Below, piece by piece: positions 1 through 64,000 of a stretch of 64,000 bases of DNA; position 1 is the stretch's first letter; every line of letters starts with the position of its first letter. Below the pieces are notes generated by a model. That model saw only the letters and a list, made by a program, of their open reading frames with translations, was not told where the DNA came from and ran no database searches. The stretch comes from Halopelagius longus (GTDB lineage Archaea; Halobacteriota; Halobacteria; Halobacteriales; Haloferacaceae). The DNA is taken from the NCBI RefSeq assembly GCF_900100875.1, contig NZ_FNKQ01000001.1, forward strand, positions 620,001 through 684,000, read 5' to 3'. Position numbers and translations under genes: made by a program.

Positions 1-1
1 C

Positions 2-334
2 GTGTTGTGGTCCCCGGACCCGGACGAGGACGCCGGCCGAGGAACGGTGGCACTCGACGCCGCGGGCGGGCAACGACGGTGGACCCTCGAAACCGGGACC
101 GGCGACACGAACCCCGTCGTCGTCGGCGAGACGGTTTACACCGGCGGGGAGAGACTCACCGCGACGCGGCTGCGCGGCCGGGTGTCGGTCGGTCCCTTCC
201 GAGTCGGCGCGCGTCGGTTCGCTTACCGAGGTAGCGACGGTGTGCTGCACGTCTCCGGCGGGGAGGGGTTGCTCGTCGCCTCCGTCTCCGCGGACGACGG
301 CGGCAGCGCACTCGTCGCCTTCGAATCTGCGTGA
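2..334 (+). CDS. PQQ-type beta-propeller protein, 3' end only
   Basis: This is the last 110 codons of a gene that starts left of the window. The peptide TVALDAAGGQRRWTLETG has the A-L-D-x(3)-G-x(3)-W pattern of PQQ-like propeller blades. A second blade-like stretch (PVVVGETVYTGG) follows. No catalytic or cofactor-binding residues can be assigned from the fragment. The next gene begins 52 bases downstream on the same strand and encodes a protein of the same fold, so the two may be a tandem pair and co-transcribed. Placement in the propeller superfamily is fairly safe; the role is unknown. Confidence 0.7.
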   Translation: MLWSPDPDEDAGRGTVALDAAGGQRRWTLETGTGDTNPVVVGETVYTGGERLTATRLRGRVSVGPFRVGARRFAYRGSDGVLHVSGGEGLLVASVSADDGGSALVAFESA

Positions 335-386
335 CTGACTGTCTCCGTTGAGAAAGTATATGTCTGCTCGCTCACGTTCTCGGCTG

Positions 387-1625
387 ATGCCCTCCAACAC
401 GTCCAGACGGCGCTTCCTCGCGGCCGTCGGCGCGGCGACCACCGCCTCCCTCGCCGGGTGCTTCGACAGCGTCGAAGAACTCGACGGCGACCTAGGAGAC
501 GGCGGACAGGTGCCCGACGACGCGACGACCGATTGGCCCCTCCCGCACTTCGACGCGCAGGCGACGAGTTACAACCCCAATCCCGTCGGTCCGCGGGAGA
601 AACCGTCCGTCCGATGGGACGTCGAGGGCGGGTGGCCCACCGGCCGCATCGCCGTCGTCGGCGACACGGCGTACGTCCCCCTCGCCGACAGCCTCCGTGC
701 CCTCGACACCGCCTCGGGCGAAGAGAAGTGGCGCGTCGGCACGCGAGAGGACACGGACGCCAACTACGGGTCCCCGCAGTTCACCTCGCCCGCCGTCGTG
801 GACGGTACGGTGTACGTCGGAACGACGGACCGGCGCGGACTCCTCGCCCTCGACGCCGCCTCCGGCGAGGAACGCTGGCGGTGGAACCCCGGTGAGGCGG
901 ACGTCCACGCGCCCGCGGTCCCCGTCGACGACGGCATCGCCGCCGGCACGCAGGGGGGACTGGTCGCCGCTCTCGCCCCCGAGACGGGCGAGGAACGGTG
1001 GACCGTCGAGGTGTTCGGCGAGGTGTCGAGACTCGCATACTCGCCGTCTACGCTCTACGCGGGAACGACCGGCGGCGAGGTGTACAGTTTCTCCGACTAC
1101 GACGGGAACGGCCTCTGGCGGCGGAAACTCGGCGGGGCGATAGAGGCCCTCGCCGTCGAGGGGTCGAGTAGCGTCTACGCCGGGACGTTCGGCGGCGGCG
1201 TCTATCACCTCTCGGGCAGTCTCCACGCCGGTCGGACGAGATGGCACGCCGCGGACGGCCCGACGGCGCACGGCGCACTCGCACTCGCGGACGGCATCGT
1301 CGTCGGGACGGACCTCTCGCGGGCGAGGGGTCTGCACTACCGGACGGGCGAGGTGCGCTGGGAGATAGAGGGCGACTTCGGCGCGCCGCCCGCCGCGTCC
1401 GGGTCGGTGGGGTACCTCGCGGGCGACGACGTGGTCGCCGTGAACCTCGACGGCGGATACGGCCTCGGGGACGTCCGATTCGGCGCGAAACGGTGGACGT
1501 TCCCGGTGGAGGGGTACGTCGAACACGGCGTCACCGTCGCCGACGGCGCGTTATTTTTCGCGGCGAAGGGCGGAAAGAGCGAGCGAACCGAGGGCGCGGA
1601 GCCGCGCATCTACGCGCTGGAGTGA
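387..1625 (+). CDS. Tat-exported PQQ-like beta-propeller lipoprotein
   Basis: The protein has 412 residues from the ATG at 387. The N-terminus reads SRRRFLAAVGAATTASLAGC, a twin-arginine signal followed by a lipobox, with Cys25 as the expected lipid-modified residue, so it should sit outside the cell on the membrane. The rest consists of repeated propeller blades, recognisable by ALDTASGEEKW, ALDAASGEERW and ALAPETGEERW. Such folds act as quinoprotein dehydrogenases or as BamB-like scaffolds, and the sequence does not decide between them. In-frame starts at 348 (TTG) and 360 (ATG) would only lengthen the n-region; 387 leaves a compact Tat signal. The function is unassigned. Confidence 0.85.
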   Translation: MPSNTSRRRFLAAVGAATTASLAGCFDSVEELDGDLGDGGQVPDDATTDWPLPHFDAQATSYNPNPVGPREKPSVRWDVEGGWPTGRIAVVGDTAYVPLADSLRALDTASGEEKWRVGTREDTDANYGSPQFTSPAVVDGTVYVGTTDRRGLLALDAASGEERWRWNPGEADVHAPAVPVDDGIAAGTQGGLVAALAPETGEERWTVEVFGEVSRLAYSPSTLYAGTTGGEVYSFSDYDGNGLWRRKLGGAIEALAVEGSSSVYAGTFGGGVYHLSGSLHAGRTRWHAADGPTAHGALALADGIVVGTDLSRARGLHYRTGEVRWEIEGDFGAPPAASGSVGYLAGDDVVAVNLDGGYGLGDVRFGAKRWTFPVEGYVEHGVTVADGALFFAAKGGKSERTEGAEPRIYALE

Positions 1626-1641
1626 GTTCTCGAACGGTGCG

Positions 1642-2280
1642 TCAGGCGTCGGGGTGCCCGGAGACGAGTTCGACGCCCGAGGACGCGCCGATTCGCTCCG
1701 CGCCGGCGTCGAACATCGCCGTCGCCTCCTCGTAGGACCCGACGCCGCCGCTGGCTTTCACGGGGAGGTACTCGGCCATCAGTTCCACGTCTTCGACCGT
1801 CGCGCCGCCGTCCGCGAACCCCGTGGACGTCTTCACGAAGTCGGCGTCCGCCTCGACGGCCGCCTCGCAGGCGCGGTGTTTCTCCTCGTCGGTCAGGAGG
1901 GCCGTCTCGATGATGACCTTCACGGGGATGGGGACGGCGGCGACGACTTCCGCGATGTCCTCCCTCACGGCGTCGTCCTCGCCGGCTTTGAGTCGCCCGA
2001 CGTTGACGACCACGTCGAGTTCGTCCGCGCCCGCCCGCCACGCGTCGACCGCTTCCTCGTGCTTGGCGGCCGTCGAATGCTGGCCGTGCGGGAAGCCGAT
2101 GACCGTCGCGAGCGTCACGTCCGGCGCGTACTCGTCGGCCTCGGCGACGTAACACGGCGGGATGCAGGCGTTCATCCCGTACTCGTCTGCCTCGTCCAAC
2201 ACTCGTTTCACGTCGTCGAGCGTCGTCTCGGGGCCGAGGACGGTGTGGTCGATGCGGGCGGCGAACTCCGTTCGGTCCAT
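1642..2280 (-). CDS. deoC: Deoxyribose-phosphate aldolase
   Basis: The gene product (212 residues) cleaves 2-deoxyribose 5-phosphate to glyceraldehyde 3-phosphate and acetaldehyde in deoxynucleoside salvage. The Schiff-base lysine is Lys150 in DFVKTSTGF, and the second active-site lysine is Lys175 in PVKASGGVG. The N-terminal [12 protein letters not shown] is also typical. An in-frame upstream start at 2307 would add nine residues; the Met at 2280 fits the usual [13 protein letters not shown] start. The gene converges on the propeller lipoprotein with 16 bases between stops. The nucleoside phosphorylase at 6199 could supply an upstream step of the same salvage route, but the two are not in one operon. 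Confidence 0.93.
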
Positions 2281-2465
2281 GCGCGAGGCGACGACGCGGC
2301 GGGTCAAAAACGCGCCGACTCGCCGGGGCCTCGTTCGATTACCAGTCGTTCGTAGTACGGTTTCTCTATTCAGAACCTAGCCTGAAACAGCCAATACGTA
2401 CAGAGGAGCCACCTCACGTTCCCCTCCGGGAGGCTTATTGAAATCGGATTAGATGTAAGAGATGG

Positions 2466-2801
2466 ATGCCAGTCCGCCGTTTAGCAGTCATCCTCATCGG
2501 GAGCCTCATTTGGGCTGTTATTATCTCCCAGATTCCGAGAACGACGATCGGCGGCCTGAACCTCCAGACCAGTTTCCTACTCGGCATACTCGCCGGCATT
2601 TTCTCCCTTTGGACGAGCCAATCCGCGTATCGTAATGGGAAGAAGCGAACGGCGATTCAGTTTGGTCTCCTCGGTATCGGAGTTCCACTCGCACTGAGCG
2701 GACACGCTCCGCTCGCAACGTTCGGGGCAGCTATGACCGTACTGAGTGCAGGAGTAGCCTGGAGAATCGACCGTCGCGTTCGTGAACGGGTCGCCGGATA
2801 G
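2466..2801 (+). CDS. Small four-helix membrane protein, unknown function
   Basis: The 111-residue protein has about four hydrophobic segments (near residues 5-21, 31-50, 62-80 and 84-101) and a short basic tail. I do not recognise a family. The gene and its flanks (about 2340-2890) are visibly richer in A and T than the neighbours and use codons such as TTA, TTT and ATT that are rare elsewhere here, which hints at more recent acquisition. A purine stretch (GTAAGAGATGG) lies directly before the ATG at 2466. An A/T-rich stretch (CTTATTGAAATC) lies about 30 bases upstream and could serve as a TATA box. Confidence 0.6.
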   Translation: MPVRRLAVILIGSLIWAVIISQIPRTTIGGLNLQTSFLLGILAGIFSLWTSQSAYRNGKKRTAIQFGLLGIGVPLALSGHAPLATFGAAMTVLSAGVAWRIDRRVRERVAG

Positions 2802-2909
2802 TAGACCCGAGCATCGATAAATACGTACTCCTACTTAGCGAATTAGCAGTCTCCGTTTCAGGGCGAGAACCGAATAAAAGAACTGTACAACCAACTACCG
2901 ATACGCTCG

Positions 2910-3143
2910 CTACCGATTTTGATAGGTTTCCAGCACCCACCAGACGACCGAGACGCCGACGGCGAACGCGCCCAACGGAACCACCGCCGACTGCACGAAC
3001 TCGGCCGATAGCGCGCCGACGGCGACGAGGGAGATAAGCGTCGCCAGACTCCCGAGGAGCATGAACAGTATCGCCCACCCCGGAGAGAACTCGGGGAGGC
3101 CGGATTCGACTTCGGTCGAGGGGCCGTCGCTGTCGGAGACCAT
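2910..3143 (-). CDS. Two-helix membrane protein, unknown function
   Basis: The 77-residue product begins MVSDSDGPSTEVESGLPEF, an acidic head, followed by two predicted membrane helices (about residues 23-45 and 54-72). The reading frame stays open further upstream to 3326, but that part would overlap the start of the DUF63 gene on the other strand and has no coding character, so the Met at 3143 is preferred. The gene is divergent from DUF63 with 58 bases between the starts, so the two probably share a promoter region. No function can be proposed. Confidence 0.65.
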   Translation of the reverse strand: MVSDSDGPSTEVESGLPEFSPGWAILFMLLGSLATLISLVAVGALSAEFVQSAVVPLGAFAVGVSVVWWVLETYQNR

Positions 3144-3201
3144 ACGACACCGTCGACGACCTTCCGTAAGGCTTTCACGCCGCCCCCGCGCCCCTCCCGC
3201 C

Positions 3202-4035
3202 ATGGCGATACTTCCGGAAGGGTTCTCGCTCCCGCCGCCGACGTACCTCGCTCTCTTGTTCGTCGCGGCGGCGGAGGTCGGACGCGAGGCGTACCGCCGA
3301 CGCCCGGCGGTGACGCCCGGCCGCATCCTCGCGTTCGCGCCGTGGATGGTTCTGGGGTCGGCGCTGCACGTCCTCTACGTCCTCGATTCGCTCCCCGGCG
3401 TCGTCCGCCCCCTCGCGGGCACGCCCGCCGTCTACGTCACGGTGGCGATCCTCGGCGTGGCGACGTGGGTGGCCACCGACGCGCGCCTCGGCGGCGAGGG
3501 CGAGGCGGACGGCACCGACTCCGCGGCCCGCGTCCTCGGCGGCGTCGGCGCGGTTCTCGCCCTCGCGGCGTCCGCGGCGGTCCTCCTCGTCGGCGCGTCG
3601 CGCGGGACGCTCTCGCCCGCGGTTCCCGGTATCGGGCTGGTCGCCTCCACCGTCGTCGCCGCCGCCGCGTGGGCGGTTCTCGTCCGCGCGTACCCGCCCG
3701 CGGCGGCGACGGGGGCGGTCGGCGGCCTCGCCGTCTTCGGGCACGCCCTCGACGCCGTCTCCACCGCCGTCGGGGTTGACCTGCTGGGCTTCGGCGAGCG
3801 AACGCCGCTCTCGCGGTTCATCATCGAGTTCGCCCACGGACTCCCGACGGACCCCTACCTCGGCGGCGGGTGGCTGTTCGTCCTCGTGAAACTCGCCGTC
3901 GTCTGCGGCGTCGTCTCCCTGTTCGCCGACTACGTGCGGGAGGACCCGACAGAGGGGTTCCTCCTCCTCGGGTTCGTCGCGGCGGTGGGCCTCGGCCCCG
4001 GCGCGCACAACCTGCTTCTCTTCACCGTCGCCTGA
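3202..4035 (+). CDS. DUF63-family integral membrane protein
   Basis: This 277-residue protein has seven or more hydrophobic segments. It carries the conserved motif HALDAVSTAVGVDLLGFGE, which I associate with the archaeal DUF63 membrane family (function unknown). The reading frame is open upstream to 3061, but the ATG at 3202 gives the start MAILPEGFSLPPP just before the first helix, and the extension would run through the divergent neighbour. The PfkB kinase follows 115 bases downstream with its own promoter-like box, so the gene is probably transcribed alone. Confidence 0.8.
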   Translation: MAILPEGFSLPPPTYLALLFVAAAEVGREAYRRRPAVTPGRILAFAPWMVLGSALHVLYVLDSLPGVVRPLAGTPAVYVTVAILGVATWVATDARLGGEGEADGTDSAARVLGGVGAVLALAASAAVLLVGASRGTLSPAVPGIGLVASTVVAAAAWAVLVRAYPPAAATGAVGGLAVFGHALDAVSTAVGVDLLGFGERTPLSRFIIEFAHGLPTDPYLGGGWLFVLVKLAVVCGVVSLFADYVREDPTEGFLLLGFVAAVGLGPGAHNLLLFTVA

Positions 4036-4119
4036 GTCCTCGGCGGGCCGACGACTCCCGCCGCGGGCGCGGACGCGCGAGGTGACGGTCGGTCCGCGTC
4101 GCTTCCACTGACGCGAGCG

Positions 4120-4125
4120 TTTTTA
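4120..4125 (+). promoter_or_regulatory. TATA-like box of the PfkB kinase gene
   Basis: TTTTTA is centred about 28 bases before the ATG at 4151, the spacing expected for a leaderless haloarchaeal transcript. Confidence 0.5.
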
Positions 4126-4150
4126 GGCGCGGCGGGCGACCCCTCGTCAG

Positions 4151-5014
4151 ATGTCCCGCATCGTCTGCGCCGGTCACGTGAACTGGGACGTGCTGTTTCG
4201 CGTCGATACCCTCCCCGAACCCGACGGCGAGGCGTCCGTCGAGTCCCGGGCGGCGTCGGGCGGCGGAAGCGCCTCCAACGTCGCCCGCGGACTCGTCGAA
4301 CTCGACGAGGAGGCGTCGCTTCTGGGGAGCGTCGGCGACGACGACCACGGCCGGACCGCCCGCGAGGAACTCGCTTCCGCGGGCGTCGACTGCGAGCACG
4401 TCGTCACCGTTCCGGACGGCGAGACGGCGACGAAGTACATCGTCGTCGAACCGAGCGGCGAGGTGATGGTTCTCGGCTGTGCCGGCGCGAACGAGGCGTT
4501 CGACGCCGACGACCTGCCACCGACGGCGCTGGAACGCGCGGACCACCTCCACCTCACGAGCCAACGACCGGAGACGGCGACCGAACTGGCGAGACGGGCG
4601 CAGGACGCCGGACTCACCGTGAGCTTCGACCCCGGACGGCGCATCGGCGAGCGAGCCTACTCGACGGCCATCTCGACCGTCGATTACCTGTTTCTCAACG
4701 ACCGCGAGGCCGCACTCGCGTTGGACGCCTTCGAGTTGGCCGACCAGACGCTCGTTCTCAAACACGGCCCCGACGGCGCGGAGGTGCGCCACGACGACGA
4801 CAGAACCGCCCACCCGGGCTACCCCATCGACGCGGTGGACACCACCGGCGCGGGCGACGCCTTCGCCGCGGGGTTCCTCTCGGCGTTGACAGACGGCGCG
4901 GACTTCGAACGCGCCCTCGCGGTGGCGAACGCCTGCGGCGCGATACTCTCCTCTTGCCCCGGTTCGCAGGGGAGCCTCTCCCGCGAGAAGGTCCGCTCGT
5001 TCCTCGGCGACTGA
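4151..5014 (+). CDS. PfkB-family (ribokinase-like) carbohydrate kinase
   Basis: The protein has 287 residues. It shows the N-terminal ribokinase signature ASGGGSASNVARGL (near residues 35-48) and the C-terminal signature DTTGAGDAF, in which Asp236 is the catalytic base. The family phosphorylates sugars or nucleosides with ATP. The substrate cannot be read from the sequence; ribose, 2-keto-3-deoxygluconate, fructose derivatives or nucleosides are all possible. The gene stands alone, with a TATA-like box about 28 bases upstream, and is followed 61 bases later by a membrane protein. Confidence 0.88.
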   Translation: MSRIVCAGHVNWDVLFRVDTLPEPDGEASVESRAASGGGSASNVARGLVELDEEASLLGSVGDDDHGRTAREELASAGVDCEHVVTVPDGETATKYIVVEPSGEVMVLGCAGANEAFDADDLPPTALERADHLHLTSQRPETATELARRAQDAGLTVSFDPGRRIGERAYSTAISTVDYLFLNDREAALALDAFELADQTLVLKHGPDGAEVRHDDDRTAHPGYPIDAVDTTGAGDAFAAGFLSALTDGADFERALAVANACGAILSSCPGSQGSLSREKVRSFLGD

Positions 5015-5075
5015 GGGCGAAAGCGGCCGGAACGGAACCGTGCCCTTATCTGCCGCCGTCGCGTCGTTCTGACGA

Positions 5076-5588
5076 ATGCAGCCCGTCGCCCTCGCCGTCG
5101 TCGGCCTGTTCGACCCCGGCGAGGCACCGCTCTTCGTCGCTCTGTGTGCGCTCGCGGGCCTCGTGGCGTCGTTCGCCATGGACGTCGCGATGGTCCAACA
5201 GGAGGAGGGGTTCACCCCCGCGTACGTCGCCGCCGCCGTCCTCCTGCGCGTCTCGCCGGAGGACGTGGGATTCCTCGGCGCGAACGTCGTCCACCACGCG
5301 GTCGGCGTTCTGGCCGGGGCGCTGTACGCGCTTCTCTATCTGGTGTTGGCGCTCTTGCTCCCCGTGGGACCGGTCGTGGGCCGCGTCGGCGTCGTCCCGC
5401 ACGTCGTCGCCGCCGTCGTCGTCGTCCTGTTCATCTACTCGTTCTTCGCGCACGTCGTCCTCCCGCGCGCCGGGCGGTCGATATACGAGGAGCGCTCGAC
5501 GGCCGTCTGCGGCCAGTGGCTCCGGTCGTCGCTCGTCTTCGGCGCGGGGTTCGTCCTCGTCGCGCCGTTTCTGACGGCCGTGGTCTGA
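5076..5588 (+). CDS. Multi-pass membrane protein, unknown function
   Basis: The 170-residue protein has about five hydrophobic segments separated by short loops. A conspicuous intramembrane stretch reads FAMDVAMVQQEEGFTP, and a HH pair follows in GANVVHHAVG. I do not recognise the family. A CTTATCT element about 29 bases before the ATG may be its TATA box. The gene is followed by a long non-coding stretch. Confidence 0.65.
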   Translation: MQPVALAVVGLFDPGEAPLFVALCALAGLVASFAMDVAMVQQEEGFTPAYVAAAVLLRVSPEDVGFLGANVVHHAVGVLAGALYALLYLVLALLLPVGPVVGRVGVVPHVVAAVVVVLFIYSFFAHVVLPRAGRSIYEERSTAVCGQWLRSSLVFGAGFVLVAPFLTAVV

Positions 5589-6198
5589 ACGCTGCGGTCC
5601 GAATGTGATGGTCCGAACCGACACGGTCCGAACTCTCGGTTCGAACCGCCGAGCGTCACGAACGAGGGGCCGGAGAAGGGGGGAATTTCGGGGGAGTTGC
5701 GGCACGCGACCGAGGCCGCAACACGGAGCGTCCATGTTCGAGAGGGGGACGGGTGTGCCGTCGCGCCCATCCGCGGAACGCGGCCCGGACCACAGAGACG
5801 GGAAGGGGACGTGGGGGTGGGGGATGGGTCGGGGGAAGACCCGTTGCCGACCGCAGTCCGAGGCGCACTCGCCGCACCGACGGAAACCGCCGCACCGTTC
5901 TGCGGAGCGACGAGGGGTGAAACGAGGGGGGCGTTCCACCGCCGACTCCATCGTCCGGCGGCCGCGGACAGTGCCCGACGGCCACGTACACCTCCGGGGG
6001 GAACCCAGTTAGTTACCTGCAACGTACGAACCGGTAATCGCTCCCGACCACACGTTAGACTCGGTTAAACTCCGCCTAACGTACCAGTCTCGCCGGTCGA
6101 GCGTGCACCGCGCCGACAACCCGGCCGCCGTCCCCCGAAACTGCGCCCGCGAGTCTCGTACCGCGGCGCTTTTGACGCAGACACGAGACGACGCCAGT
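5589..6198. other. Intergenic region with short repeats and one inverted repeat
   Basis: I find no convincing gene in these 610 bases. Open frames exist on both strands but have no recognisable protein character. The left part (5594-5650) holds three copies of GGTCCGAA and one GGTTCGAA. Near the right end ACGTTAG (6052-6058) is repeated inverted as CTAACGT (6076-6082), with GGTTAAAC between them. This lies about 120 bases before the phosphorylase gene and could be an operator. A TTTTGAC element near 6171 is a candidate TATA box for that gene. Confidence 0.5.
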
Positions 6199-6927
6199 AT
6201 GGCAAAACAGCCCCATCTGCTCGTGTCGGAGGGAGACGTAAACGACATCGCACTCGTCCCGGGCGACCCGGGGCGTGTGGACCGAATCGCCGCCCAGTGT
6301 GAGGACGTGGAGGAAGTCTCCTCGAACCGCGAGTACAAGGTAGTGAACGCGACGTACGAGGGCATCCCGCTCACCATCTGTTCGACGGGTATCGGCTGTC
6401 CGTCCGCGGCAATCGCCGTCGAGGAACTGTCGCGCGTCGGCGTCGACACCGTGATTCGCGTCGGCACCATCGGCGCGCTTCAGACGGGCATCGAAGTCGG
6501 CGACATGATTGTGGCGACGGGCGCGGCGAAGGAGGAGGGCACCTCCAAGCGCTACGAGTCCGCCGTCTACCCGGCCGTGCCGGACTACGAGGTTCTCACG
6601 TCTCTCGTCGAGTCCGCCGAGGCGAACGACGAGGACGTCCACGTCGGCCCCATCGTCTCCGACGACGCGTTCTACAACGAGTCCGAGGAGTTCGTCGAGG
6701 ACTGGGAGGACGCGAACCTGCTCGCAGTCGAGATGGAGGCGGCGACGGTGTTCGCCCTCGCGCGCCGCAAGGGCATGCGCGCCGGGGCCATCTGCACGGT
6801 GGACGGTAACCTCGTCGAGGGGACGCAGAAGGGTGCGGACTCCGACGAGGAACTGCCCGAGAAGGCGAAGAACAACGTCGAACGGGCCATCTCGCTCACG
6901 CTCGACGCGGTGACGACGCTCGCGTAG
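6199..6927 (+). CDS. udp: Nucleoside (uridine-type) phosphorylase
   Basis: The 242-residue protein belongs to the PNP/UDP phosphorylase family, which cleaves nucleosides with phosphate to a base and (deoxy)ribose 1-phosphate. Typical motifs are the phosphate-site ALVPGDPGRV near the N-terminus, the STGIGCPSAAIAVEEL segment, the IRVGTIGALQ segment and EMEAATVFALA. The extended frame from 6103 is rejected because MAKQPHLLVSEGDVNDI is a natural start. The stop codon TAG is directly followed by the ATG of the next gene, so the two must be co-transcribed. Uridine is the likeliest substrate from overall resemblance; other pyrimidine or purine nucleosides are not excluded. Confidence 0.85.
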   Translation: MAKQPHLLVSEGDVNDIALVPGDPGRVDRIAAQCEDVEEVSSNREYKVVNATYEGIPLTICSTGIGCPSAAIAVEELSRVGVDTVIRVGTIGALQTGIEVGDMIVATGAAKEEGTSKRYESAVYPAVPDYEVLTSLVESAEANDEDVHVGPIVSDDAFYNESEEFVEDWEDANLLAVEMEAATVFALARRKGMRAGAICTVDGNLVEGTQKGADSDEELPEKAKNNVERAISLTLDAVTTLA

Positions 6928-8388
6928 ATGGGCCGACTCCGGCACCTCCTCTCGCGGTTGTCGCTCCTCGTCGGGCGACTGCGGCGGTTCGAGAGACGAG
7001 AGGCGTCGGAGTTCCGGCGGTGGCTACAGAACACGAACAACCTGCTTCACCTCATCGTCGTCCTCGTCGTCCCCCTCCTCATCGCGTTCGTCACCTACCT
7101 CTCGAACGTCGTCCCGCGGTTCTACTACCTCCTGTTTCCGCCCCTCGCTTCGGGGACGTACACCCTGTTTTCGGACCCCGAGGGCCGGTACGCGGACCCG
7201 AAGAAGTTCGTCGCCGGCCTCACCGCGGGGGCGCTCTGCGGTCTGGCCGCCTTCGAGGTGGGGCAACTGCTCTACGGGCCGACGAACGGGACGCTCGTCC
7301 ACCCCGAGAGCGCCGCTCTCGCCGTGTTGTTCACCGGCGTCGTGACGTGGGCCGCCGACGTGGAGGTGCCGTCGGCGTTCTCGACGGCGCTTCTCACCCT
7401 CGTCGCGAGGGAGGTAGACCCCGCGGAGTACGTGGTGAGCATCTTCCTGTCTGCGTCCATCGTCGCCCTCGTCTTCGTCGTCTGGCGGTCGCGGTTCTAC
7501 GAGAGACGCGCCCGGTACCTCTACGAGACGGTCCGCGGCGACGACCACGTGTTGGTGCCGATGCGGGGCGAGACGGCCCGAGCGACGGCGATGTTCGGCG
7601 CGCGCCTCGCCGCCGCCCACGAGGCCGGAAAGGTCGTCCTCCTCGATATCGTGCCGCCGGAACGCGTCGCCGAGGGGGGCGGTTCGGCCGAGGCGGACGG
7701 CGGGGAGGGAGAGGAGTTAGACGCCGCCGGACCGACGGCCGAGGAGGACCTCCGGTCGCGGGAGGCCGACGAGGCGATAGAGCGACTGGAGTCGTGCGCC
7801 TCCGAGATACGGACGCGCGTCGGCGTCCCCTGCGAAGTCGTGGTGGCGGCCGGCGAGCCGATTCCGACGACGCTCGAAACCGCCGAGAACGCCAACTGCG
7901 ACCTCGTGGTGACGCCGTACGAGGAAGAGCGCGGGGTGCTCTCGAACTACGTCCGCGGCGTCTTCCGCGGCCCGTTGGACACCGTCGCGTTCCGCTCTAC
8001 GACCGAGACGCGGCGGTGGCGGCGCATCCTCGTCCTCGTCGCGCGGCCGGGCGATACGGCCCACGCGATGATAGACTTCGCGACGAGGCTCGCGCGCCGG
8101 ACCGGCATCGTCAGCGTCACGACCTGCATCTCGAACGAGGTGGAGCGTCGCGCCGCGGAGAGTCGCCTCGCGAACGTCGTCGAGACGGTGGAGGGACCGA
8201 TCGAGACGCGGGTGTCGCGGTCGGACGTGTCGTCGTTCGTCCGCGCAAACGCCTCCGGGTACGACCTGTTGGTCATCGGGTCGAGTCACGAACGGTCGGC
8301 GGCGTCGCGGTTCGTCTCGCCGCCCACCTTCCGGCGCATCCACGAAGCCGACTGCGACGTGGCCGTGTTCAACCGCGGCAACCCGTGA
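6928..8388 (+). CDS. HPP-type membrane protein fused to two UspA-like domains
   Basis: This protein has 486 residues. Residues of about 36-190 are a membrane block with the PPLASGTYTLFSDPEG stretch typical of HPP-family proteins. Residues of about 198-340 and 345-486 are two universal-stress-protein-like domains, the second ending in VIGSSHERSAASRF, a degenerate form of the ATP-binding G-x(2)-G motif. A charged linker rich in Glu, Asp and Gly (about residues 247-275) lies inside the first. HPP proteins have been linked to nitrite transport in chloroplasts and cyanobacteria, but the ligand here is unknown. The gene abuts the phosphorylase stop codon with no gap. Confidence 0.75.
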   Translation: MGRLRHLLSRLSLLVGRLRRFERREASEFRRWLQNTNNLLHLIVVLVVPLLIAFVTYLSNVVPRFYYLLFPPLASGTYTLFSDPEGRYADPKKFVAGLTAGALCGLAAFEVGQLLYGPTNGTLVHPESAALAVLFTGVVTWAADVEVPSAFSTALLTLVAREVDPAEYVVSIFLSASIVALVFVVWRSRFYERRARYLYETVRGDDHVLVPMRGETARATAMFGARLAAAHEAGKVVLLDIVPPERVAEGGGSAEADGGEGEELDAAGPTAEEDLRSREADEAIERLESCASEIRTRVGVPCEVVVAAGEPIPTTLETAENANCDLVVTPYEEERGVLSNYVRGVFRGPLDTVAFRSTTETRRWRRILVLVARPGDTAHAMIDFATRLARRTGIVSVTTCISNEVERRAAESRLANVVETVEGPIETRVSRSDVSSFVRANASGYDLLVIGSSHERSAASRFVSPPTFRRIHEADCDVAVFNRGNP

Positions 8389-8409
8389 GACCGGACCGCT
8401 CGCCCGCAG

Positions 8410-9621
8410 TCACTCCGAATTCGACCCGCCGTCGGCGGCGTCCGCGGAGGCGTCGCCGCCCAGCAGGCGCCGTTCGAGTTCCTCGACGTTCTCGCCGCCG
8501 AGTGCGGACTCCGCGAGGAAGTGCGCCCCGAGCGATATCGGGCTGATGACGGTGTCCGCGCCGGCGCGCTTCAGTTTGTCCGCGTTCTCGCGTTGGGTCA
8601 CCGCCGCGACGATGGTCACGTCGGGGTTGAGTTCCCGCGCCGTCAGGATGGCGAGGGCGTCCTCGGCGTCGTTGTTCGTCGCCGTGACGACGGCCGCCGC
8701 CGACTCGATCCGCGCTGTCCGTTGGGTCTGCTCGTCGCTCGGGTCGCCCGTGTGGGCGGTGTAGCCCCGTTCGGAGAGGCGGCGCGCGCGTTCCTCGTTC
8801 GGCGTCACGACGACGACGGTGCGCTGGCCGGAGAGTTCTTCGAGTATCGGTTCCGTCAGGTCCCCGTGGCCGAGGACGAGGACGTGGTTTTCGAGGAGTT
8901 CGAGCTGTTGTTCGGTCATGCGTCCGAGTGCTTTCGACAGTCGCGTTTCGATGAGCGGAGAGAGGACGACGCCCGCCACCGCCGCGAACGACGAGACGGT
9001 GAGCACGAGCATCGACAGCGTGAACAGTTCGCCGACGGCCGTACTGGGCGTGATGTCGCCGTAGCCGACGGTGCTGCCCGTGACGAGCGAGAAGTAGAAC
9101 GCGTCCAGCAGGTTGTTGACGCCGTTGAAGTGGTCCTCCCGGAGGGTGAACGTCCCGATGGTGCCGTACGCCTGCGACCCGGCGAGGGCGCTCAGCGCCG
9201 CGACTTGCGTCGTCGTCACGTCCAAATCGCGGTCGAACGACTTCCGGTTGAGGAGCACGAGGACGAACGTGACGACGGAGAGCGTCAACAGCGGAATCGA
9301 GCGGTTGGTGGACTGCAACACCGACTGCGCCACCGTTATCGGGACGAGTGCGAGGACGGCGTACAGCGCAGCGCGCAGTCCGCGGCGGAGGCCGAACGCG
9401 CTCAAGAGGAGCAGAAACCCGGTGATGGTCCCGGTGAACGCCGTGATCTGGCGGACGACGCCGGGGACGGTGACGCCGAAGACGACGACGCTGCCGGCGA
9501 ACCCCGCGCCGATGTTGGCGAGGCCGGTGACGACGGCCAGAATCCCGACGAGCAACGTCGAGAGAAACGACGCGCGGGTACCGACCCACTGCGCGTACTT
9601 GCCCGCCCATTCGGGTGCCAT
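8410..9621 (-). CDS. Potassium channel with cytoplasmic RCK domain
   Basis: The 403-residue protein has an N-terminal membrane block (about residues 20-222) with the K+ selectivity filter TVGYGD at 184-189, followed by an RCK (TrkA-N type) domain starting HVLVLGHGDLTEP near residue 246. The nucleotide loop reads G-H-G-D-L-T, lacking the third glycine of the canonical GxGxxG, so NAD binding is uncertain. The part before the pore is longer than in a two-helix channel. The tail is acidic. The gene is divergent from the pair of RCK_C membrane proteins, with 102 bases between starts, which suggests a shared role in K+ homeostasis. Confidence 0.85.
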   Translation of the reverse strand: MAPEWAGKYAQWVGTRASFLSTLLVGILAVVTGLANIGAGFAGSVVVFGVTVPGVVRQITAFTGTITGFLLLLSAFGLRRGLRAALYAVLALVPITVAQSVLQSTNRSIPLLTLSVVTFVLVLLNRKSFDRDLDVTTTQVAALSALAGSQAYGTIGTFTLREDHFNGVNNLLDAFYFSLVTGSTVGYGDITPSTAVGELFTLSMLVLTVSSFAAVAGVVLSPLIETRLSKALGRMTEQQLELLENHVLVLGHGDLTEPILEELSGQRTVVVVTPNEERARRLSERGYTAHTGDPSDEQTQRTARIESAAAVVTATNNDAEDALAILTARELNPDVTIVAAVTQRENADKLKRAGADTVISPISLGAHFLAESALGGENVEELERRLLGGDASADAADGGSNSE

Positions 9622-9723
9622 GTCCCTTCGTGACCGCCCCCCGCTATAAAGGCCCTCGGACCGCGGCGTCCGGCGCGCCGCGGATACGGAAACAGTAATC
9701 AGTTCGGGGAATTCGTACGTCGT

Positions 9724-10974
9724 ATGGCGTCACTCCCCATCGAACTGCTCTACGGACTCTATCTCGGGGTGCTCACGGGGTTCGTCCCGGCCCTCATCGC
9801 GTGGGCGCTTGGGTTCGGTTTCAAGTACTTCACGGGCATCACCATCCCCGGTCTGGCCGTCGTGGGTCTCGGCGTCGCCATCGCCGGCCTCAACGGCGGC
9901 CTGTTGGCCCTCGCGGACCCCTCTCTCACCGCCTCCGAGAACCAAGTCCGACTCACCGTCGCCCTCCTCGTCGTGTTGATGGCGACGCTGTACGCGCACG
10001 CGCAGGGAGACAAGATGGGAGCGAACCTGCCGCGCAGGCTCTCCTTCGGGCGGTTCAGCGCGCGAACGCTCTCGGCGGACGTCGTGGAGTTGGTCGGGAA
10101 CCACGGACAGGTCCGCGTCACCGTCGCCGGCGACGTCTCCGACGTGGAGGGGTACCCACCGCTCTCGCCGGAACTCCGAGAGGAGATTTCGACCGGCGAG
10201 TGGACGTTCCCCGCCGACCTCCCCCTCGACGAACTGGAGACGCGCTTTGCGGACCGCCTCCGAACGGAGTTCGACCTCGCGGACGTGTCCGTGGCGCTCG
10301 ACGAACGGGCGCGGGCGACGGTCGCCGCCGCGCCGCCGATGAGCGGGCTCTCGAAGCGACTCGCCACCGGAAAGCGGGCGGTGTCGGTGACCGCACTCGT
10401 CCCGACGGGCGTCGGCCGGGGCGACGAGGTGACGGTGGTCGCCGACGGCGACGAGTTCGACGCGACGGTGCTCGGCGTCGTGGACGGCGAAGCGAAGAAG
10501 TCCGACCCGAAATCGAGCGACGACGCGGCCCTCACTGACGGCGGAAGCGACGGTGACTCCGACGCCGACGCCGAGGCCCCCGCGCCGGAGGCGGTTCCGA
10601 CCGCCGCGGGCGGCGAGTGCCGCGCGACGCTGGCGGTGGACCGGCGGGCCGCCACGCGCCTCGTCTCCGCCGACGTGGACCGGTTCGTCGTTCGCTCCCG
10701 CGGCGTCCGCCGGGAGTTCGAACTCGTCAACCTGCTCCGCCGCGCGGGCAAGCGCTTCCGCCGACTCACCGTGCGCGAGGGCGGGGCGTTGGACGGATCG
10801 ACGCTCGGGGAGGCGACCGTCCGCGACCAGTTCTCCGTGGCGGTACTCGCCGTCAGAAGCGACGGGAGGTGGTCGTTGGCCCCCCGCGGCGAGCACCGAA
10901 TCGAGGCGGGCGACGACCTGATAGCCGTCGGAAGCGCCACCGACCTCGACGCGTTCGCGGAGGTGGTCGCGTGA
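9724..10974 (+). CDS. Membrane protein with C-terminal RCK_C (TrkA-C) domain, first of a pair
   Basis: This 416-residue protein has about three membrane helices in its first 100 residues, a soluble middle region, an acidic linker (about residues 258-292) and a C-terminal RCK_C-like domain (about residues 335-416; note LRRAGKRFRRLTVREG and GDDLIAVGSATDLDAFAEV). It has no pore motif and no Rossmann fold, so it is not a channel itself. Its middle and C-terminal parts resemble the next protein, suggesting a tandem duplication. The last bases GTGA overlap the next start. A regulatory or auxiliary subunit for K+ transport is an inference from the domain and from the divergent channel gene. Confidence 0.7.
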   Translation: MASLPIELLYGLYLGVLTGFVPALIAWALGFGFKYFTGITIPGLAVVGLGVAIAGLNGGLLALADPSLTASENQVRLTVALLVVLMATLYAHAQGDKMGANLPRRLSFGRFSARTLSADVVELVGNHGQVRVTVAGDVSDVEGYPPLSPELREEISTGEWTFPADLPLDELETRFADRLRTEFDLADVSVALDERARATVAAAPPMSGLSKRLATGKRAVSVTALVPTGVGRGDEVTVVADGDEFDATVLGVVDGEAKKSDPKSSDDAALTDGGSDGDSDADAEAPAPEAVPTAAGGECRATLAVDRRAATRLVSADVDRFVVRSRGVRREFELVNLLRRAGKRFRRLTVREGGALDGSTLGEATVRDQFSVAVLAVRSDGRWSLAPRGEHRIEAGDDLIAVGSATDLDAFAEVVA

Positions 10975-12182
10975 GCGTCCTCTCGCGACTCGGCCTCGAA
11001 GACTTCGGCATCGACGCGGAACTGGGACTCCTCGTCGGCGAGGTACTCGGCCTCGGGTTGCTCGCCATGGTCGCCGCCGCCGCGGTAGCGGTTGTCTACC
11101 GCTGGTACACCAAAGAGCGCATCCCCGCGTGGATAACCGCGATGTTCGCGGGGTCCGCCGTCGCCGTCCCGCGCCAAGCGGTCGGCCTGTTCAGGGCCGC
11201 GACGGACCCGGCGGCGTCCGCGGCCGCGGTGTTCGAACCGACGACGATGCTGATGAACGTGGCCGCACTCGGTCTGGCCGTCCTCGTCGCCCCGACGGGA
11301 CTCGCGATAGGCGACCGCATCGCCACCGACGTGTTCGCCGTCGCCGGCGCGCGCGAAATCGACGCGGAGGTGGGCCGACTCGTCCGCACGGTCGGTCGCG
11401 TCCGCGGCATCCGACTCCCCGACTCGGCCGACGACATCGGCGACATCGACGGCTACGAACCCGTCACCGAGGACCGCAAGGAGGCGATGGCGGGCAAGAC
11501 GCTGCTGTTCCCCCGCCGCCTCCGCGACGGCGAACTGGTCGAACGGGTCACGGAGCGTCTGAAGACGGACTACGGCGTCGGACACGTGGACGTGGAGTTG
11601 GCGAAGGACGGCGCAGTCACCTACCTCGCCGTCGGCCGCCGCGCCGCGGGCATCGGGCCGACGCTCGCGCCGGGGACGGCGGCGGTCGCGGTCCGCGCGG
11701 ACCCCGGCGCGGGGGCGAGTGCGGGCGACGCCGTCCAACTGTGGCGCGTCGGCCCCGGGGGGGAACCAGAACGCGCGGCGACGGCGGAACTCCGCGTCGC
11801 CGCGGGCGACGTGGCCACCGTCGTCTTAGACGAGGACGAGGCCGCCGAGTTGGACCCCGAGGAGTCGTACCGCATCATCACGCTCCCGAACGAACCCGGC
11901 GCGGAACACGAGTTCGGGTCGCTCCTCCGCGCCGCCGACGAGACGATGGAGTCCGTCACCGTCGAGGCGGGGAGCGAACTCGACGGACTGACGCTCAGAG
12001 AGACCGACGCCACCGTCGTCGCCGTCAAACCCGCCGACGGAACCGTCGAGGCGATTCCGTCGCGCTCTCGGGAACTCGGACCGGGCGACGTGGTCTACGT
12101 CGTCGCCCGACCGGAGACGATTCGGCGCGTCTCCCGCCGGGCCGCGGCGGCGGAGGCGGACGCCCCCGCGGCGGACGACTGA
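10971..12182 (+). CDS. Membrane protein with C-terminal RCK_C (TrkA-C) domain, second of a pair
   Basis: The protein has 403 residues from the GTG at 10971, whose GTGA overlaps the stop of the previous gene, implying coupled translation. The frame is open further upstream, but that would run deep into the previous gene. The N-terminal block holds about three helices (SVLSRLGLEDFGID precedes the first). The soluble part resembles its neighbour, for instance GHVDVELAKDGAVTYLAVG here against ADVSVALDERARATVAAAP there. The C-terminus has an RCK_C-like domain (SVTVEAGSELDGLTLRETDA, GDVVYVVARPETIRRV). The two products may form a hetero-oligomer. Confidence 0.7.
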   Translation: MSVLSRLGLEDFGIDAELGLLVGEVLGLGLLAMVAAAAVAVVYRWYTKERIPAWITAMFAGSAVAVPRQAVGLFRAATDPAASAAAVFEPTTMLMNVAALGLAVLVAPTGLAIGDRIATDVFAVAGAREIDAEVGRLVRTVGRVRGIRLPDSADDIGDIDGYEPVTEDRKEAMAGKTLLFPRRLRDGELVERVTERLKTDYGVGHVDVELAKDGAVTYLAVGRRAAGIGPTLAPGTAAVAVRADPGAGASAGDAVQLWRVGPGGEPERAATAELRVAAGDVATVVLDEDEAAELDPEESYRIITLPNEPGAEHEFGSLLRAADETMESVTVEAGSELDGLTLRETDATVVAVKPADGTVEAIPSRSRELGPGDVVYVVARPETIRRVSRRAAAAEADAPAADD

Positions 12183-12267
12183 CCGACGCCTTCGCGACGC
12201 CGGACTGCGACCCCGCCGTTCGGCCGCGGGCGCAACCCTCATTTTCCCGCCCCGGAGAGGTACTACC

Positions 12268-12540
12268 ATGACTACGGTGCGCTGGAAGATGTTCGCGGAC
12301 CTCGCGGAGGCGGCGGGCGGCCGAACGACGGACGTTCGCGTCTCCTCGGACGCCACGGTGCGCGACGCCCTCGACGCACTCCTCGAAGACAGAGAGGCCC
12401 TCGGCGACCGAGTTCTCGACGAGGACGGGGACCTAAAAGAGCACGTGAACCTCCTGCGGAACGGGAGCGCCGCGGAGTTCTCCGAACCGGTCGCCGACGG
12501 CGACGAGTTGGCGCTGTTCCCGCCGGTCAGCGGCGGGTGA
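12268..12540 (+). CDS. samp1: Ubiquitin-like small archaeal modifier protein SAMP1 (MoaD family)
   Basis: The 90-residue beta-grasp protein has conserved landmarks of Haloferax SAMP1 (HVO_2619): VRWKMFADLAEAAGG at the start, HVNLLRNGSAAEF in the middle, and GDELALFPPVSGG at the end. The C-terminal di-glycine is the residue pair adenylated by the E1-like enzyme UbaA and joined to lysines of target proteins. SAMP1 also serves as the MoaD-like sulfur carrier for molybdopterin. A TTTT element lies about 27 bases before the ATG. The gene ends inside the 3' end of the convergent aldehyde dehydrogenase gene (14-base overlap). Confidence 0.92.
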   Translation: MTTVRWKMFADLAEAAGGRTTDVRVSSDATVRDALDALLEDREALGDRVLDEDGDLKEHVNLLRNGSAAEFSEPVADGDELALFPPVSGG

Positions 12541-14098
12541 ACGAAGAGAGCCACTTCGAGACGCGGACGTTCGCCTCCATCAGCCCGACCCAGAGGCGTC
12601 TCGACACGCCCTCGGGCCGGACGATGGGTCCGCCGTGTTGCGTGGCGACGGTTTGAGGTTCGGTGAACCGGACCATCCCCTCCTCGCCGTGTCTGCGGCC
12701 GAGGCCGGAGTCGCCCACGCCGCCCATCGGCGCGTCCAGCGACGCCCACGCCGCCGCGTAGGCGTCGTTGATGCTCACCGACCCCGCCTCGATTCGGGCG
12801 GCGGCCTGTTCGGCCCGCGTCGTGTCCTCGGCCCAGACGCTCGCGGTCAGGCCGTACGGTCCCTCGTTTGCGCGTTCGACGGCGTCGGCGATGCCCGACG
12901 CCTCGTAGACGGCGGCGACGGGACCGAACGTCTCCTCGCCGGAGAGCGTCATCTCCGGCGTCACGTCCGTCAGGACGGTCGGATCGTAGAAGTACGGCCC
13001 CGCGTCGGTGCGGCGGCGTCCCCCCGTCAGCACCGTCGCGCCCTTCTCTCTCGCGTCCTCGACGTGCGACTCCACCTTCTCCAGTTGCGCCTCGGAGGCG
13101 AGAGAGCCCACGTCCGCGTCGTAGTCGTAGCTCGCCCCGAGCGACAACCGCCGCGTCTCGCGGACGAACGCGTCGAGGAACGCGTCTCGAACCGACGAAT
13201 CGACGTACACCCGTTCGGCCGAGATGCAGAGTTGCCCCGCGTTCGCGAAGCACCCGCGGGCGGCACCGCGGGCGGCGGCGTCGACGTCCGCGTCGGCGAG
13301 GACCAAGAGCGGGTTCTTCCCGCCGAGTTCGAGCGAACAGTCCGTGAGCTGTCGTCCGGCGTTCTCGGCGACGGTGCGACCCACCTCGGTGCTGCCCGTG
13401 AAGCAGACGTGGTCGGCCTCCGCGACCAACGCCTCGCCGAGGTCCGGGCCGCGACCCGTCACCACGGGGAGGAGGTCGGCGGGCAGTCCGGACTCGACGA
13501 GCAGTTCGGCGAGGCGGAGGGCGGTGAACGGCGTCCCCTCGTCTGGTTTCAGCACCGCGGCGTTCCCCGCCACCAGGGCGGGAATCGCGTCGGAGACGGC
13601 GAGCGTGATGGGGTAGTTCCACGGCGATATGACGCCGACGACGCCGACGGGGTGACGGTGTTCGACCACCCGCGTCAGTAGGGGAATCGCGCCGCGTCGC
13701 CGCCGACTCGCGAGGTACTCGGCGGCGTTGTTCGCGTAGTAGCGGGCGGTGGCGGCGACGTCGACGAGTTCCTCGTGGGCGTCGAGTCTCGACTTCCCCG
13801 TCTCGGCCTGCGCGAGGTCCAACACGTCGGACTTCGCGTCGAGGAGGCGGTCGTGGAAGCGGTCGAACACCGCGATTCGCTCGTCGAGGGGGCGGTCCGC
13901 CCACTCCGCCTGCGCCTCGCGGGCGCGGGCGAACGCCGACTCCACGTCGGCGGGCGTGCAGGTGGGAACCGACCCGAGCGTCCGCGCGTCGTACGGCGAC
14001 TCGACTGCGAGCGTCGGTCGGTCGTCGGTCGTCTCGACGCGCGAGGCGAGTGCGTCGAGGCGCGAACGGCGGGCCGAGGAGGGGGTGGAGGAAGTCAC
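12527..14098 (-). CDS. Aldehyde dehydrogenase family protein
   Basis: This NAD(P)-dependent dehydrogenase has 523 residues and oxidises an aldehyde to the acid. The catalytic cysteine is Cys291 in NAGQLCISAERV, the general base is Glu257 in LELGGKNPL, and the cofactor site shows SPWNYPITL and FTGSTEVGR. The overall look is closest to succinate-semialdehyde dehydrogenase-like members, but substrate prediction within this family is weak. The C-terminus (about residues 480-523) carries a hydrophobic, basic tail. Its last codons overlap the SAMP1 gene on the opposite strand by 14 bases. The Rieske gene lies 113 bases upstream on the same strand. Confidence 0.88.
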   Translation of the reverse strand: MTSSTPSSARRSRLDALASRVETTDDRPTLAVESPYDARTLGSVPTCTPADVESAFARAREAQAEWADRPLDERIAVFDRFHDRLLDAKSDVLDLAQAETGKSRLDAHEELVDVAATARYYANNAAEYLASRRRRGAIPLLTRVVEHRHPVGVVGVISPWNYPITLAVSDAIPALVAGNAAVLKPDEGTPFTALRLAELLVESGLPADLLPVVTGRGPDLGEALVAEADHVCFTGSTEVGRTVAENAGRQLTDCSLELGGKNPLLVLADADVDAAARGAARGCFANAGQLCISAERVYVDSSVRDAFLDAFVRETRRLSLGASYDYDADVGSLASEAQLEKVESHVEDAREKGATVLTGGRRRTDAGPYFYDPTVLTDVTPEMTLSGEETFGPVAAVYEASGIADAVERANEGPYGLTASVWAEDTTRAEQAAARIEAGSVSINDAYAAAWASLDAPMGGVGDSGLGRRHGEEGMVRFTEPQTVATQHGGPIVRPEGVSRRLWVGLMEANVRVSKWLSSFTRR

Positions 14099-14211
14099 GG
14101 GCCGACGTTCGCCGGCGCGTCATATAACGGACGTGGAACGAACGAAGCGAGAACGAGAGACTGCGGACTACCTACGCCGCGCGAACGCGGTTCGTGTCCG
14201 TGCGGGCGACC

Positions 14212-15057
14212 TTACGACTCCGGACGCGGACGGGCGACGAACAGCGTCTGGACGATGCTGAAGGGGTCGTAGACGGACTGGTGACACTGACAGTACACGT
14301 CGTCCGCGGCGTCGAACTTGGCGGCGTCTTCGGTCTGCTTGTAGCCGGGGACGCAGCAGAAGTGCGTACACTTGTTCAGCCACGCCATGAATCCGTCTTG
14401 GGTGGACGCTTTGATCCACGGGTCGTTCTCCGCCATCTGCTTTATCTTCTCGGAGCGGATGACCTGGATCGGGATGGTGTCCTCGGCGTCCTGAGAGCGC
14501 CACGTTCCCGTCGCGGGCTTTCCGAGGCCGGCCTGACCGATGCCGTTGCCCCAATCTTGGTAGTCGTCGAACATGCTGACGTTGAGTCGGTCGCCCTGCG
14601 AGAGGTCCGACATCCACTCGTAGCCGGGGTTCGAACCGACGACGAAGTAGTTGTCGCTGTCGTAGTCGGGTTGGAGGCCCGCGTAGGACTCGACGCCGCA
14701 GTACTGGAACCACTCCGAGGAGTAGGTGACGCCGGTTCCCTTGTAGTTCTCCGTCTCCGCCACTTGGACGGAAACCCCGTTCTCCTCGACGGTTTTGACC
14801 TCCGGCCAGACGCCTTTCAGATACCCCTCGTCGTCGATTTCGATGGGTATCTGCGGCATCCCGCGCGGCGCGGGACCCGCGACGTTCTCGATGGCGTACG
14901 CCTCCGTGGTCCCGCCGCCGGCACCCGTGGAGGAAGTCGCGCTGTTGATGGCGGTTGCCCCTGTCGCGCCGACGCCCGCGAGGGCCGCCCCTCCGACGAC
15001 CCCTTTCACGAACCGACGGCGTCCCGAGTCTTCGGGATACTTGTCGCTCTCGCTCAT
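14212..15057 (-). CDS. Tat-exported Rieske iron-sulfur protein
   Basis: The protein has 281 residues with a twin-arginine signal anchor (GRRRFVKGVVGGAALAGVG at 12-30). The Rieske [2Fe-2S] ligands are visible: Cys230 and His232 in CTHFCC, and Cys256 and His259 in CQCH. Cys235 and Cys258 would form the disulfide. Such proteins pass electrons from quinol in bc-type complexes. Compared with a minimal Rieske protein there is extra sequence between anchor and cluster (about residues 60-220). No cytochrome b or halocyanin gene is in the window, so its partner must be encoded elsewhere. It is divergent from ppc; a TTTTTACC box lies about 30 bases before the start. Confidence 0.88.
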   Translation of the reverse strand: MSESDKYPEDSGRRRFVKGVVGGAALAGVGATGATAINSATSSTGAGGGTTEAYAIENVAGPAPRGMPQIPIEIDDEGYLKGVWPEVKTVEENGVSVQVAETENYKGTGVTYSSEWFQYCGVESYAGLQPDYDSDNYFVVGSNPGYEWMSDLSQGDRLNVSMFDDYQDWGNGIGQAGLGKPATGTWRSQDAEDTIPIQVIRSEKIKQMAENDPWIKASTQDGFMAWLNKCTHFCCVPGYKQTEDAAKFDAADDVYCQCHQSVYDPFSIVQTLFVARPRPES

Positions 15058-15083
15058 ATCGGACAGTTCGTGCCGCCGGTAAA

Positions 15084-15091
15084 AAGGGTGA
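15084..15091 (-). promoter_or_regulatory. TATA-like box of the Rieske gene
   Basis: On the minus strand TTTTTACC lies about 30 bases before the ATG at 15057. The same TTTTACC string stands before the divergent ppc gene. Confidence 0.5.
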
Positions 15092-15267
15092 CGAAACCCC
15101 CGTTCGAGGCGATAGCGACGCCGTTCGAGGGCCGTACCACCGGCCGGCCGCGCGCGGGCGTCCCGGTCGAACGGCCGTTCGTCGTTCTGCCCAATAGTCC
15201 GTGTAAAAACTGTTCAATATTCATCATTTTCCGGACGAGGGGGCAAAATTTCGACACGATTCGGGGG

Positions 15268-15277
15268 CTTTTACCAC
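15268..15277 (+). promoter_or_regulatory. TATA-like box of ppc
   Basis: CTTTTACCAC is centred about 27 bases before the ppc ATG at 15299, which places the transcript start at or next to the start codon. Confidence 0.5.
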
Positions 15278-15298
15278 GCCGACTGAATACACAGAGTC

Positions 15299-17995
15299 AT
15301 GGAACTGCATACCAGAGACGTCAGGCAGGACGTCCGAGAGTTGGGGAGCCTCCTCGGGGACGTCTTGGAGGAGCAGACGTCGACGGCGTCGTTCGAGACC
15401 GTAGAGGACCTTCGGACGGCGGCCATCGACTACCGAAACGGCGAACTCGACTCGCGGGAGTCGCTCCACCGCACGCTCGAGGCCCTCGACCCCGAGGGCG
15501 AGAGCGTCGTCGCCCGGGCGTTTACCACCTACTTCGAACTCATCAACCTCGCGGAGGAACGCGAGCGCGTCCGCACGATTCGCGAGAGTTCCCAAGAGGG
15601 GTCGCTCAACGACGGACTCCTCGCCACCGTCGAGGCGCTCGTCGAGGGCGACGCCGACTCCGAGACGGTCCAGCGCGTCCTCAACGACGTCCTCATCGAA
15701 CCGACGTTCACCGCGCACCCGACGGAGGCGCGCCGGAAGACGGTGAAGGCGAAGCTCCGCTCCATCGCGCAGGACCTCGAAGAGCTCGACGAACGCCGCC
15801 TCACCGACCAAGAACACGAACAGGAGTGGCGGCGCGTCGACGCCGAGGTGACGAGCCTCTGGCAGACGTCGCAGGTCCGACAGCGTCGGCCGGAACCGCA
15901 GGACGAGGCCCGAAACGTCCAGTGGTACCTCGAAAACATCCTCTTCGACGTGGTCGGCGAGGTGTACGCCGAACTCGAGGACGTCATCGGCGACGAGTAC
16001 CCCGACGTGGAGGTGCCGAAGCTGTTCGAGTTCCGGTCGTGGGCGGGCTCCGACCGCGACGGCAACCCGTTCGTGACGCCCGAGGTGACGACGGACACCC
16101 TCGAACGCCAACGCGCCGTCGTCCTCGAGAAGTACCAGACCGCGCTGAAGCGCCTCTCGGGCGTGCTCAGTCAGGACGGCGACCGAATCGACACCGGCGT
16201 CGACTTCCAGCGGTCGCTGGCCGCAGACAGGGAGCGTCTGCCGGGCGTCGCCGTCGAGACGGAGGAGCGCTACCCCGACGAACCGTACCGCCAGAAGCTG
16301 AAGCTCATGCGCGAACGCCTCCGCCGCATCGAGGACGTTCGTCCGAACGGGTACGCCGACCACCACGAACTCCTCGAAGACTTGGAGGTGATCGACCAGA
16401 GCCTCCGGAACAACGGCGCGGAGATAGTCGCCGACGAGTACATCCGACCGCTCATGCGGCAGGTGGACACGTTCGGCTTCACGCTCGCGAGTCTGGACCT
16501 GCGCGACCACCGCGAGAACCACACCGAGGCGGTCCACGAGGCCCTCGCGAACGAGGGTATCGACTACGAGAACCGAGACGAGGAGGAACGCGTCGAGATT
16601 CTGACGGACGCCGTCCTCCAGTCGGAGCCGACCATCGACCTCGACGAACCCGGCGACGTGTCGGACACCGCCCGGCGCGTCCTCCGGCGCTTCCAGAAAC
16701 TCGGCGAGTGGCAGCGAGAGTTCGGCGTCGGCGCGATAGACACGTACGCCATCTCGATGACCGAGGAGCCGAGTCACGTCCTCGAAGTGCTGTTCCTCGC
16801 GGACCAAGCGGGCGTCGTCTCCCTCCCGGACCACTGCGGACTCGACATCGTTCCCCTGCTCGAAACCGAGTCGGCGCTCAACGGCGCGCGCCGCATCATG
16901 GGCACCCTCTACGAGAACCCCGCCTACGAACAGGTGCTCGCCGCGCGGAACAACGTCCAGGAGATAATGCTGGGCTACTCCGACTCCAACAAGGAGAACG
17001 GCTTCCTCGCGGCCAACTGGGACCTCTACAAGAACCAGCGCCGCCTCGCGGACATCTGCGAGGACTTCGACGTGAAGATGCGCCTGTTCCACGGCCGCGG
17101 CGGCTCTATCTCCCGCGGCGGCGGTCCGATGAACGAGGCGATGCTCGCACTCCCGAACGAGACGGTGACGGGCCAGATAAAGTTCACCGAGCAGGGCGAG
17201 GCCATCGCCGAGAAGTACGCCAACCCCCGCATCGCCGAGCGTAACCTCGAACAGATGCTGAACGCGCAGGTGCGCGCCCGGTTCCAGGCCATCCGCGAAC
17301 CCCAGGAGGACGTACCCGAGGAGTGGATAGACGCGATGGACACGATGGCCGCGGCGGCGAGACAGGAGTACTACGACCTGCTCGAATCCGACGGCTTCGT
17401 CTCCTACTTCGAGCAGGCGACGCCCATCACGGTCATCGAAGAACTGAACCTCGGCTCCCGCCCCGCCTCTCGCTCCGACGCCGAACGCACCGTCGAGGAC
17501 CTCCGCGCCATCCCGTGGGTGTTCTCGTGGACGCAGTCGCGGTGCATCCTCCCCGGTTGGTACGCCCTCGGGACGGGCATGCAGGCGTACCTCGACGAAG
17601 GCGGCGACGTGGCGACGCTCCGGGAGATGTACGACGAGTGGCCGTTCTTCCAGACGACGCTCGACAACGCCTCCCAAGCGCTCGCCCGGACCGACTTCGA
17701 CGTCGCCCGCGAGTACGCCGAACTCGCGGAACCGTCGCTCCGGGAGACGTTCTTCCCGCGCCTCGAAGACGAGTACGAACGCGCGCGCGATATCGTCCTC
17801 GACGTGAGCGGGCGCGACTCGCTCCTGAAGCGCCAGTGGTTAAAGGAGAGCCTCAGCCGGCGGAACCCCTACGTTGACCCGCTGAACCTGCTCCAGACGC
17901 ATCTCATGGCGCAGTCGCACCGCACCGAGATGGAGGAACAGACCCTGCGGCTGACCGTCAAAGGCATCGCCGCCGGGATGAAGAACACCGGATAA
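15299..17995 (+). CDS. ppc: Phosphoenolpyruvate carboxylase
   Basis: The 898-residue enzyme is of normal length for the family. It makes oxaloacetate from phosphoenolpyruvate and bicarbonate, refilling the citric-acid cycle. Signatures are the catalytic histidine in TFTAHPTEARRKT, the lysine in GYSDSNKENGF, the arginine-rich loop FHGRGGSISRGGGP, and the C-terminus GIAAGMKNTG. The start at 15299 is supported by a TATA-like box about 27 bases upstream. The gene stands alone, divergent from the Rieske gene, with a zinc-ribbon gene converging from the right (42 bases between stops). Confidence 0.96.
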   Translation: MELHTRDVRQDVRELGSLLGDVLEEQTSTASFETVEDLRTAAIDYRNGELDSRESLHRTLEALDPEGESVVARAFTTYFELINLAEERERVRTIRESSQEGSLNDGLLATVEALVEGDADSETVQRVLNDVLIEPTFTAHPTEARRKTVKAKLRSIAQDLEELDERRLTDQEHEQEWRRVDAEVTSLWQTSQVRQRRPEPQDEARNVQWYLENILFDVVGEVYAELEDVIGDEYPDVEVPKLFEFRSWAGSDRDGNPFVTPEVTTDTLERQRAVVLEKYQTALKRLSGVLSQDGDRIDTGVDFQRSLAADRERLPGVAVETEERYPDEPYRQKLKLMRERLRRIEDVRPNGYADHHELLEDLEVIDQSLRNNGAEIVADEYIRPLMRQVDTFGFTLASLDLRDHRENHTEAVHEALANEGIDYENRDEEERVEILTDAVLQSEPTIDLDEPGDVSDTARRVLRRFQKLGEWQREFGVGAIDTYAISMTEEPSHVLEVLFLADQAGVVSLPDHCGLDIVPLLETESALNGARRIMGTLYENPAYEQVLAARNNVQEIMLGYSDSNKENGFLAANWDLYKNQRRLADICEDFDVKMRLFHGRGGSISRGGGPMNEAMLALPNETVTGQIKFTEQGEAIAEKYANPRIAERNLEQMLNAQVRARFQAIREPQEDVPEEWIDAMDTMAAAARQEYYDLLESDGFVSYFEQATPITVIEELNLGSRPASRSDAERTVEDLRAIPWVFSWTQSRCILPGWYALGTGMQAYLDEGGDVATLREMYDEWPFFQTTLDNASQALARTDFDVAREYAELAEPSLRETFFPRLEDEYERARDIVLDVSGRDSLLKRQWLKESLSRRNPYVDPLNLLQTHLMAQSHRTEMEEQTLRLTVKGIAAGMKNTG

Positions 17996-18037
17996 ACGGA
18001 GAGCCGCCCGGTTCTCGGGCGGTGGGTAGGGCTCGAT

Positions 18038-18205
18038 TCAGCGCTGTCTGATGTCGTACTGGCGCTCGCACTTCGGGCAGGTGTTTCGGGTCAGACGGAA
18101 ACGAGACTTCAGTCTTCGGCGGACGCCCCCCAAGTCACCTTCGGGAGGGAACTCCGCCTCTATCACCTGTCCGCAGTGCGGGCACGATACTGCGGCCACT
18201 GCCAT
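18038..18205 (-). CDS. Small zinc-ribbon protein
   Basis: A 55-codon reading frame encodes MAVAAVSCPHCGQ at the start and RNTCPKCERQYDIRQR at the end. Two CxxC knuckles (Cys8, Cys11 and Cys43, Cys46) make a complete four-cysteine zinc ribbon around a basic middle (VRRRLKSRFRL). Such small ribbons bind nucleic acid or proteins; no specific role can be given. An A/T-rich box (TTTTAAAAA on its strand, 18238-18246) stands before the ATG and supports independent expression. The frame is preserved and the codon use matches the neighbours, so I consider it a real gene. Confidence 0.75.
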   Translation of the reverse strand: MAVAAVSCPHCGQVIEAEFPPEGDLGGVRRRLKSRFRLTRNTCPKCERQYDIRQR

Positions 18206-18237
18206 ACCCGTTGTTCGAACGTGACGGATACTATATC

Positions 18238-18246
18238 TTTTTAAAA
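18238..18246 (-). promoter_or_regulatory. TATA-like box before the zinc-ribbon gene
   Basis: TTTTAAAAA on the minus strand lies 33-41 bases upstream of the ATG at 18205, which would leave a leader of roughly ten bases. Confidence 0.45.
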
Positions 18247-18329
18247 GGTGGCCGGAACGTCAGCCCGTCTTACCGGTTTTCGGGAACGTTCGGCCGAAAA
18301 TATCGCGTTCGCGACACCCCGGATTCGGT

Positions 18330-19130
18330 TCAGTTCTGGTTCCACGGCGCGTCGTCGGGATCGACGATGCGGTGTCGCTCGTCGATTCCGTCTATCGCCG
18401 CCACGTCCTCGTCGTCGAGTTCGATGTCGAGTGCGGCGTAGTTCTGCCGGATGTGGTCCTCGGAGGCGGCCTTCGGGATGGCGGTGACGTTCTCCTTCTG
18501 CGTCAACCACGCCAGCGACACCTGCGCGGCCGTGGCGTCGTGTTTCTCGGCGACCTCTCGAATCTCGGGCACGTCCGCGACCTGATTCCGGGCGATGGGG
18601 CAGTACGCCACGAGTTGGTGGTCGTGTTCGACGGCGAGTTCGTGGAGTTCCTCCTGCGGGAGCATCGGGTGCATCTCCACCTGGTGGGCGTAGACGGGGG
18701 CGTCCAGTCGGTCGATGGCGTCTTCGAGTTGGTCCGGTCGGAAGTTGCTCAGGCCGACGCGTTCGATTACGCCCTCCTCGACGAGTTCGTCGAGGGCCGG
18801 AAGCGTCTCCTCGGGGTCGTAGGCGCCCGTCGGCCAGTGGACGTACATCAGGTCGATGCTGTCGGCGCCGAGTTTCTGCGCGCTCTGCCGCGTCGATTCG
18901 ACGACGTCGTCGTACGCGAGCGATTCCGGCTCTATCTTCGAGGCGACGAACAGGTCCTCGCGGTCCACGTCCGCGCGCATGATACCGTCGCCGACGGCCG
19001 CCTCGTTGTGGTACATCTGCGCGGTGTCGATGTGGCGGTAGCCGACGGCTGTCGCCGTCTCCACCGCCGTCGCGCACTCGTCCGTCTCTTCCATCTTGTA
19101 CGTTCCGAGACCGAGGTCTGGAATCTCCAT
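18330..19130 (-). CDS. Aldo/keto reductase
   Basis: The 266-residue protein is an (alpha/beta)8-barrel NADPH-dependent reductase. The catalytic tetrad is visible as Asp in HIDTAQMYHNE, Tyr in the same motif, Lys in VASKIEP and His in YVHWPTGAY. The family signature GLSNFRPDQL follows, and IPKAASEDHIRQN near the C-terminus is the cofactor-binding segment. The physiological substrate is unknown; bacterial homologues reduce 2,5-diketo-gluconate and various carbonyls. The gene is divergent from the saccharopine-dehydrogenase-like gene with 125 bases between starts. Confidence 0.9.
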   Translation of the reverse strand: MEIPDLGLGTYKMEETDECATAVETATAVGYRHIDTAQMYHNEAAVGDGIMRADVDREDLFVASKIEPESLAYDDVVESTRQSAQKLGADSIDLMYVHWPTGAYDPEETLPALDELVEEGVIERVGLSNFRPDQLEDAIDRLDAPVYAHQVEMHPMLPQEELHELAVEHDHQLVAYCPIARNQVADVPEIREVAEKHDATAAQVSLAWLTQKENVTAIPKAASEDHIRQNYAALDIELDDEDVAAIDGIDERHRIVDPDDAPWNQN

Positions 19131-19255
19131 ACCGGTACGTCGGACACCAGTCGTTCAACTACTGCGGTCCCGGCAGAGCGATGGGGGAAATCGCCGGAGA
19201 AACACCTGTAACGGAACCGACACAACTAATCGCGTGACGGGACAACTGGAGGGCG

Positions 19256-20380
19256 ATGTCAGACCCCGATACGGACGCTACCTTCCTCCTGTACGGCGCG
19301 TACGGGTACACCGGCCGCCTCGTCGCCGAGGCGGCGGTCGAACGCGGCTTCGAACCGATTCTCGCCGGACGCGACCCGGAGAAAGTCGAGGCGACGGCGT
19401 CGGAGTTCGGCCTCCCGCACCGGACGTTCGACGTGCGCGAGGCGTCGACGTTCGTCGACGACGTCGACGCCGTACTCAACTGCGCGGGACCGTTCGAGAA
19501 GACGGCGGACCCGATGGTCGACGCCTGCATCGACGAGGGGACGCACTACCTCGATATCACCGGCGAACTCTCGGTCTTCGAGCGAATCAAGCGCCGGGGC
19601 GACGAGGCCGAGGAGGCGGGCGTCACCCTCCTCCCGGGCGTCGGGTTCGACGTGGTTCCGACCGACTGTCTGGCCGCCCACCTGAAGCGACGACTCCCGG
19701 AGGCGACGCATCTCGCCCTCGGCCTCGACGCCTCGGGGACCATCTCGAAGGGGACGCTGAAGACGGTTCTCTCCGGCATCGGCGACGGCGGCGCGGTGCG
19801 CGAGGACGGCGACCTGCGCTGGGTGCCGGTCGGACACAAGACCCGCGCCATCGACTTCGGCGAGGGTCTAAAGCGCGCGGTCACTATCCCGTGGGGCGAC
19901 GTCTCGACGGCCCACGTCTCCACCGGCATCTCGAACGTCGAGGTGTACGCCGCGGTGCCCCCGGAGGGCCGTCGCCTCCTCGCCGCGACGAAGTACCTCG
20001 GCGGCGTCCTCGACGCCGCGCCGGTCCAGTATCTCCTCCACCGCCTCGTCGACCGGTACGTCGAGGGGCCGGACGAACGGACCCGCGAGGAGGGGTACGC
20101 GCTCCTTTGGGGCGAGGCCCGGTCGCCGGGGAACCGCCTCGTCTCCAGACTCCGAACGCCGGAGACGTACCGCCTGACCGTCGAAACGTCGCTGCTCTGC
20201 ACGGAGAAGGTCCTCTCGGGCGAGGCCCCGACCGGGTACCAGACGCCCGCCTCGGCGTTCGGCCCGGACCTGATCTTAGAGGTCCCCGGCACGGAACGCG
20301 TCGACCTCGACGGCGACGAGGTGGTCGAACGCGTCGGCGGACCCGAGGCGGACGACGAGGCGACGACACGGACGACGTAA
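19256..20380 (+). CDS. Saccharopine-dehydrogenase-like / trans-acting enoyl-reductase-like oxidoreductase
   Basis: The protein has 374 residues with an N-terminal Rossmann fold (GAYGYTGRL at residues 14-22, the GxxGxxG loop) followed by [17 protein letters not shown] and [10 protein letters not shown], which are typical of the saccharopine dehydrogenase superfamily branch that includes mycobacterial trans-acting enoyl reductases. Haloarchaea lack the lysine saccharopine route as far as I know, so a lipid or small-molecule reductase is more plausible. The acidic C-terminal tail is non-conserved in appearance. Its stop lies 49 bases from that of the convergent PHP gene. Confidence 0.75.
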
Positions 20381-20429
20381 GAAGAGACCGAACTGCGCGG
20401 CGCAGACACGGAGACGCGGGCGACGCCGA

Positions 20430-21200
20430 CTACAGGTCGAGTTCGACGGGCGAGATGCCCTCGGACCGGACGAACTCCCGGAGAGCGTCGGCGCGGGCGA
20501 CCACCTCGTCGGGCGCGTGCGCGTCGGTTCCGAGGACGAACTCGACGCCCTCCGCTCGGAGGGCCGAGAGGAGGCCCGGCGTCGGGTGGAACTCGCCGTA
20601 GTCGTCGAGGACGCGCCCGGCGTTTATCTCCGGCACCGTCCGGGAGTCGGCGAACGCCCGCGCGACGCGTTCGTACTGTTCCTCGGTGGCGAGGCCGCGA
20701 AGCGCCGTGTTGCGCTCGACCAAATCGAGGTGGGCGGCCACCTCGAACAACTCCGACTCCGCGAGGGCGACCACCTTCTCGAAGTATCGCTCGACGGCGT
20801 CGCGGCGGTCCGCCGCCGACATCTCGGCGAAGTGCTCCTCGTAGTGCACGTTCGTCCCGTCGAGGGCGTGGACGCTCCCCACCGTGTAGTCGAACTCCGC
20901 CTCGTCGAGGAACTCCCGAATCTCCGTCTCCGCGCTCGGTTCGTAGTCCATCTCAGCGGCGTCGTACACCTCGATTTCGTACCGGTCGCGCAGGTTCTCG
21001 ATGGCGCGTCGCCGCCGCGGGTACGTCTGGTCGAGGGTGAACCCGTAGGCGTCTCGGAAGCGCCGTATCTTCTCGTCCGGGACGACGACGCAGTGATCCG
21101 CGATGCCGACACCCGCCAGTCCGGCCGCCTCCGCGGCCCGGAGCATCGACGGGAGGAAGTCGCCGTCGGAGTAGTTCGAGTGGACGTGGTAGTCGTACAC
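20430..21200 (-). CDS. PHP-domain metal-dependent phosphoesterase (histidinol-phosphatase-like)
   Basis: The 256-residue product starts at a GTG (21200) followed at once by [12 protein letters not shown], the first metal-binding motif of PHP proteins. Further ligands are visible in GIADHC, AAEMDY, GSVHALD, AAHLDLV and GTDAHAP, so the trinuclear site appears complete. The frame remains open far upstream but would run into pyrG, and no ATG precedes the motif closely, which decides for GTG. PHP phosphatases hydrolyse histidinol phosphate, other phosphomonoesters or nucleotides; the substrate here is not known. It is divergent from pyrG with 150 bases between starts. Confidence 0.85.
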
Positions 21201-21350
21201 GTTACCGCGGGGTACGGGTTCGTCCGGATAGTAACTTCCGCCGCCGTGCGAACGTTTCGCGCGACGCGCTCGGTTCGAACGGACGTGCACCTCAGTGGCA
21301 CGCAGTCGTCCGTCCGAAACGGTTTTGAGTCGCGCTGGCACACACTCGGT

Positions 21351-23012
21351 ATGCCGAAGGAACCCGAAACCGGGTACGACCCGTCGCTGGGTCGGAAGTT
21401 CATTTTCGTAACGGGAGGTGTGATGTCCGGGCTCGGAAAGGGTATCACAGCCGCGAGTACGGGCCGGTTGCTCTCGAACGCCGGGTTCGACGTGACCGCC
21501 GTGAAGGTGGACCCGTACCTGAACGTGGACGCGGGGACGATGAACCCCTACCAGCACGGCGAAGTGTACGTGCTGAAAGACGGCGGCGAGGTCGACCTCG
21601 ACTTGGGGAACTACGAACGGTTCCTCGGGACGGACATGACCTCGGACCACAACGTCACCACGGGGAAGACGTACCAGCACGTCATCCAGAAGGAGCGCTC
21701 CGGCGACTATCTGGGCAAGACGGTCCAGATTATCCCGCACATCACCGACGACATCAAGCGCCGCATCCGCGAGGCGGCCGAGGGGACGGACGTCTGCATC
21801 GTCGAAGTCGGCGGCACCGTCGGCGACATCGAGGGCATGCCCTACCTCGAAGCCCTCCGCCAGTTCGCACACGAGGAAGACGAAGGCGACATCCTCTTTA
21901 CGCACGTCACGCTCGTCCCCTACTCGAAGAACGGCGAGCAGAAGACGAAGCCGACGCAGCACTCCGTGAAAGAACTCCGCAGTACGGGTCTGCAACCCGA
22001 CATCCTCGTCGGTCGCTCCCCGGACAAACTCGACCCCGGCACGAAGGAGAAGATAGCGCTGTTCTGCGACGTGCCGACGGACGCGGTGTTCTCGAACCCG
22101 GACGTCGAGGACATCTACCACGTCCCCCTGATGGTCGAAGAGGAGGGGTTAGACGAGTACGTCATGGAGCGTCTGAACCTGGAAGCGGAGGCCCTCCCGA
22201 AGGGCGAACGCGACAACCGCTGGCGCGAACTCGTCACGCGGGACCGCACGGAATCGGTGGACATCGCCCTCGTCGGGAAGTACGACCTCGAAGACGCATA
22301 CATGTCGGTCCACGAGGCGCTGAAGCACGCCGGCATCGAACGCCGCACCGACGTGAACGTGCTGTGGGTGGACTCCGACGAGATGCTCGACAAGCACACG
22401 AACCGCCTGAAGGGGGCCGACGGCGTCGTCGTCCCCGGCGGGTTCGGCACCCGCGGCACCGCGGGCAAGATAGAGGCCATCCGCTACTGCCGCGAGAACG
22501 ACGTGCCGTTCCTCGGCCTCTGTCTCGGGTTCCAGATGGCCGTCATCGAACACGCTCGCAACGTCCTCGGCCTCGAAGGCGCGCACTCGGCGGAACTGGA
22601 CCCCGACACGGACCACCCGGTCATCGACCTCCTGCCCGAACAGTACGAACTCGACGAGATGGGCGGGACGATGCGCCTCGGCGCGCACGAGACGGACATC
22701 GAACCCGGTTCCTTGGCCGAACACGTCTACGGCGGCACCGCCTGCACCGAACGGCACCGCCACCGTTACGAGGTCAACCCCGAGTACATCGACCGACTCG
22801 AATCCGGGGCGCTTTCGTTCTCCGGGCGCGCGGCCAACCGCATGGAGATCCTCGAACGCGACGACCACCCGTACTTCCTCGGGACGCAGTTCCACCCCGA
22901 GTTCCGCTCGCGCCCCGACCGAGCCAGCCCGCCGTTCGTCGGCTTCCTCGACGCCGTTCTCGGCGACTTGGACGCGCGTGACCTCGCCCGCGACGAGGAG
23001 GTGGAGGCCTGA
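21351..23012 (+). CDS. pyrG: CTP synthase
   Basis: The 553-residue enzyme converts UTP, ATP and glutamine to CTP. The N-terminal synthetase domain starts [17 protein letters not shown] and includes [19 protein letters not shown]. The C-terminal glutamine amidotransferase domain has the nucleophile Cys in GLCLGFQM and the H-x-E pair in FHPEFRSRP. The ATG at 21351 is preferred to the longer open frame, and a GGTTTTGAG element about 27 bases upstream fits a promoter. The stop overlaps the next start by one base (TGATG), so pyrG heads a nucleotide operon. Confidence 0.96.
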
Positions 23013-23929
23013 TGGTCGACGCCGAATCCTTCATCGAGGACGCCGTCGCGGAGATTCGCGAGGCCGTCGGCGAGGAACACGCCGTCATCGCCCTCTCGGG
23101 CGGCGTCGACTCCTCCGTCGCCGCGGCACTCGCCTACGAGGCCATCGGCGACCAACTCACCCCCGTCTACGTCGACACCGGTCTGATGCGCGAGGGCGAG
23201 ACGGAGCAGATTCGCGACACCTTCAGCTACATGGACAGCCTCCGAATCGTGGAGGCCGAAGACCGATTCCTCGGCGCACTCGAAGGCGTCACCGACCCCG
23301 AGGAGAAGCGGAAGGTCATCGGCGAGCAGTTCATCCGCGAGTTCGAACGCGAGGCCAAGGAGTCCGACGCGGAGTACCTCGTGCAGGGGACCATCTACCC
23401 CGACCGAATCGAGAGCGAGGGGAACATCAAGTCCCACCACAACGTCGGCGGCCTCCCCGACGTCGTCGACTTCGAGGGCATCGTCGAACCCGTCCGCGAC
23501 CTGTACAAAGACGAGGTGCGCGAGGTGGCCCGCGAACTCGGGTTAGAGGAGATAATCTCCGAGCGGATGCCGTTTCCCGGCCCGGGACTGGCCGTCCGCG
23601 TCATCGGCGAAGTCACGAAGGAGAAAGTCGAAGTCGCCCGCGCGGCGTGTCACGTCGTCGAGGAGGAACTCGAAGAGCACGACCCCTGGCAGGCGTTCGG
23701 CGCCGTCATCGGGAAGGGCACCGGCGTGAAGGGCGACAACCGCGTCCACGGCTGGATCGTCGCCGTTCGCTCCGTCGAATCGCGCGACGGCATGACCGCG
23801 CGGGCGCAGGAACTCCCGTGGGAGACGCTCCAGCGCATCCAATCGCGCATCACGGGCGAGAACGAGAACGTCGCGCGCGTCGTCTACGACGTAACGCACA
23901 AGCCTCCGGCCACCATCGAGTACGAATGA
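23012..23929 (+). CDS. guaAB: GMP synthase, ATP-pyrophosphatase subunit B
   Basis: This 305-residue protein is the synthetase half of the two-subunit archaeal GMP synthase, which aminates XMP to GMP. The pyrophosphatase P-loop is [12 protein letters not shown], the lid shows [21 protein letters not shown], and the dimerisation tail ends [14 protein letters not shown]. It lacks the amidotransferase domain, which must be a separate protein encoded outside this window. The start overlaps the pyrG stop by one base and its own stop overlaps the next start (ATGA), so the three genes form one tightly coupled operon joining CTP and GMP synthesis. Confidence 0.94.
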
Positions 23930-24249
23930 CCGTGCTCATCGCAGGTGAAGACGCAGACAGACTCGGCGACGCCCTCGTGGACCTCGGCGCGGACCTCACT
24001 CGCATCGAGGGGATGGCGACCCGAGAATCGCTCGTCGCGGCGGGAATCGACACGGCGGACGTGCTCGTCCTCACGGATATGGACGACGCCTCCGCGATTC
24101 CGGTGGCGAAAGAGGAGAACCCGAACGTCCGGGTCGTCACGTACTCCCGCGACTCCCTCCCGGAGTTCGTCCGCGGACAGACGGACCTCGCTATCGACCC
24201 GGACCTCCTCTCGACCGAAGTCGTCGCCGAAGAACTAGTCGGCGCGTAA
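23926..24249 (+). CDS. Small TrkA-N-like conserved protein, third gene of the pyrG operon
   Basis: The 107-residue protein begins [29 protein letters not shown] and looks like half of a Rossmann fold, with a beta strand, a short loop and repeated strand-helix units ([19 protein letters not shown]). I believe it belongs to a small haloarchaeal family of unknown function (DUF7126-like). The start is set by the ATGA overlap with guaAB. The location suggests a role linked to nucleotide synthesis, but nothing in the sequence names it. A run of six T follows 37 bases after the stop. Confidence 0.75.
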
Positions 24250-25061
24250 GCGACCGTCCGATTCCGGCGCGCCGACCCCGACCGACTTTTTTCGACCGAC
24301 TCTCTCGACCGACCCGCGCTCTCGACCGACTTTTCTCGACCCGCCCGGACTCGACCGACCGACGACCGACGCCGCGTTCGCCCCCGCTCTCCGCCGGTTC
24401 GACCGACAGTTTAGCCGAATTAATCCGAATTTATCCGCTGTTACGGGGCTGAAACGGCTGAAACCGGGTTCACGGTCGTCACGGTTGAAGTGGGTGTCTC
24501 CCGTAGTCGAGAACGCGATGAGGTGTCAGACGCTCATCGCAGGTCGTGGCGTCTACCCGTGCCATCGGGGCGTTCCACCGACGTCCCGCGTCAGACCCAC
24601 TAGCCCCACCACCCGCGGCGGACGCGAGGGCGCGTCCGTCGCGCACCGACGCCGCCGAGGCGACGGCGGAACCCCGACTCACCCACCCACCCACCCCAAC
24701 TCCCGTCCGGGTTCCCATCCCGTCGCCGCGCGGCCACCCACGCGACGACGAAGACGCTCCGCCGAGTGCGGTTCGGTTCCGCCTCGGACGACGGTACGTT
24801 CGACCGTACCCCTGATCGCTCCCCGCATCCGGCGGCACCGACCGCCGATGCGACCCGAACAACCAGAGGCACCCACCCGTCGCCTCCCGGAGACGTCTCG
24901 TCGTCGCAACGACTCTCCACCGGACCGGACGCCGCGTCCGTCCGACGGGACGAACAGATAGCTCACGTTCGGCGTCGCGCCGAACCCGCCGTTTCAACTG
25001 ACGTTCTCCGATTCCGACCGAACGTCGTGGTTTTATTCCCCGCAATTCCCTATCCTCGACA
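24250..25061. other. Long region without a convincing gene; clustered CGACCGAC repeats
   Basis: In these 812 bases I see no gene. The left part (24280-24410) holds at least six copies of CGACCGAC, several preceded by T, and two T-rich runs. An A/T-rich patch follows (about 24415-24450: GAATTAATCCGAATTTATCC). Open frames between 24485 and 24966 on both strands give low-complexity Pro/Arg/Thr-rich peptides without family resemblance. Near 25030 GTTTTATTCC is a plausible TATA box for the protease gene at 25062. A non-coding RNA cannot be excluded. Confidence 0.5.
24287..24292 (+). terminator. T-rich terminator of the pyrG operon
   Basis: Six consecutive T residues lie 37 bases after the last stop of the operon; archaeal transcription commonly ends at such runs. 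Confidence 0.4.
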
Positions 25062-26204
25062 ATGAGAAGTTTCACCGTCGGACGCGTGTGGGGGATACCC
25101 ATCCGCATCAACGCCTCGTTGCTCCTGTTTCTCCCGGTTTTGGCGTGGCTCATCGGTAGCGGAGCGCAGATAGAGACGTACGCGACGATCGTCGAGGGGT
25201 TCGCCCCGGGGCAGTTGGACGTCGCGGCCCTCCGGGCGGGCGCGACGCCGTGGGTCATCGGCGCGGCGGCCGCGGTCGGTCTGTTCGTCAGCGTCCTCCT
25301 CCACGAACTCGGCCACTCGTACGTCGCGCGCCGGTACGGCATCGACATCGAGTCCATCACGCTGTGGATATTCGGCGGCGTGGCGAGTCTCCGGTCGGTC
25401 CCCCGCGAGTGGGACCGCGAGTTTTGGATCGCCGTCGCCGGGCCGATAGTGAGCGTCCTCACCGCCGCGGCGTGTTACCTCGCCGTCCGGTTCCTTCCGC
25501 TTCCGTCCGGCGTCGTCGTCTTCGTCGTCGGGTGGTTGGCCGTCACCAACGTCACCCTCGCGGTGTTCAACATGCTTCCCGCGTTCCCGATGGACGGCGG
25601 GCGCGTCCTCCGGGCGTTGCTCGCGCGGCGACGACCGTACGCCGTGGCGACGCGAACCGCGGCGCGCATCGGCGTCGGGTTCGCCTTCCTGTTCGCCCTC
25701 GCGGGCGTCCTCTGGTTCAGCCCCGTCCTGTTCCTGATGGCCTTTTTCGTCTACGGCGCGGCCACCGGCGAGTCTCGCGCCGTCGCCCTCGACGACCTAC
25801 TCGACGGGATGACCGTCGCTGATCTGATGGCGCGCGACCCGCCGACGGTCCCAGCCGAGACGACCGTCGGCGCGTTCACCGACCGCTTGTTCGCGGAGCG
25901 ACGGACCGGGTTCGCACTCGCCGACGGCGGCGATATCGCGGGCTACGTCTCCATCGAGGACCTCCGACGGCGCAAACTCGACGACGACGCGCCCGTCTCG
26001 GCCGCCCTCCCGGACCCCGTCCCGAGAGTCGACGCGGCGGCGGACGCCTTCGAGGCGTTGGCCGAACTCTCCGGGGCGAAGGGGGGCCACGCGCTCGTGA
26101 CCGAGGGCGACCGAGTCGTCGGCGTCGTCTCGCAGGCGGACTACGCCCGCGCGGTGCAACTCCGTCGCCGCGCCCCGTCCGAGGGCCGACCGACCGCGTT
26201 CTGA
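25062..26204 (+). CDS. Site-2 protease family (M50) zinc metalloprotease with CBS domains
   Basis: The 380-residue protein is an intramembrane protease. The zinc motif HELGH is at 81-85 inside a membrane helix and the third ligand Asp178 is in NMLPAFPMDGGR. About six helices fill residues 10-240. Two CBS domains (about 250-310 and 320-372) form the C-terminal part and probably bind adenine nucleotides to regulate cleavage. The family cuts membrane-anchored regulators; the target is not apparent. The gene is followed 54 bases later by a cupin gene with its own TATA-like box. Confidence 0.9.
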   Translation: MRSFTVGRVWGIPIRINASLLLFLPVLAWLIGSGAQIETYATIVEGFAPGQLDVAALRAGATPWVIGAAAAVGLFVSVLLHELGHSYVARRYGIDIESITLWIFGGVASLRSVPREWDREFWIAVAGPIVSVLTAAACYLAVRFLPLPSGVVVFVVGWLAVTNVTLAVFNMLPAFPMDGGRVLRALLARRRPYAVATRTAARIGVGFAFLFALAGVLWFSPVLFLMAFFVYGAATGESRAVALDDLLDGMTVADLMARDPPTVPAETTVGAFTDRLFAERRTGFALADGGDIAGYVSIEDLRRRKLDDDAPVSAALPDPVPRVDAAADAFEALAELSGAKGGHALVTEGDRVVGVVSQADYARAVQLRRRAPSEGRPTAF

Positions 26205-26228
26205 CTTCCTTCGCGACCCGCATCCGGA

Positions 26229-26233
26229 TTTAT
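26229..26233 (+). promoter_or_regulatory. TATA-like box of the cupin gene
   Basis: TTTAT is centred 28 bases before the ATG at 26259, in the short gap after the protease gene. Confidence 0.4.
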
Positions 26234-26258
26234 CCTTCCGGCGGCCCTCGCTTCGAGC

Positions 26259-26591
26259 ATGTCCGAGGAGTTCGACGCACTCGCCGCCGCCGAATCGAAT
26301 CTTGACCCCGACCGAGGTGAGGTCGCGACCGCCGAGTTGGTCGTCACCGACGACGTGTTGGTGAAGGCGTTCGCCCTCGGACCGGGCGCGACGCTCGACC
26401 CGCACGAACACGAAGACAGCACGAACGTCTTCCACGTCCTCCGCGGCGAGGTGACCGTCGTCCGCGGGGACGAGACAGAGGCGGTCGAAGCGCCCGGCGT
26501 CGTCCGCCACGACAGGGGCGTCTCCCACGGCGCGCGAAACGAGACCGAGGAGACGGCCGTCTTCACCGCGAGTCTCTGTCCGCTTCCGTAG
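26259..26591 (+). CDS. Cupin-domain protein
   Basis: The 110-residue protein is one cupin barrel. Motif 1 reads DPHEHEDSTNVFHVLRGE and supplies two His and one Glu as metal ligands; motif 2 near PGVVRHDRGVSHGARN supplies the third His. Single-domain cupins range from isomerases to dioxygenases and regulators, and nothing here narrows that. It lies between the protease and the ribofuranosylaminobenzene phosphate synthase homologue on the same strand; the 125-base gap to the latter suggests a separate promoter. Confidence 0.8.
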   Translation: MSEEFDALAAAESNLDPDRGEVATAELVVTDDVLVKAFALGPGATLDPHEHEDSTNVFHVLRGEVTVVRGDETEAVEAPGVVRHDRGVSHGARNETEETAVFTASLCPLP

Positions 26592-26716
26592 GCGGCGATA
26601 CCGGCGGAAGAGGGCGGCGTAGGGACCCGTTAGCGGGCGGTTAGGTCCACGTTATCGACCGCTCTCGGCTTGCCACCGTCGAAACCGACATACGCCACCG
26701 TCCGGAACTGCCGCCG

Positions 26717-27715
26717 ATGAGCGACCGCGTCCGCGTCACCGCCGGGGCCCGCCTCCACTTCGGGTTCGTCAACCTGAGCCTCGCGCACGAACGCCTCTAC
26801 GGCGGACTCGGCGTCGCCCTCTCGGACCCGGAGACGACGGTGACCGCCGAACCCGCGGGCGACGTCGTCTGCGACCGGGCGGACGCCCGCGAGTACGCCG
26901 AACGCGCCGCGGACCTCCTCGGCGTTCCGGGCGCGCGCGTCGACGTCGAGTCCGCCCTCCCGCGGCACGCCGGCCTCGGAAGCGGCACGCAACTCGCGTT
27001 GGCCGTCTTCGAGGCGGTGGCGCGGGCGAACGGTGCAGAGAGCGACGTGCGGGCGGCCGCGCCGAACCTCGGGCGGGGCGGCCGGTCGGGCGTCGGCGTC
27101 GCCGCCTTCGAGGGCGGCGGGTTCCTCGTGGACGCGGGGCACCCGACGGCGCGCTTTACGACCTCGCGGCCGGCGGACGGCGACTGGACGGTGCCGCCGG
27201 TGGCGGTCCGACACGACGTGCCCGAGGAGTGGCGCTTCCTCCTCCTCGTCCCGGACGCCGACCCCGGACGAAGCGGCGACGAGGAGGACGACAGCATGCG
27301 CGCGGTGGTGGAACGCGCCGACCCCTCGGTGTCGGACCGCATCGCGGGCGTGGTGAGTCGTCGCCTCCTCCCGGCCGTCGCCGCCGAAAACGCCGACCGA
27401 TTCGGCGAGGCGGTCGCGGAAATCGGGCGGTTGAACGGGTCGTGGTACGCCGACGAACAGGGCGGCGTCTACCGGCCGCCGGTCGGCGAACTGGTGGCGA
27501 CGCTCTCGGAGCATCCCGCGGTGTACGGCGCGGGGCAGTCGTCGTGGGGACCGGCGGTGTACGGCGTCACCGACGCCGCGCGCGCCGAGGAGGCGCGGGA
27601 GGCCGGTCGGGCGGCCCTCGACGCCGCGGGCGTCGGCGGCGAGGTTCGAATCGTCGCCGGTCGCAACGTCGGCGCGCGCGTCGAACGGGCGGGCGAAGCG
27701 CCCCGAAACGGTTAA
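26717..27715 (+). CDS. Beta-ribofuranosylaminobenzene 5'-phosphate synthase family protein (GHMP superfamily)
   Basis: The 332-residue protein starts VRVTAGARLHFGFVNLSL and has the GHMP phosphate loop PRHAGLGSGTQLALAV (from about residue 82). These features and the GRGGRSGVGVAAFEGGGF segment match RFAP synthase, which in methanogens joins p-aminobenzoate-type substrates to phosphoribosyl pyrophosphate in methanopterin synthesis. Haloarchaea are not methanogens and use folates, so the product may be a different pterin or a related compound; this is inference. Twenty-four bases separate it from the KaiC-like gene, so they may share a transcript. Confidence 0.8.
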   Translation: MSDRVRVTAGARLHFGFVNLSLAHERLYGGLGVALSDPETTVTAEPAGDVVCDRADAREYAERAADLLGVPGARVDVESALPRHAGLGSGTQLALAVFEAVARANGAESDVRAAAPNLGRGGRSGVGVAAFEGGGFLVDAGHPTARFTTSRPADGDWTVPPVAVRHDVPEEWRFLLLVPDADPGRSGDEEDDSMRAVVERADPSVSDRIAGVVSRRLLPAVAAENADRFGEAVAEIGRLNGSWYADEQGGVYRPPVGELVATLSEHPAVYGAGQSSWGPAVYGVTDAARAEEAREAGRAALDAAGVGGEVRIVAGRNVGARVERAGEAPRNG

Positions 27716-27739
27716 CGGAGGGGACCGAGACGACGGAGC

Positions 27740-28576
27740 ATGGACAGCATCCCCTTCGGGGTGTCCCGTCTCGATTCGATAATCGGCGGCGGGGCGCCGC
27801 CGGGAACGGTCGTCCTCCTCGTCGGCGAACCCGGCGCGGGCGCGCGGGAGTTCGCGTACACGAGTGCGGCGATGAACGCCCTCGCGCACGCCGACGAGGA
27901 ACTGTTCGACCTCCACTACGGGTCGCTTCACGACGACGCGGCCGTTCCGCCGGAGATACACTACCTCTCTTTCACCGACGGCGAAGCGGCGATTCGCCGG
28001 GAGATGGCGTACGTTCTGGAAGACGAGTTCCTCGACGCCGCGGTCGAGCACGTCCGGTTTCACGACCTCGGCCCGGAGTACTTCCAACTGAGTCCAATCC
28101 CCCGGGAGTGGTACATGGGCGAGGCGACGACGCTGCAGGACCTCGGCGAGTCGCACAACCGCGACTCGGTGCTGACCGCCCTCGGCGGCGTCCTCAGCGA
28201 GAACGCGCCGAACAACCTCGTCGTCATCGACTCCGTGACGGACCTCGTCTCCTCGGTCTCCGACGAGGTGGAGTGGTCGGACGTGGCGATGCTGATGCGC
28301 GGTCTGGGGAAGGCGTCCCACGAGTGGGGCGGCCTCGTCCTCGCTCTCGCCAGTCGGCAGACGCTCGAACGGACGGAACTCGGCCACCTCGTCGACGCGG
28401 CCGACGGGACGCTCCAGTTCGAGTGGGAGACCGGCGGGTCGAAGCGCGCGCGCACCCTCGTCGTCCAGGAGTTCCGCGGCGTCCTCTCGCGCCTCGAAGA
28501 GGAGAACATCGTCCGGTTCGAGACGGAGATACACGAGAGCGGGTTCGACGTGACGGACGTACGAAAGATTCGGTGA
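27740..28576 (+). CDS. KaiC/HTR-like RecA-superfamily protein with degenerate Walker A
   Basis: The protein has 278 residues. It begins IPFGVSRLDSIIGGGAPPGTVVLLVGEPGAG, the usual KaiC-like N-terminus, and has a Walker B strand NLVVIDSV (near 159-166). The P-loop reads GEPGAGAREF (29-38): the essential lysine is replaced by Ala35 and the following Thr/Ser by Arg36, so ATP hydrolysis is doubtful. Haloarchaeal relatives are often annotated HTR-like. The gene lies after the RFAP-synthase homologue and 49 bases before the ribbon-helix-helix/zinc protein, which has its own promoter box. A scaffold or sensor role is possible. Confidence 0.8.
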   Translation: MDSIPFGVSRLDSIIGGGAPPGTVVLLVGEPGAGAREFAYTSAAMNALAHADEELFDLHYGSLHDDAAVPPEIHYLSFTDGEAAIRREMAYVLEDEFLDAAVEHVRFHDLGPEYFQLSPIPREWYMGEATTLQDLGESHNRDSVLTALGGVLSENAPNNLVVIDSVTDLVSSVSDEVEWSDVAMLMRGLGKASHEWGGLVLALASRQTLERTELGHLVDAADGTLQFEWETGGSKRARTLVVQEFRGVLSRLEEENIVRFETEIHESGFDVTDVRKIR

Positions 28577-28592
28577 CAGTCACCGCCGGCAA

Positions 28593-28602
28593 TACTTAAG
28601 TT
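28593..28602 (+). promoter_or_regulatory. TATA-like box before the 28626 gene
   Basis: TACTTAAGTT is centred about 28 bases before the ATG at 28626 and contains the palindrome ACTTAAGT. Confidence 0.45.
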
Positions 28603-28625
28603 AGGACGACGTAACGTTCGCACGA

Positions 28626-29435
28626 ATGGGAGGGGAGAAGGCGGAGTCGTTACCCGACGAACTCGCGCTTTGGCTCGACGAGAAGGCGGAGGAACTCGGC
28701 ACGACTCGGAACGACGTCGTCTCGCGTGCGGTCGCGGCGTACCGCCTCGTGGACGAGAATCACGACTCGCTTTCGGACGTAGCGGCCGGGAGCGACGCCG
28801 ACGGACCGACCGACGGCGAATCGAACGGCGGCCCGGACGCCGACGCACTCGCGGCCCGCCTCGAGGAACTCGACGCGGAGTTCGACGAGAAACTCACCGA
28901 CGTTCGGGAGCGAGTCGTCCAAGTAAAGCGCGAAACCGACCGGAAGGCCCCCGCCGACCACGACCATCCGGACCTGTCCGGGCGGGTCGAGACCCTGAGC
29001 GAGGAGTTCGAGGCGGTGGACGACCGGGTGGCCGAGGGGTTCGAGAACTACGAGGAGATACTCGAGTACCTCACCGAGACGACCGACGAGGCGGAGTCGA
29101 AACTCGACACCCTCGCGTCCGCCGTGGTGTCGCTCAGACGCCGCGCCGACGAGTTAGAGCGCTCCCGCGCGGAACGCGCCGCGGGAGCCGAACTCAAGCG
29201 CGAGGCGAACCGCGCGGGCGTCGAGGAGGCGTCCTGCGAGAACTGCGGGACGACGGTCAGCCTCGGCCTCCTCGACGGCCCGTACTGCCCGCAGTGTACG
29301 GCCACGTTCGACGGCGTCGAGCCGAAACGGGGCTTTCTCGGCACCGCGACGCTCTCGACGGGCGACCGACCCGCCCTCCAACGACCGGAGGCGGGCGAGA
29401 GGACGGCCGAGGAACTGTTCGACGAGGGGGCCTGA
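28626..29435 (+). CDS. RHH-like, coiled-coil, zinc-ribbon protein
   Basis: The 269-residue protein appears to have three parts. Residues 8-45 (LPDELALWLDEKAEELGTTRNDVVSRAV) look like a ribbon-helix-helix DNA-binding domain. Residues of about 72-195 are heptad-rich and highly charged, likely coiled coil. Residues 204-224 hold CENC and CPQC (Cys204, 207, 221, 224), a zinc ribbon. A DNA-binding structural or regulatory protein is plausible. The next gene starts three bases after its stop, and that product is also acidic and cysteine-bearing, so the pair may work together. Confidence 0.65.
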   Translation: MGGEKAESLPDELALWLDEKAEELGTTRNDVVSRAVAAYRLVDENHDSLSDVAAGSDADGPTDGESNGGPDADALAARLEELDAEFDEKLTDVRERVVQVKRETDRKAPADHDHPDLSGRVETLSEEFEAVDDRVAEGFENYEEILEYLTETTDEAESKLDTLASAVVSLRRRADELERSRAERAAGAELKREANRAGVEEASCENCGTTVSLGLLDGPYCPQCTATFDGVEPKRGFLGTATLSTGDRPALQRPEAGERTAEELFDEGA

Positions 29436-29438
29436 CCG

Positions 29439-29858
29439 GTGGCCGACGACGACGCCGACCCTCGACCGGACGACGCGGCCCCGCTTTCCGACCTCGCGGA
29501 CCGCGTGAGCGAACGGCGTCGCCGCGAGGAGTCCGACGACGACGCGGACGCCCTGTTCGACGAGATGAGCGTCGGCGAGGTGGACGAGGAAGCGTTGTGG
29601 GCGAGTCTCGCCGACGCCGCGGCCGCCGAGGCGACGCACGTCGGCGCGGGCGCGGAGGAGTCGATCGAGGAGGTGCGCGAGGACGTTCCCGGCTACGCCG
29701 ACCACCTCGTCCCGAAGGCGGAGTTCTGCGAGCAGTGTCCGCACCTCTCGGACCCCCCGGAACTGGGGTGCGACCGCGAAGGGACCGAGATAGTCGAAGT
29801 CGTAGACTCGGATACCTTCCGCGTGCGGGACTGCCCGATGGTCGAAGGCGGCGAGTAG
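29439..29858 (+). CDS. Acidic protein with four-cysteine C-terminal motif
   Basis: The 139-residue protein starts at GTG 29439, three bases after the previous stop. The first 80 residues are very acidic and low in complexity. The tail has CEQCPHL (Cys97, Cys100), Cys111 in ELGCDREG and Cys132 in RDCPMV, enough for one zinc or iron site. I do not know the family. Its tight coupling with the preceding RHH/zinc-ribbon gene suggests a common complex. Transcription factor S follows 65 bases downstream on the same strand. Confidence 0.65.
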   Translation: MADDDADPRPDDAAPLSDLADRVSERRRREESDDDADALFDEMSVGEVDEEALWASLADAAAAEATHVGAGAEESIEEVREDVPGYADHLVPKAEFCEQCPHLSDPPELGCDREGTEIVEVVDSDTFRVRDCPMVEGGE

Positions 29859-29923
29859 TCGACCGGACGCCGTCGTGCGGCGCGTCCGAGACGCCTTTCA
29901 CGCCGAAGCGAGAAGGCTCCCGC

Positions 29924-30253
29924 ATGCAGTTCTGCGACGACTGCGGTTCGATGATGGTCAACCGAGACGGCGAGATGGTCTGTACGAACGACGACTGCGG
30001 GTCCACCGCCGAACAGGACCGAGAACTCGCCGAACAGTTCGTCTCCACCGAAGAACAGAGCGGCGACGAACTCATCGAAACCGAGGAAGGCGCGAACTTC
30101 GAGGGCAAACCCACCGCCACCGACGTGACCTGCGACCAGTGCGGCCACGGCGAGGCGTGGTACACCATCAAACAGACCGGGTCGGCCGACGAACCGCCGA
30201 CGCGATTCTTCAAATGCAAGGAGTGCGGCCACCGGTGGCGCGGGTACAACTGA
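29924..30253 (+). CDS. tfs: Transcription factor S (TFIIS/RPB9-like RNA-cleavage factor)
   Basis: This 109-residue protein has an N-terminal zinc ribbon (Cys4, Cys7, Cys20, Cys25) and a C-terminal ribbon (Cys70, Cys73, Cys98, Cys101). The acidic hairpin SADEPPT with Asp89 and Glu90 enters the RNA-polymerase secondary channel and stimulates transcript cleavage, rescuing backtracked complexes. The residue before the hairpin is Gly rather than the common Arg (QTGSADEP against QTRSADEP). The start at 29924 follows from the conserved MQFCDDCGSMM. The stop lies 15 bases from the stop of a convergent gene. Confidence 0.9.
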   Translation: MQFCDDCGSMMVNRDGEMVCTNDDCGSTAEQDRELAEQFVSTEEQSGDELIETEEGANFEGKPTATDVTCDQCGHGEAWYTIKQTGSADEPPTRFFKCKECGHRWRGYN

Positions 30254-30268
30254 CCCGAACGCCGACGG

Positions 30269-30598
30269 TCAGTCGAGTTCGTTCACCCGAACCGTCTCGT
30301 CGGCGACGGGTATCATGAGTGCGCTGTCGGCGTCGAGGAAGTTCTCCGCGTCCTCCTGCACCCGCCGTCCGGCCTCCGACTCGAAGGCGTCGTTCATCTC
30401 CTCGGGGGAGTCGAACCACAACTGCGCCATCTCGTCGAATCCCGCCTCGTCCGGGTTCAACGGGACCGAACTCTGGTACTTGCGGAGTCCGGGCAACTCC
30501 TGGACGAGCGGGGCGTGTTCCTCCTCCATGTACTCGATGCACTCCTCGTGGGACATGTCCTCGCGCCGCCGGGCCAGAATCACCATCTTACACACCAT
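30269..30598 (-). CDS. EthD-like dimeric alpha-beta barrel protein
   Basis: The product (109 residues from the Met at 30598) contains VILARRREDMSHEECIEYMEEEHAPL and LPGLRKYQSSVPLNP, the hallmark of EthD-like ferredoxin-fold proteins. The family was named in ethyl tert-butyl ether degradation but is widespread with unclear roles. Possible starts are at 30613, 30598 and 30586; the family usually starts just before MVxLxxRR, so 30598 or 30586 is best. It converges on tfs and stands divergent from a small membrane protein. Confidence 0.75.
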   Translation of the reverse strand: MVCKMVILARRREDMSHEECIEYMEEEHAPLVQELPGLRKYQSSVPLNPDEAGFDEMAQLWFDSPEEMNDAFESEAGRRVQEDAENFLDADSALMIPVADETVRVNELD

Positions 30599-30702
30599 GA
30601 CGTTTGGTACCACGGAACAGTGGTCCGTGAAGGTACGGACCGGTCGGCGAGGCTGACGCTCTCGGCGACAGCATCTTGTGGCACCCCGCGAAGGTGTCGA
30701 GT

Positions 30703-31119
30703 ATGTCCCTCCACCGACGACTCGCCCTCCGCGAACGCCTCCGCCCGTGGCACGGCCTGATGTTCGCCGCGTTCCTCGCCGGCACGGCGCGGACGCTCTC
30801 GACCCTGACGGAGCCGATTTCGCCCTCGGCGGTCGCTCTCGCGGCGTTCAACGGCCTGCTTTGGGTCCTCGGCTTCCAACTCACCGTCGGCATGCTCTGG
30901 GCGTACGCCGTCGAGTACTACAACGCGGGCGGAAAGTGGACCGACCTCCCGTTCCTCGTCCCCTTCGCCGTCGCCGTGGCCGTCGGCGTCGCAGTCGGCG
31001 TCGTCTTCGAGAACGCCGGCGGCGCGGTGTGGGCGGCGTTCTGGACGTTCGTCGTCGTCGCGGGACTCACCGCCGTCGTCGTCTGGGTTCGCGTCGGTTA
31101 CCGCGAGTCCGCCGCCTGA
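30703..31119 (+). CDS. Four-helix membrane protein, unknown function
   Basis: The 138-residue protein starts MSLHRRLALRERLRPWHGLMFAAF and has about four membrane helices, with a VEYYNAGGKWTDLP loop between helices two and three. I do not recognise a family. The frame is open upstream from a TTG at 30676, but the ATG at 30703 gives a tidy basic head before the first helix. The last 22 bases overlap the end of the convergent hydrolase gene. Confidence 0.65.
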   Translation: MSLHRRLALRERLRPWHGLMFAAFLAGTARTLSTLTEPISPSAVALAAFNGLLWVLGFQLTVGMLWAYAVEYYNAGGKWTDLPFLVPFAVAVAVGVAVGVVFENAGGAVWAAFWTFVVVAGLTAVVVWVRVGYRESAA

Positions 31120-31760
31120 AGGAACGAGAGGAGGAAGTCGGCCACCCGAACCGCGACTTTCCCGGCCTGTCCGATAAAGAAGTGGTCCGCGCTGAACTCG
31201 ACGACCGACTGGTGCGTCTCGCGGGCGCGTTCGACCACGGGTTCCCACTCGACGGTGTCGTCGCGCGTCCCGTACAGCACTTGGACGGGGACGGGAACGT
31301 CGTCGAACGACGCGACGGCGTCTAAGTCGTCGGCGAGGCGGGCCGTCGGCGCGAGTGCGGAGACGGCATCGACAGACGGCGTCTGTCGGCCTGACGAGCT
31401 TTGCTCGTCATCGTCCGTCGGCGCGCCCTCCGCGGCGGTCAGAAGCGCCACCGTCGCGCCGAAACTGAACCCGAACAGACCCACGCGGTCGTAGCGGTCC
31501 GCCGCCCACGCGACGGCGTTCCCCGCGTCCGCCGTCTCGCCGTACCCCTCGTCCCACGCGCCGTAGTCGAAGCGGAGGCAGTCGACGCCGCGGTCGGTCA
31601 GTTCGTCGCCGACGGCGACGAGTCTGTCGTCGCCGCGGTGTCCGCTCTGTCGGGGATGCGGCGGGCAGGCGACGACGCACGCCGTCGCGTTCCCGTCCTC
31701 CGCTTCGTCGAGCGACGCCCGGACGTCTCGACCCCCCGGAACGAGAACCGTCTCGGTCAT
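31098..31760 (-). CDS. Alpha/beta hydrolase (dienelactone-hydrolase-like) carrying an inserted peptide
   Basis: The 220-residue protein has the nucleophile elbow GFSFGA (Ser99), a likely acid in YGTRDDTVEWEP and the catalytic His in SADHFFIG. It resembles small haloarchaeal dienelactone-hydrolase-type esterases. Residues 118-131 (DEQSSSGRQTPSVD) are encoded by a two-hairpin DNA element also found in the 61514 gene; they interrupt the loop after the nucleophile helix. The gene is divergent from pspA, with one TTTTAA box midway between the starts, and its end overlaps the convergent membrane-protein gene by 22 bases. The substrate is unknown. Confidence 0.8.
   Translation of the reverse strand: MTETVLVPGGRDVRASLDEAEDGNATACVVACPPHPRQSGHRGDDRLVAVGDELTDRGVDCLRFDYGAWDEGYGETADAGNAVAWAADRYDRVGLFGFSFGATVALLTAAEGAPTDDDEQSSSGRQTPSVDAVSALAPTARLADDLDAVASFDDVPVPVQVLYGTRDDTVEWEPVVERARETHQSVVEFSADHFFIGQAGKVAVRVADFLLSFLQAADSR
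31371..31409 (-). repeat. In-frame two-hairpin palindromic element, copy A
   Basis: On the minus strand the element reads GACGAGC-AAA-GCTCGTC, a five-base spacer, then GACAGAC-GCC-GTCTGTC: two perfect 7-bp hairpins with 3-base loops. It lies wholly inside the alpha/beta hydrolase gene in frame. Compared with copy B at 61643, 32 of 39 positions match, the first stem is identical, and the reading frame through the element is the same. Confidence 0.85.
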
Positions 31761-31780
31761 ACGACCTCTCTCTCGCGTGA

Positions 31781-31790
31781 GGTTTTAAGC
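31781..31790. promoter_or_regulatory. Shared TATA-like box for pspA and the divergent hydrolase
   Basis: GGTTTTAAGC lies midway between divergent starts: its TTTTAA core is about 27 bases from the pspA ATG (31813) and about 26 from the hydrolase ATG (31760). Confidence 0.5.
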
Positions 31791-31812
31791 CCGGCGTGAC
31801 CAAAAAGGGGGT

Positions 31813-32661
31813 ATGGGAATCCTCTCGCGCACGTCGTACGTCATTCGGTCGAAGATCAACGCCCTCCTCAATCGGACCGAAGACCCGGGAGAGACGTTGG
31901 ACTACTCCTACGAGAAGATGCGGGACGAACTCCAGCAGGTCAAGCAGGGTATCGCCGACCTGACGACCCAGAAGAAGCGACTGGAGATTCAGAAGCGCCG
32001 CCTCGAGGAGAACGTCGAGAAACACAACGAACAGGCGCGCGAGGCGGTCAATCAGGACCGCGACGACCTCGCGCGGCAGGCGTTGGAGAAGAAGCAGTCG
32101 AAGATGAACCAGATAGAGGACTTGGAGACCCAAATCGCGAACCTCCAAGAGACGCAGGACAACCTCGTCGAGAAGAAGAACCAACTGCAGAACCGCATCG
32201 AGGAGTTCCGCACGAAGAAGGAGACGATGAAGGCCCGCTACGACGCGGCGGAGGCCTCCACGCGCGTCTCCGAGGCGATGTCCGGCGTCGGCGACGAGAT
32301 GGCCGACGTGGGTCGCGCCCTCGAACGCGCCGAGGACCGGACCGACGAGATGGAGGCGCGGTCGGCCGCGATGGACGAACTCGCCGACACGGGCGCGTTC
32401 GACGACGCCCTCTCCGACAAGGATCCCATCGACCGGGAACTCGAATCAGGGCGCTCCTCCAGAGAGGTCGACACGGAGCTGGAGACGTTGAAGGCCGACA
32501 TGGGCAAAGGCTCCGCGCCGGAGACCGAGAGCGAAGACGGCGAGACGGCCGACGCGGAGGCCGCGGACGCTGACGTGGACGTAGACGCCGCGGACGTGGA
32601 CGTCGCCGACGAAGAGGTCGAGGCCGAGTTGGAGGAGCTGAAGAACGAAGACGACGCATAA
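31813..32661 (+). CDS. pspA: PspA/IM30 family membrane-stress protein
   Basis: The 282-residue protein starts MGILSRTSYVIRSKINALLNRTEDP, the amphipathic helix and first segment of PspA/Vipp1, followed by long coiled coils (about residues 30-190). The family coats and stabilises stressed membranes as ESCRT-III-like polymers. The C-terminal part (about 215-282) is an acidic Asp/Glu/Ala-rich tail typical of halophile adaptation and not part of the core fold. A TATA-like box lies about 27 bases upstream. A membrane protein of unknown function follows 57 bases later and may be co-expressed. Confidence 0.9.
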   Translation: MGILSRTSYVIRSKINALLNRTEDPGETLDYSYEKMRDELQQVKQGIADLTTQKKRLEIQKRRLEENVEKHNEQAREAVNQDRDDLARQALEKKQSKMNQIEDLETQIANLQETQDNLVEKKNQLQNRIEEFRTKKETMKARYDAAEASTRVSEAMSGVGDEMADVGRALERAEDRTDEMEARSAAMDELADTGAFDDALSDKDPIDRELESGRSSREVDTELETLKADMGKGSAPETESEDGETADAEAADADVDVDAADVDVADEEVEAELEELKNEDDA

Positions 32662-32718
32662 GGCCCGCGGGGCGGCCACGACGACTTTACTGCGCGTCGG
32701 CGAACGCCCGTCACGACG

Positions 32719-33783
32719 ATGGTTTTCGACGAGGAGAACGACGCCGGGTCGGGCGGGGGCGAACCGAGCGACACGATGCGGGAACGGGGAAGCGGGAACC
32801 GGGTGAAGCTGTGGCTGCTTTTGGACGCGAACCGATGGGTCGTCGCCGTCGTCCCCCTCGTTTTCCTGTTCGCGTCGCTCGTCGTCCTCGGCGCCGTCGA
32901 CCCCGTGCCGCTTCGGACGGCGATAGCGGCGTCGGACCCCATCGAGACGGTGTTTCAAGCCCTCCTGACGGCGACCATCACCGGCGTGACGCTCGTCATC
33001 GCCATCAACTCGCTCGTCCTCTCGCAGGAACTCGGTCCGCTGGGCGACCAGCGGCAACGGATGTCCGGGGCGATGGAGTTCCGCCGCGACGTCGAGGAGG
33101 ACCTGAACGTCACCGCGGCCCCACCGGAACCGTCGGCGTTCCTCAGAGCTCTCGTCCTCGCAGTCTCGAATCGCGCAGAGACGCTCGGAGAGGTCGTCTC
33201 GACGAACGACTTCCGTCGGGACGGGGAGTACCGAGCGCGTCTCGACGACTACGTCGAGGCGGTGCGCGGGAACGCCTCGGAGGTGGCCGACGAACTGGAG
33301 GGGAGCCAGTTCGGGACGTTCGACGTTCTGCTGGCCGCGCTCGATTTCAACTACTCGTGGAAGATATACCAGGCGCGACGCCTCCGCAACGAACCGGACG
33401 AACTGTCCGACGACGTCTCGGCGGCGTTCGACGAACTGGTGAACGTGTTGACCTACTTCGGCCCGGCCAGAGAGCACTTCAAGACGCTGTACTTCCAGTG
33501 GGAACTCATCAACCTCTCGCGGGCGATGATGTACTCTGCGGTTCCGTCGCTCCTCGTGTCGACGGCGGCCATCCTCTATCTCGACGACCCCGGTACCGTC
33601 ACGGGGACGGTGTTCGGCGTGGACAACGTGCTCTGGATCACCGCCGCGGCCGTCGCCGTCGCCGTCTTCCCCTTCACGATACTGATATCGTTCGTCCTCC
33701 GCATCGCGACGGCGGCCAAGCGGACGCTCTCTATCGGGCCGTTCATCCTCCGGTCGGGGAGTCGAAGCGAGGACCTCGACTGA
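32719..33783 (+). CDS. Four-helix membrane protein, unknown function
   Basis: The 354-residue protein has two helices near residues 40-105 (WVVAVVPLVFLFASLVVLG and ATITGVTLVIAINSLVLSQ), a soluble middle of about 150 residues, and two more helices near residues 275-330. It begins with an acidic, glycine-rich head. I do not recognise a named family. It follows pspA by 57 bases on the same strand, so a membrane-related role is possible but unproven. Confidence 0.7.
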   Translation: MVFDEENDAGSGGGEPSDTMRERGSGNRVKLWLLLDANRWVVAVVPLVFLFASLVVLGAVDPVPLRTAIAASDPIETVFQALLTATITGVTLVIAINSLVLSQELGPLGDQRQRMSGAMEFRRDVEEDLNVTAAPPEPSAFLRALVLAVSNRAETLGEVVSTNDFRRDGEYRARLDDYVEAVRGNASEVADELEGSQFGTFDVLLAALDFNYSWKIYQARRLRNEPDELSDDVSAAFDELVNVLTYFGPAREHFKTLYFQWELINLSRAMMYSAVPSLLVSTAAILYLDDPGTVTGTVFGVDNVLWITAAAVAVAVFPFTILISFVLRIATAAKRTLSIGPFILRSGSRSEDLD

Positions 33784-33833
33784 GCGGCGTCGCGCCGCAA
33801 ACCTCAATCGGACGGAGGGCTGACAGTTAGGGG

Positions 33834-35405
33834 ATGAACGAACTGACCGAGGCGGTTCGGCGCGCCGCGGCGGCCGAGACGCGCGAGGAGTTTCAGCGAC
33901 GCGTCGAAGCGCAGGCCGAGGACGTCCTCGAAGACGTCCGTTCGGGCCGCCTCGACAACCGCAACTTCTCCGTCGGCCTCGAACTGGAGGCGTACGCCGT
34001 CGACGCCGACGGACGGCTTGCGCCCGTCCCGGAGGCGGCGTTCGACGCCCCGAACTGCAGTCGGGAACTCGGCGTCCACAACGTCGAAGCGCACACCCAC
34101 CCCGACGCCGCGGCCGGAACCGGCTTCCGGCGGCAGGCGACGACGCTCGAAACCGCGCTCGACGACGCCCGCGCGGCGCTTCGGGAGGCCGACCGGGAAC
34201 TCGTCCTCGACGGGATGTGGACGGTGCCGCCCGCGGAGGGCACCGAGGCGTACCTCGACGCCGGAACGGAGACGGACGGCGTGTTTCTCGCGGAGAACAT
34301 GCGCCCGATTGCGCGCTACGTCGCCATCGACGAGGCGGTTCGGGCGCGCGCCGGGGGTCGCATCCCCATCGGCCTGCCCGGACTCGCCGACGCCCGGTCC
34401 ATCCTCGTGGAGTCGCTCACCACGTCGATTCAGCCGCACCTGCAGATTCCGACGGCGGCGGACCTGCCCCGATACCTCAACGTCGCCACGCGGACGATGG
34501 GGCCGGTGCTGTCGTTGGCGACGAACTCGCCGTTCCTCCCGGCCGACCGCTACGAGGGACTCGACCCCGAGGCGGTTCTCGCGGAGACGCCCCACGAGTG
34601 CCGCGTCCCCGTCTTCGAACGCTCCGTGAACGTCGCCGGCGTCGAGAAGTGCCGCGTCCCCGAGGACTACGGCGGCGTGGCGGACGTAATCGACCGAATC
34701 GTCGAGGACGAGACGCTCGCGCCCGTCCTCTCGGAGACGGGCGACGCGGACGCGGATGCGGACGCCGACGGGGACGACTCCTACGCCTCCTCGGTCCCGG
34801 AGTTCGTCACCAAGCGCGGCACGTTCTGGCGGTGGGTTCGCCCCGTCTTCGGCGGCGACGTGCCCCGCGGCGACGGCGGGGACGCCACGGCCCCCGAAAA
34901 CGACGACGCGTCGGTCCGAATCGAGTACAGGCCCCTCCCGACGCAACCGACCGTCCGCGACGCCGTCGGCCTGCAGGCGTTGGTCGTCGGACTCGTTCAC
35001 GGAATCGTCGTCGCCGACCACCCCGTCGAGCACCTCCCGTGGGCGGACGCCCGCGACTCCTTCTACGCCGCCGTCGCGGACGGGCCCGACGCCGACTTGG
35101 AGTGGGTCGGCAGTCACGGCGACCGGATGGACGCCGCGCCCGTCGTCCGCGACGAACTGTTCTCGCTCGCGCGACACGGCCTGCGCGAGATGGGCGTCGA
35201 AGACGAGACGGCCGAGTGGCTCCTCTCGCCGATAGAGGCGCGACAGAGCGCGACGCACACCTCGCCGAGCGCGTGGAAGCGCGCCCGCGTCCGCGAACGA
35301 CTGGACGCGGGCGAGAGCCTCCCGGACGCCGTCCGCGCGATGCAGCGAGAGTACGTCGAGCAGGCGGCGACCGGACGGGCGTTCGCGACGTGGGACCGAG
35401 CGTAA
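33834..35405 (+). CDS. Glutamate-cysteine-ligase-like (carboxylate-amine ligase) family protein
   Basis: The 523-residue protein has NFSVGLELEAYAVDADG near residue 45, NVEAHTHPDAAAG, and IEYRPLPTQPTVRDAVGLQA in the C-terminal half. These match the pattern of the GCS2/YbdK superfamily (G-L-E-x-E, and R-x-x-x-x-x-Q-P-T). Such enzymes join an amino acid to a carboxylate with ATP. Haloarchaea use gamma-glutamylcysteine as their thiol, but their established ligase is shorter, so this longer paralogue may act on another substrate. An acidic insertion lies near residues 304-318. The gene converges on the DgcA-like gene. Confidence 0.6.
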   Translation: MNELTEAVRRAAAAETREEFQRRVEAQAEDVLEDVRSGRLDNRNFSVGLELEAYAVDADGRLAPVPEAAFDAPNCSRELGVHNVEAHTHPDAAAGTGFRRQATTLETALDDARAALREADRELVLDGMWTVPPAEGTEAYLDAGTETDGVFLAENMRPIARYVAIDEAVRARAGGRIPIGLPGLADARSILVESLTTSIQPHLQIPTAADLPRYLNVATRTMGPVLSLATNSPFLPADRYEGLDPEAVLAETPHECRVPVFERSVNVAGVEKCRVPEDYGGVADVIDRIVEDETLAPVLSETGDADADADADGDDSYASSVPEFVTKRGTFWRWVRPVFGGDVPRGDGGDATAPENDDASVRIEYRPLPTQPTVRDAVGLQALVVGLVHGIVVADHPVEHLPWADARDSFYAAVADGPDADLEWVGSHGDRMDAAPVVRDELFSLARHGLREMGVEDETAEWLLSPIEARQSATHTSPSAWKRARVRERLDAGESLPDAVRAMQREYVEQAATGRAFATWDRA

Positions 35406-35435
35406 CCGCGGTGCGGCGGGCGTCCGGCGAGGCGG

Positions 35436-36479
35436 TCAGTCGCTCCGCCGCGCGCCGGTTCCGCTCCGGTTCAACCCGTCGAGGAGAATCTCGCCGTCCT
35501 CGATGGGGACGCCCTCGTAGTCGTCTTCGTCGAGGAGGAGTGCGCCGTCCAAGTCGGCGTAGTCCAAGAGGGGCGCGAGGTGGCAGGCGGCGGCGATAGC
35601 GGCGTTCGACTCCACCATACAGCCGAGCATCACCTCAAGTCCGTGCGCGCGGGCGGCGTGGACCATCCGCCTCGCCTCCGAGAGGCCGCCGCACTTCATC
35701 AGTTTCAGGTTCACGATGTCCGTCCTGTCTGCGACGGCGGGCACGTCTTCGAGCGTCACGCAGGACTCGTCGGCCGCTATCGGGAGCGCGCTCCGTTCGT
35801 AGACGAACTTCAGCCCCTCGGGGTTCTCCGCGGGGACGGGTTGTTCGACGAACTCGACGCCGTACTCCGCGAGCATCTCGGACTTCCGGACCGCCTCGCG
35901 TGGCGTCCATCCCTCGTTTGCGTCCACGCGAATCGTCGCGTCGGGCGCGCTCTCCCGCACCGCCTCGACTATCTCCTCGTCGCGGTCGGTGCCGAGTTTC
36001 ACCTTCAAGACCGGGTAGCCCGCCTCGACGGCCGCCTCCGTCTTCTCTTCGATTCGCTCAGTCTCGTCTAATCCGATGGTGAAGGAGGTGGGCGGACAGT
36101 CGTCGGCGTCCAGTCCCCAGTGCCGGTAGAGGGGGAGGCCGAGGCGCTTTGCGGCCAAGTCGTGGAGGGCGATGCTGACCGCGGCGCGGGCCGCCGGGTT
36201 CCCGCCGACCGCCTCTTCCATCCGGCGTTCGATTCGCGCCGTCGCGTGGGCGTCGCCGACGGACTCGACTTCGCGCAGGAGGTCCGGCAGGACCGCTTCG
36301 ACGGTGTCGGCCGTCTCGCCGTAGTGCGCGGAGGGGGCCGCCGCGCCGACGCCCGTCATCCCGCCGTCGTCGGTGACGCGGACGACGACGTTCTCCGCGT
36401 CCGTCTGCGTCCCGCGGGCGATGGTGAACTCGTCGGCCAGCGGGTACGACACCCGCTCGAACTCCGTCGTCAGCGTCAT
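35436..36479 (-). CDS. Enolase-superfamily dipeptide epimerase / N-acetyl-D-glutamate racemase-like (DgcA)
   Basis: This 347-residue protein has the full muconate-lactonizing-type active site: Lys159 and Lys161 in LKVKLG, metal ligands Asp186 (RVDANEGW), Glu212 (FVEQPV) and Asp237 (AADES), and Lys262 in LKLMKCGG. Usual names are L-Ala-D/L-Glu epimerase or dipeptide epimerase. Because its first codon directly follows the stop of a DUF1611 (DgcN-like) gene, a role as N-acetyl-D-glutamate racemase in D-glutamate breakdown is the better guess. That pathway has been described in marine bacteria; assignment here is inference. Confidence 0.82.
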   Translation of the reverse strand: MTLTTEFERVSYPLADEFTIARGTQTDAENVVVRVTDDGGMTGVGAAAPSAHYGETADTVEAVLPDLLREVESVGDAHATARIERRMEEAVGGNPAARAAVSIALHDLAAKRLGLPLYRHWGLDADDCPPTSFTIGLDETERIEEKTEAAVEAGYPVLKVKLGTDRDEEIVEAVRESAPDATIRVDANEGWTPREAVRKSEMLAEYGVEFVEQPVPAENPEGLKFVYERSALPIAADESCVTLEDVPAVADRTDIVNLKLMKCGGLSEARRMVHAARAHGLEVMLGCMVESNAAIAAACHLAPLLDYADLDGALLLDEDDYEGVPIEDGEILLDGLNRSGTGARRSD

Positions 36480-37532
36480 CTACGTCTCCTCCAGCACCGC
36501 GTCCAGAATCTCGTCGGCGTCGAAGCGCACCGGGTCCGTCGCGGGCGCGCCGAGCGATTCGGAGTACGACTCGACGGCCTCGCGGGCGGCGTCGTCGCCC
36601 TCGACGCGGGAGGTGTTCAACGCGCCGGCGACGACGGACCCCTCGTGGACGGGCGCGGCGAGGTTCTCGTAGAGGTCCACGTACTCGGAGACGGGCGGTA
36701 TCTCGAACTCCTCGTAGCCGTGGATGGCCTCGCGCCCATCGACGTGACAGAGGACCATCGCGTCGGCCATCGCGCCGTGGAGGATGCCGCAGGTGACCGC
36801 GGAGTAGGCGGGGTGGGTGATGCTCCCCTGTCCCTCGACGAACAGCACGTCGTAGTCGTCGCCGACTTCCAGAATCATCTCCTCGACCGCACCGGCGGTG
36901 AAGTCGCTGACCACCCGGTCGATGGGATTGCCCCACCCCGCTATCATGATACCCGTCTGCCCCGTCGGAATGAACCCGGCGTCGATGCCGCGTTCGCGCG
37001 CCGCCTCGACGAGTTCCAAGGAGACGGTCATCTTCCCCACCGAGCAGTCGGTGCCGACGGTGAGAACCACGTCGGCGTCCACGTCGGCGGAGCGACCCTC
37101 CGCGACCGTCAGGTCGTCGTGGGGCTTCCGCACGTCGTTCAGTTCGACGCCGTGTTCGTCGGCGAGTTCGGCGAACTCCTCGTCCTCCGTGAGAAAGTAG
37201 TGCAGGCCCGCGATGACGTCGCACCCGCCTTCGATTGCGGTGCGCACGTCGTCGCGCCACGTCTCGTCGAACGCGCCGCCGATGGGGGAGATGCCGATAA
37301 GCAGGGCGTCGGCCTCGGGCGCGTCGTCCATCGAGGCGACGACCGGAACGTCCGGCAGGTCCCGGCGGTGGTCCGACGCCGAGGTGCCCGGGTTGTCTCT
37401 GTCGAGGACCGCCACCACGTCGTAGTCGGCGTACTTGAGGACGCCCGTGGCCGTCTTCGCCCGTTCGGGGAACTTCTCGTGCGCGAGGACGACGACCCGA
37501 GTCCGGTCGTCGCCGGTCCGTGCGGTACTCAT
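36480..37532 (-). CDS. DUF1611 / D-glutamate N-acetyltransferase-like protein (DgcN)
   Basis: The protein has 350 residues. The middle domain has a P-loop-like GTDCSVGKMTVSLEL, then FIPTGQTGIMIAGWGNPIDRV and VLFVEGQGSITHPAYSAVT, all typical of DUF1611. Bacterial DgcN of this family acetylates D-glutamate with acetyl-CoA. The gene abuts the DgcA-like gene with no gap and follows the Vms1-like gene by 52 bases on the same strand. The pairing DUF1611 plus dipeptide epimerase is the classic gene neighbourhood. The activity in archaea is unproven. Confidence 0.8.
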   Translation of the reverse strand: MSTARTGDDRTRVVVLAHEKFPERAKTATGVLKYADYDVVAVLDRDNPGTSASDHRRDLPDVPVVASMDDAPEADALLIGISPIGGAFDETWRDDVRTAIEGGCDVIAGLHYFLTEDEEFAELADEHGVELNDVRKPHDDLTVAEGRSADVDADVVLTVGTDCSVGKMTVSLELVEAARERGIDAGFIPTGQTGIMIAGWGNPIDRVVSDFTAGAVEEMILEVGDDYDVLFVEGQGSITHPAYSAVTCGILHGAMADAMVLCHVDGREAIHGYEEFEIPPVSEYVDLYENLAAPVHEGSVVAGALNTSRVEGDDAAREAVESYSESLGAPATDPVRFDADEILDAVLEET

Positions 37533-37584
37533 GGTAACCCCTGACGCGAAGGGCGGGCTTAATCTCCGGTGGTTCCGCGGCGAC

Positions 37585-38493
37585 TCAGAGGCGCGACAGG
37601 CGGGTGGTCCAGAACTCCCGGACGGCCTCCCGGAGCGCTTCCTCCGGTTCGCCGGAGGCGTCCACCGTCGCGCGGTGGTCGGCCAGTTCCTCGAACTCCC
37701 CGAGGACGGTTCGCTCCCCGAGGACGACCAGCGTATCGCTCTCGCCGTCGCCGTCCGCCGCGTGCGCCCGAAGCACCTCCTTCGAGCGCTCGAGGTGGTT
37801 CGACACCTGTTCGTCGCGCCGCCGTTCGAACCGCGCCTGCGAGAACCCGCCCTTGGAGTGGGCGTTCATCACGTCGGACTCCACGTCGTCTTCGAGGGTG
37901 ACCTCCTCGCCGTCGAAGCGCCCGAGTGCGAACAGGTCCGAGCGTACGAGGGCGACGCGGACGGTTCCCTCCGGTCGGAACCACGACCGCTCGATTCGGA
38001 ACGACGACCCCCACTCGTCGAACGCGGCGGGCGGCGTCGGCGGTTCGAGGACGGCGGAGACGACTCCGGCGTCGTCGGTGTAGACGAGACACGGCGCGGC
38101 GCGGCGGACGAGGGCCGCCCGTTCGCCGAGTGCCTCCTCCACCGACTCCGGCGGGTGTTCCTCGACCATCGCCGAGAGCGCACCCTCGGGGCCGGTGGCG
38201 ACCGAAACGAGGCGGGAGAGCACCTCCTCCAGTCTGTCGCCGCGCAGGTCCTCGGTGCCGCGGAACTCTACTTCGGCCTCGTCGTCTTCGGAGAGTCGCT
38301 CGACACGGTGTTCCAGTTCCTCGACCTGCGTTTCGAGGCGGTTCAGTTCCCGTTCGGCCTCCTGTCGTTCGCGGACGGCTTCGCTCCGCCGTTCCTCCTC
38401 GGCCTCGGCGCGGCGTTCGAGGTGTCGTTTCTCCTCCTGCAACTCCTCGATTCGCTCTTTCAGTTCCGCCCGCCCCAGCAACTCGTCCAGCAT
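37585..38493 (-). CDS. Vms1/Ankzf1-like peptidyl-tRNA hydrolase
   Basis: The 302-residue protein begins with a coiled coil (about residues 5-70) and continues with an eRF1-like domain. The segment VMNAHSKGGFSQARFERRRDEQ contains the glutamine loop that in Vms1/Ankzf1 and related archaeal proteins cleaves peptidyl-tRNA on stalled ribosomes. LVYTDDAGVVSAVLEPP before it fits the same fold. A role in ribosome rescue is inferred from the motif. The gene is upstream of the DgcN/DgcA-like pair, but a functional link is not evident. Confidence 0.72.
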   Translation of the reverse strand: MLDELLGRAELKERIEELQEEKRHLERRAEAEEERRSEAVRERQEAERELNRLETQVEELEHRVERLSEDDEAEVEFRGTEDLRGDRLEEVLSRLVSVATGPEGALSAMVEEHPPESVEEALGERAALVRRAAPCLVYTDDAGVVSAVLEPPTPPAAFDEWGSSFRIERSWFRPEGTVRVALVRSDLFALGRFDGEEVTLEDDVESDVMNAHSKGGFSQARFERRRDEQVSNHLERSKEVLRAHAADGDGESDTLVVLGERTVLGEFEELADHRATVDASGEPEEALREAVREFWTTRLSRL

Positions 38494-38727
38494 GCTTCGA
38501 CGCGCGAACTGGGGGCACTTCAGCGTTGCTTAGACTCGCCGCACGACGGCAGGAGAGAGCGTCCACCCGCGGCGTCGCGGACTCCCGTCGTTCACGTGCG
38601 GAAACAAACACGAACTCGAAGAGCGGGACCGACAGTTCGAATCGCTCCCGCTCCCTCTAGGGGAAACATATGTCCCTAATATTACTATTACGATTAATAC
38701 TTACATCTGGCACATCCACGTCCACGT

Positions 38728-38883
38728 ATGCCTCACGGGCAAGACGTCGAAGACGATACGGCGGATCACTCCTCCAAGTACGAGTGTCTCGAATGCGGCG
38801 CTATCGTCGAATCCGAGACCCATCCGGGCGAGTGCCCGGAGTGCGGCGGCGACTTCCAGAACCGGGCGAAATCGCTCGAATAA
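38728..38883 (+). CDS. Rubrerythrin-like zinc/iron ribbon protein
   Basis: A 51-residue frame encodes [19 protein letters not shown] followed by [32 protein letters not shown]. The two CxxC pairs (Cys20, Cys23 and Cys36, Cys39) form a rubredoxin-like knuckle of the kind called rubrerythrin-like in haloarchaea. Upstream (38655-38720) is the most A/T-rich stretch nearby (TAATATTACTATTACG), a plausible promoter. Glutamate dehydrogenase begins 22 bases after its stop, so the two may be co-transcribed. Redox or metal function is unproven. Confidence 0.8.
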
Positions 38884-38905
38884 TCCCTTCTCTAACGCTT
38901 TCCCA

Positions 38906-40201
38906 ATGTCTCAAGACACCCCGTCGGCAGACGAACGTACTCGCCAATCCGTAGAAACGCCGCCGGAAACCGCGCTGGACACCGCGCGACACCAACTCAA
39001 CCAAGCCGCATCGTACCTCGACGTCGACCCGAACATCGTCGAACGACTCAACCACCCCGCGTCGGTCCACGAAGTGACGGTTCCGCTCGAACGGGACGAC
39101 GGCACCGTCGAGATGTTCCGAGGGTACCGCGCGCAACACGACAGCGTGCGAGGGCCGTTCAAGGGCGGTCTGCGCTTCCACCCCCACGTCGGTCGCGAGG
39201 AGTGCATCGGGTTGGCGATGTGGATGACGTGGAAGTGCGCGGTCGTCGACATCCCCTTCGGCGGTGCGAAAGGCGGCGTCGTCGTCAACCCGAAGGAGTT
39301 GAGCGACGACGAAACCGAGCGGTTGACCCGCCGCTTCACCAACGAACTGCGGAACGTCATCGGCCCCATGACGGACATCCCGGCGCCGGACATGGGCACC
39401 GACGCGCAGACGATGGCGTGGATTATGGACGCGTACAGCGTTCAGGAGGCCGAGACGATACCCGGCGTTGTGACGGGGAAACCGCCCGTCATCGGCGGCA
39501 GTAAGGGCCGAGAAGAAGCGCCCGGACGGAGCGTCGCCATCATCGCCCGAAAGTTACTCGACTACTACGACTACCCGATAGCGGAGACGACGGTGGCCGT
39601 GCAGGGGTTCGGAAGCGTCGGCGCGAACGCCGCCCGGTTGCTCGACGATTGGGGGGCGTCCGTCGTCGCCGTCAGCGACGTCAACGGCGCGGCCTACGAC
39701 CCCGACGGACTCGACACGCGCGCGATTCCCTCCCACAACGAGGAACCGGAGGCGGTGACGACCTACGCCGACGAGACCATCGGCAACGAGGAGATCCTGG
39801 AACTCGACGTGGACCTCCTGATTCCGGCGGCCATCGGGAACGTCATCACCGAGGACAACGCCGGGGACGTCGATGCGGACATGATCGTCGAGGGCGCGAA
39901 CGGACCGATAACGTTCGTCGCGGACTCGATTCTCGCCGAACGGGACGTCCCCGTCGTGCCCGACATCCTCGCGAACGCCGGCGGCGTGACGGTGAGTTAC
40001 TTCGAGTGGCTCCAGGACATCAACCGTCGCTCGTGGTCGCGCGACAGGGTGAACGAGGAACTCGAAGAGGAGATGCTCGCCGCGTGGAACGCCGTCCGGC
40101 GGGAGGTCGAAGAACGCGACGTTACGTGGCGCGACGGCGCGTACGTCGTCGCCCTCTCGCGGATAGCCGAGGCACACGAGAGCCGCGGACTCTGGCCGTA
40201 A
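38906..40201 (+). CDS. gdhA: Glutamate dehydrogenase, copy 1
   Basis: The 431-residue enzyme interconverts glutamate and 2-oxoglutarate plus ammonia with NAD(P). The catalytic region includes [11 protein letters not shown] and [17 protein letters not shown] (substrate lysines), and the cofactor fold shows [17 protein letters not shown]. Whether it prefers NAD or NADP is not decided by what I can see. A close paralogue lies at 57970-59277 on the other strand. The gene follows a rubrerythrin-like gene by 22 bases and ends before a convergent conserved protein. Confidence 0.94.
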
Positions 40202-40250
40202 GCGTCCGCTATCCGTCCCGAAGTCGTGAAAAGAACGGGTCGTGAGCGTG

Positions 40251-40601
40251 CTACGCCACGGCGGCGTCGTCGCCGAACTTGTAGCCCGAGTACCGGAGCA
40301 GTTCGGCCGCGCGTTCTCGCTTCGCGAGGAGGACGTCGCGGTCGTCCGGCAGGCCCTCGTCGGCGAACGAACTCGGGACGGCGAGCGTTCCCGACGGTAC
40401 GGACTCGTCCCCGAGGACGGGGATGTGCGTCCGCTCTAACTTCATGACGAGGGGCGCGTCTAGCGGTGTTACACCCTCGTCGGCGTACAACTCCTCGTTG
40501 ACTCTCTCGTGGTCCGTCCGGTGGATGGCGGGCACCTCACCGTCGTACGGTTCGACGTACAACCGGCCGAGGTAGTAGCCGCTCGAAAATTGCTCGAACA
40601 T
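40251..40601 (-). CDS. Haloarchaeal conserved protein (possibly DUF5802 family)
   Basis: The 116-residue soluble protein begins MFEQFSSGYYLGRLYVEPYDGEV and contains HERVNEELYADEGVTPLDAPLVMKL. I recall this type from haloarchaeal genomes as a conserved family without known function, possibly DUF5802. There are no cysteines or signal sequence. The gene ends 49 bases from the stop of the convergent glutamate dehydrogenase gene and 82 bases separate it from the upstream membrane protein. Confidence 0.65.
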   Translation of the reverse strand: MFEQFSSGYYLGRLYVEPYDGEVPAIHRTDHERVNEELYADEGVTPLDAPLVMKLERTHIPVLGDESVPSGTLAVPSSFADEGLPDDRDVLLAKRERAAELLRYSGYKFGDDAAVA

Positions 40602-40683
40602 CTGTGCGTGACCTTCTCACCCACGGACAGATATAAGACTTGTCGCCAACGCTTATGTCGGACCGCAAAAAGCGAAGACGCGA

Positions 40684-40977
40684 TCAGTCGTCGCCGCGGT
40701 CGCCGTTCGTCGCGCCGGTCATAGACCAGACGGCGGTGAGGCCGAGGACGACGGCGGGAAGCAACGGGAGGACGAGCAACGCCACGATGTACGGGACGCC
40801 GAACGACCCGAGGAACGTCGGGCGCAGGTAGATGAGTCCGGGGACGACGAGCGTACAGAACACTAGCACGACCACGAGTCCCCAGCCGGTTCGCCCGAAT
40901 CCCGAGGGTTCGGGCTCGTCCGTTACGGGTTCGCCGTCCGGACGGTGGACGTAGCCCCCGTCTTCGTCAGAGTTCAC
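40684..40977 (-). CDS. Two-helix membrane protein, unknown function
   Basis: The 97-residue protein has an acidic head (about 28 residues) and two hydrophobic segments (GLVVVLVFCTLVVPGLIYL and FGVPYIVALLVLPLLPAVVLG). The start is a GTG at 40977, which overlaps the end of the oxidoreductase gene by 11 bases; translation is therefore probably coupled. No family is recognised. Confidence 0.65.
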   Translation of the reverse strand: MNSDEDGGYVHRPDGEPVTDEPEPSGFGRTGWGLVVVLVFCTLVVPGLIYLRPTFLGSFGVPYIVALLVLPLLPAVVLGLTAVWSMTGATNGDRGDD

Positions 40978-42007
40978 TATCGGGGATTACGACCACCTTG
41001 CCAAAGCCCTCACGGTTCTCTATCATCTCGTGTGCGCGCGCCGTCTCGCTCATGGGAAGCACCTCGCGGATGCGCGGTTCGAAGGTGCCGTCCCAGACGC
41101 GTTCGAGGGCGTCGTCGGCCTGTCCGGGCGTCGCCATCGTCGAGCCGATGACCTGCAGTTGGTTCCAGAAGATGCGGTTCAGGCCCGCGCCGGGGTTCCC
41201 GCCGGTCGTCGCGCCGCAGGTGACGAGGCGGCCGCCCTTCCGCAGACTCTTCAGCGAGTCCTCGTACGTCGCCTCGCCGATGTGGTCCACGACGACGTCC
41301 ACGCCGCGCTTGTCGGTTATCTCGCGGATGCGCCCCGCGAACTCCTCCTCTTCGTAGTTGATGAGGTGGTCCGCGCCGCACTCTTCGGCGTACTCCAGTT
41401 TCTCGTCGGTGGAGGCGGTGGCGAACACCTCCGCGCCCGCGTAGTCGGCGATTTGGACCGCGGCGTGGCCGACGCCGCCCGAGGCGCCGTGGACGAGCAC
41501 TTTCTCGCCGGGGTCCACGTCGGCGCGGTCAACCAGCATGCGCCACGCCGTCTGGAACACGAGCGACGCCGACCCGGCGGTTTCCCACCTGACGCCCTCG
41601 GGGACGGGGACGAGGTTCTCCGCGGGGACGGCGGCGTACTCCGAGTGAACGCCGCGCACGTGCTCGCCGATGATGCGGAAGTCCGGTGCCAGCGTCGGGT
41701 CGCCGTGCCGGGAGAACTCGTCGTCGCCGTCGGCGACGCCCGCGACGAGGGCTACCCTGTCCCCCTCCTCGAAGCGCGTCACGCCCTCGCCGAGTTCGTC
41801 CACGACGCCGGCCATGTCGCTGCCGGGCACGTGCGGCATCTCCAAGTCGAGGCCGGGCAGTCCGCGCCGCGTCCAGACGTCGAGGTGGTTCAGCGCCGCC
41901 GCCTTCACGTCCACGACCACCTCGCCGCGGCCCGGTTCGGGGTCGGGGAACTCGCCGTACTCGATGACGTCTCGGTCGCCGTGCTCCGCGAATTGGACTG
42001 CCTGCAT
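40967..42007 (-). CDS. Zinc-type alcohol dehydrogenase / quinone oxidoreductase-like protein (MDR superfamily)
   Basis: The 346-residue protein starts MQAVQFAEHGDRDVIEYGEFPDPEPG, has KAAALNHLDVWTRRG and MPHVPGSDMAGVVDELG in the catalytic domain, and the NADPH-binding VLVHGASGGVGHAAVQIA. The usual GHE catalytic-zinc motif is replaced by GSD, and I see no structural-zinc cysteine cluster, so it is probably a zinc-free quinone-oxidoreductase-type enzyme. The substrate is unknown. Its 3' end overlaps the start of the downstream small membrane protein, and it is divergent from the MoaB-like gene (80 bases between starts). Confidence 0.85.
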   Translation of the reverse strand: MQAVQFAEHGDRDVIEYGEFPDPEPGRGEVVVDVKAAALNHLDVWTRRGLPGLDLEMPHVPGSDMAGVVDELGEGVTRFEEGDRVALVAGVADGDDEFSRHGDPTLAPDFRIIGEHVRGVHSEYAAVPAENLVPVPEGVRWETAGSASLVFQTAWRMLVDRADVDPGEKVLVHGASGGVGHAAVQIADYAGAEVFATASTDEKLEYAEECGADHLINYEEEEFAGRIREITDKRGVDVVVDHIGEATYEDSLKSLRKGGRLVTCGATTGGNPGAGLNRIFWNQLQVIGSTMATPGQADDALERVWDGTFEPRIREVLPMSETARAHEMIENREGFGKVVVIPDSEL

Positions 42008-42087
42008 ACGGGTCGTGTCGGGCGGGAACCACTAAATACCGCGCTCCGTCCGCACGATTTTCCCCCGTCCCGTCCGAACGTCCGCGT

Positions 42088-42702
42088 ATGAGCGACGGAC
42101 CACAGATGGACGCCGACCACGAGGCCGCCGCCCATCAAGACGACCGCGACGGAGACGAACACCACGACGAACACGATCACGACGACCACGAACACGACCA
42201 CCACCACGAACACGACGTCGAAACCGTCGGCGTCGGCGTCGTCACCATCTCCTCGACGCGTTCGCTCGACGACGACCCGGCGGGCGACGCCATCGTCGAG
42301 GCGTTCGACGAGGCGGGCCACGAGGTGGTCACGCGCCAACTCGTCGACGACGACTTCGACGGGATACAGGCGACCGTGGACAACCTCGTAGACCGGGAGG
42401 ACGTAGACGTCGTCGTCACCACCGGCGGCACGGGCGTGACGCCCGACGACGTGACCGTCGAAGCGGTGGACGACGTTCTCAGGAAGCGACTGCCGGGGTT
42501 CGGCGAACTGTTCCGCCGACTGTCGTACGAGGAGATAGGCACGCGCGTCGTCGGGACCTGCGCCGCCGCGGGCGTCTCCCGCGGAGTCCTCATCTTCTGT
42601 CTGCCCGGAAGCGAGAACGCCGTGCGCCTCGGCACCGAGGAGATCATCGTCCCCGAGGTGTCGCACCTCGTCGGACTGGCCTCCCGCGACGACGAGGAGT
42701 GA
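42088..42702 (+). CDS. MoaB/MogA-like molybdopterin protein with histidine-rich head
   Basis: The 204-residue protein has a MoaB/MogA core from about residue 46 (VGVGVVTISSTRSLDDD), with the molybdopterin-binding VVTTGGTGVTPDDVTVEAV and LPGFGELFRRLSYEE. MoaB-like proteins adenylylate molybdopterin before metal insertion. The first 44 residues hold twelve histidines among aspartates and glutamates, which would bind divalent metals. The known haloarchaeal relatives I can recall are shorter at this end. It converges on the amylase gene (18 bases between the stops). Confidence 0.82.
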   Translation: MSDGPQMDADHEAAAHQDDRDGDEHHDEHDHDDHEHDHHHEHDVETVGVGVVTISSTRSLDDDPAGDAIVEAFDEAGHEVVTRQLVDDDFDGIQATVDNLVDREDVDVVVTTGGTGVTPDDVTVEAVDDVLRKRLPGFGELFRRLSYEEIGTRVVGTCAAAGVSRGVLIFCLPGSENAVRLGTEEIIVPEVSHLVGLASRDDEE

Positions 42703-42720
42703 CCCGCCGCGGCCGTACGG

Positions 42721-44217
42721 TCAGGGCGGCGCGTAGAACACCCACGACTCCGCGGGGACGGTCACGTCCACGTCCCCGTTTCCGTCGGTCGTCACGTCGC
42801 CCGCGTTGCCGCTGTAGTCGTTGAGCGTCTGGTTCGTCCACGAGGTGGAGACGCGCTGAGTGTGGGACCCGTTCGGGTCGTTGTTGATGCCGACGAGGAG
42901 GTTGTTGGCCCGTTCGTAGACTGCGAGATTCGACGACGCGTGCCGCCAGCGCAACTCGCCGCCGCAGAGGTTCTCGCGGACCCACACCATGTTGTTGATG
43001 GCGCTGTCGTCGAGTATCTCGGTCGGATAGAGGTTGTACACCATCGGGACGCCCTCCGTCGTGAGGACGAAGGCGTGAGCGAGGTGGTACTGCGACGGCG
43101 CGCCCTCGTCGTGGTTCTGCACGAACGGGTGGGCGTGCCACGGGTCTTGGGCGACCAACCCGGCGCCCTGCAGTCGGCTCATGTCGCCCTCCTCGAACAC
43201 CGATTCGAGGACGAAGTACAGCGGGTAGTCGAAGGCGTCCATGCCCGTATCGACGTACGTCTGCACGTAGTCGAGGCTCCCGCTGTACACCTCGCCGATG
43301 CGGGCCATCCCGAGTTCGTCGGCCTTCGGGTTCGCGTGGTCGCGCCAGTACTTCTCTTCGACGTGCTTGACCGCGTCGAAGCGGTACCCGTCCGCGCCCG
43401 TCGCGGCTATCTTCTCCATGTAGGCCATCAGTTCGCTCCGGACGTACGACGAGGTGGACGACTCGTACTGCGCGAGGTCGGGTAGGCCGAGGAGTTCGCC
43501 GTGTTCGACCTGGTGGTCGTCGTTCCAGTCGTCGATGCTCCCCACGTCGTGGTGGAAGTCGTCGTAGGAGAAGCGCGGGAACTCGTAGTCGTGGCCCGTC
43601 GCCATGTGGTTCATCACGCAGTCGACGTACACCTCCAACCCCTGTGCGTGCGCCTCGTCCACCAGATTCCGGAGGTCCGCCTCCGTGCCGAACTCGCTGT
43701 CGAACGTGGTGAAATCGACCGGCTGGTACCCCAACGGCGGGTCGTTCCGGCCGTTCTGCTCCGACCACGAGATGTCGCTTCGCTGCGGCGCCTGAATCCA
43801 CACCGCGTCGTACCCCCGGTCGGCCACCGTCGAGAGGTTCTCCGTGATGGTCGGCCACGTCTCGTGGAAGTACTGAAAGTGAGCCGGTTCGCCCGAGGCG
43901 GCCGCGCTCCGTCCCGCGAACGCGCGAATAGACGCCGCGAGTCCGGTCGCCGAGAGCGCTCCGAGGAACGTCCGCCGCGTCAGCGCCGACCGACCCGTCT
44001 CGTCGTCGGACTCGCCCCCTCCCTCGGTCGTCTCCGCCGACCGCCCGCCGCCGACGGCGGCCGCCCGCGCCGTCCCGTCGGCGTCGGCGTTCGATGGGCT
44101 GTCCTCCGAGACGTGCGCGTCGCCGTTTCGGGCCGCGCGGCGCGCGGCCTCTCGTTCCGACGCGCGTCGCCGCCGTCTCTCCGTCGTCTCGTCCGAACGT
44201 GTACTATGAGTTACCAT
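42721..44217 (-). CDS. Tat-exported alpha-amylase (GH13)
   Basis: The 498-residue glycosidase cleaves alpha-1,4-glucans outside the cell. GH13 motifs are VDCVMNH, GYRFDAVKH (nucleophile Asp281), IGEVYSG (Glu309 acid/base) and FVQNHDEG (Asp370). The twin-arginine signal LTRRTFLGALSATGLAASI starts only at residue 79; about 78 charged residues precede it and contain no alternative ATG. A hydrophobic cleavage region SAAASGEPAHF follows. The C-terminal beta domain ends WVFYAPP. The length is typical for a single-domain amylase apart from the head. The gene is divergent from ilvD. Confidence 0.9.
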   Translation of the reverse strand: MVTHSTRSDETTERRRRRASEREAARRAARNGDAHVSEDSPSNADADGTARAAAVGGGRSAETTEGGGESDDETGRSALTRRTFLGALSATGLAASIRAFAGRSAAASGEPAHFQYFHETWPTITENLSTVADRGYDAVWIQAPQRSDISWSEQNGRNDPPLGYQPVDFTTFDSEFGTEADLRNLVDEAHAQGLEVYVDCVMNHMATGHDYEFPRFSYDDFHHDVGSIDDWNDDHQVEHGELLGLPDLAQYESSTSSYVRSELMAYMEKIAATGADGYRFDAVKHVEEKYWRDHANPKADELGMARIGEVYSGSLDYVQTYVDTGMDAFDYPLYFVLESVFEEGDMSRLQGAGLVAQDPWHAHPFVQNHDEGAPSQYHLAHAFVLTTEGVPMVYNLYPTEILDDSAINNMVWVRENLCGGELRWRHASSNLAVYERANNLLVGINNDPNGSHTQRVSTSWTNQTLNDYSGNAGDVTTDGNGDVDVTVPAESWVFYAPP

Positions 44218-44328
44218 AGCACGAGTTACGTACTATTACTTCACGGATATACCTAATGGACGATAATGCTGAATGAACGCTCGCGGCGCCGGTGAACCGA
44301 CTCGCGAAAACGGTTGCGGTTCGGTGTC

Positions 44329-44334
44329 TTTTAA
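44329..44334 (+). promoter_or_regulatory. TATA-like box of ilvD
   Basis: TTTTAA is centred 28 bases before the ATG at 44360. This supports that start over the longer open frame from 44273. Confidence 0.5.
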
Positions 44335-44359
44335 GCCGGTCGGGAAGCAACGACGGGAT

Positions 44360-46114
44360 ATGAGTAAACAAGCCTCACGGGAGGACGAGGAGGAGGAGCC
44401 GTTCTCTCACGGGAAGGATCCGAACTTACAGAGTTCGGAGGTCACGGAGGGTGCGGACCGCGCCCCGCACCGCGCGATGTTCCGCGCGATGGGGTTCGAC
44501 GACGAGGACTTGGGGTCGCCGATGGTCGGCATCGCCAACCCCGCCGCGGACATCACCCCGTGTAACGTCCACTTAGACGACGTCGCCGACGCCGCCATCG
44601 AGGGCGTCGAGGACGCCGGCGGGATGCCCATCGAGTTCGGCACCATCACCATCTCGGACGCCATCTCGATGGGGACCGAGGGGATGAAAGCCTCCCTCAT
44701 CTCCCGAGAGGTCATCGCAGACTCCGTCGAACTCGTCGCCTTCGGCGAACGGATGGACGCCCTCGTCACCGTCGCCGGGTGCGACAAGAACCTTCCGGGG
44801 ATGATGATGGCGTCCATCCGGACGGACCTTCCCTCCGTGTTCCTCTACGGGGGGTCCATCATGCCCGGCGAACACGAGGGCCGGGAGGTGACCGTCCAGA
44901 GCGTCTTCGAGGGCGTCGGCACGTACGCCGAGGGCGACATGAGCGCCGACGAACTCGACGACTTGGAGCGCAACGCCTGCCCCGGCGCGGGCTCTTGCGG
45001 CGGGATGTTCACCGCCAACACGATGGCGTCCATCAGCGAAGCCCTCGGGATGGCACCCCTCGGAACGGCGAGTGCGCCCGCCGAGTCCGAGGAACGCTAC
45101 GACGTGGCCCGCCGGTCCGGCGAGGCCGTCCTCAACGCCGTCGAGAACGATATCCGCCCCTCCGACGTCCTCTCGAAGAAGTCCTTCGAGAACGCCATCG
45201 CCCTGCAGGTGGCCGTCGGCGGGTCGACGAACGCCGTCCTCCACTTGCTCGCACTCGCCGCCGAGGCCGGAATCGACCTCGGAATCGACGAGTTCGACGA
45301 GATATCCCGGCGCACGCCGAAGATAGCGAACCTCGAACCCGGCGGGACGAAGGTGATGAAGGATCTCCACGAGGAGGGCGGCGTCCCCGTCGTCATCCGC
45401 CGTCTCCTCGACGCCGGCCTGTTCCACGGCGACGCGATGACCGTCACCGGTCGCACCATCGAGGAGGAACTCGAACAACTGGACCTGCCCGACGACGACG
45501 ACGTCGGCGGCGACTTCATCTACCCCGTCGACGACCCGTATCAGGAGGAGGGCGCCATCAAGATTCTGAAGGGCAACCTCGCGCCCGACGGCGCGGTGCT
45601 GAAAGTGACGGGCGACGACAAGTTCCACCACTCCGGCCCGGTGCGCGTCTTCGAGGGCGAAGAGGACGCGATGGCGTACGTCCAAGAGGGCCACATCGAG
45701 TCCGGCGACGTCATCGCCATCCGCAACGAGGGCCCGCAGGGCGGCCCCGGCATGCGCGAGATGCTCGGCGTCACCGCCGCCGTCGTCGGACAGGGCCACG
45801 AGGACGACGTGGCGCTTCTCACCGACGGTCGGTTCTCCGGGGCGACTCGCGGTCCGATGGTCGGCCACGTCGCGCCCGAGGCGGCGATGGGCGGACCCAT
45901 CGCCCTGTTGGAGGACGGCGACGAGGTGACCGTCGACATCCCGAACCGCGAACTCTCCGTCGACCTCTCCGAGGAAGAACTCGCAGAGCGAAAGGAGGAG
46001 TGGGAACCCCACCCGCCGAACTACACCTCCGGCGTCCTCGCCAAGTACGGCAACGACTTCGGGTCGGCGGCGAACGGCGCGGTGACGAACCCCGGCGCGA
46101 AGCGACAGGACTGA
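44360..46114 (+). CDS. ilvD: Dihydroxy-acid dehydratase
   Basis: The 584-residue enzyme removes water from 2,3-dihydroxy-isovalerate and its homologue in valine, leucine and isoleucine synthesis. Iron-sulfur ligands are the cysteines in [16 protein letters not shown] and [16 protein letters not shown]. The C-terminal [20 protein letters not shown] is the other family signature. The ATG at 44360 (MSKQASRED) has a TTTTAA box 28 bases upstream. No other branched-chain gene is adjacent, so this gene is isolated from the rest of the pathway. Confidence 0.95.
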
Positions 46115-46392
46115 GTTAGTCTCCGTTTTCGTCTTTTTCGTTCACGAGACGCGAGGCGTTCTGACGACGGTGAAGGGCGAATTCGAACCGCAAAAAGGGT
46201 TCCTTTCACCCTCAGGTAAACACCGTCTGGAGCCTACATATGCAAGCTCGCTCCGCGTAAACGTCCCGGAGACGGAGAAGTATCCTCGAAACGGGAGACG
46301 GGTCTTCATCGCAGGACGGCGGTCCGACGTCCGACGTACCCGGCATTGGCAGGCACAACTAGTTGATGAACAGGCCCTGAAGTTCCGATGCC

Positions 46393-46728
46393 ATGAGCAA
46401 CGACGACACCGAGAGCAACGAGGACGCGCAGGATCAACAGATGGGAGTCGAGTTCGGGTCGCTGGCGGACGAACTCGACGCGGAGGAGTACCCGATGAGC
46501 AAAGAGCAAGTCGTGGACAAGTACGGCGACCACGAACTGAACATCGCAGACGGCACGAAGACGGTCCAGGAGGTACTCGGCCAGCAAGGCGACGAGGAGT
46601 TCCAGTCGGCGAACGACGTTCAGCAGTCCATCCTCAACATGGTCGGGAGCGAGGCGGTCGGACGACAGCGATACAGCGACAGAGCGTTGGACGACGACCC
46701 GCAGGACGGCTCGAACCAGTCGTTCTAA
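46393..46728 (+). CDS. DUF5789-like haloarchaeal protein
   Basis: The 111-residue acidic protein contains MGVEFGSLADELDAEEYPMSKEQVVDKYGDHEL and SILNMVGSEAVGRQRYSDRA, which I associate with DUF5789, a haloarchaeal family of unknown function. There are no cysteines, membrane helices or signal. The gene is flanked by a 278-base gap on the left and a T-rich run 20 bases after its stop, so it is probably a single-gene transcript. Confidence 0.75.
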   Translation: MSNDDTESNEDAQDQQMGVEFGSLADELDAEEYPMSKEQVVDKYGDHELNIADGTKTVQEVLGQQGDEEFQSANDVQQSILNMVGSEAVGRQRYSDRALDDDPQDGSNQSF

Positions 46729-46748
46729 CCGCTCGCGTCCGCACCTCG

Positions 46749-46754
46749 TTTTTT
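46749..46754 (+). terminator. T-rich terminator after the DUF5789-like gene
   Basis: Six consecutive T residues lie 20 bases after the stop codon at 46728. Confidence 0.4.
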
Positions 46755-46858
46755 CTTCGAAGACGTTCTTGCCAAAAGGCCTAAATGGCGTATAGAGAGT
46801 CCGAGGCGCCACATATGCTGGCACCTGCAGGCCGAACGATTAGCCGAGAAGCAGCGCA

Positions 46859-46868
46859 TTATATTTAT
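46859..46868 (+). promoter_or_regulatory. TATA-like box of the otsA-otsB operon
   Basis: TTATATTTAT is only a few bases from the ATG at 46871 but about 23 bases from an in-frame GTG at 46886, which suggests that the GTG may be the true leaderless start. Confidence 0.5.
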
Positions 46869-46870
46869 GA

Positions 46871-48418
46871 ATGAACGTCTCAGACGTGTCGTCCTCGCTG
46901 TCGAATCGGCGAGCGTCGGCCTCCGAGAGAGACGGACGGAGTACGCAGACGACGGACGACGTCGTCGTCGTCTCCAACCGGCAGCCGTACCGGCACGAAT
47001 ACGACGACGAGGGCGGAATAAACGTCAGTCGCCCCACGGGGGGACTGACATCGGCGCTAGACGCGGCGATGCGAGAGCGAAACGGGACGTGGATAGCGTG
47101 GGGCGACGGGAGTGCCGACAGAGACGTCGTCGACGACGAAGGCCACGTGACCGTCCCGCCCGACGAGGAGGAAGGCACGTACACGCTCAACCGGGTGTGG
47201 CTCTCCGACGAGCAAGTCGAGAACTACTACCTCGGATTCAGCAACCGGGTCCTCTGGCCCGTCTGCCACTCGATGCTGATGAACGTCCACTCCGAGGCGG
47301 CGTACTGGCAGAACTACGAGGCGGTGAACGACCAGTTCGTCGACAACGTGGCGAGACACGTCGGCGAATCGACCATCGTCTGGTTCCAGGATTACCACCT
47401 GAGCCTCGCGCCGCGGATGCTCGAATCGCGGGTCCCCGACGGCGCGTTTCTCGCGCACTTCTGGCACATCCCGTGGCCCGGATGGGACATGTTCCGGGCG
47501 TGCCCGCACGGCGAGGAGATAATCGCCGGCCTCCTCGGGAACGACCTCTTGGGCTTCCACGTCCCGCGGTACGGGGAGAACTTCATGGAGTGCGTAGAGC
47601 AGACGCTGCCCGACGCGGACGTCGACAGGGACGCCGCCGAAATCACCTTCCGCGGGAAGACGACGACCATCAAGGCGTTCCCCTTGGGCGTCTCGGTGGA
47701 CACCATCCGAACGGGCGCGAAGTCGGAGGCGGCCGAGTCGTTCTGGAGCGAGTTCGCGGACGAACACCACCTCGACGAGAAGCGAGTCAGCGTGGGCGTC
47801 GACCGCTTGGACTACACCAAGGGCATCCCCGAACGGTTCGAGGCCCTCGAACGACTGTGGGAGGACTCCCCCGAGTGGCGGGGGGCGCTCACCCACGTGC
47901 AGATCGGCTCGAAGAGTCGGTCGGAGATAGAGGAGTACATGGACATCCAGACGGAGGTAGAGGAGGAGGCGGCGCGGATAAACGAGCGCTTCGGCACCGA
48001 CGAGTGGGAGCCGATAGTGTACACGACCGCGCACCTCTCCGACGAGGCGCTGTACGGTGCGTACAGACACGGCGACATCGCCCTCGTCAGCCCCCTTCGG
48101 GACGGCATGAACTTGGTCGCACAGGAGTACGTCGCCGCGCAGGGAGACGACGACGACGCCGTCCTCCTCCTCAGCGACCAGACGGGCGCACACGACTACA
48201 TGGGCGAGTGGACGGTGACCGTCCGCCCGCAGAACACCGACGAGTTCGCGTCCGCCATCGACGACGCGTTGCGCATGCCCGCCAGCGAACGCCGCGAGCG
48301 AATGCGCGAACTGCGGAACCGCGTCGAAGACGCCGACGTGTCGCGGTGGATGCACTCCGTCTTCGAGACGATTGCGGAGATGCAGACCGCCGGAACGGGA
48401 GGGTCGGACGGTGAGTGA
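46871..48418 (+). CDS. otsA: Trehalose-6-phosphate synthase
   Basis: The enzyme has 515 residues from the ATG at 46871, or 510 from the GTG at 46886. It joins a nucleotide-activated glucose to glucose 6-phosphate. GT20 landmarks are VVVSNRQPYRHEY, VWFQDYHLSLAP, HFWHIPWPGWDMF, GVDRLDYTKGIPERF and SPLRDGMNLVAQEYVA. Trehalose is a compatible solute, so this is an osmo- or desiccation-response gene. A strong TATA-like element (46859-46868) overlaps the longer start region and argues for the GTG. The stop overlaps the otsB start by eight bases. Confidence 0.93.
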   Translation: MNVSDVSSSLSNRRASASERDGRSTQTTDDVVVVSNRQPYRHEYDDEGGINVSRPTGGLTSALDAAMRERNGTWIAWGDGSADRDVVDDEGHVTVPPDEEEGTYTLNRVWLSDEQVENYYLGFSNRVLWPVCHSMLMNVHSEAAYWQNYEAVNDQFVDNVARHVGESTIVWFQDYHLSLAPRMLESRVPDGAFLAHFWHIPWPGWDMFRACPHGEEIIAGLLGNDLLGFHVPRYGENFMECVEQTLPDADVDRDAAEITFRGKTTTIKAFPLGVSVDTIRTGAKSEAAESFWSEFADEHHLDEKRVSVGVDRLDYTKGIPERFEALERLWEDSPEWRGALTHVQIGSKSRSEIEEYMDIQTEVEEEAARINERFGTDEWEPIVYTTAHLSDEALYGAYRHGDIALVSPLRDGMNLVAQEYVAAQGDDDDAVLLLSDQTGAHDYMGEWTVTVRPQNTDEFASAIDDALRMPASERRERMRELRNRVEDADVSRWMHSVFETIAEMQTAGTGGSDGE

Positions 48419-49241
48419 GGACGTCGGTGCCTCGCCGAACGAGAGCGGCGAGACCCCCCTGTTTCGGTCGCGGACGACGGAGGTCGGCGAGTGGTTGGAC
48501 GACGCCGAGGGACTGACGCTCGGACTCGACTTCGACGGAACGCTCGCGCCCATCGGCGCGGACCCCGAGGAGACTGAGATCTACCCCGACTCCCGGAAGG
48601 CGGTCGAGGAACTCGTCGACCACCCCCGAATCGAGGTGACGGTCATCAGCGGACGGGAACTCGCCGACGTGGTCGAACGGGTCGGAATCGACGGCATCGA
48701 CTACGCCGGCAACCACGGACTGGAGATGCGAATCGACGGCGAGAAGGAAGTCCACCCGGACGCGGTGACCGCCCGATCCGAGATAGAGGACCTCTGCGCC
48801 GAGATTCGCTCGGAGATAGACCACGTTCCGGGGAGTTTCGTCGAGGAGAAGGGCGTCACCGCGAGCGTCCACTTCCGGCAGACGCCCGAGGAGTACGTCG
48901 AGGAAGTCGTCGCCGCCGTCGAGGAACTCGCCGCCGACTCCGAGGAGGACATCCACGTCGTCTCGGGCAAGCAGATTCGGGAGATTCGCCCCGACGTGGA
49001 CTGGGACAAAGGGCGCGTGGTGGACCGACTCGACGAACGCGCCCCCGACGGGTGGCGGACGATGTACGTCGGCGACGACACCACCGACGAGGACGCCTTC
49101 CGCGCGGTCCAGCCGTCCGGCATCGGCATCCTCGTCGGCGACAGACCCGACACGGACGCCGACTACCGCATCGAAAACCACGAGCAGGTGCCGTCGCTTC
49201 TAGAGTGGCTCGCGACGCGGGCGAGTTCGCCGGAGCGGTAA
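48411..49241 (+). CDS. otsB: Trehalose-6-phosphate phosphatase
   Basis: The 276-residue HAD-family phosphatase releases trehalose. Motifs are LDFDGTLAPIG (nucleophile Asp), VISGRELADV, YAGNHGLEM and YVGDDTTDEDAF. The start is a GTG at 48411 inside the last codons of otsA; the eight-base overlap implies coupled translation. The cluster is minimal: synthase then phosphatase, with no transporter or trehalase next to it. A small PRC-barrel-like gene converges 108 bases after its end. Confidence 0.93.
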   Translation: MSEDVGASPNESGETPLFRSRTTEVGEWLDDAEGLTLGLDFDGTLAPIGADPEETEIYPDSRKAVEELVDHPRIEVTVISGRELADVVERVGIDGIDYAGNHGLEMRIDGEKEVHPDAVTARSEIEDLCAEIRSEIDHVPGSFVEEKGVTASVHFRQTPEEYVEEVVAAVEELAADSEEDIHVVSGKQIREIRPDVDWDKGRVVDRLDERAPDGWRTMYVGDDTTDEDAFRAVQPSGIGILVGDRPDTDADYRIENHEQVPSLLEWLATRASSPER

Positions 49242-49349
49242 CCGACGGCCGTCGCTCCTCGATTCGGGTCGAGCGTCGAGGAACCGGCGCGCCTCGCTTC
49301 GCGTCGGCGAAAAATGCTCGCCGTCGGTTCGTTCGACGGCCCGTGCGGG

Positions 49350-49589
49350 CTACAGTTCCTGCAGTCGAATCTCGTCGCCGGTGATCTCGCGGACGCGCGC
49401 CTCCTGAAGCGGGTAGTTGTCGTCGTCCACGTCTCCCCACCCGAGTTTCGCCTTTATCTCGTCGGTGATGCCCGGGTCGGGTTCGACGTAGGCCGTGCCG
49501 TGGCGCACCTCGGACACGATGCCGATCTTGTCTCCGCGCTCGTTCACCACGTCTTTGCCTTCCTCGGAGTCGGTCACTTCTACTTGCAT
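49350..49589 (-). CDS. PRC-barrel-like small protein
   Basis: The 79-residue protein reads VVNERGDKIGIVSEVRHGTAYVEPDPG followed by KAKLGWGDVDDDNYPLQEARVREIT, which looks like a PRC-barrel (G-x-x-V-x-x-V). Single PRC barrels in archaea have been tied to RNA processing and cell division, but this one could do anything. The gene stands alone, divergent from the HTH regulator across about 200 bases. Confidence 0.7.
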   Translation of the reverse strand: MQVEVTDSEEGKDVVNERGDKIGIVSEVRHGTAYVEPDPGITDEIKAKLGWGDVDDDNYPLQEARVREITGDEIRLQEL

Positions 49590-49795
49590 ACACCCGACAC
49601 GACACTCGCCCGACCATTGATACGTCTGCCTGCAGATTCAAACTCTCTTCACCAACAGTGTCGAACTCTGTCACGTTTTTCGAATCGGGAGGGTGCGGAA
49701 ATCAGGACATAAGGCGGGGTGAGAGTCAAGTTTCGCCTATGGTCGGGGAGCGGGCCGCCACAAGTGATTTACAGTTGAGAGATGCCTAGCAGAGT

Positions 49796-50464
49796 GTGTC
49801 AACGAGCACGATAGCCGTCGTGCGCATCCCGTCCTCGGAGTTCGCCCTCAGCGATACGTTCGAGCGGTACCCCGACGTCGAGTTCGACATCGAACGACTC
49901 GTCGCTCGGGACTCCGACTCCGCGATGCCGTTCATGTGGGCGCGGGGGAGTAACCTCGACGCCGTCGAAGACGCCCTACGGGAGGACTCCAGCGTCGCCG
50001 AGTTGGAGGTTCTCGCCAACCTCGGAGACGAACGGCTCTACCGGATGTCGTGGGTCGCTCACATCCGCCTCGTCATCCACATCCTCCTCGAAGAGGAGGG
50101 GACCATCCTCGACGCCCACGGACGGGGCGGGAACTGGCGCCTCCGCATCATGTTCCCCGAACGGGATTCGCTGTCGGCGACGTACGACTTCTGTAGCGAG
50201 CACGGCCTCTCCTTCGAAGTCGAGAAGGTGTACGACATGAACGAGAGCGCTCGCGCGGGGCGGTTCGGCCTCTCCGAGGAGCAGTTCGACGCGCTGACGA
50301 CCGCCGCCGAACACGGCTACTTCCAAGTTCCGCGCGGCGTCACCGCCGAGGAACTCGGGGAGATGCTCGGCATCACTCACCAGTCCCTCTCGGAACGACT
50401 CCGCCGGGGGCAGGAGAACCTCATCCGCTCGACGCTTCTCATCGACGACCCCGACGTCGAGTGA
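49796..50464 (+). CDS. Bacterio-opsin-activator-type HTH regulator
   Basis: The 222-residue protein has the haloarchaeal Bat-like arrangement: an N-terminal sensory domain (about 1-155) and a C-terminal HTH_10 domain (about 160-215; LSEEQFDALTTAAEHGYFQVPRGVTAEELGEMLGITHQSLSERLRRGQ). The start is a GTG at 49796 (reads MSTSTIAVVRIP). It lies 476 bases upstream of, and on the same strand as, the DUF4212/SSS symporter genes, so it is a candidate regulator of sodium-coupled solute uptake. The ligand is unknown. Confidence 0.85.
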   Translation: MSTSTIAVVRIPSSEFALSDTFERYPDVEFDIERLVARDSDSAMPFMWARGSNLDAVEDALREDSSVAELEVLANLGDERLYRMSWVAHIRLVIHILLEEEGTILDAHGRGGNWRLRIMFPERDSLSATYDFCSEHGLSFEVEKVYDMNESARAGRFGLSEEQFDALTTAAEHGYFQVPRGVTAEELGEMLGITHQSLSERLRRGQENLIRSTLLIDDPDVE

Positions 50465-50940
50465 GTCGGCGGCCGCGAACGGGGACGACGCCGCCGGGGG
50501 ACAGGCCGCTGACACGACCGCGGTGCGTACCGTTCGGATCGACCGCCGTCTCAATTCTTGCCGCACGGAGCCTCTCCCGGCCGATGAACGAGGTGAGTAA
50601 TATGACCTTCGGAACTGGCTATTATGCCTCTTTGTGAATAATTATTATAGTTTCGGGAGTGTTCAGATGTACCGTGTCCGACCGAGGAGAATCGGAGGAT
50701 GCGCTCGCCGCCGACCCGACGGTGACGGCCGCCCCTCGGCCTCACCTACCGGAGGCGTCGGCGGCGGGGGTCGTGCGCTGCCACCCGGTAGCCGCCGTCG
50801 ACGGCGGGCGATCGGACAGTATCGGTGTGCCCCGGACCTCCGAACTCGACGCCGACGTTCGGCGTCCGGTCGGAGGCGGCTGACCGAGGATACGGTTTTC
50901 CAAAATCGAACCACAGACACGACCGTTTCGGAGATACACT
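50465..50940. other. Regulator-symporter intergenic region
   Basis: This gap of 476 bases holds an A/T-rich block (about 50630-50660, including AATAATTATTATAG), a likely promoter or binding region. A 17-codon frame lies at 50584-50637 (MNEVSNMTFGTGYYASL). A weak 69-codon frame at 50674 is listed separately. I see nothing else convincing. Confidence 0.45.
50674..50883 (+). CDS. Possible small protein, doubtful
   Basis: A GTG-started frame of 69 residues (begins MSDRGESEDALAADPTVTAAPR, ends DADVRRPVGGG) lies between the regulator and the symporter pair. The beginning is acidic like real haloarchaeal proteins, and third positions are mostly G or C, but no family, helix or motif is recognised and the last third is not acidic. 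It may be a gene remnant or chance. Confidence 0.25.
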   Translation: MSDRGESEDALAADPTVTAAPRPHLPEASAAGVVRCHPVAAVDGGRSDSIGVPRTSELDADVRRPVGGG

Positions 50941-51390
50941 ATGACAGACAACGACACTCACTCACCTGCGGACGAAGCGAACGTCGAGACGGACGGTGGC
51001 GTGGCCACGCAAGCGGCCCGCGACCACCGAAACATCGACTATCTCAACCGGGAGGTGAACCTCCTCCGGCCGAGTACCCCGTTCATGCGGGACCACTTGC
51101 GGATTATTCGGACCGGATTCGTCATCTGGGCCCTCATCGTCTTCGGTCCGGTGACGCTGACCGCCGTCGCACCGGACGTGATGACGACGACGCTTCCGGT
51201 CATCGGCTTCCCGTTGCACTACTTCCTCGTCGCGGTCGGAGCGCCGTCCGGCGCTCTCATCCTCGCGTTCTGGTACGCCCGGAAGCGCGACGCCTTAGAC
51301 GAGAAGTACGGCATCTCCCACCAGACCGTCACGGAGGACCGCGGCGGCGGCCCGGAGGGAGCGACCGCTGACGGAGGGGTGACCGAATGA
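50941..51390 (+). CDS. DUF4212 small subunit of a sodium:solute symporter
   Basis: The 149-residue protein has NIDYLNREVNLLRPSTPFMRDHLRII, then two membrane helices (FVIWALIVFGPVTLTAV and FPLHYFLVAVGAPSGALILAFWYARKRD). The layout matches DUF4212, a small membrane partner of SSS-family symporters. Its end overlaps the start of the symporter gene (ATGA-type), so the two are translated together. An acidic, glycine-rich head and tail flank the core. Confidence 0.88.
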   Translation: MTDNDTHSPADEANVETDGGVATQAARDHRNIDYLNREVNLLRPSTPFMRDHLRIIRTGFVIWALIVFGPVTLTAVAPDVMTTTLPVIGFPLHYFLVAVGAPSGALILAFWYARKRDALDEKYGISHQTVTEDRGGGPEGATADGGVTE

Positions 51391-53081
51391 TGGAGGTTCT
51401 ACTCCAGAGCGGACTGCTACCGGAGGGACTCAACGTCTCGTTCAAACTCCTCCCGGCCATCCTCGTCACGGGGATGCTACTGCTGTTCCTCGTCATCGGC
51501 TACGTGTTCAAAGTCGCCGACACCGAGGGCATGTGGGTCGCCGGGCGGTCCATCGGCAACGTCGAAAACGGGATGGCCATCGGTGCCAACTGGATGTCGG
51601 CGGCGTCGTACCTCGGGATGGCGGCGCTCATCGCCACCTCCGGGTTCTACGGGCTGTCGTTCATCGTCGGCTGGTCCACGGGCTACTTCATCCTGCTCAT
51701 CTTCATGGCCGCGCAGATGCGCCGGTTCGGGAAGTACACCGCCCCGGACTTCGTCGGCGACCGCTTCAACTCCGATAGCGCCCGCGCCATCGCCGCGGTG
51801 ACGACGTTCCTCATCGGGTTCGTCTACGCCATCGGCCAAGCCCGCGGGATGGGTCTGGTCGGCCTGTACATCTTCGGCGACATCGGCATCCCGGGTCTCA
51901 GCGGCTACCAGTCGATGGTCGTCGCCATGATGGCCATCACCGTCGGCTACCTGACGCTCTCGGGCATGCTGGGCGCGACGAAGAACATGGCCGTCCAGTA
52001 CGTCATCCTCATCGTCGCGTTCCTCGCGGGCCTGTACGTCGTCGGCTTCACGCAGGGGTACTCGACGGTGCTGCCGCAGATAGAGTACGGCACGCTCATC
52101 AGCCAACTCGGCCGCGAGTTCAGCGAACCGTTCGTCAACCAGAGCTACTACCTGTGGGTCGCGACGGCGTTCTCGCTCGTCGTCGGCACCTGCGGACTCC
52201 CGCACGTGCTGGTCCGGTTCTACACCGTCGAGAGCGAGCGAACCGCCCGCTGGTCCACGGTGTGGGGGCTCGGCTTCATCCTGCTCCTGTACCTGAGTTC
52301 GCCCGCGTTCGCCGCGTTCGGGACAGACCTCTACGCGGAGAACATCGGTCCGGTGTACGGCGACCCCGGCATGACCAGCGCCGCCGGCGACGTCATCGTC
52401 GTGCTGGCGGCGCAACTCGCGAACCTGCCGACGTGGTTCGTCGGCCTCGTCGCGGCGGGCGGCATCGCCGCCGCCATCGCGACGACCGCCGGTCTGTTCA
52501 TCGCCGGTTCCTCGGCCATCGCCCACGACATCTACGTCAACATCATCAACGAGGACGCGACCCAACGGCAGCAGATCCTCGTCGGCCGCCTGAGCATCGT
52601 CGCCCTCGGCGTGTTCACGACGCTGGCCGCACTCGACCCGGCGGCACCCATCGCCGCCCTCGTCTCCTACGCGTTCTCGCTTGCGGGTGCCGTGCTGTTC
52701 CCGATGTTCTTCCTCGGCCTCTGGTGGGAGAACACGAACCGCGAGGGCGCGCTCGCCGGCATGACGACCGGACTCGTCATCTGGTTCATTCCGATGGTCA
52801 ACGAGGTGCTGCCGAGTTACGGCCTGTTCGCCGGCGCGGCCAACGCCGACGGCGTCATCTCGCCGGCACTCGCCCAGTGGGTGCCGGCCATCGGGTCCGC
52901 CCTCGTGGCCGTACCCGTCGTCTTCGTCGTCACCATCGCCGTCTCCTACGTGACGACGGAGCCGCCGATGGAGACAAAGCGCATGGTCAGGCAGTGTCAC
53001 AGCCCCGAACCCATGGGCCAGCAACAGACCGCCGAAGACGTGGTCGGCGGCGGCGGTAGCGAAACCCCCGCGGACGACTAA
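51387..53081 (+). CDS. SSS-family sodium:solute symporter (VC_2705/ActP-like)
   Basis: The 564-residue protein has about 13 membrane helices and the SSS signature stretch MWVAGRSIGNVENGMAIGANWMSAASYLGMAALI. It resembles the acetate permease group that pairs with DUF4212, so acetate, another short-chain acid or an amino acid is likely. The start is at the first ATG of ATGATG (51387 or 51390). The end is a glycine-rich acidic tail. A universal-stress protein begins two bases after the stop, and transport plus stress sensing may be linked. The substrate is inferred only from family. Confidence 0.9.
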   Translation: MMEVLLQSGLLPEGLNVSFKLLPAILVTGMLLLFLVIGYVFKVADTEGMWVAGRSIGNVENGMAIGANWMSAASYLGMAALIATSGFYGLSFIVGWSTGYFILLIFMAAQMRRFGKYTAPDFVGDRFNSDSARAIAAVTTFLIGFVYAIGQARGMGLVGLYIFGDIGIPGLSGYQSMVVAMMAITVGYLTLSGMLGATKNMAVQYVILIVAFLAGLYVVGFTQGYSTVLPQIEYGTLISQLGREFSEPFVNQSYYLWVATAFSLVVGTCGLPHVLVRFYTVESERTARWSTVWGLGFILLLYLSSPAFAAFGTDLYAENIGPVYGDPGMTSAAGDVIVVLAAQLANLPTWFVGLVAAGGIAAAIATTAGLFIAGSSAIAHDIYVNIINEDATQRQQILVGRLSIVALGVFTTLAALDPAAPIAALVSYAFSLAGAVLFPMFFLGLWWENTNREGALAGMTTGLVIWFIPMVNEVLPSYGLFAGAANADGVISPALAQWVPAIGSALVAVPVVFVVTIAVSYVTTEPPMETKRMVRQCHSPEPMGQQQTAEDVVGGGGSETPADD

Positions 53082-53083
53082 CG

Positions 53084-53554
53084 ATGTACGAGCACATACT
53101 CGTCCCCACGGACGGTAGCGAGACGGCCCAGCAGGCCGTCGAACAAGCGGTCGACCTCGCCTCGAAGTACGGCGCGACGATTCACGCGCTCTACGTCATC
53201 GACGTGGACGCCGCGAGCTACTCGCTCGGCACCGAGCAGGTGAACCGAATCCGACGCGGCAACCTCGACGAGATGCCGGAGGTGAAAGCGGACGCCAAGG
53301 AGGCGACGGGGTACGTCGCCGACGCCGCCGCCGAACGCGACGTCGCAGTCGAGGAGCACGTCACCACCGGCGAACCCACCCGGGCCATCCGGAAGTTCAT
53401 CGACGAGAACGACATCGACCTCGTGGTGATGGGCTCTCACGGCCGGTCGGGACTCTCCCGCGTCGTCCTCGGCAGCGTCGCCGAGAAAGTCCTGCGCCGG
53501 ACGCGACTGCCCGTCCTCGTCGTCGATAGGGACGACGAAAAGGCGGACCTGTAA
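53084..53554 (+). CDS. Universal stress protein (UspA family)
   Basis: The 156-residue protein has MYEHILVPTDGSETAQQAVE and the ATP-binding motif GSHGRSGLSRVVLGSVAEKVLRR. It should bind ATP as a dimer. It starts two bases after the symporter stop and therefore belongs to that operon. UspA proteins are common partners of haloarchaeal transporters. The target is not known. Confidence 0.9.
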   Translation: MYEHILVPTDGSETAQQAVEQAVDLASKYGATIHALYVIDVDAASYSLGTEQVNRIRRGNLDEMPEVKADAKEATGYVADAAAERDVAVEEHVTTGEPTRAIRKFIDENDIDLVVMGSHGRSGLSRVVLGSVAEKVLRRTRLPVLVVDRDDEKADL

Positions 53555-53618
53555 GGCCCCCCGCCGATATTTGAGACGCCATGAATCACGATTCCCATCC
53601 GAACGGCGGTGACCGCCC

Positions 53619-53822
53619 ATGAGCATCGCAGACACCCTGCGCGAACACGGGTCGGGCATGCTGGCCGACTTAGCGTTCGCCGTCGTCTGGGTGACCGGCG
53701 TCTCCGTCTTCTTCGACTTCGTGACCGGGCCGCAGTGGGCCTACTACCTGTTCATGGCCGCCGGTATCCCCGCCTACTTCGGGTTCTTCTGGTCGCTGAA
53801 GATGGCGCGGGAACAGCAGTAG
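53619..53822 (+). CDS. Two-helix membrane protein, unknown function
   Basis: The 67-residue protein (MSIADTLREHGSGMLADLAF) has two hydrophobic segments ending KMAREQQ. It follows the UspA gene by 64 bases and is preceded by a 13-codon frame (53581-53622, MNHDSHPNGGDRP) whose TGA overlaps its ATG. The same strand and close spacing suggest it is the last gene of the symporter cluster. No family is recognised. Confidence 0.65.
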   Translation: MSIADTLREHGSGMLADLAFAVVWVTGVSVFFDFVTGPQWAYYLFMAAGIPAYFGFFWSLKMAREQQ

Positions 53823-53841
53823 TAGCGGTACGCGTGAGAAC

Positions 53842-53886
53842 GTAGTCGTACCGCGAGGCGAAGCGAGCCCTCGCGGTTCTTTTCGT
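53842..53886 (+). repeat. Palindromic intergenic repeat, copy 1
   Basis: GTAGTCGTA is followed by the stem CCGCGAGG ... CCTCGCGG (53851-53858 and 53869-53876) and then TTCTTTTCG. It could also serve as a terminator. It is similar to copy 2 at 53958. Confidence 0.65.
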
Positions 53887-53957
53887 CGCCAGACGCCCTC
53901 ACCGGCGCACATCCGATACTACGGCGTAGTGACTCGCTATTCGCTCGTCGTTGCAAT

Positions 53958-54005
53958 GTAGTTGTACCGCGAGGCGAGCGAATGCGAGCCTCGCGGCCCT
54001 TTTTG
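53958..54005 (+). repeat. Palindromic intergenic repeat, copy 2
   Basis: GTAGTTGTA is followed by the stem CCGCGAGG ... CCTCGCGG (53967-53974 and 53989-53996) and CCCTTTTTGG. It has the same arrangement as copy 1 about 116 bases earlier. A third, different hairpin (GGTCGCG ... CGCGACC, 54027-54045) lies between this copy and the tRNA. Confidence 0.65.
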
Positions 54006-54054
54006 GTCCAGCTTTTTGCGAGGAGCGGTCGCGCTACGCGCGACCCGACGAAGT

Positions 54055-54059
54055 AAAAA
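54055..54059 (-). terminator. T-run terminator of tRNA-Pro
   Basis: Five T residues on the minus strand lie 7 bases after the tRNA 3' end. Confidence 0.45.
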
Positions 54060-54066
54060 GGTGGAG

Positions 54067-54137
54067 TGGGACCGCTGAGAGTCGAACTCAGGTCCTACCG
54101 ACCCCATCGGCAGAGGATACCACTACCCCACGGTCCC
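54067..54137 (-). tRNA. tRNA-Pro (anticodon GGG)
   Basis: On the minus strand the acceptor GGGACCG pairs with CGGTCCC and the discriminator base is A. The D arm contains TAGTGGT. The anticodon stem TGCCG/CGGTA encloses the loop ATGGGGT, giving anticodon GGG (proline). The T arm is CTGAG, TTCGACT, CTCAG. The 71-base gene has no CCA encoded and no sign of an intron. A T-run follows the 3' end. Confidence 0.93.
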
Positions 54138-54222
54138 AGGGTGCATTCTGAGGAAGGCGGTTCGAACCGTTAAGTGCTTCGCTTCGACTCGGCGCAGTCA
54201 CCGAGTGCCACGTCGGTCCGAG

Positions 54223-55314
54223 TCACTCCTCGTCGCCGTCGTCACCGTCTCGCGGGGCGACCAGGTCACCCTCGTCGCGGACGGCCATGCTCAACACGGG
54301 GTCGCCCTCGTAGGCCGCGAGTCCCTCGCGGCGGGCGATAACGTACCCGTCGTGTTCCGAGGTGACGGTGTCGAGAACGTCGCCCTGCGGCGTCGTCACC
54401 TCCGCGACGACATCGCCGGATTCGACCACGTCGCCCGGCGCGACGCGGTGGCGGACGAGTCCCGCCGTCTCGGTGCGGGGGTGGACGGTCCGACGGACCG
54501 GATACTCGACCGGCGCGTCGGGGACGCCCGCGCCCGGTTCGCCCACGCCGTCGGGGCGTTCCGTCAGCATCCCGAGTTCGACCATCGCGGCGTAGATGCC
54601 CGCCACGCCCGCCCGGCGGGCGTCCTCGTCGACGACGCTGTGCCCGCCGAGTTCGACGGTGAACGCGGGGATGCCGGCGGCGTTCAGGGCCGCGCCGGCC
54701 GTCGAGCGTTGGAGTCCCTGTTCGACGTACTCCTCGGCGGGGAACTCCGTGAGGACGGGGAGGCCGAACGCCTCGACGAGGCGCGAGAGGTCCTCGGCCA
54801 ACGCCTCCGCCGCCGACTCGTCGCGGCGCGACCCGTACAGCACCCGGTCGCGGATGACGAACGGCATCGACCCGATTTCGGCGGTGTGGACGTCGACGAG
54901 GGCGTCCGCCGACTCCGCGAACGCCTCGTACAGTCGCTCGTCGATTCGCTCCTGTACCCCCGGCGGGCGCGTCGAGGCGGACTCCGGGTCGGGGAAGTAC
55001 CGGTTCGGGTCGTCGTCGCCGTAGTACGACCGCCTGCGGTTCTGCCGCAAGCCCGCCGGGTTGACGACGGGGACGGCGGCGACGGTTCCGGCGAGTCGTT
55101 CGACCGGGAGCGAGCCAATCGCGTCCTGCACCGCCGCGACGCCCGTCGCCTCGTCGCCGTGGACGCCGCCGGTCATCCACAGCGTCGGGCCGTCGTCGAC
55201 TCCCTCGGCGACGACGAGGGGGAGTCGCTCCGCCCCGCCCGTCGGGAGGTCCGTCGCCTCGACCCACCCGGAGACCACCTCGCCGGGTTCGGACTGCACC
55301 GTTCCGAGTTGCAT
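54223..55314 (-). CDS. Succinylglutamate desuccinylase / aspartoacylase family zinc hydrolase
   Basis: The 363-residue protein has zinc ligands in TGGVHGDEATG (His, Glu) and DALVDVHTAEIG (His), plus ADALVDVH and TVELGGHSVVD, as in the AstE/ASPA family, which removes acyl groups from amino acids. The last about 80 residues form a biotinyl/lipoyl-like beta domain (HRVAPGDVVESGDVVAEV), as in other haloarchaeal members. The natural substrate is unknown. The gene lies 78 bases downstream of truB on the same strand. Confidence 0.85.
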   Translation of the reverse strand: MQLGTVQSEPGEVVSGWVEATDLPTGGAERLPLVVAEGVDDGPTLWMTGGVHGDEATGVAAVQDAIGSLPVERLAGTVAAVPVVNPAGLRQNRRRSYYGDDDPNRYFPDPESASTRPPGVQERIDERLYEAFAESADALVDVHTAEIGSMPFVIRDRVLYGSRRDESAAEALAEDLSRLVEAFGLPVLTEFPAEEYVEQGLQRSTAGAALNAAGIPAFTVELGGHSVVDEDARRAGVAGIYAAMVELGMLTERPDGVGEPGAGVPDAPVEYPVRRTVHPRTETAGLVRHRVAPGDVVESGDVVAEVTTPQGDVLDTVTSEHDGYVIARREGLAAYEGDPVLSMAVRDEGDLVAPRDGDDGDEE

Positions 55315-55392
55315 AGTCGAACCTCTCGCCGGGCGGGGAAAAGCGGGGATGGTTCGGCCGTCGTACCGGACCGCCGCGGCGCGGCCGTCGCC

Positions 55393-56265
55393 TCAGACGA
55401 GGACGCGTTCCAAGGAGACGACTTCGCCGGAGTCGGCGTCCGGGTCGCCGACGAGGCGGCCGAGGCAGACGACGGCGTCGTTCGGCGTGTAACACGCGAG
55501 CAAATCGCCGCGACTCGCGTCCTCGGAGTCTATGACGCCCGGCGCGTAGACGGGCGCGCCCTCCGCGACTTGCTCGGCCGCGGAGGGGGCGACGGTGACC
55601 CGCGGGAGGTGCCGCAGGGCGCGTTCGGCGGGCGCGACGACGTCCCGGAGGAACGATTCCTCGCCCTCCTCGGCGAAGGCGAGTGCGTCGGAGAGGTCGT
55701 GCATCGTCGAGAGGTCGGTGTCGTCGAAGGGGTCCGTCGCGGTGCGCCGGAGGTGGCCCATGTGCGCGCCCGTCCCCGCCGCGAGGCCGATGTCGTGGCA
55801 GAGTTTCCGGACGTACGTCCCGCTCTCGCAGTCGATCCGGAGGAGCGCCTGCCGGTCTCGCACCTCAAGGACGTCCACCGCGTGTATCTCCCGCGTCCGG
55901 AGGCGGCGGGTGACGGCGCTCTTCCGCGGCGGCTTCTGGTATATCTCGCCTTCGAACTCGGCGACGACGGCCTCGAAGTCCGACGGTGCCGGGCCGTGAA
56001 GTTCGAGGACGGCGACGTACTCCTTGGTCCCCTCCAAGAACACCTGCGCCATGCGCGTCGCGTCGCCCAGCAAGACCGGCAGACAGCCGGTCACCTTCGG
56101 GTCGAGCGTTCCGGCGTGGGCCGCCCGGTCGGTGCCGACCATGTCGCGCACCCACCCGGCGACTTGGTGCGCCGAGGGGCCGGGCGGCTTGTCGAGGTTG
56201 ACGACGCCGAACGAGCGGAGTTCGTCGGCGCTCCGGTCGGAGGGTGGGCCGCGCAGGTCGGACAT
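55393..56265 (-). CDS. truB: tRNA/rRNA pseudouridine synthase TruB/Cbf5 (dyskerin type)
   Basis: The 290-residue protein has VNLDKPPGPSAHQVAGWV and the catalytic aspartate in HAGTLDPKVTGCLPV, then EYVAVLELHG, CESGTYVRKLCHDIG, and a PUA-like C-terminus (VVAPAERALRHLPRVTV to the end). In archaea this is the catalytic subunit of H/ACA guide RNPs and also modifies tRNA U55. The start is at 56265; an in-frame upstream Met lies in cmk. It is four bases downstream of cmk, so the two are co-transcribed. Confidence 0.92.
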   Translation of the reverse strand: MSDLRGPPSDRSADELRSFGVVNLDKPPGPSAHQVAGWVRDMVGTDRAAHAGTLDPKVTGCLPVLLGDATRMAQVFLEGTKEYVAVLELHGPAPSDFEAVVAEFEGEIYQKPPRKSAVTRRLRTREIHAVDVLEVRDRQALLRIDCESGTYVRKLCHDIGLAAGTGAHMGHLRRTATDPFDDTDLSTMHDLSDALAFAEEGEESFLRDVVAPAERALRHLPRVTVAPSAAEQVAEGAPVYAPGVIDSEDASRGDLLACYTPNDAVVCLGRLVGDPDADSGEVVSLERVLV

Positions 56266-56269
56266 ACTG

Positions 56270-56854
56270 TTAGAAGTCGTAGTTGACGCCGTCGACGGCG
56301 TACTGCCCCTCGTCCGCCTCCGAGCGGTACGACTCGACCGCACCGCCCATGATGTCGAGCACCTCGTCGGGACCCCACCGGGCGGTGTTCAGCACCATGT
56401 CGTAGATGGAGAGGTCGCGGATGGGGATGTTGTAGTACTCCTCGTACCGCAGGGCCTCGCTCCGTTCGCGCGCCTCCGTCTCCTCGCGCGCGAGTTCGAC
56501 GCTCTTGTCCTCGCGGTCGGCGATGCGCGCGGCGCGGACGGCTATCGGCGCGTCGAGCCAGAAGCGCAGGTCGGCGTGCTCGCCCGCGAGCCACCCCGCG
56601 AGGCGGGATTCGAGCACCACGTCGTCTCGCTCCGTCGCGATGGTGTAGAGGCGTCTGTCGAGGTCGCGGTCGATCTGGTCGTCCTCCTCTGCGAGCTTGT
56701 TGAACTCGACGGCGCTGTACCCCCGTTCGGCGGCGAGTTCGCGGAAGATGTCGCCGCCGCTGATGTGTTCGAGGTCGAGCGCCTCGGCCAGTCCAGCCGC
56801 GGTCGTACTCTTCCCGCTTCCCGCGGGGCCGGAGACGGTCAGCAACATACTCAT
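56270..56854 (-). CDS. cmk: Cytidylate kinase
   Basis: The 194-residue enzyme phosphorylates CMP and dCMP. The P-loop is GPAGSGKST (residues 9-17) and the substrate part has [13 protein letters not shown] and [10 protein letters not shown]. It belongs to the archaeal Cmk group, shorter than the bacterial one. It sits between DUF106 (82 bases upstream) and truB (four bases downstream), a conserved archaeal order. It complements CTP synthase in pyrimidine nucleotide supply. Confidence 0.93.
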
Positions 56855-56936
56855 CCTCCGTGGGACGCTCTAAAAGAGGTTGTCTTTGCACCGCGGAGTG
56901 AGAGGCGGTACCGAGGCGTCGGAACGCCGCGTCGCC

Positions 56937-57869
56937 TCAGGACGCCGACGGCGACATGTCGATGTCGAGGCTCTTGCGGATAATCTGGGTGAAGCCCATC
57001 GAGCAGAGGAAGTACCAGACGATCCACGCCTGAATCGGGCCGAGCACCGACTCGGTCCACGCGACTTCGCCCCGAAGCGGCAGGACGAGATTGTTGAGCG
57101 CGACGTGCGCCTCCGACCCGCCGCCGACGCCGATGGCCCAGTACATCCACAGGAACACCGGGATGGTGAGGAACATGATCCAGACCATGGGGCGGAACTG
57201 CTCTTTGAACATCCCGAGTTGGTCGCCCATCGCCTCCATCTGCTCCTGTTGGATGCGTTCGAGTTCCTCGTCGTTGCCGTTCTCCTTGGCCTTCTTCTGA
57301 CGCTCTTGGATGTCCTTCATCCGCTCTTGGTAGGCCCCCATCTTCTCCATGTCCATGAGGTTCGCCTGAAGCAGCGTCGAGTAGAGACCGGTCGCGAGAG
57401 CCAGCACCATCACGACGGCGTAGAACGGCAGCACCTCGTGAAGCGGGCCGAGCGCGACGTTCATCGTCGAACCGATCACGTCGCGGAGCGGCTTCCACGA
57501 GTAGCCGAGGAACAGGCCGACGGTCACCACGCCGGCCATCTTGTCGTACGTGGACCACGAGGAGTCGCCCGTGTCGATGTCGGCGGCGGACGACGAGGAC
57601 GACGTGGACGCCGAGGACGCTCCGTTACCGGCGGCCGCTTCCAGACCCTCGCGGGCCCCCTCCGGGTCGGCGAGGCGGAACCCCTCGTCGCCGTCGACGA
57701 GGACGCCCTTCTCGATGAGGCGGCCCCACTGACCGCTCGTGAGGTCGCCCTTCACGTCGACCCACTTGACCTCTCCGGCCTCCGACCGTTCGAGGACGGT
57801 CTCGACGGCCGTGCGCATCTCCGGGTCGGTGGAGACGAGGTCGCGCACCTTCGATTCGGTTCTTGCCAT
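56937..57869 (-). CDS. DUF106 membrane protein (EMC3/TMCO1/Oxa1-superfamily)
   Basis: The 310-residue protein has an N-terminal region (about 1-115) then membrane helices around a coiled coil. LLQANLMDMEKMGAYQERMKDIQERQKKAKE precedes MVWIMFLTIPVFLWMYWAIGV, as in archaeal Oxa1-like DUF106 proteins that help insert membrane proteins. The start is the Met at 57869 (MARTESKVRDL); a longer start is possible at 57890. It is placed before cmk-truB on the same strand. Confidence 0.88.
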   Translation of the reverse strand: MARTESKVRDLVSTDPEMRTAVETVLERSEAGEVKWVDVKGDLTSGQWGRLIEKGVLVDGDEGFRLADPEGAREGLEAAAGNGASSASTSSSSSAADIDTGDSSWSTYDKMAGVVTVGLFLGYSWKPLRDVIGSTMNVALGPLHEVLPFYAVVMVLALATGLYSTLLQANLMDMEKMGAYQERMKDIQERQKKAKENGNDEELERIQQEQMEAMGDQLGMFKEQFRPMVWIMFLTIPVFLWMYWAIGVGGGSEAHVALNNLVLPLRGEVAWTESVLGPIQAWIVWYFLCSMGFTQIIRKSLDIDMSPSAS

Positions 57870-57969
57870 TACGGGTGAATTAGTCATCACCGGTTATGAA
57901 CCTTTTACTCTCGTTGCGGGCGGATGAGGGGGCGTGACTGGGCCCGAACGAGGGGGACGCGAGGGGACG

Positions 57970-59277
57970 TTAGGGCCAGATGCCCCGCGCCTCGTGGGCG
58001 GCCGCGACCCGCCGGAGGGCGACGGCGTACGCCGCTTCGCGCCACGTCCGCGCGCCGCCTTCGAACTCGGCTCGGACCGCCTCCCACGCGTCGGTCATCT
58101 CGCTTTCGAGTTCCTCGTGGACGCGTTCGAGCGACCACGCCCGCCGATTGATGTCTTGTAACCACTCGAAGTACGAGACGGTGACGCCGCCGGCGTTCGC
58201 GAGGATGTCGGGGACGACCGGAATCCCGCGCTCTTCGAGTATCTCGTCGCCGGCGAACGTCGTCGGGCCGTTGGCGCCTTCGACGACTAACTCGGCGTCC
58301 ACTCGCCCGGCGTTGTCGGCGGTGACGACGTTGCCGACGGCCGCCGGAATCAGCACGTCGACGTCGAGTTCCAGAATCTCGTCGTTCGAGAGTTTCTGCG
58401 GCGCGTCGTACGTCATCACCGCTTCCGGCTCCTCCTCGTGGGTCGGAACGTCGCGGGTGTCGAGTCCGTCGGGGTCGTATATCGCGCCGTTGACGTCGGA
58501 GACGGCGACGACGTTCGCGCCCCAGTCGTCCAACAGGCGCGCGGCGTTCGCGCCGACGCTCCCGAACCCTTGGACGGCGACGGTGACCTCCGAGAGGTCC
58601 CAGCCGTAGTACTCGACGGCTTCGCGGGTGACGATGGCGACGCTTCGGCCGGGCGCGCCGTCACGCCCCTCGCTCCCGCCGATGACCGGCGGCTTACCCG
58701 TGACGACGCCGGGAACCGTCTCGCCCTCCTGCATCGAGTAGGCGTCCATGAACCACGACATCGTCTGGGCGTCCGTCCCCATGTCCGGCGCGGGGATGTC
58801 GGTGTGCGGGCCGACCACGTCGCGGAGTTCCTGCGCGAACCGACGGGTGAGACGCTCCTTCTCCTCGGCGGAGAGCGACTTCGGATCCACGACGACGCCG
58901 CCCTTCGCCCCGCCGAACGGGAGGTCCATCACGGCGCACTTCCACGTCATCCACATCGAGAGGCCGACGCACTCGTCGCGCGTCACGGCCGGGTGGTAGC
59001 GGAGTCCGCCCTTGTACGGGCCGCGGACGCTGTCGTGTTGGGCGCGGTAGCCCGTGAACACCTCCAGCGTCCCGTCGTCGCGTTCGACCGGGAGTTTGAC
59101 TTCGTGGACCGTCCGGGGGTGACGGAGGCGTTCGACGACGTTCGGGTCGATGTCGAGGCGCGTCGCCGCCCGGTCGAGTTGTTTCCGGGCCGTCTCGACG
59201 GCCGACTCCTCCGTCTCCTCTGTGGCCGCGTCCGGCGCGTCCGTCTCGTCCGCCGATGGCTCAGTACTGGTTCCCAT
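57970..59277 (-). CDS. gdhB: Glutamate dehydrogenase, copy 2
   Basis: The 435-residue protein is a paralogue of the 38906 enzyme, sharing [47 protein letters not shown] and [22 protein letters not shown]. The conserved lysines for substrate and acid-base catalysis are present. The first 40 residues are acidic and differ from copy 1. Two paralogues often differ in NAD or NADP use or in growth-condition control. Here it lies between adk and DUF106, 313 bases after adk and with an A/T-rich promoter-like region of its own. Confidence 0.93.
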
Positions 59278-59590
59278 AGTATCGTGTCCGTGTACCGCGA
59301 CTGACCGTCTCGCGACGATTTCCGAACCGTTCGTCCGGGGACTGTCCTGCCGTCTTCGCGGGACCGCATTTCCACAGCGTCATGGGTATCCCGGGCCGTC
59401 TCGGCCCGTACCAAGAGTAATAGGAATATTAGGATAAACCTATTCTTTTAACCGTGACCGTCTCGGCGATTTTCACGTCTGGTGTTCACGAGTGACACGA
59501 CGGGCGGCGCCTCGACTATCGACCGAGTCGTCGTCGAAGCCGTCGCTGGCGGCGGGCGAGGAAAGAGTAGAAACGGTGTGGCGCGTCGGA
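59278..59590. other. A/T-rich control region upstream of glutamate dehydrogenase copy 2
   Basis: The 313-base gap after adk contains an A/T-rich block at about 59410-59455 (AATATTAGGATAAACC, then TTTTAACC). It lies about 130-180 bases upstream of the copy 2 start on the minus strand, and no gene is seen. It supports a separate promoter for glutamate dehydrogenase. Confidence 0.45.
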
Positions 59591-60220
59591 CTACGCCGAC
59601 TCGACGACGTCGGCCACGTCCTCGAACACGTCGTCGGGCGTCTGTTCGCCGTCCACTTCGACGAGGACGCCCTCGTCGCGGTAGTGTTCGACGACGGGTT
59701 CGGTGTTCTCCTCGTAGACGCTGAGGCGTTCCCGAACCGTCTCCTCTGTGTCGTCGTCGCGTTGGACGAGGCGTTCGCGGACCGCCTCGTCGTCGGGCAT
59801 GTTGAACTCGGTGTGGTAGATGTCGCCCGTCTCGGGGTCGAGGCGGCGGCCGGTGAGTCGCCGGACGAGTTCCTCCTCGCTCACGTCGAGGTAGACGGCC
59901 GCGTCGAGGTCGGTAATCTCCGTGAGGTACTCGGCTTGGTCGAGGTTCCGCGGGTAGCCGTCGAGGACGTAGCCGTCGGCGTTCGAGAGCGCCTCCTTCA
60001 CTATCTCGTTGACCACCTCGTCGGGGACGAGTTCGCCCGCGTCCATGTACTCCCGAGGCGTGTCGTACTCGGTGTCCATGTCGCTTATGTCCATGTCCTT
60101 GTTCGCCCGGAGTGCGTCGCCCGTCGTCACGTGTTCGAGGCCGAACTCTTCGGCGAGCCGCTTGCTCTGCGTCCCTTTGCCGGCACCGGGGGCTCCTAAC
60201 AGGAGAATGTGCTTGCCCAT
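59591..60220 (-). CDS. adk: Adenylate kinase
   Basis: The 209-residue enzyme interconverts AMP, ATP and ADP. The P-loop is [10 protein letters not shown] (from residue 9), the AMP site shows [12 protein letters not shown] and [13 protein letters not shown], and [13 protein letters not shown] begins the lid. The start is Met 60220 (MGKHILLLG); an in-frame Met at 60235 adds five residues. The lid carries no cysteine cluster, so no zinc. The gene is divergent from the YeiH-type transporter. Confidence 0.94.
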
Positions 60221-60445
60221 ACGAACCCCATCCAAGCCCGCCCGTATAACGTTGAAGAAAGCGTCCGTCCTTTCGACGGGTCCGACGCCGCCGCCAGGCG
60301 GAACCGAGGCGCGGAATCAACACATTCAGTGTTCCCCGCGTGGACGGCACCGACAGATGAACGCGACGCCGACGAACGCCCCCGGTCCCGCCGCCGCGCC
60401 GCCTCTCGGCGCGTCTCCCGTCGGCGCGCGGCCCCGCGCCCACTC

Positions 60446-61450
60446 GTGAGCGCGGTTTCGCGGGCCGTCCGAGGGGCCGAAGCCGCCGTCCCGGGCCTCC
60501 TCCTCCTCGTCGCCTTGGCCGGCCTCGCCCGCCTCGTCGCCGGGGCGGTGTCCGGTCTGAACGCGCTCCTCCTCGCCGTCGGATTCGGTGCCGTCGTCGC
60601 CAACACCGTCGGCGTCCCCCGGATTGCGGACGCCGGCGTCCGCTACCGCGGACTGCTCCTCGAAACCGGCATCGTCCTCCTCGGGGCGCGAATCGCCTTC
60701 TCGGACCTCGTCGCCACCGGCCCCGTCGTCCTCGCTCTCGCCGTCGCCGCCGTCGTCGGCGGGGTGGCTCTCGTCGAGTTCCTCGGGCGGCGCGTGTTCG
60801 ACCTCAAGCGCAAGACGGCCTCGCTCCTCGCGGCGGGCGCGAGCGTCTGCGGCGTCTCCGCCGCGACGGCCATCGCGGGCACCATCGACGCCGACGGGGA
60901 GTCACTCGCGCACGTCGTCGCCGCCATCCTCCTCTTCGACGCGGTGACGCTCCTTCTGTTCCCCGTCATGGGCGACCTGTTGGCCCTCTCGCCGCGGCAG
61001 TTCGGCGTCTGGGCCGGATTGAGCATGTACAGCACCGGTCCGGTCACCGCCGCGGGGTTCGCCCACTCGCCGGCCGCCGGACAGTGGGCGACGGTGACGA
61101 AACTCGCCCGGAACGCCCTCTTGGGCGTCGTCGCCCTCTGGTACGCGTTCCGGTACGCCGACCGCTCGGCGGAGTCCGGCGCGGCGTCGCTTCTCGACGG
61201 CGTGCCGAACTTCCTCGCGGGGTTCGCCTTCGTCGCCCTCGCTGCGAACGCCGGCCTCCTCTCCCCGGAGACGCTCGCGACGATAGATGCGACGAGCGAC
61301 GCCCTGTTCGCACTCGCGTTCGCCGGTCTGGGACTCGACGTGCGACTCGAAGCGATGCGCGAGGCGGGCCTCGCGCCCGTCGCCGTGCTCTCCGTCGCCC
61401 TCGCCGTCGTCTCCGCCGTCGCCTTGCTCGCCGTGACGACGCTTCTCTGA
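60446..61450 (+). CDS. YeiH/UPF0324-family putative sulfate exporter
   Basis: The 334-residue protein has about ten membrane helices. AGASVCGVSAATAIAGTIDAD and FGVWAGLSMYSTGPVTAAGFA are family signatures. YeiH-type proteins are proposed sulfate or sulfite exporters, largely by association; substrate is unproven. The GTG at 60446 is chosen because the frame upstream lacks coding character and its GTGA overlaps the end of a 30-codon frame (60357-60449). Confidence 0.82.
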   Translation: MSAVSRAVRGAEAAVPGLLLLVALAGLARLVAGAVSGLNALLLAVGFGAVVANTVGVPRIADAGVRYRGLLLETGIVLLGARIAFSDLVATGPVVLALAVAAVVGGVALVEFLGRRVFDLKRKTASLLAAGASVCGVSAATAIAGTIDADGESLAHVVAAILLFDAVTLLLFPVMGDLLALSPRQFGVWAGLSMYSTGPVTAAGFAHSPAAGQWATVTKLARNALLGVVALWYAFRYADRSAESGAASLLDGVPNFLAGFAFVALAANAGLLSPETLATIDATSDALFALAFAGLGLDVRLEAMREAGLAPVAVLSVALAVVSAVALLAVTTLL

Positions 61451-61513
61451 CCGACGCGCCGGGACGAACGCCTTCCCCGCCGTTTTTCTACCGACGGCGA
61501 CGAACGGTTCGGT

Positions 61514-61957
61514 ATGACGCGATTCGACGCCGACGAACCCCGCGAGCGACGGAAACTGTTCGCCGAGGCGTTCGCCGCCCACCGCGAACGCGCCAGCGCG
61601 TTCGTGACGTTCGAAGTCGACCACGAGGAGAACTCAGACGTTGACGAGCAGGGCTCGTCAGCCCGCCAGACGCAGTCTGGTGACGGCGAGGACGAGCCCG
61701 CGCCGTGGGTGCAGTTCGCCGACCAGACGTTCAACGTGGACGTGACCGACGAGGAACTCGACCGCCTGAAGTCGCTGTTGGACGAGTTCCCCGAGCTCCG
61801 CATCGACCGGATGGAGTCGCCCGACGCCGCGGAGGGGACGAACGTCCGCATCACCGCGCGGTCCGACGCAAACCGCCTCGCGGCGTTCGTAGACCGGACG
61901 TTCCAAGCGGTGTACGGCCGCGACGAGGACTACCGCGCGTGGGTCGCCGCGGTCTGA
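61514..61957 (+). CDS. Conserved haloarchaeal-type protein carrying an inserted peptide
   Basis: The 147-residue protein begins MTRFDADEPRERRKLFAEAFAAHRERASAFVTFEVD and has WVQFADQTFNVDVTDEELDRLKSLLDEFPELR. It looks like a soluble alpha/beta protein of unknown family. Residues 44-57 (DEQGSSARQTQSGD) are encoded by the second copy of the two-hairpin element and lie in a loop between strand and strand. A TATA-like TTTTTCTA lies about 28 bases before the ATG. Confidence 0.65.
   Translation: MTRFDADEPRERRKLFAEAFAAHRERASAFVTFEVDHEENSDVDEQGSSARQTQSGDGEDEPAPWVQFADQTFNVDVTDEELDRLKSLLDEFPELRIDRMESPDAAEGTNVRITARSDANRLAAFVDRTFQAVYGRDEDYRAWVAAV
61643..61681 (+). repeat. In-frame two-hairpin palindromic element, copy B
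   Basis: GACGAGC-AGG-GCTCGTC (61643-61659) is followed by a six-base spacer and CCAGAC-GCA-GTCTGG (61666-61680). It lies wholly inside the 61514 gene and in frame; 32 of 39 positions match copy A at 31371-31409 (minus strand), including the complete first stem, and both copies are read in the same frame. Confidence 0.85.
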
Positions 61958-61990
61958 GCCGCCTCCGGACTCAGGTCGAACCGCCGACAG

Positions 61991-61997
61991 GTTATTT
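61991..61997 (+). promoter_or_regulatory. TATA-like box of the 62022 hydrolase
   Basis: GTTATTT is centred about 28 bases before the ATG at 62022. Confidence 0.4.
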
Positions 61998-62021
61998 GCC
62001 GAACGCGCGCGAACCGACGGT

Positions 62022-62936
62022 ATGTCATCGACGGACGTTCCCGCGGACGGCGTCACGCCCGAGAAAGTCGGCGTCGACGCCGAATCGAGGATGGTGGACG
62101 TCGGCGACGTGCGCCTCCACGTCGTCCTCGCCGGGCCGGAGGACGGCGCTCCGGTCGTCCTCATGCACGGCTTCCCCGAGTTCTGGTACGCGTGGAAGGA
62201 ACACGTCGAACCGCTCGCACACGAGGGGTACCGCGTCGTCGTCCCCGACTTGCGCGGCTACCACCTCAGCGACAAGCCCGAGTCGGTGTCTTCGTACGCC
62301 CCCGACGAACTCGCGGGCGACGTGCTCGGACTCCTCGACGCACTCGACGCGCCCGACGCGCACGTCGTCGGCCACGACTGGGGCGGCTTTCTCGCGTGGT
62401 GGGTCGGACTCCACCACCCCGAACGCGTCCGGACGCTGTCGGCGCTGAACATCCCCCATCCCACCGCCTTCCGGCGGGCCATCTACCACGACTGGGAGCA
62501 GCGACTCCGGAGTTGGTACGTCCTCTTCTTCCAACTCCCGAGGCTCCCCGAGGCCGTCGCGTCTGCGACGGACTACCGCCTCCTCTCGGACCTGATGCGG
62601 CGGACGAGCGAACCCGGGACGTTCAACGCGGCGGACTTCGACTGCTACCGCGCCGCGTGGCGCCGCCCGGGCGCGTACCGGTCGATGGTGAACTGGTACC
62701 GCGCCGTCGTCCGGGCGAACCCCCGTCCGGCGACGGACCGGTGCGACTGCCCGACGCTCGTCCTCTGGGGAGCGAAAGACGACTTCCTCTCCCGGTCGCT
62801 CGCGCTGGACAGCGTGCAGTACTGCGACACCGAACACCTCGTCGTCTTAGACGACGCGACGCACTGGCTTCACCACGAGGAACCCGTCCGCGTCCGCAAC
62901 GAACTGACGAAACACTTCGAGAAAGCGCGCGCGTGA
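62022..62936 (+). CDS. Alpha/beta hydrolase, epoxide-hydrolase-like
   Basis: The 304-residue protein has the oxyanion motif HGFPEFWYAWKEH (from residue 49) and the nucleophile elbow GHDWGGF with Asp119, as in epoxide hydrolases and haloalkane dehalogenases. A catalytic acid is likely in the LVLWGAKDDFL stretch and the His in HWLHHEEP. The cap domain (about 145-225) has paired tyrosines in a plausible place for epoxide activation, but I cannot confirm this. A TATA-like box lies about 28 bases upstream. Confidence 0.85.
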   Translation: MSSTDVPADGVTPEKVGVDAESRMVDVGDVRLHVVLAGPEDGAPVVLMHGFPEFWYAWKEHVEPLAHEGYRVVVPDLRGYHLSDKPESVSSYAPDELAGDVLGLLDALDAPDAHVVGHDWGGFLAWWVGLHHPERVRTLSALNIPHPTAFRRAIYHDWEQRLRSWYVLFFQLPRLPEAVASATDYRLLSDLMRRTSEPGTFNAADFDCYRAAWRRPGAYRSMVNWYRAVVRANPRPATDRCDCPTLVLWGAKDDFLSRSLALDSVQYCDTEHLVVLDDATHWLHHEEPVRVRNELTKHFEKARA

Positions 62937-63251
62937 GGCCCCTCAACGACGGAGAGAGGAACCGCCGAGAGCACCGTCGGAACGGCGCTGTACCGCTATA
63001 TATCGCCACCGAGTTAACTTAGCGACATTCTTAAGCCCCGACGATAAAGCAGTAATCGACGCGGGGCATGGCCCTGTACGAAACCGGGACTGGATGACCC
63101 CGATTCTACTCCCGCCCCCGCGTCCTTCATGAGCCGGTCGCGGTCCCGCACCGCGGGCCCGGGCCGTTTTCTCCCTTCCGAGCGACCGCTCGGAACCGAC
63201 CTCTCCGCCGGGTAGCGGCACGTTGAAACCGTTGGCCGGCGACCCACTCGC
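62937..63251. other. Intergenic region with promoter-like box and a nine-codon frame
   Basis: The gap holds TATATATCG at about 62995-63004, GAGTTAACTTAGC and CATTCTTAAGCC (63026-63037). Thirty-odd bases after the latter an ATG at 63068 opens a nine-residue frame (MALYETGTG, stop at 63097). A G+C-rich self-complementary stretch followed by TTTT (63158-63174) could be a terminator. No longer gene is apparent. Confidence 0.4.
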
Positions 63252-64000
63252 ATGACCGATTTGGGCAAGGTGGACAGAGCGTTCTTCGACGAGTACATCT
63301 ACCCGAACCTCGGCGCCGACCGCGACGACGTGGCTATCGGACCGACGCACGGCGTGGATTTCGGACTGCTCGAACTCGGCGAGTACGCCGTCTCCATCGC
63401 CACCGACCCCGTCTCTCTCCTCCCGGGCCTCGGCTTCGACCGGGCCGGTCGCTTCGCCCTCGATTTCGTCCTCGCGGACGTTGCCGTCTCCGGCCTCGCG
63501 CCCTCCCACCTCGCGATCTCCTTTACGCTCCCCCCGGAGATGTCCGACGAGGAGTTCGCCGCCGTCTGGCGGTCGATGCACGAGGAGGCCGAAGAGTTGG
63601 GCGTGAGCGTCGTCACGGGTCACACCGCCCGCTACGCGGGGTGTTCGTTCCCGTGGGTCGGCGGCGCGACGGCACTCGGCGTCGGCGACCCCTCGGACGT
63701 GGTTCGCCCGGACGGCGCGCGCGTCGGCGACGACGTCCTCGTCACCAAGGGTCCCGCGGTGGAGGCGACGGGTCTGCTCACGAACCTCTACCCCGACCAG
63801 TTCGACCTCCCGGCCGAGACGCTCGAAGCCGCCCAATCTCGGCTCGACGAGGCCGAGTGCGTCAGGGACGCGATGACCGCGTCCGCGGCGGGCGAGGTGC
63901 ACGCGATGCACGACGCCACCGAGTGCGGCGTCTTCGGCGCGTTGAACGAAGTCGCAGACGGCGCGTGCGTCCGCTTCGACGTCTCCTTGGAGGAGGTTCC
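63252..64000 (+). CDS. AIR-synthase-related (PurM/HypE-like) protein, 5' part only
   Basis: The gene runs off the right end; 249 codons are visible. It begins MTDLGKVDRAFFDEYIYPNLG, contains HLAISFTLPPEMSDEEFAAVW, GVSVVTGHTARYAG and MHDATECGVFGALNEVADG. These match the HypE/AIR synthase superfamily, whose members bind ATP and an acyl or carbamoyl group. In the usual HypE/ThiL-like motif the middle reads D-x-T-E-G-G; here D-A-T-E-C-G-V is seen, a Cys for Gly change. Hydrogenase maturation is unlikely to be the role here without other hyp genes; the true substrate is unknown. Confidence 0.82.
   Translation, partial: MTDLGKVDRAFFDEYIYPNLGADRDDVAIGPTHGVDFGLLELGEYAVSIATDPVSLLPGLGFDRAGRFALDFVLADVAVSGLAPSHLAISFTLPPEMSDEEFAAVWRSMHEEAEELGVSVVTGHTARYAGCSFPWVGGATALGVGDPSDVVRPDGARVGDDVLVTKGPAVEATGLLTNLYPDQFDLPAETLEAAQSRLDEAECVRDAMTASAAGEVHAMHDATECGVFGALNEVADGACVRFDVSLEEV

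Follow-up and report, generated by a model that had tools for sequence, protein, structure and literature searches.

A co-inherited pair of haloarchaeal membrane proteins with C-terminal RCK_C domains, usually encoded beside a divergent Kch-like potassium channel gene

Haloarchaea hold molar K+ inside the cell, which must be controlled. RCK_C domains elsewhere read c-di-AMP, nucleotides or Ca2+ and thus control K+ transport; to our knowledge, the K+ regulators of haloarchaea have been little studied. In the channel MthK all modules are contained in one chain, and the passage of PMC4380455 on TM1088A and TM1088B of Thermotoga maritima describes RCK parts that are split over two adjacent genes. 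Within the haloarchaea, the passage of PMC5992828 (2018) on composite family 1329 presents HVO_2617 of Haloferax volcanii as a 403-residue protein with a three-pass N-terminus and a TrkA C-terminus and suggests a role in K+ uptake; this is the only open-licence paper in which our search for HVO_2615-2618 found an entry. Here we compare these systems with a pair of genes, A and B, in a stretch of 64,000 nucleotides from Halopelagius longus (the window), to which attention had been drawn by an earlier sequence-only reading.

As that reading had noted, the two adjacent genes overlap by four bases, GTGA, and their coordinates (9724-10974 and 10971-12182) agree with this. The divergent gene K, which starts at 9621 on the opposite strand, 102 bases away, indeed encodes a K+ channel with an RCK domain, both TrkA_N and Ion_trans_2 being present. 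No shared operator was seen by eye in the K-A gap of 28 loci and of the window, only TATA-like stretches. Within the window, the neighbours of the A-B pair are K and a gene for a SAMP1-type protein (Table 1).

Table 1 Features of the A-B locus in window coordinates
Feature	Position	Strand	Basis
TM_HPP + Usp membrane protein, found beside K in part of the class	6928..8388	+	Pfam
K: Kch/MthK-like K+ channel, TVGYGD filter, RCK_N, no RCK_C	8410..9621	-	Pfam; profile against MthK
K RCK_N (TrkA_N), residues 247-361	8539..8883	-	Pfam
K pore domain (Ion_trans_2), residues 154-221	8959..9162	-	Pfam
K-A divergent intergenic region, 102 bases	9622..9723	.	Sequence; TATA-like stretch near each start, by eye
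Gene A: 416-residue three-pass membrane protein, C-terminal RCK_C	9724..10974	+	ORF; TrkA_C 2.7e-11; model
A membrane region (residues 6-101), where conservation in A is highest	9739..10026	+	Model helices; hydropathy; JS
A acidic linker, residues 256-295, low-confidence, not conserved	10489..10608	+	pLDDT < 50 at 257-288; mean JS 0.321
A RCK_C (TrkA_C), residues 347-414	10762..10965	+	Pfam; structure match to KhtT
Gene B: 403-residue three-pass membrane protein, C-terminal RCK_C	10971..12182	+	GTG start; Pfam; model
B membrane region (residues 16-127), of low conservation	11016..11351	+	Model helices; JS
B RCK_C, residues 327-390, short deletion relative to A	11949..12140	+	Pfam; profile alignment; structure match
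SAMP1-type ubiquitin-like protein, constant neighbour downstream of B	12268..12540	+	NCBIfam SAMP1 2.4e-32

Hydropathy and structure models agree on two membrane proteins of about three helices each, as had been proposed. Hydrophobic peaks in A lie at about residues 8-30, 38-62 and 75-95, and its model helices span residues 6-37, 43-69 (broken) and 74-101; those of B span residues 16-47, 53-78 and 90-127, and the second falls under the hydropathy threshold of 1.6 in the window's copy. The models give A and B a common domain order of membrane helices, alpha/beta domain, small barrel and RCK_C, and in A a disordered, acidic linker sits inside the barrel region. The domains past the third helix are predicted to be cytosolic, judging from where RCK_C domains act. 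Mean pLDDT is 82.6 for the AlphaFold model of A (alignment of 50 A sequences) and 86.8 for that of B (alignment of 46 B sequences), and pTM is only 0.41 and 0.42, so that we rely on the individual domains but not on how they are placed relative to each other.

The proposed TrkA-C-like domains at the two C-termini hold up in profile searches. TrkA_C (PF02080, curated Pfam cut-off 27 bits) is matched above the cut-off by both A (43.6 bits, E 2.7e-11) and B (32.1 bits, E 1.1e-7), and its presence in 50/50 relatives of A and 43/46 of B (E up to 0.1) rules out a chance match. The solved structure nearest to the RCK_C domain of A is KhtT (7ahm_A; VIA Z 14.7, 1.9 Å, 86 residues), followed by BusR (7b5u_B; Z 13.7, 1.5 Å, 74 residues), and that nearest to the domain of B is MthK (2aej_A; VIA Z 11.4, 2.8 Å, 86 residues); in profile comparison, A matches MthK residues 256-332. 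Fold searches with the whole models gave almost only RCK_C chains, and the membrane, alpha/beta and barrel parts were thereby barely probed. The barrel of B weakly resembles RcpC (9gzr_A; Z 7.6, 2.7 Å, 81 residues) and the B profile matches SMUBP-2 (E 4.2e-6); among relatives (E up to 0.1), the RcpC profile is found in 16/50 for A and the SMUBP-2 1B profile in 19/46 for B.

The absence of a pore and of a Rossmann domain, also part of the sequence-only reading, is borne out by Pfam, in which A and B match neither TrkA_N nor a pore family (E up to 1), and TrkA_N is not listed for any of 50 relatives of A and 46 of B (E up to 0.1). With no RCK_N before RCK_C, and with three predicted membrane helices in place of a soluble chain, A and B are not gating-ring proteins of the TrkA/KtrA type, and, as they match no Ion_trans family (E up to 1) and their translations contain no TVGYG-type motif, they are not recognisable K+ channels. 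No pore or transporter family in Pfam or NCBIfam matches either protein up to E 1. For MscS there is no Pfam match, and the fold-search results were filled by the RCK_C domain. No relatives of B were found among phages.

A and B are homologous, as expected from the tandem duplication that had been suggested: BLASTP aligns them at 25% identity (E 9e-13), and profile-profile comparison gives a probability of 99.9% over 344 columns. In a tree of 69 sequences, from which L099_A was left out as a B gene matched a second time, 34 A and 35 B are parted by one 100/100 branch, and three locus types, described below, occur on both sides. This single branch rules out a recent or repeated A/B duplication; one deep duplication parts all A from all B. 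Conservation is distributed differently in the two proteins. In A the highest mean JS is that of the membrane region (0.653 for residues 1-105, against 0.568 for RCK_C and 0.321 for the acidic linker), whereas the membrane region of B is its lowest (0.498, with 90% or more reached in 6% of columns), the barrel and the alpha/beta domain reaching 0.605 and 0.615. The subunits are thus not equivalent, and it is on the membrane part of A that the constraint lies.

K matches TrkA_N (2e-30) and Ion_trans_2 (2.9e-13) in Pfam and has a TVGYGD filter; both families are present in 34/34 K relatives and TrkA_C in 0/34 (family lists, E up to 0.1). Its profile matches MthK residues 5-260, i.e., pore and RCK_N, and judged from this domain content, which lacks RCK_C, K is better named an RCK_N-only, Kch-like channel than an MthK-like one. 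Since the K match ends at MthK residue 260 and that of A covers 256-332, the modules of an RCK channel are all represented among the three genes, which is suggestive only. The PDB contains 1id1, an RCK_N-only K+ channel fragment that we take to be E. coli Kch; given that such a fragment exists, the missing RCK_C of K needs no partner.

The 63 loci with A that were fetched from named genomes had been retrieved by exact matches to short peptides of A, which biases them to near relatives; their genes were delimited by script, and start codons were picked by nearness to those of the query. The records name haloarchaea except for an uncultured archaeon (L029) and a metagenome contig labelled Thermoplasmata (L054). 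B adjoins A in 60/63 loci, the exceptions being A-B-A-B (L028), A-A-B (L044) and a decayed locus (L061), and the A/B offset is exactly -4 in 37/63. K divergently adjoins A in 53 of the 60 loci that extend 1.5 kb or more upstream, the TM_HPP/Usp gene adjoining K in 31 of these 53, and the SAMP1 gene, as constant as K, follows B in 53 of the 61 loci with 1.5 kb downstream; the SAMP1-type gene probably lies outside the A-B module. Five loci with full flanks have the pair with SAMP1 and without K.

The class, to which the search for A was confined, was sampled evenly with 292 genomes at least 90% complete. Of these, 246, from 68/76 genera, have A (E up to 1e-20) and 286 have K (E up to 1e-50); both occur in 246 genomes, K only in 40, neither in 6 and A only in 0 (Fisher p 1.1e-5, with kinship left uncorrected). 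Where A and K were both among the roughly 150 matches listed for each, i.e., in 116 genomes (246 have A), K lies divergently within 1.5 kb of A in 109 and not in 7, with a median of 120 bases between the matched parts. B, which was searched in a phylum sample of 392 genomes (E up to 1e-15), is present in 76, and the 76 listed all belong to the taxonomic order of the window. Among the 91 genomes that the A and B searches both covered, 75 have A and B, 15 have neither, 0 have A only and 1 has B only, which rules out that the genes do not co-occur; the survey that the sequence-only reading had proposed thus finds A and B together, and K adjacent in 109/116 genomes tested. The lone B-only genome (G072) holds, at locus L077, a 61-codon relic of B between K and SAMP1 with A missing, so that the pair was lost together at least there; in four further loci (L080, L081, L084 and L085) K adjoins SAMP1, and A and B are both missing. 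The A-B pair is present in most haloarchaeal genera sampled and is co-inherited as a unit.

K, for its part, is present in 40/46 genomes without A. In Halorubrum-like genomes its mean identity is 0.819 (A+/A+), 0.802 (A+/A-) and 0.770 (A-/A-), and that of the SAMP control 0.801, 0.786 and 0.784, respectively; K is thus no looser where A is missing, a comparison that draws on three Halorubrum-like cases without A and argues against K depending on the pair. A strict dependence of K on A-B is not upheld. Partial distance correlations given the other four genes, over 27 loci that have six neighbouring genes, are 0.54 for A-B, 0.43 for A-K, 0.28 for A-HPPUsp, 0.17 for B-K, 0.08 for A-SAMP and 0.07 for B-SAMP, with the caveat that SAMP is short; the value of 0.68 for NUP-HPPUsp indicates that shared lateral history can yield such correlations.

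The pair is found in three types of locus. Type 1 is the K-channel-side locus as in the window. Type 2 comprises 8 loci: in L110 the pair stands beside a Na_H_Exchanger antiporter and a relative of KhtT (E 8.8e-26 to KhtT), on a Natrinema plasmid it lies among cation:proton antiporters, in L045 it is beside an ABC transporter, in L043, L051 and L054 it is on short contigs, and on two plasmids no K+ or antiporter gene occurs within the annotated stretch fetched. The plasmid records label both genes 'TrkA C-terminal domain-containing protein'. Type 3 comprises 12 loci, one with B only, and in those examined with profiles the neighbours are DUF7125/MinD-like ATPases, HerA-like ATPases, DUF7310, DUF7311, DUF7382 and DUF7857; in the exception, L096, they are radical-SAM and MFS proteins. 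A search of the open-licence literature for the DUF7310/DUF7311/DUF7125/DUF7857 cluster found nothing. TrkA_C is detected in 0/11 A proteins of type 3 and in 10/12 of its B proteins, mostly below the cut-off. The pair thus has settings other than the K+ one, and it is in types 1 and 2 that A carries an RCK_C that can be recognised.

With respect to a possible ligand, the passage of PMC5508000 on S. aureus KtrA/KtrC names Asp167, Arg169 and Asn175 as c-di-AMP contacts, and these KtrA residues align with positions 365, 367 and 373 of A. Position 367 is Arg in 48/50 sequences; among the five commonest residues in the 50 sequences, Asp does not occur at 365 nor Asn at 373. A KtrA-type c-di-AMP site in A is rejected, two of the three contacts being missing and only the arginine kept. 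BusR, however, binds c-di-AMP via a mostly hydrophobic pocket, according to the passage of PMC8517857 on that pocket, so c-di-AMP binding by an A protein that lacks the KtrA residues would still be conceivable. In the profile-profile alignment, the gap in B stands opposite the 365-370 segment of A. A single diadenylate cyclase is encoded in the genome (PF02457, 7.4e-20), and c-di-AMP is reported in the corresponding passage of PMC6741144 to be essential in H. volcanii under standard growth and to be linked to osmoregulation, the main text of that paper containing none of the terms RCK, TrkA and Kch. The A-B pair would offer a concrete candidate receptor, in a tractable organism.

Our best reading, held tentatively, is that A and B form a membrane module of two subunits that senses a ligand and acts in K+ homeostasis. 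Domain content, homology, co-inheritance and conserved order of A and B are direct observations, from which we infer a complex, sensing, the direction of the signal and a K+ role. A and B would be two subunits of one haloarchaeal membrane complex. Their RCK_C domains most likely associate with each other and sense a small ligand in the cytosol, the domain of A with a normal fold and that of B without the segment by which the ligand pocket is lined in other proteins. A ligand-induced change would pass through the barrel and the alpha/beta domain to the membrane helices, and the complex would most likely tune K+ movement, via the divergent Kch-like channel or through K+ flux generally. That A and B act together is highly probable: they are inherited, duplicated and lost together, usually beside a K+ channel, and are hence probably one unit that senses an intracellular signal. 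The sequence-only reading had suggested a two-subunit regulator or K+ accessory, and its two-subunit part is supported by the deep duplication, the 37/63 overlaps and the joint duplication and loss, whereas its K+ accessory part is supported only in part, given K in 40/46 A-less genomes, the equal constancy of SAMP1 and the pairs that occur without a channel. A K+ role of A-B is likely, and the case for a channel-specific role is weaker than that reading had supposed. In favour of the K+ link we count that no A occurs without K (246 genomes), the pair in L110, the similarity of the A RCK_C domain to KhtT and BusR, and the A-K correlation of 0.43 versus 0.08 for A-SAMP; against it count the retention of K without A, SAMP1 as a neighbour of equal constancy, the HerA/MinD setting of type 3 and the plasmid pairs.

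Conservation peaks in the membrane region of A (JS 0.653 versus 0.568 for RCK_C), which a mere tether would not need, and this favours a rival reading that we regard as unlikely but worth serious attention, in which A and B would themselves make up a ligand-gated channel or transporter: an ion or solute would be conducted or moved by the membrane region of A, which is rich in glycine, with RCK_C as the gate, and K would be a separate protein of the same physiology. The models, in which three membrane passes precede the cytosolic alpha/beta and barrel domains, would suit such a function, as would the existence of the pair without K on plasmids and elsewhere, but no pore or transporter family is matched up to E 1 (Pfam, NCBIfam), the membrane region of B is poorly conserved, and the fold searches probed the RCK_C part only. 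The variety of contexts (channel; khtTU or plasmid; HerA/MinD/DUF7310/DUF7311 cluster) points instead to a general membrane signalling or scaffold module that has been reused, K adjacency being old synteny without functional link. The constancy of SAMP1, which equals that of K, the independence of K from the pair, and barrels that resemble RcpC and SMUBP-2 1B are consistent with this. We nevertheless judge it unlikely too, because RCK_C is found on A in 50/50 cases of types 1 and 2 versus 0/11 of type 3, as if ion settings need RCK_C, and because A-K distances correlate more than A-SAMP distances.

A split gating ring, in which K would give pore and RCK_N, and A and B would add RCK_C lobes in trans to make an MthK-like channel, is suggested by the way the K profile ends at MthK 260 and that of the A RCK_C domain covers 256-332, and a split two-subunit TrkA ring has a precedent in TM1088A/B (passage cited above, PMC4380455). 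This reading is very improbable, however, as K persists without A-B, A-B pairs exist without K, and the RCK_N-only fragment 1id1 in the PDB means that a missing RCK_C needs no partner. It would be a long shot, if a better one, that A-B represents a new class of portable, membrane-anchored RCK_C sensors, which would complete an RCK_N-only channel in trans and elsewhere serve a K+/H+ antiporter or a HerA/MinD apparatus. The mechanism of the preferred two-subunit module is itself putative; the A-B pair is real and conserved, and it is functionally obscure.

In the Haloferax loci L006-L010 and L048, A is 403 residues long, and we take the window's A to be the orthologue of HVO_2617 from length and neighbours. 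Composite family 1329, as its passage in PMC5992828 has it, is haloarchaeal and, like A, joins a three-pass N-terminal region of unknown nature to a C-terminal TrkA domain; that passage covers one gene and contains nothing of B, of the single duplication, of the divergent channel or of the other locus types. The 'new arrangement' suggested for the two genes is therefore not new with respect to the architecture of A, published in 2018, whereas our searches of the open-licence literature found neither the pair nor its three settings: none of the further papers listed reports the pair, judged by titles and the openings of abstracts.

Among characterised K+ systems, the RCK_C domain of A is most like that of KhtT, a subunit of the K+/H+ antiporter KhtTU (Z 14.7, 1.9 Å, 86 residues). 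KhtT, however, is a small soluble protein of about 165 residues with a different N-terminal domain, encoded beside khtU, whereas A and B are membrane-spanning and lack the KhtT N domain, and the KhtT profile match of A covers RCK_C only; A and B are thus not KhtT. The likeness of the central barrel to RcpC (Tad pilus) and to the barrel of SMUBP-2 domain 1B is weak or partial and may be explained by a common small barrel. Compared with MthK/Kch-type channels, K matches MthK 5-260 and A and B match its RCK_C, but here RCK_C is carried by separate membrane proteins with a putative link to K. The division of RCK parts between two adjacent genes is shared with TM1088A/TM1088B (PMC4380455, passage on these proteins), which are soluble, whereas A and B belong to the membrane and each of them has an RCK_C domain.

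The SAMP1-type gene, encoding a ubiquitin-like protein, follows B, the second gene of the membrane-protein pair A-B, at 53 of 61 loci.

Neighbours of the pair and of the divergent K+ channel gene K in the window.
Feature	Window position	Location
SAMP1-type ubiquitin-like protein	12268-12540	downstream of B
TM_HPP membrane protein with Usp domains	6928-8388	adjoins K

The intact pair is missing at several loci. In L077, from a genome that lacks A, a B relic of 61 codons (L077:3718-3900) is flanked by K and the SAMP1 gene and is a visible deletion of the pair, and at L080, L081, L084 and L085 the pair is absent and K directly adjoins the SAMP1 gene. Copy number and gene order vary as well: the entire pair is tandemly duplicated as A-B-A-B at L028:4924-10019, two A copies precede a single B at L044:5939-9776, and the B-type gene at L099:5863-7029 has no recognisable A ahead of it. 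At L024, L026, L030, L037, L050, L055 and L063 the B proteins measure 505-656 aa and carry a long acidic tail at the C-terminus; the genome holding L063, an intact pair of the K-linked type, also carries a decayed pair of the paralogous type 2 (L061).

Paralogous A-B pairs occur at L093-L103 and L106. Most of them belong to clusters that also encode ATPases of the MinD/DUF7125-like and HerA-like kinds, DUF7310/7311/7857, and a protein of the DUF7382 family whose N-terminus, judged by eye, is pilin-like; TrkA_C was not detected in any of the 11 A subunits of these pairs. The pair at L110:4516-8770 lies beside an antiporter of the Na_H_Exchanger family and next to a KhtT relative (E 8.8e-26). 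A type 2 pair on a contig labelled Thermoplasmata (L054) groups with haloarchaeal ones, and the contig is possibly misbinned.

With respect to the Usp domains next to K, binding of c-di-AMP by a Usp domain is described for KdpD (PMC8214093).

Follow-up and report, generated by a model that had tools for sequence, protein, structure and literature searches.

The window analysed here is a stretch of 64,000 nucleotides of the haloarchaeon Halopelagius longus (contig NZ_FNKQ01000001.1, positions 620,001 to 684,000), in which two copies of a short palindromic element lie in frame inside protein-coding genes (Table 1). Copy A is located in a gene for an alpha/beta hydrolase-like protein and consists of two perfect 7-bp hairpins with 3-base loops, five bases apart; its sequence, coordinates and reading frame all agree with the original prediction for this DNA. 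The prediction also held for copy B, which lies in an unrelated gene of 147 amino acids, is identical to copy A at 32 of 39 bases and is read in the same frame. Copy A alone is perfect in both hairpins, because the second hairpin of copy B carries a mismatch, a G-T at the outer pair. Regarding the extent of the element, the predicted two-hairpin stretch of 39 bp is real, but the inserted unit is larger, amounting to 45 bp (15 codons), of which about 5 bp are duplicated target. The protein that carries copy A was modelled with AlphaFold2 at a mean pLDDT of 88; the insert follows the nucleophile helix and precedes the next strand, with pLDDT values <50 at residues 117-124 and an otherwise confident fold. 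No Rfam family was detected at E<=1 for window positions 31300-31500. Elsewhere in the window, inverted stretches at 38965-40201 and 57970-59209 are about 75% identical, and a fragment translated by eye reads like glutamate dehydrogenase, which suggests that these stretches are paralogues.

Table 1. Positions in the window of the two copies of the element, their parts and their host genes.
Feature	Position	Strand	Description
Copy A host gene	31098..31760	minus	Alpha/beta hydrolase-like, 220 aa; weak matches to Peptidase_S15, FSH1 and DLH
Copy A, whole insertion	31371..31415	minus	45 bp
Copy A, 40-bp element	31371..31410	minus	T, hairpin 1, AGGCC, hairpin 2; from the degenerate pattern and empty sites
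Copy A, core	31371..31409	minus	Read from 31409 to 31371: GACGAGCAAAGCTCGTC AGGCC GACAGACGCCGTCTGTC; in frame in host gene
Copy A, hairpin 1	31393..31409	minus	GACGAGC AAA GCTCGTC; 7 bp, 3-base loop; 8 bp via 31410/31392 T-A
Copy A, hairpin 2	31371..31387	minus	GACAGAC GCC GTCTGTC; 7 bp, 3-base loop; sister species has G-C at one A-T pair
Copy A, left target-duplication position	31411..31415	minus	GACGA, decayed; position inferred from flank statistics of 75 copies
Copy A, right target-duplication position	31366..31370	minus	GATGC, decayed; position inferred from flank statistics of 75 copies
Copy B host gene	61514..61957	plus	147 aa; no Pfam family at E<=0.01; close orthologues about 132 aa, without insert
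Copy B, whole insertion	61637..61681	plus	45 bp
Copy B, 40-bp element	61642..61681	plus	T, GACGAGC AGG GCTCGTC, AGCCC, GCCAGAC GCA GTCTGGT
Copy B, core	61643..61681	plus	39 bp compared with copy A
Copy B, left target duplication	61637..61641	plus	GACGT
Copy B, right target duplication	61682..61686	plus	GACGG

The arrangement of two closely spaced hairpins exceeds what is expected by chance. The combined pattern matched twice in the window, compared to 0.00 matches expected from 100 shuffles, and a degenerate pattern matched at 15 places in the 3.87-Mb source genome and at none in the reversed control. Searching for single hairpins with mismatches was uninformative, giving fewer matches in the window than the shuffled expectation. 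In a count over 1.6 Mb of the sister species that made no use of the sequence itself, 11 pairs of perfect 7-bp, 3-base-loop hairpins were found at a spacer of 5, against 0-1 at each other spacer from 0 to 20; the other spacers served as the control here, since palindromes remain palindromic when reversed, thus making reversed sequence unusable. When the loop and spacer sizes were shifted, the counts indicated stems of 8 bp in most cases.

The 15 source-genome copies align ungapped over 60 columns. With the two hairpins imposed on this alignment, 95.7% of the cells in the 14 pairs were standard, compared to 20-43% paired in slid structures, and 22 cells were changed on both sides, compared to 7.6 in shuffles. 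Columns 15 and 21 covary (A-U in eight copies, G-C in six, G-U in one); since both are third codon positions with silent changes, the protein cannot be the source of the covariation. In a set of 75 non-orthologous copies, the stem pairs ranked top in mutual information, together with -1/18, the eighth pair of hairpin 1, and the flank pairs -2/+5, -4/+3 and -5/+2 ranked high as well. These 75 copies were chosen partly for pairing and their pairing percentages are inflated, so that the independent evidence comes from the covariation in the 15 copies and from the spacing count. Besides, the element as a whole approximately matches its own reverse complement, and its reverse strand also scores in the covariance model.

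The covariance model gave 118 matches at E<=1 in the source genome (3.9 Mb) and about 29 distinct loci at E<=1e-9, counted after merging both strands of one place, with a similar abundance in the sister species. A copy at E<=1e-9 was present in 94 of 170 genomes and 17 of 28 genera of the family, while in the class Halobacteria 188 of the 391 sampled genomes and 54 of 86 genera held a copy. In the phylum sample, none was seen outside the haloarchaeal order, all 23 positive genomes belonging to that one order. Scanning GTDB for the exact pattern with one genome per species (84,980 species) returned ten stretches, all in Halobacteria and including Halorubrum, Halolamina, Haladaptatus, Haloferax profundi and Natronobiforma; an exact match was not found in viral contigs. 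An array of at least four hairpins of the family, with spacers alternating between GGCCC and GACGTC, lies in apparently non-coding DNA of genome G001 (C1:50480-50590), and hairpin arrays with alternating spacers occur in the sister species.

Within genomes, the element is dispersed in frame over unrelated conserved enzymes, among them tryptophan synthase alpha (TrpA), anthranilate synthase I (TrpE), amidophosphoribosyltransferase (PurF), SAICAR synthetase, an ArsA-type ATPase, alpha-amylase, a heavy-metal P-type ATPase, ABC exporters, mercury reductase and FtsY, the latter carrying two copies in its acidic N-terminal region. Confinement to the two genes of the window can be discarded, tens of unrelated hosts being present both in the source genome and across Halobacteria. 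Two oxidoreductase genes carry identical 45-mers at the matching place with flanks (up to 600 bp) lacking blastn similarity, and ABC ATPases carry copies at the same loop after Walker A, in one pair without detectable upstream DNA similarity. These sequence comparisons suggest recent, repeated and site-preferring insertion. Copies were also found in non-coding DNA, those at loci L029 and L030 being seemingly intergenic. At these two loci (C3:107683-110724 and C3:721760-724801), the copies lie within longer similar blocks of the form GAGCGAACGAAGTGAGCGA...CTTTTTGGTCCA...element...CCCCCTGTAAAAAG, which resemble a more extensive intergenic repeat or a terminator-like module.

The proposal that a mobile palindrome spreads through coding DNA is supported by these tens of unrelated host genes and by the presence of empty sites in orthologues. 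Copy B was absent from every other orthologue aligned, including that of the sister species; most of them measure 396 bp compared to 441 bp, and the closest ones, the sister species included, are exactly 45 bp shorter. Copy A was common to the sister species only and was absent from the remaining family orthologues aligned, which are shorter by about 15 residues. The source genome contains two GACGGT motifs separated by 39 bp where the sister species has a single GACGGT, and other copies fit a gain of 45 bp too. In the alignment of plasmid mercury reductase genes (merA), the clearest case among named genes, the site is filled in Halorubrum trapanicum and Halomarina sp. BCD28, while ten other haloarchaeal plasmid merA genes are empty and continuous at CTCGACGACGTT^GACTAC. 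The empty sites thus fix the unit as a net gain of 45 bp, and the genes without the insert are otherwise intact.

Among the 75 non-orthologous copies, flank positions -6 to -2 were identical to positions +1 to +5 at a rate of 0.768, compared to 0.667 expected from shuffled partners (z about 8); no comparable identity appeared at other offsets or in codon-phase controls, and none at -1/+6. The flank identity is thus specific to each copy, and the favoured description is a 40-bp element with a 5-bp target duplication of consensus GACGT. Many flanks differ by one or two bases, most often with GGCGT on the left and GACGT on the right; the frequency of this combination implies that the right end may hold part of a conserved GAC and that the duplication could be 4-6 bp, and the decay of old copies makes its length uncertain by about one base. 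Taken together, the flank statistics and the empty sites support a target-site duplication as used in defining MITEs. At loci L024 and L056 of the source genome, two copies follow each other head to tail with a period of 45 bp, in agreement with the insertion of one copy into the duplicated target of another. The target-site duplication with its GACGT target and the exact 45-bp unit were lacking from the original prediction, as was the grouping with haloarchaeal rather than Rickettsia elements.

A disordered, acidic, serine-rich linker shared through convergence or protein ancestry, with palindromes as a by-product of codon usage, could in principle produce similar peptides in different proteins, since such linkers are common in haloarchaeal proteins and both copies in FtsY lie in an acidic region. 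This explanation is extremely improbable, as the host proteins are unrelated, orthologues are short by exactly 15 residues, intergenic copies exist, and the spacing-specific excess was found without using the sequence; the silent-silent stem covariation and the empty sites refute it.

The stems remain matched after insertion, as follows from compensated changes in shared copies. Between the two sister species, copy A differs in both loops and in one compensated stem pair (A-T to G-C), and in another copy common to both the outer pair has changed from G-C to A-T. Selection for structure and templated correction between the arms would both have this effect. The maintained complementarity would also be expected if the hairpins were kept for a host function, such as mRNA structure or protein binding, with the copies being domesticated regulatory elements. 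Considering that the copies are positioned arbitrarily in genes unrelated to each other, that most orthologues lack them, and that templated correction would likewise keep the stems matched, we regard such a function as very unlikely to explain the family.

The merA alignment contains two further in-frame palindromic inserts at other merA sites, found in plasmid merA of Salinigranum rubrum, Halorussus vallis and Natrinema zhouii (L286, L287 and L288). The first, of 45-51 bp, has a 45-bp layout like that of the main family, with stems GAGGGAC and ACCGGAC or ACCGGGC, and the GAGGGAC-stem family is present in 43 of 292 genomes, the majority of which belong to the Halorubrum-containing genus. The second adds 54 bp and is present in 9 of 292 genomes.

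The reading frame and strand of the copies are strongly biased. Among 38 copies with a coding signal on both flanks, 35 are read in sense in one frame, two are antisense in the matching phase and one is in another antisense frame. The sense reading is a hydrophilic linker with a consensus of about D/A-E-Q/R-x-S-S/A-A-R/H-Q/R-T-x-S-G/D-D. In coding sequence, GACGT occurs at 37% in that sense phase, at 43% in the antisense phase and at 15% in sense phase 2, so that target choice accounts for the phase but not for the strand. Phase-0 copies with an open antisense frame are divided into 27 sense and two antisense, and stop codons thus fail to explain the sense bias. The bias could come either from selection on the peptide or from the insertion mechanism. 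At locus L020 (source genome C3:600486-600527), a copy lies just after an upstream start codon and has a TAG in loop 2 in the usual frame; translation probably starts downstream of this copy.

Spread linked to RNA or transcription, for example into the exposed single strands of transcribed genes, would give sense insertions directly. The strand counts above point in this direction, as does the 54-bp family: judged from the upstream side, all 12 of its fetched copies read in sense in a single frame, and 11 of the 12 do so when both sides are considered. Nevertheless, no linked reverse transcriptase or other enzyme is known and selection on the peptide could yield the same bias, and we therefore consider this route unlikely. 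A bolder possibility, which we hold unlikely, is that very short two-hairpin elements (45 or 54 bp) form a superfamily in haloarchaea and act as protein-loop generators, with the insertion mechanism itself, beyond selection, placing them in the sense strand of transcribed genes. If so, new loops of 15-18 residues would be delivered in frame across proteomes.

Considering the empty sites, the flank duplications and the covariation, we think it likely that the family is a non-autonomous mobile element of 40 bp, formed by two adjacent hairpins, which inserts at GACGT-like targets with a duplication of about 5 bp and adds 45 bp, or 15 codons, per insertion, the sense peptide being a tolerated disordered loop. 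Insertion at GACGT-like sites would involve a 5-bp staggered cut that duplicates about 5 bp, and the host frame is kept because the 45 bp added equal 15 codons. A transposase supplied in trans may recognise the hairpins and move the element, a step for which we judge the chances to be even; in 1.6 Mb of the sister species, a search for an autonomous partner found no orphan hairpins bracketing a transposase-sized gap. The peptide would form a flexible, hydrophilic, disordered surface loop tolerated in housekeeping enzymes, and survival in genes would reflect tolerance rather than benefit. The stems may owe their complementarity to a requirement for the hairpins in mobility, or else to templated repair that keeps one arm matched to the other. 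Against this explanation stands the sense bias, which exceeds what target choice or stop codons would predict and which plain transposition leaves unexplained.

The family shares with REP elements and BIMEs short hairpins that are paired or arrayed in many copies. Movement by a REP-associated tyrosine transposase (Y1, IS200/IS605-like) that acts on hairpins in single-stranded DNA would agree with the paired hairpins and the CGTY tetranucleotide just 5' of hairpin 1, and the tandem 45-bp units and the sister-species arrays with alternating spacers resemble BIMEs. However, REPs are extragenic by definition (PMC12306157), whereas most copies here are genic, and the available passages on Haloquadratum describe IS605-type elements without target duplication (PMC3119063), whereas flank duplication is seen here. 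An element of this type is therefore improbable, and identity with REPs or BIMEs is rejected on their extragenic definition.

Transposase-free mobile repeats have previously been described in haloarchaea. According to the available passages on Haloquadratum walsbyi (Dyall-Smith et al. 2011, PMC3119063), MITEs there are often accompanied by target duplications, and palindromes lie near the ends of PATEs. The MITEs, PATEs and SMRs of that species resemble the present family in being mobile repeats without a transposase, but PATEs and SMR-A make no duplication, SMR-A measures about 110 bp and often lies inside other mobile elements, and none of these repeats is described in those passages as a frame-preserving insert in protein genes (PMC3119063). 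Identity with SMR-A, which is about 110 bp long with inverted terminal repeats and no duplication, was rejected.

The original prediction likened the element to the Rickettsia palindromic elements (RPEs; Ogata et al. 2000, 2002), described as 105-146 bp in length with a long stem-loop of terminal repeats, a target duplication not being established for them (PMC2229807). The likeness stands as regards the effect, both being palindromic mobile DNA found in frame in many unrelated, apparently functional genes and also between genes. On the other hand, the haloarchaeal element has 40 bp (45 with the duplication), two separate hairpins and a duplication of about 5 bp at GACGT. Membership in the RPE families was rejected on length and stem-loop, with a haloarchaeon as host and the exact pattern only in Halobacteria; the element belongs instead to a group from haloarchaea that includes at least two other relatives. 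Coding palindromes of Methanocaldococcus jannaschii (2005), as cited in PMC2229807 and PMC2996958, provide an archaeal precedent, and these and the Wolbachia palindromes (Ogata et al. 2005) represent a phenomenon of the same kind. The M. jannaschii palindromes, compared here through these citations, differ in their methanogen host, whereas the matches of our model in the phylum sample are confined to the haloarchaeal order. No prior description of the element in haloarchaea was found in a search of open-access literature.

Overall, the phenomenon is already best known from Rickettsia, and the haloarchaeal family is shorter, widespread and endowed with a defined target site. Reports of in-frame palindromic inserts in genes have come mostly from Rickettsia and Wolbachia, bacteria that are restricted to hosts and difficult to manipulate. 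The same phenomenon is now found in free-living archaea, some of them with genetics, and in over half of the sampled genera. For genome annotation, this means that the 15-residue inserts will resemble lineage-specific protein insertions. Given the free-living hosts, the 45-bp unit, the target motif and the empty sites in merA, old questions become testable, namely what moves such elements, whether they are functional or tolerated, and what causes their sense bias.

Follow-up and report, generated by a model that had tools for sequence, protein, structure and literature searches.

We detected in the genome of Halopelagius longus (a haloarchaeon, 3.87 Mb) a dispersed family of short palindromic units, each built of two adjacent stem-loops (7-8 bp, 3-nt loops) with GACG on both sides, that mostly stand in frame in unrelated protein-coding genes. 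Conservation concerns base pairing in the DNA and not the encoded amino acids. With two hairpins, no open reading frame, GACG edges and empty sites, the unit has the anatomy of a non-autonomous mobile element, and the family is probably a mobile 45-nt palindrome of this kind that tolerates being translated. A sequence-only reading of the window (the whole stretch of 64,000 nucleotides that was analysed, contig NZ_FNKQ01000001.1, positions 620,001 to 684,000) had pointed out two copies, A and B, of a palindrome that invades proteins; both are real, but the family is far larger, with 67 places in this genome. The features of the two copies are as follows, in positions of the window.

61514-61957, plus strand: copy B host gene, encoding a 147-aa protein (open reading frame; structure prediction).
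61637-61681, plus strand: copy B unit, 45 nt or 15 codons, DVDEQGSSARQTQSG (exact 45-nt gap in orthologs; covariance model R1).
61637-61641, plus strand: copy B left direct repeat, GACGT (left/right match within copies greater than in shuffled ones).
61642-61660, plus strand: copy B stem-loop 1, 8 bp, loop AGG (folding, alignment, covariation).
61664-61682, plus strand: copy B stem-loop 2, 8 bp with one G.T pair at 61665/61681, loop GCA (folding, alignment, covariation).
61682-61686, plus strand: copy B right direct repeat, GACGG (matches the empty site of the orthologs, GACGGCGAGG).
31098-31760, minus strand: copy A host gene, encoding a 220-aa alpha/beta-hydrolase-like protein (weak Pfam matches).
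31371-31415, minus strand: copy A unit, 45 nt, DDDEQSSSGRQTPSV (covariance model R1).
31392-31410, minus strand: copy A stem-loop 1, stem the same as in copy B, loop AAA (folding, alignment).
31370-31388, minus strand: copy A stem-loop 2, GACAGAC GCC GTCTGTC (folding, alignment).

The letters at 61643-61681 read as had been described, TGACGAGC-AGG-GCTCGTCA followed by CCAGAC-GCA-GTCTGG, and are translated in the frame that had been claimed, giving the peptide DEQGSSARQTQSGD within the 147-aa open reading frame. The palindrome stands at 61643-61681, but the insertion is longer than the 39 nt of that stretch: it measures 45 nt, at 61637-61681. Copy B is absent from the orthologs of Halogeometricum limi, H. 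pallidum, Haloferax sp. Q22 and Salinigranum, where a gap of exactly 45 nt coincides with the element at both edges and the flank to its right, GACGGCGAGGACGA, is conserved. By the copy B host gene, the closest named relatives are Halogeometricum species. The host protein gave no Pfam or NCBIfam match; in its predicted structure the insert falls within a disordered loop (residues 40-58, pLDDT < 50) with strands on either side (31-35 and 65-69). Rfam held no relevant family around copy B. The copy A host has weak Pfam matches to Peptidase_S15, FSH1, DLH and Abhydrolase_6.

Covariance model R1 scored copy B at 72.8 bits (E 6.8e-16) and copy A at 68.5 bits (31366-31415, minus strand). As previously noted, the first stem is identical in the two copies and the second differs but stays paired; the difference is one C-G to A-T pair change. 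At most one of 200 dinucleotide shuffles folds as well as a given 50-nt copy (z about -3 to -5), and the copies align with each other without gaps, so A and B are not chance palindromes.

A DNA search of the own genome (G000) with the 66 bases around copy B found 13 copies, gap-free over 50 nt, and their alignment gave the consensus GACGT, 8-bp stem with 3-nt loop, GSC, 8-bp stem with 3-nt loop, ACG. The model R1 returned 97 matches at E<=1 in this genome, which reduce to the 67 places at E<0.01 with strands merged; 31 of these score at least 43 bits, and chance hits in low-complexity, acidic coding DNA are probably part of the weak tail of model matches. In the sister species (G001) the model has 68 matches, and genomes of other genera carry up to about 50 copies. 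In the Haloferacaceae-level set, 101 of 119 genomes have matches at E<=1e-5 and the other 18 have none, so that composition alone does not create matches. Phylum-wide, 23 of 196 genomes matched at E<=1e-6, all in the same order and belonging to seven families; outside the order no match was found among the genomes searched at this threshold. Viral contigs gave 0 exact pattern matches, and no element was found in phage records. Most copies differ from one another, and the family may be old.

The unit length is mostly 45 nt, with variants of 51 and 54 nt; a second genus has units of 45 nt (58 copies), 51 nt (15) and 49 nt (one, without a confident coding frame). Tandem copies in the own genome are spaced by exactly 45 nt, and the arrays of this period at C1:491437/491482, C3:710625/710670, C3:67575/67620 and C3:742998/743043 of G000 encode 30-residue acidic inserts. 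A 57-nt version at C1:457855-457916 of G000 (L096) has both stems longer and a GAA loop in each. In locus L055, around 1500, a sense long-stem copy is followed directly by an antisense copy in one protein (TGDVDETRRISSANRNASRSGDADGRRPSGRRGSLGDA). A TAG second loop (GGACGTAGTCC) marks a subfamily of intergenic or non-coding copies, some 51 or 49 nt long (L034, L050, L287, L293, L294, L295), which possibly form a separate, non-translated lineage. In two low-GC genomes (G006 and G108, loci L199-L208), eight or more identical two-hairpin copies of about 50 nt lie antisense at the 3' end of IS1341-type tnpB, just upstream of the VVEAGSP tail; they have spread with the IS and may shorten TnpB by a few residues.

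Empty sites were observed repeatedly in presence/absence comparisons, all of them between species. The sister species has clean 45-nt empty sites for the copies at C3:600480, C2:258389, C3:625872 and C2:725950 of the own genome; that for C2:356589 has more divergent flanks, and C2:747875 shows a 42-nt difference. In the plasmid-borne merA gene, a 45-nt copy stands in Halorubrum trapanicum and Halomarina sp. between CTCGAC and GACGTCGAC, and seven homologs are empty there. In two genera the merA copies are 44/45 identical and their flanks about 78-80%. Insertion that is recent or repeated would explain this, as would strong constraint, and the comparison does not separate them. Two-hairpin inserts occupy three different sites among nine merA homologs, the further ones being in Salinigranum rubrum, Natrinema zhouii and Halorussus aquaticus (L236, L237, L239): one site holds 51 or 45 nt in S. 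rubrum and N. zhouii, and another 54 nt in all three species. In tgtA, the own genome (L311) and a genome of another genus (G076, L300) hold different copies at the same codon, a site that is empty in the sister species and in 25 other readable homologs. Different copies at one codon suggest independent insertion and a target wider than GACG, and the recurrence suggests a site preference.

Where closely related species share a site, in a set picked by model score, the cores are 95-100% identical and the flanks 84-91%. This core identity is higher than expected for inert remnants and speaks against the mobile-element reading, with the caveat that the pairs were score-selected; for the same reason, conservation in place as proof of function was set aside. 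In a small comparison independent of score, at the MutY site of G000 and G001, the nine core changes comprise six at unpaired positions, one compensatory pair and one wobble, with no pair broken. At another site common to both sister species (G000 C3:94585, L150:18095), element-like palindromes stand outside the usual frame; the changes in the flanks point to a different reading frame, and the palindromes could be chance or an old copy.

Selection for base pairing had been proposed from copies A and B, and the family shows the excess of paired substitutions that such a proposal implies. Of the cells in the 13-copy alignment, 96.2% are paired; both stems covary, and both sides change in 11 of the 16 pairs, with 34 double-change cells where 10.4 are expected and a covariation score of 0.465 against 0.150. 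None of 500 shuffles reached any of these measures, and shifting the partners abolished the signal. Folding energies are about 3-5 SD below those of shuffles with RNA and DNA parameters alike. It had been left undecided whether a DNA or an RNA structure is copied; the mispairs favour DNA. Among 125 distinct copies (2000 cells), G.T mispairs number 33 and A.C mispairs 32, and since G.U would be far better tolerated than A.C by a structure selected in sense mRNA, this equality suggests a constraint that is symmetric between strands. It points to a constraint acting on DNA rather than on mRNA. The existence of antisense copies is consistent with a DNA-level constraint.

Covariation itself is firm, and selection is one explanation of it. 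The other is templated correction from arm to arm (quasipalindrome repair), which would generate paired changes without selection for pairing, an account that we regard as possible without favouring it. The pair changes replace one Watson-Crick pair by another, and G.T or A.C intermediates are few; three apical pairs have switched together at one orthologous site (CGC/GCG versus ATC/GAT), and at one merA site the second stem differs between two species by 3 bp per arm. Such simultaneous changes of several pairs suggest that arm-to-arm correction contributes. It leaves the dispersal, the empty sites and the shared sequence unexplained, however, and so complements the mobile-palindrome reading and does not replace it.

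The edges of the unit carry a direct-repeat signal. Comparing columns 1-5 with 46-50 within copies, we detected excess matches at the variable columns 2, 4 and 5 versus 47, 49 and 50 (permutation p < 0.001 jointly), and the signal persists without one subfamily and in high scorers. It is what a 4-5-nt target duplication GACG(T) at GACG/GAC sites would leave. T occupies column 5 in 52 of 76 left repeats versus 28 of 76 right ones, an asymmetry that would also fit a fixed target plus an element end instead of a true duplication.

No resident mover of the IS200/IS605 type was detected. The Y1 transposase (PF01797) is absent from the own genome and from the sister species, and TnpB (PF07282) from the own genome, with the controls detected in these searches. 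The two species are among the most copy-rich, yet lack the Y1 transposase, and across the 119 genomes the copy number is 6.1 with Y1 and 5.5 without (p = 0.34). A resident Y1 transposase or TnpB as the mover was thus ruled out by absence and by the lack of correlation between Y1 and copy number. In the translations of the open reading frames neighbouring intergenic copies at seven loci, no transposase was seen. A mover since lost, one of another kind, or one on other replicons is possible.

Two families of known elements were weighed against these data. The units might be a minimal IS200/IS605 derivative, a terminal-only PATE made of the fused end hairpins of a TnpB/TnpA element and moved by a Y1 transposase in trans. 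IS605 ends are near-terminal palindromes, and the Haloquadratum terminal-only PATEs (PMC3119063), 52 bp long with strain-specific insertions, resemble our family in being haloarchaeal, palindromic at the ends and devoid of transposase; a two-hairpin sequence also lies at the 3' end of the IS1341-type tnpB genes in G006 and G108. We consider this derivation unlikely. The copies here stand in genomes without Y1 or TnpB (the own genome lacks both, G001 lacks Y1), their number is independent of Y1, they lie preferentially inside reading frames, and they show a direct-repeat signal, whereas IS605-type elements and PATEs leave no target duplication. The 4-5-nt repeat signal, statistically supported though asymmetric at column 5, would instead suit a MITE mobilised by a DDE transposase acting in trans and producing duplications of this length. 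A MITE appears somewhat more doubtful still, given that terminal inverted repeats are lacking, each end being its own hairpin of different sequence, and that the stems are free to vary in sequence, whereas a terminal repeat bound by a transposase would be fixed.

The copies are not scattered over reading frames. From a base of 137 copies, 65 are sense and in frame, eight antisense in the same register, one elsewhere and ten non-coding, the remainder of the frame calls being unclear; the second genus repeats the result (39 sense, four antisense, none other). GACG in haloarchaeal genes lies 33% in phase +0, 41% in the antisense register and 19% in phase +2, so the target alone would place about three quarters of insertions in codon register. 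It explains the register only, and the predominance of sense over antisense copies needs a selective filter, most simply the purging of basic or hydrophobic readings. All 65 in-frame copies have lengths in multiples of three, and stops in the sense reading occur in one of 65 coding versus four of ten non-coding copies (Fisher 8e-4). This avoidance of stops argues, indirectly and on the level of sequence, that coding copies are translated and not bypassed.

The hosts are many and unrelated, in line with the earlier remark that the copies sit in different gene families. Read from translations and Pfam, they include FtsY (two copies), LonB, MutS, MutY, TmcA, TgtA, EndA and PurC, further the pyruvate dehydrogenase E1 alpha subunit and glucose dehydrogenase-like, FAA-hydrolase and rhodanese/metallo-beta-lactamase proteins. 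The idea that the copies sit in acidic, linker-like spots holds for FtsY, LonB, MutS and copy B, but not for the helicase domain of TmcA or for residue ~162 of MerA, a globular enzyme.

An element acting at the RNA level, through mRNA hairpins that regulate expression or through ribosome bypass like that of the mitochondrial byp elements, could draw on the great stability of the hairpins as RNA (-22 to -28 kcal/mol, z about -3 to -5) and on the direct repeats of a GAC codon that flank the insert. It is nevertheless highly improbable: the sense strand has no wobble preference and antisense copies are present, and bypassing requires neither the avoidance of stops in coding copies nor lengths in multiples of three. 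A peptide motif selected as protein (a linker, a modification or targeting tag) would fit the sense frame and the similar peptide in unrelated proteins, but it hardly deserves credence, because residues change pairwise as base pairing dictates (residues 3 and 8, opposite each other in stem 1, are A/A in 33, D/S in 27 and V/T in 6 of 76 copies), copies also occur antisense and outside genes, and orthologs without the insert are the rule.

The mobile-palindrome reading can be put as a sequence of steps. Insertion would take place at GACG/GAC sites and leave a 4-5-nt direct repeat. Both GAC (Asp) and its complement GTC (Val) belong to the most frequent codons of haloarchaea, so that these target sites would mostly lie in codon register, and an in-register insertion would usually add exactly 15 codons in phase. 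The sense peptide, acidic, hydrophilic and stop-free, would be tolerated by halophilic proteins, and other readings, basic, hydrophobic or with stops, would mostly be purged. The hairpins would be kept as the DNA structure needed for movement, possibly together with arm-to-arm templated correction. The element may move as a folded single strand or a cruciform, by an enzyme supplied in trans which, in this genome, would be other than a resident IS200/IS605 Y1 transposase or TnpB. A more specific version, which we offer tentatively, is that of a selfish element made compatible with proteins by its target (GAC/GACG in register) and its sequence, so that genes would be its main habitat; its hairpins would be moved in folded form by an enzyme unrelated to Y1/TnpB and DDE movers, it would re-insert at the same codons across genera, and its stems would be kept by DNA-level correction.

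The kind of element is known. The MJRE of Methanocaldococcus jannaschii is a protein-coding palindromic repeat. The byp elements of yeast mitochondria are short, mobile hairpin inserts in genes with a repeated codon at their flanks, and are bypassed in translation; unlike them, the haloarchaeal insert keeps the frame, avoids stops in coding copies and is expected to be translated. The RPEs of Rickettsia are dispersed palindromes that stand in frame in unrelated, often essential genes, have intergenic copies too and encode no transposase (PMC2229807; PMC3733652), and coding palindromes of Wolbachia and M. jannaschii are cited in passages of PMC2229807 and PMC2996958. Our family shares with RPEs, the Wolbachia palindromes and MJRE the dispersed palindrome in frame in genes whose homologs lack it, a likeness that we take as one of kind, with no claim of descent. 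On the best reading it would be a counterpart of the Rickettsia RPEs, by analogy. It differs from them in its 45-nt, two-hairpin unit (RPEs are 105-146 bp), in being mostly intragenic with one dominant reading frame, and in its order-wide distribution.

The CGTC-tagged REPs (Di Nocera et al. 2013, PMC3733652), which have no dedicated transposase and include RPE-4/RPE-6 of R. conorii, are similar in their short 8-9-bp stems, hairpin pairs, intragenic copies and CGTC (= GACG) at one end. They differ in having loops of 4-5 nt, not 3, and an unpaired tail, mostly CCA, in lacking the GACG direct repeat at both edges, and in being intergenic where our family is intragenic. GACG stands at the right edge in most of our copies and also at the left, and it is frequent in haloarchaeal genes; the likeness of tags may be a coincidence. 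We found no earlier description of the haloarchaeal family in the open-access literature, to which our search was directed, subscription literature being outside its scope. What sets the family apart from the known elements is the size, the two-hairpin build, the intragenic habitat, the fixed register and the DNA-level covariation.

Protein-invading palindromes are known mainly from intracellular bacteria; this family would add to them an entire order of free-living archaea, several members of which are genetically tractable. With its many copies, clean empty sites and in-place variants, the family opens old questions to test: are such inserts translated and neutral, is pairing constrained in DNA or in RNA, and how are REP-like elements without a transposase moved? 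It also gives an origin for the 15-residue acidic inserts in FtsY, LonB, MutS, MutY, TmcA, TgtA, PurC and MerA, which is relevant to the alignment and annotation of these proteins.
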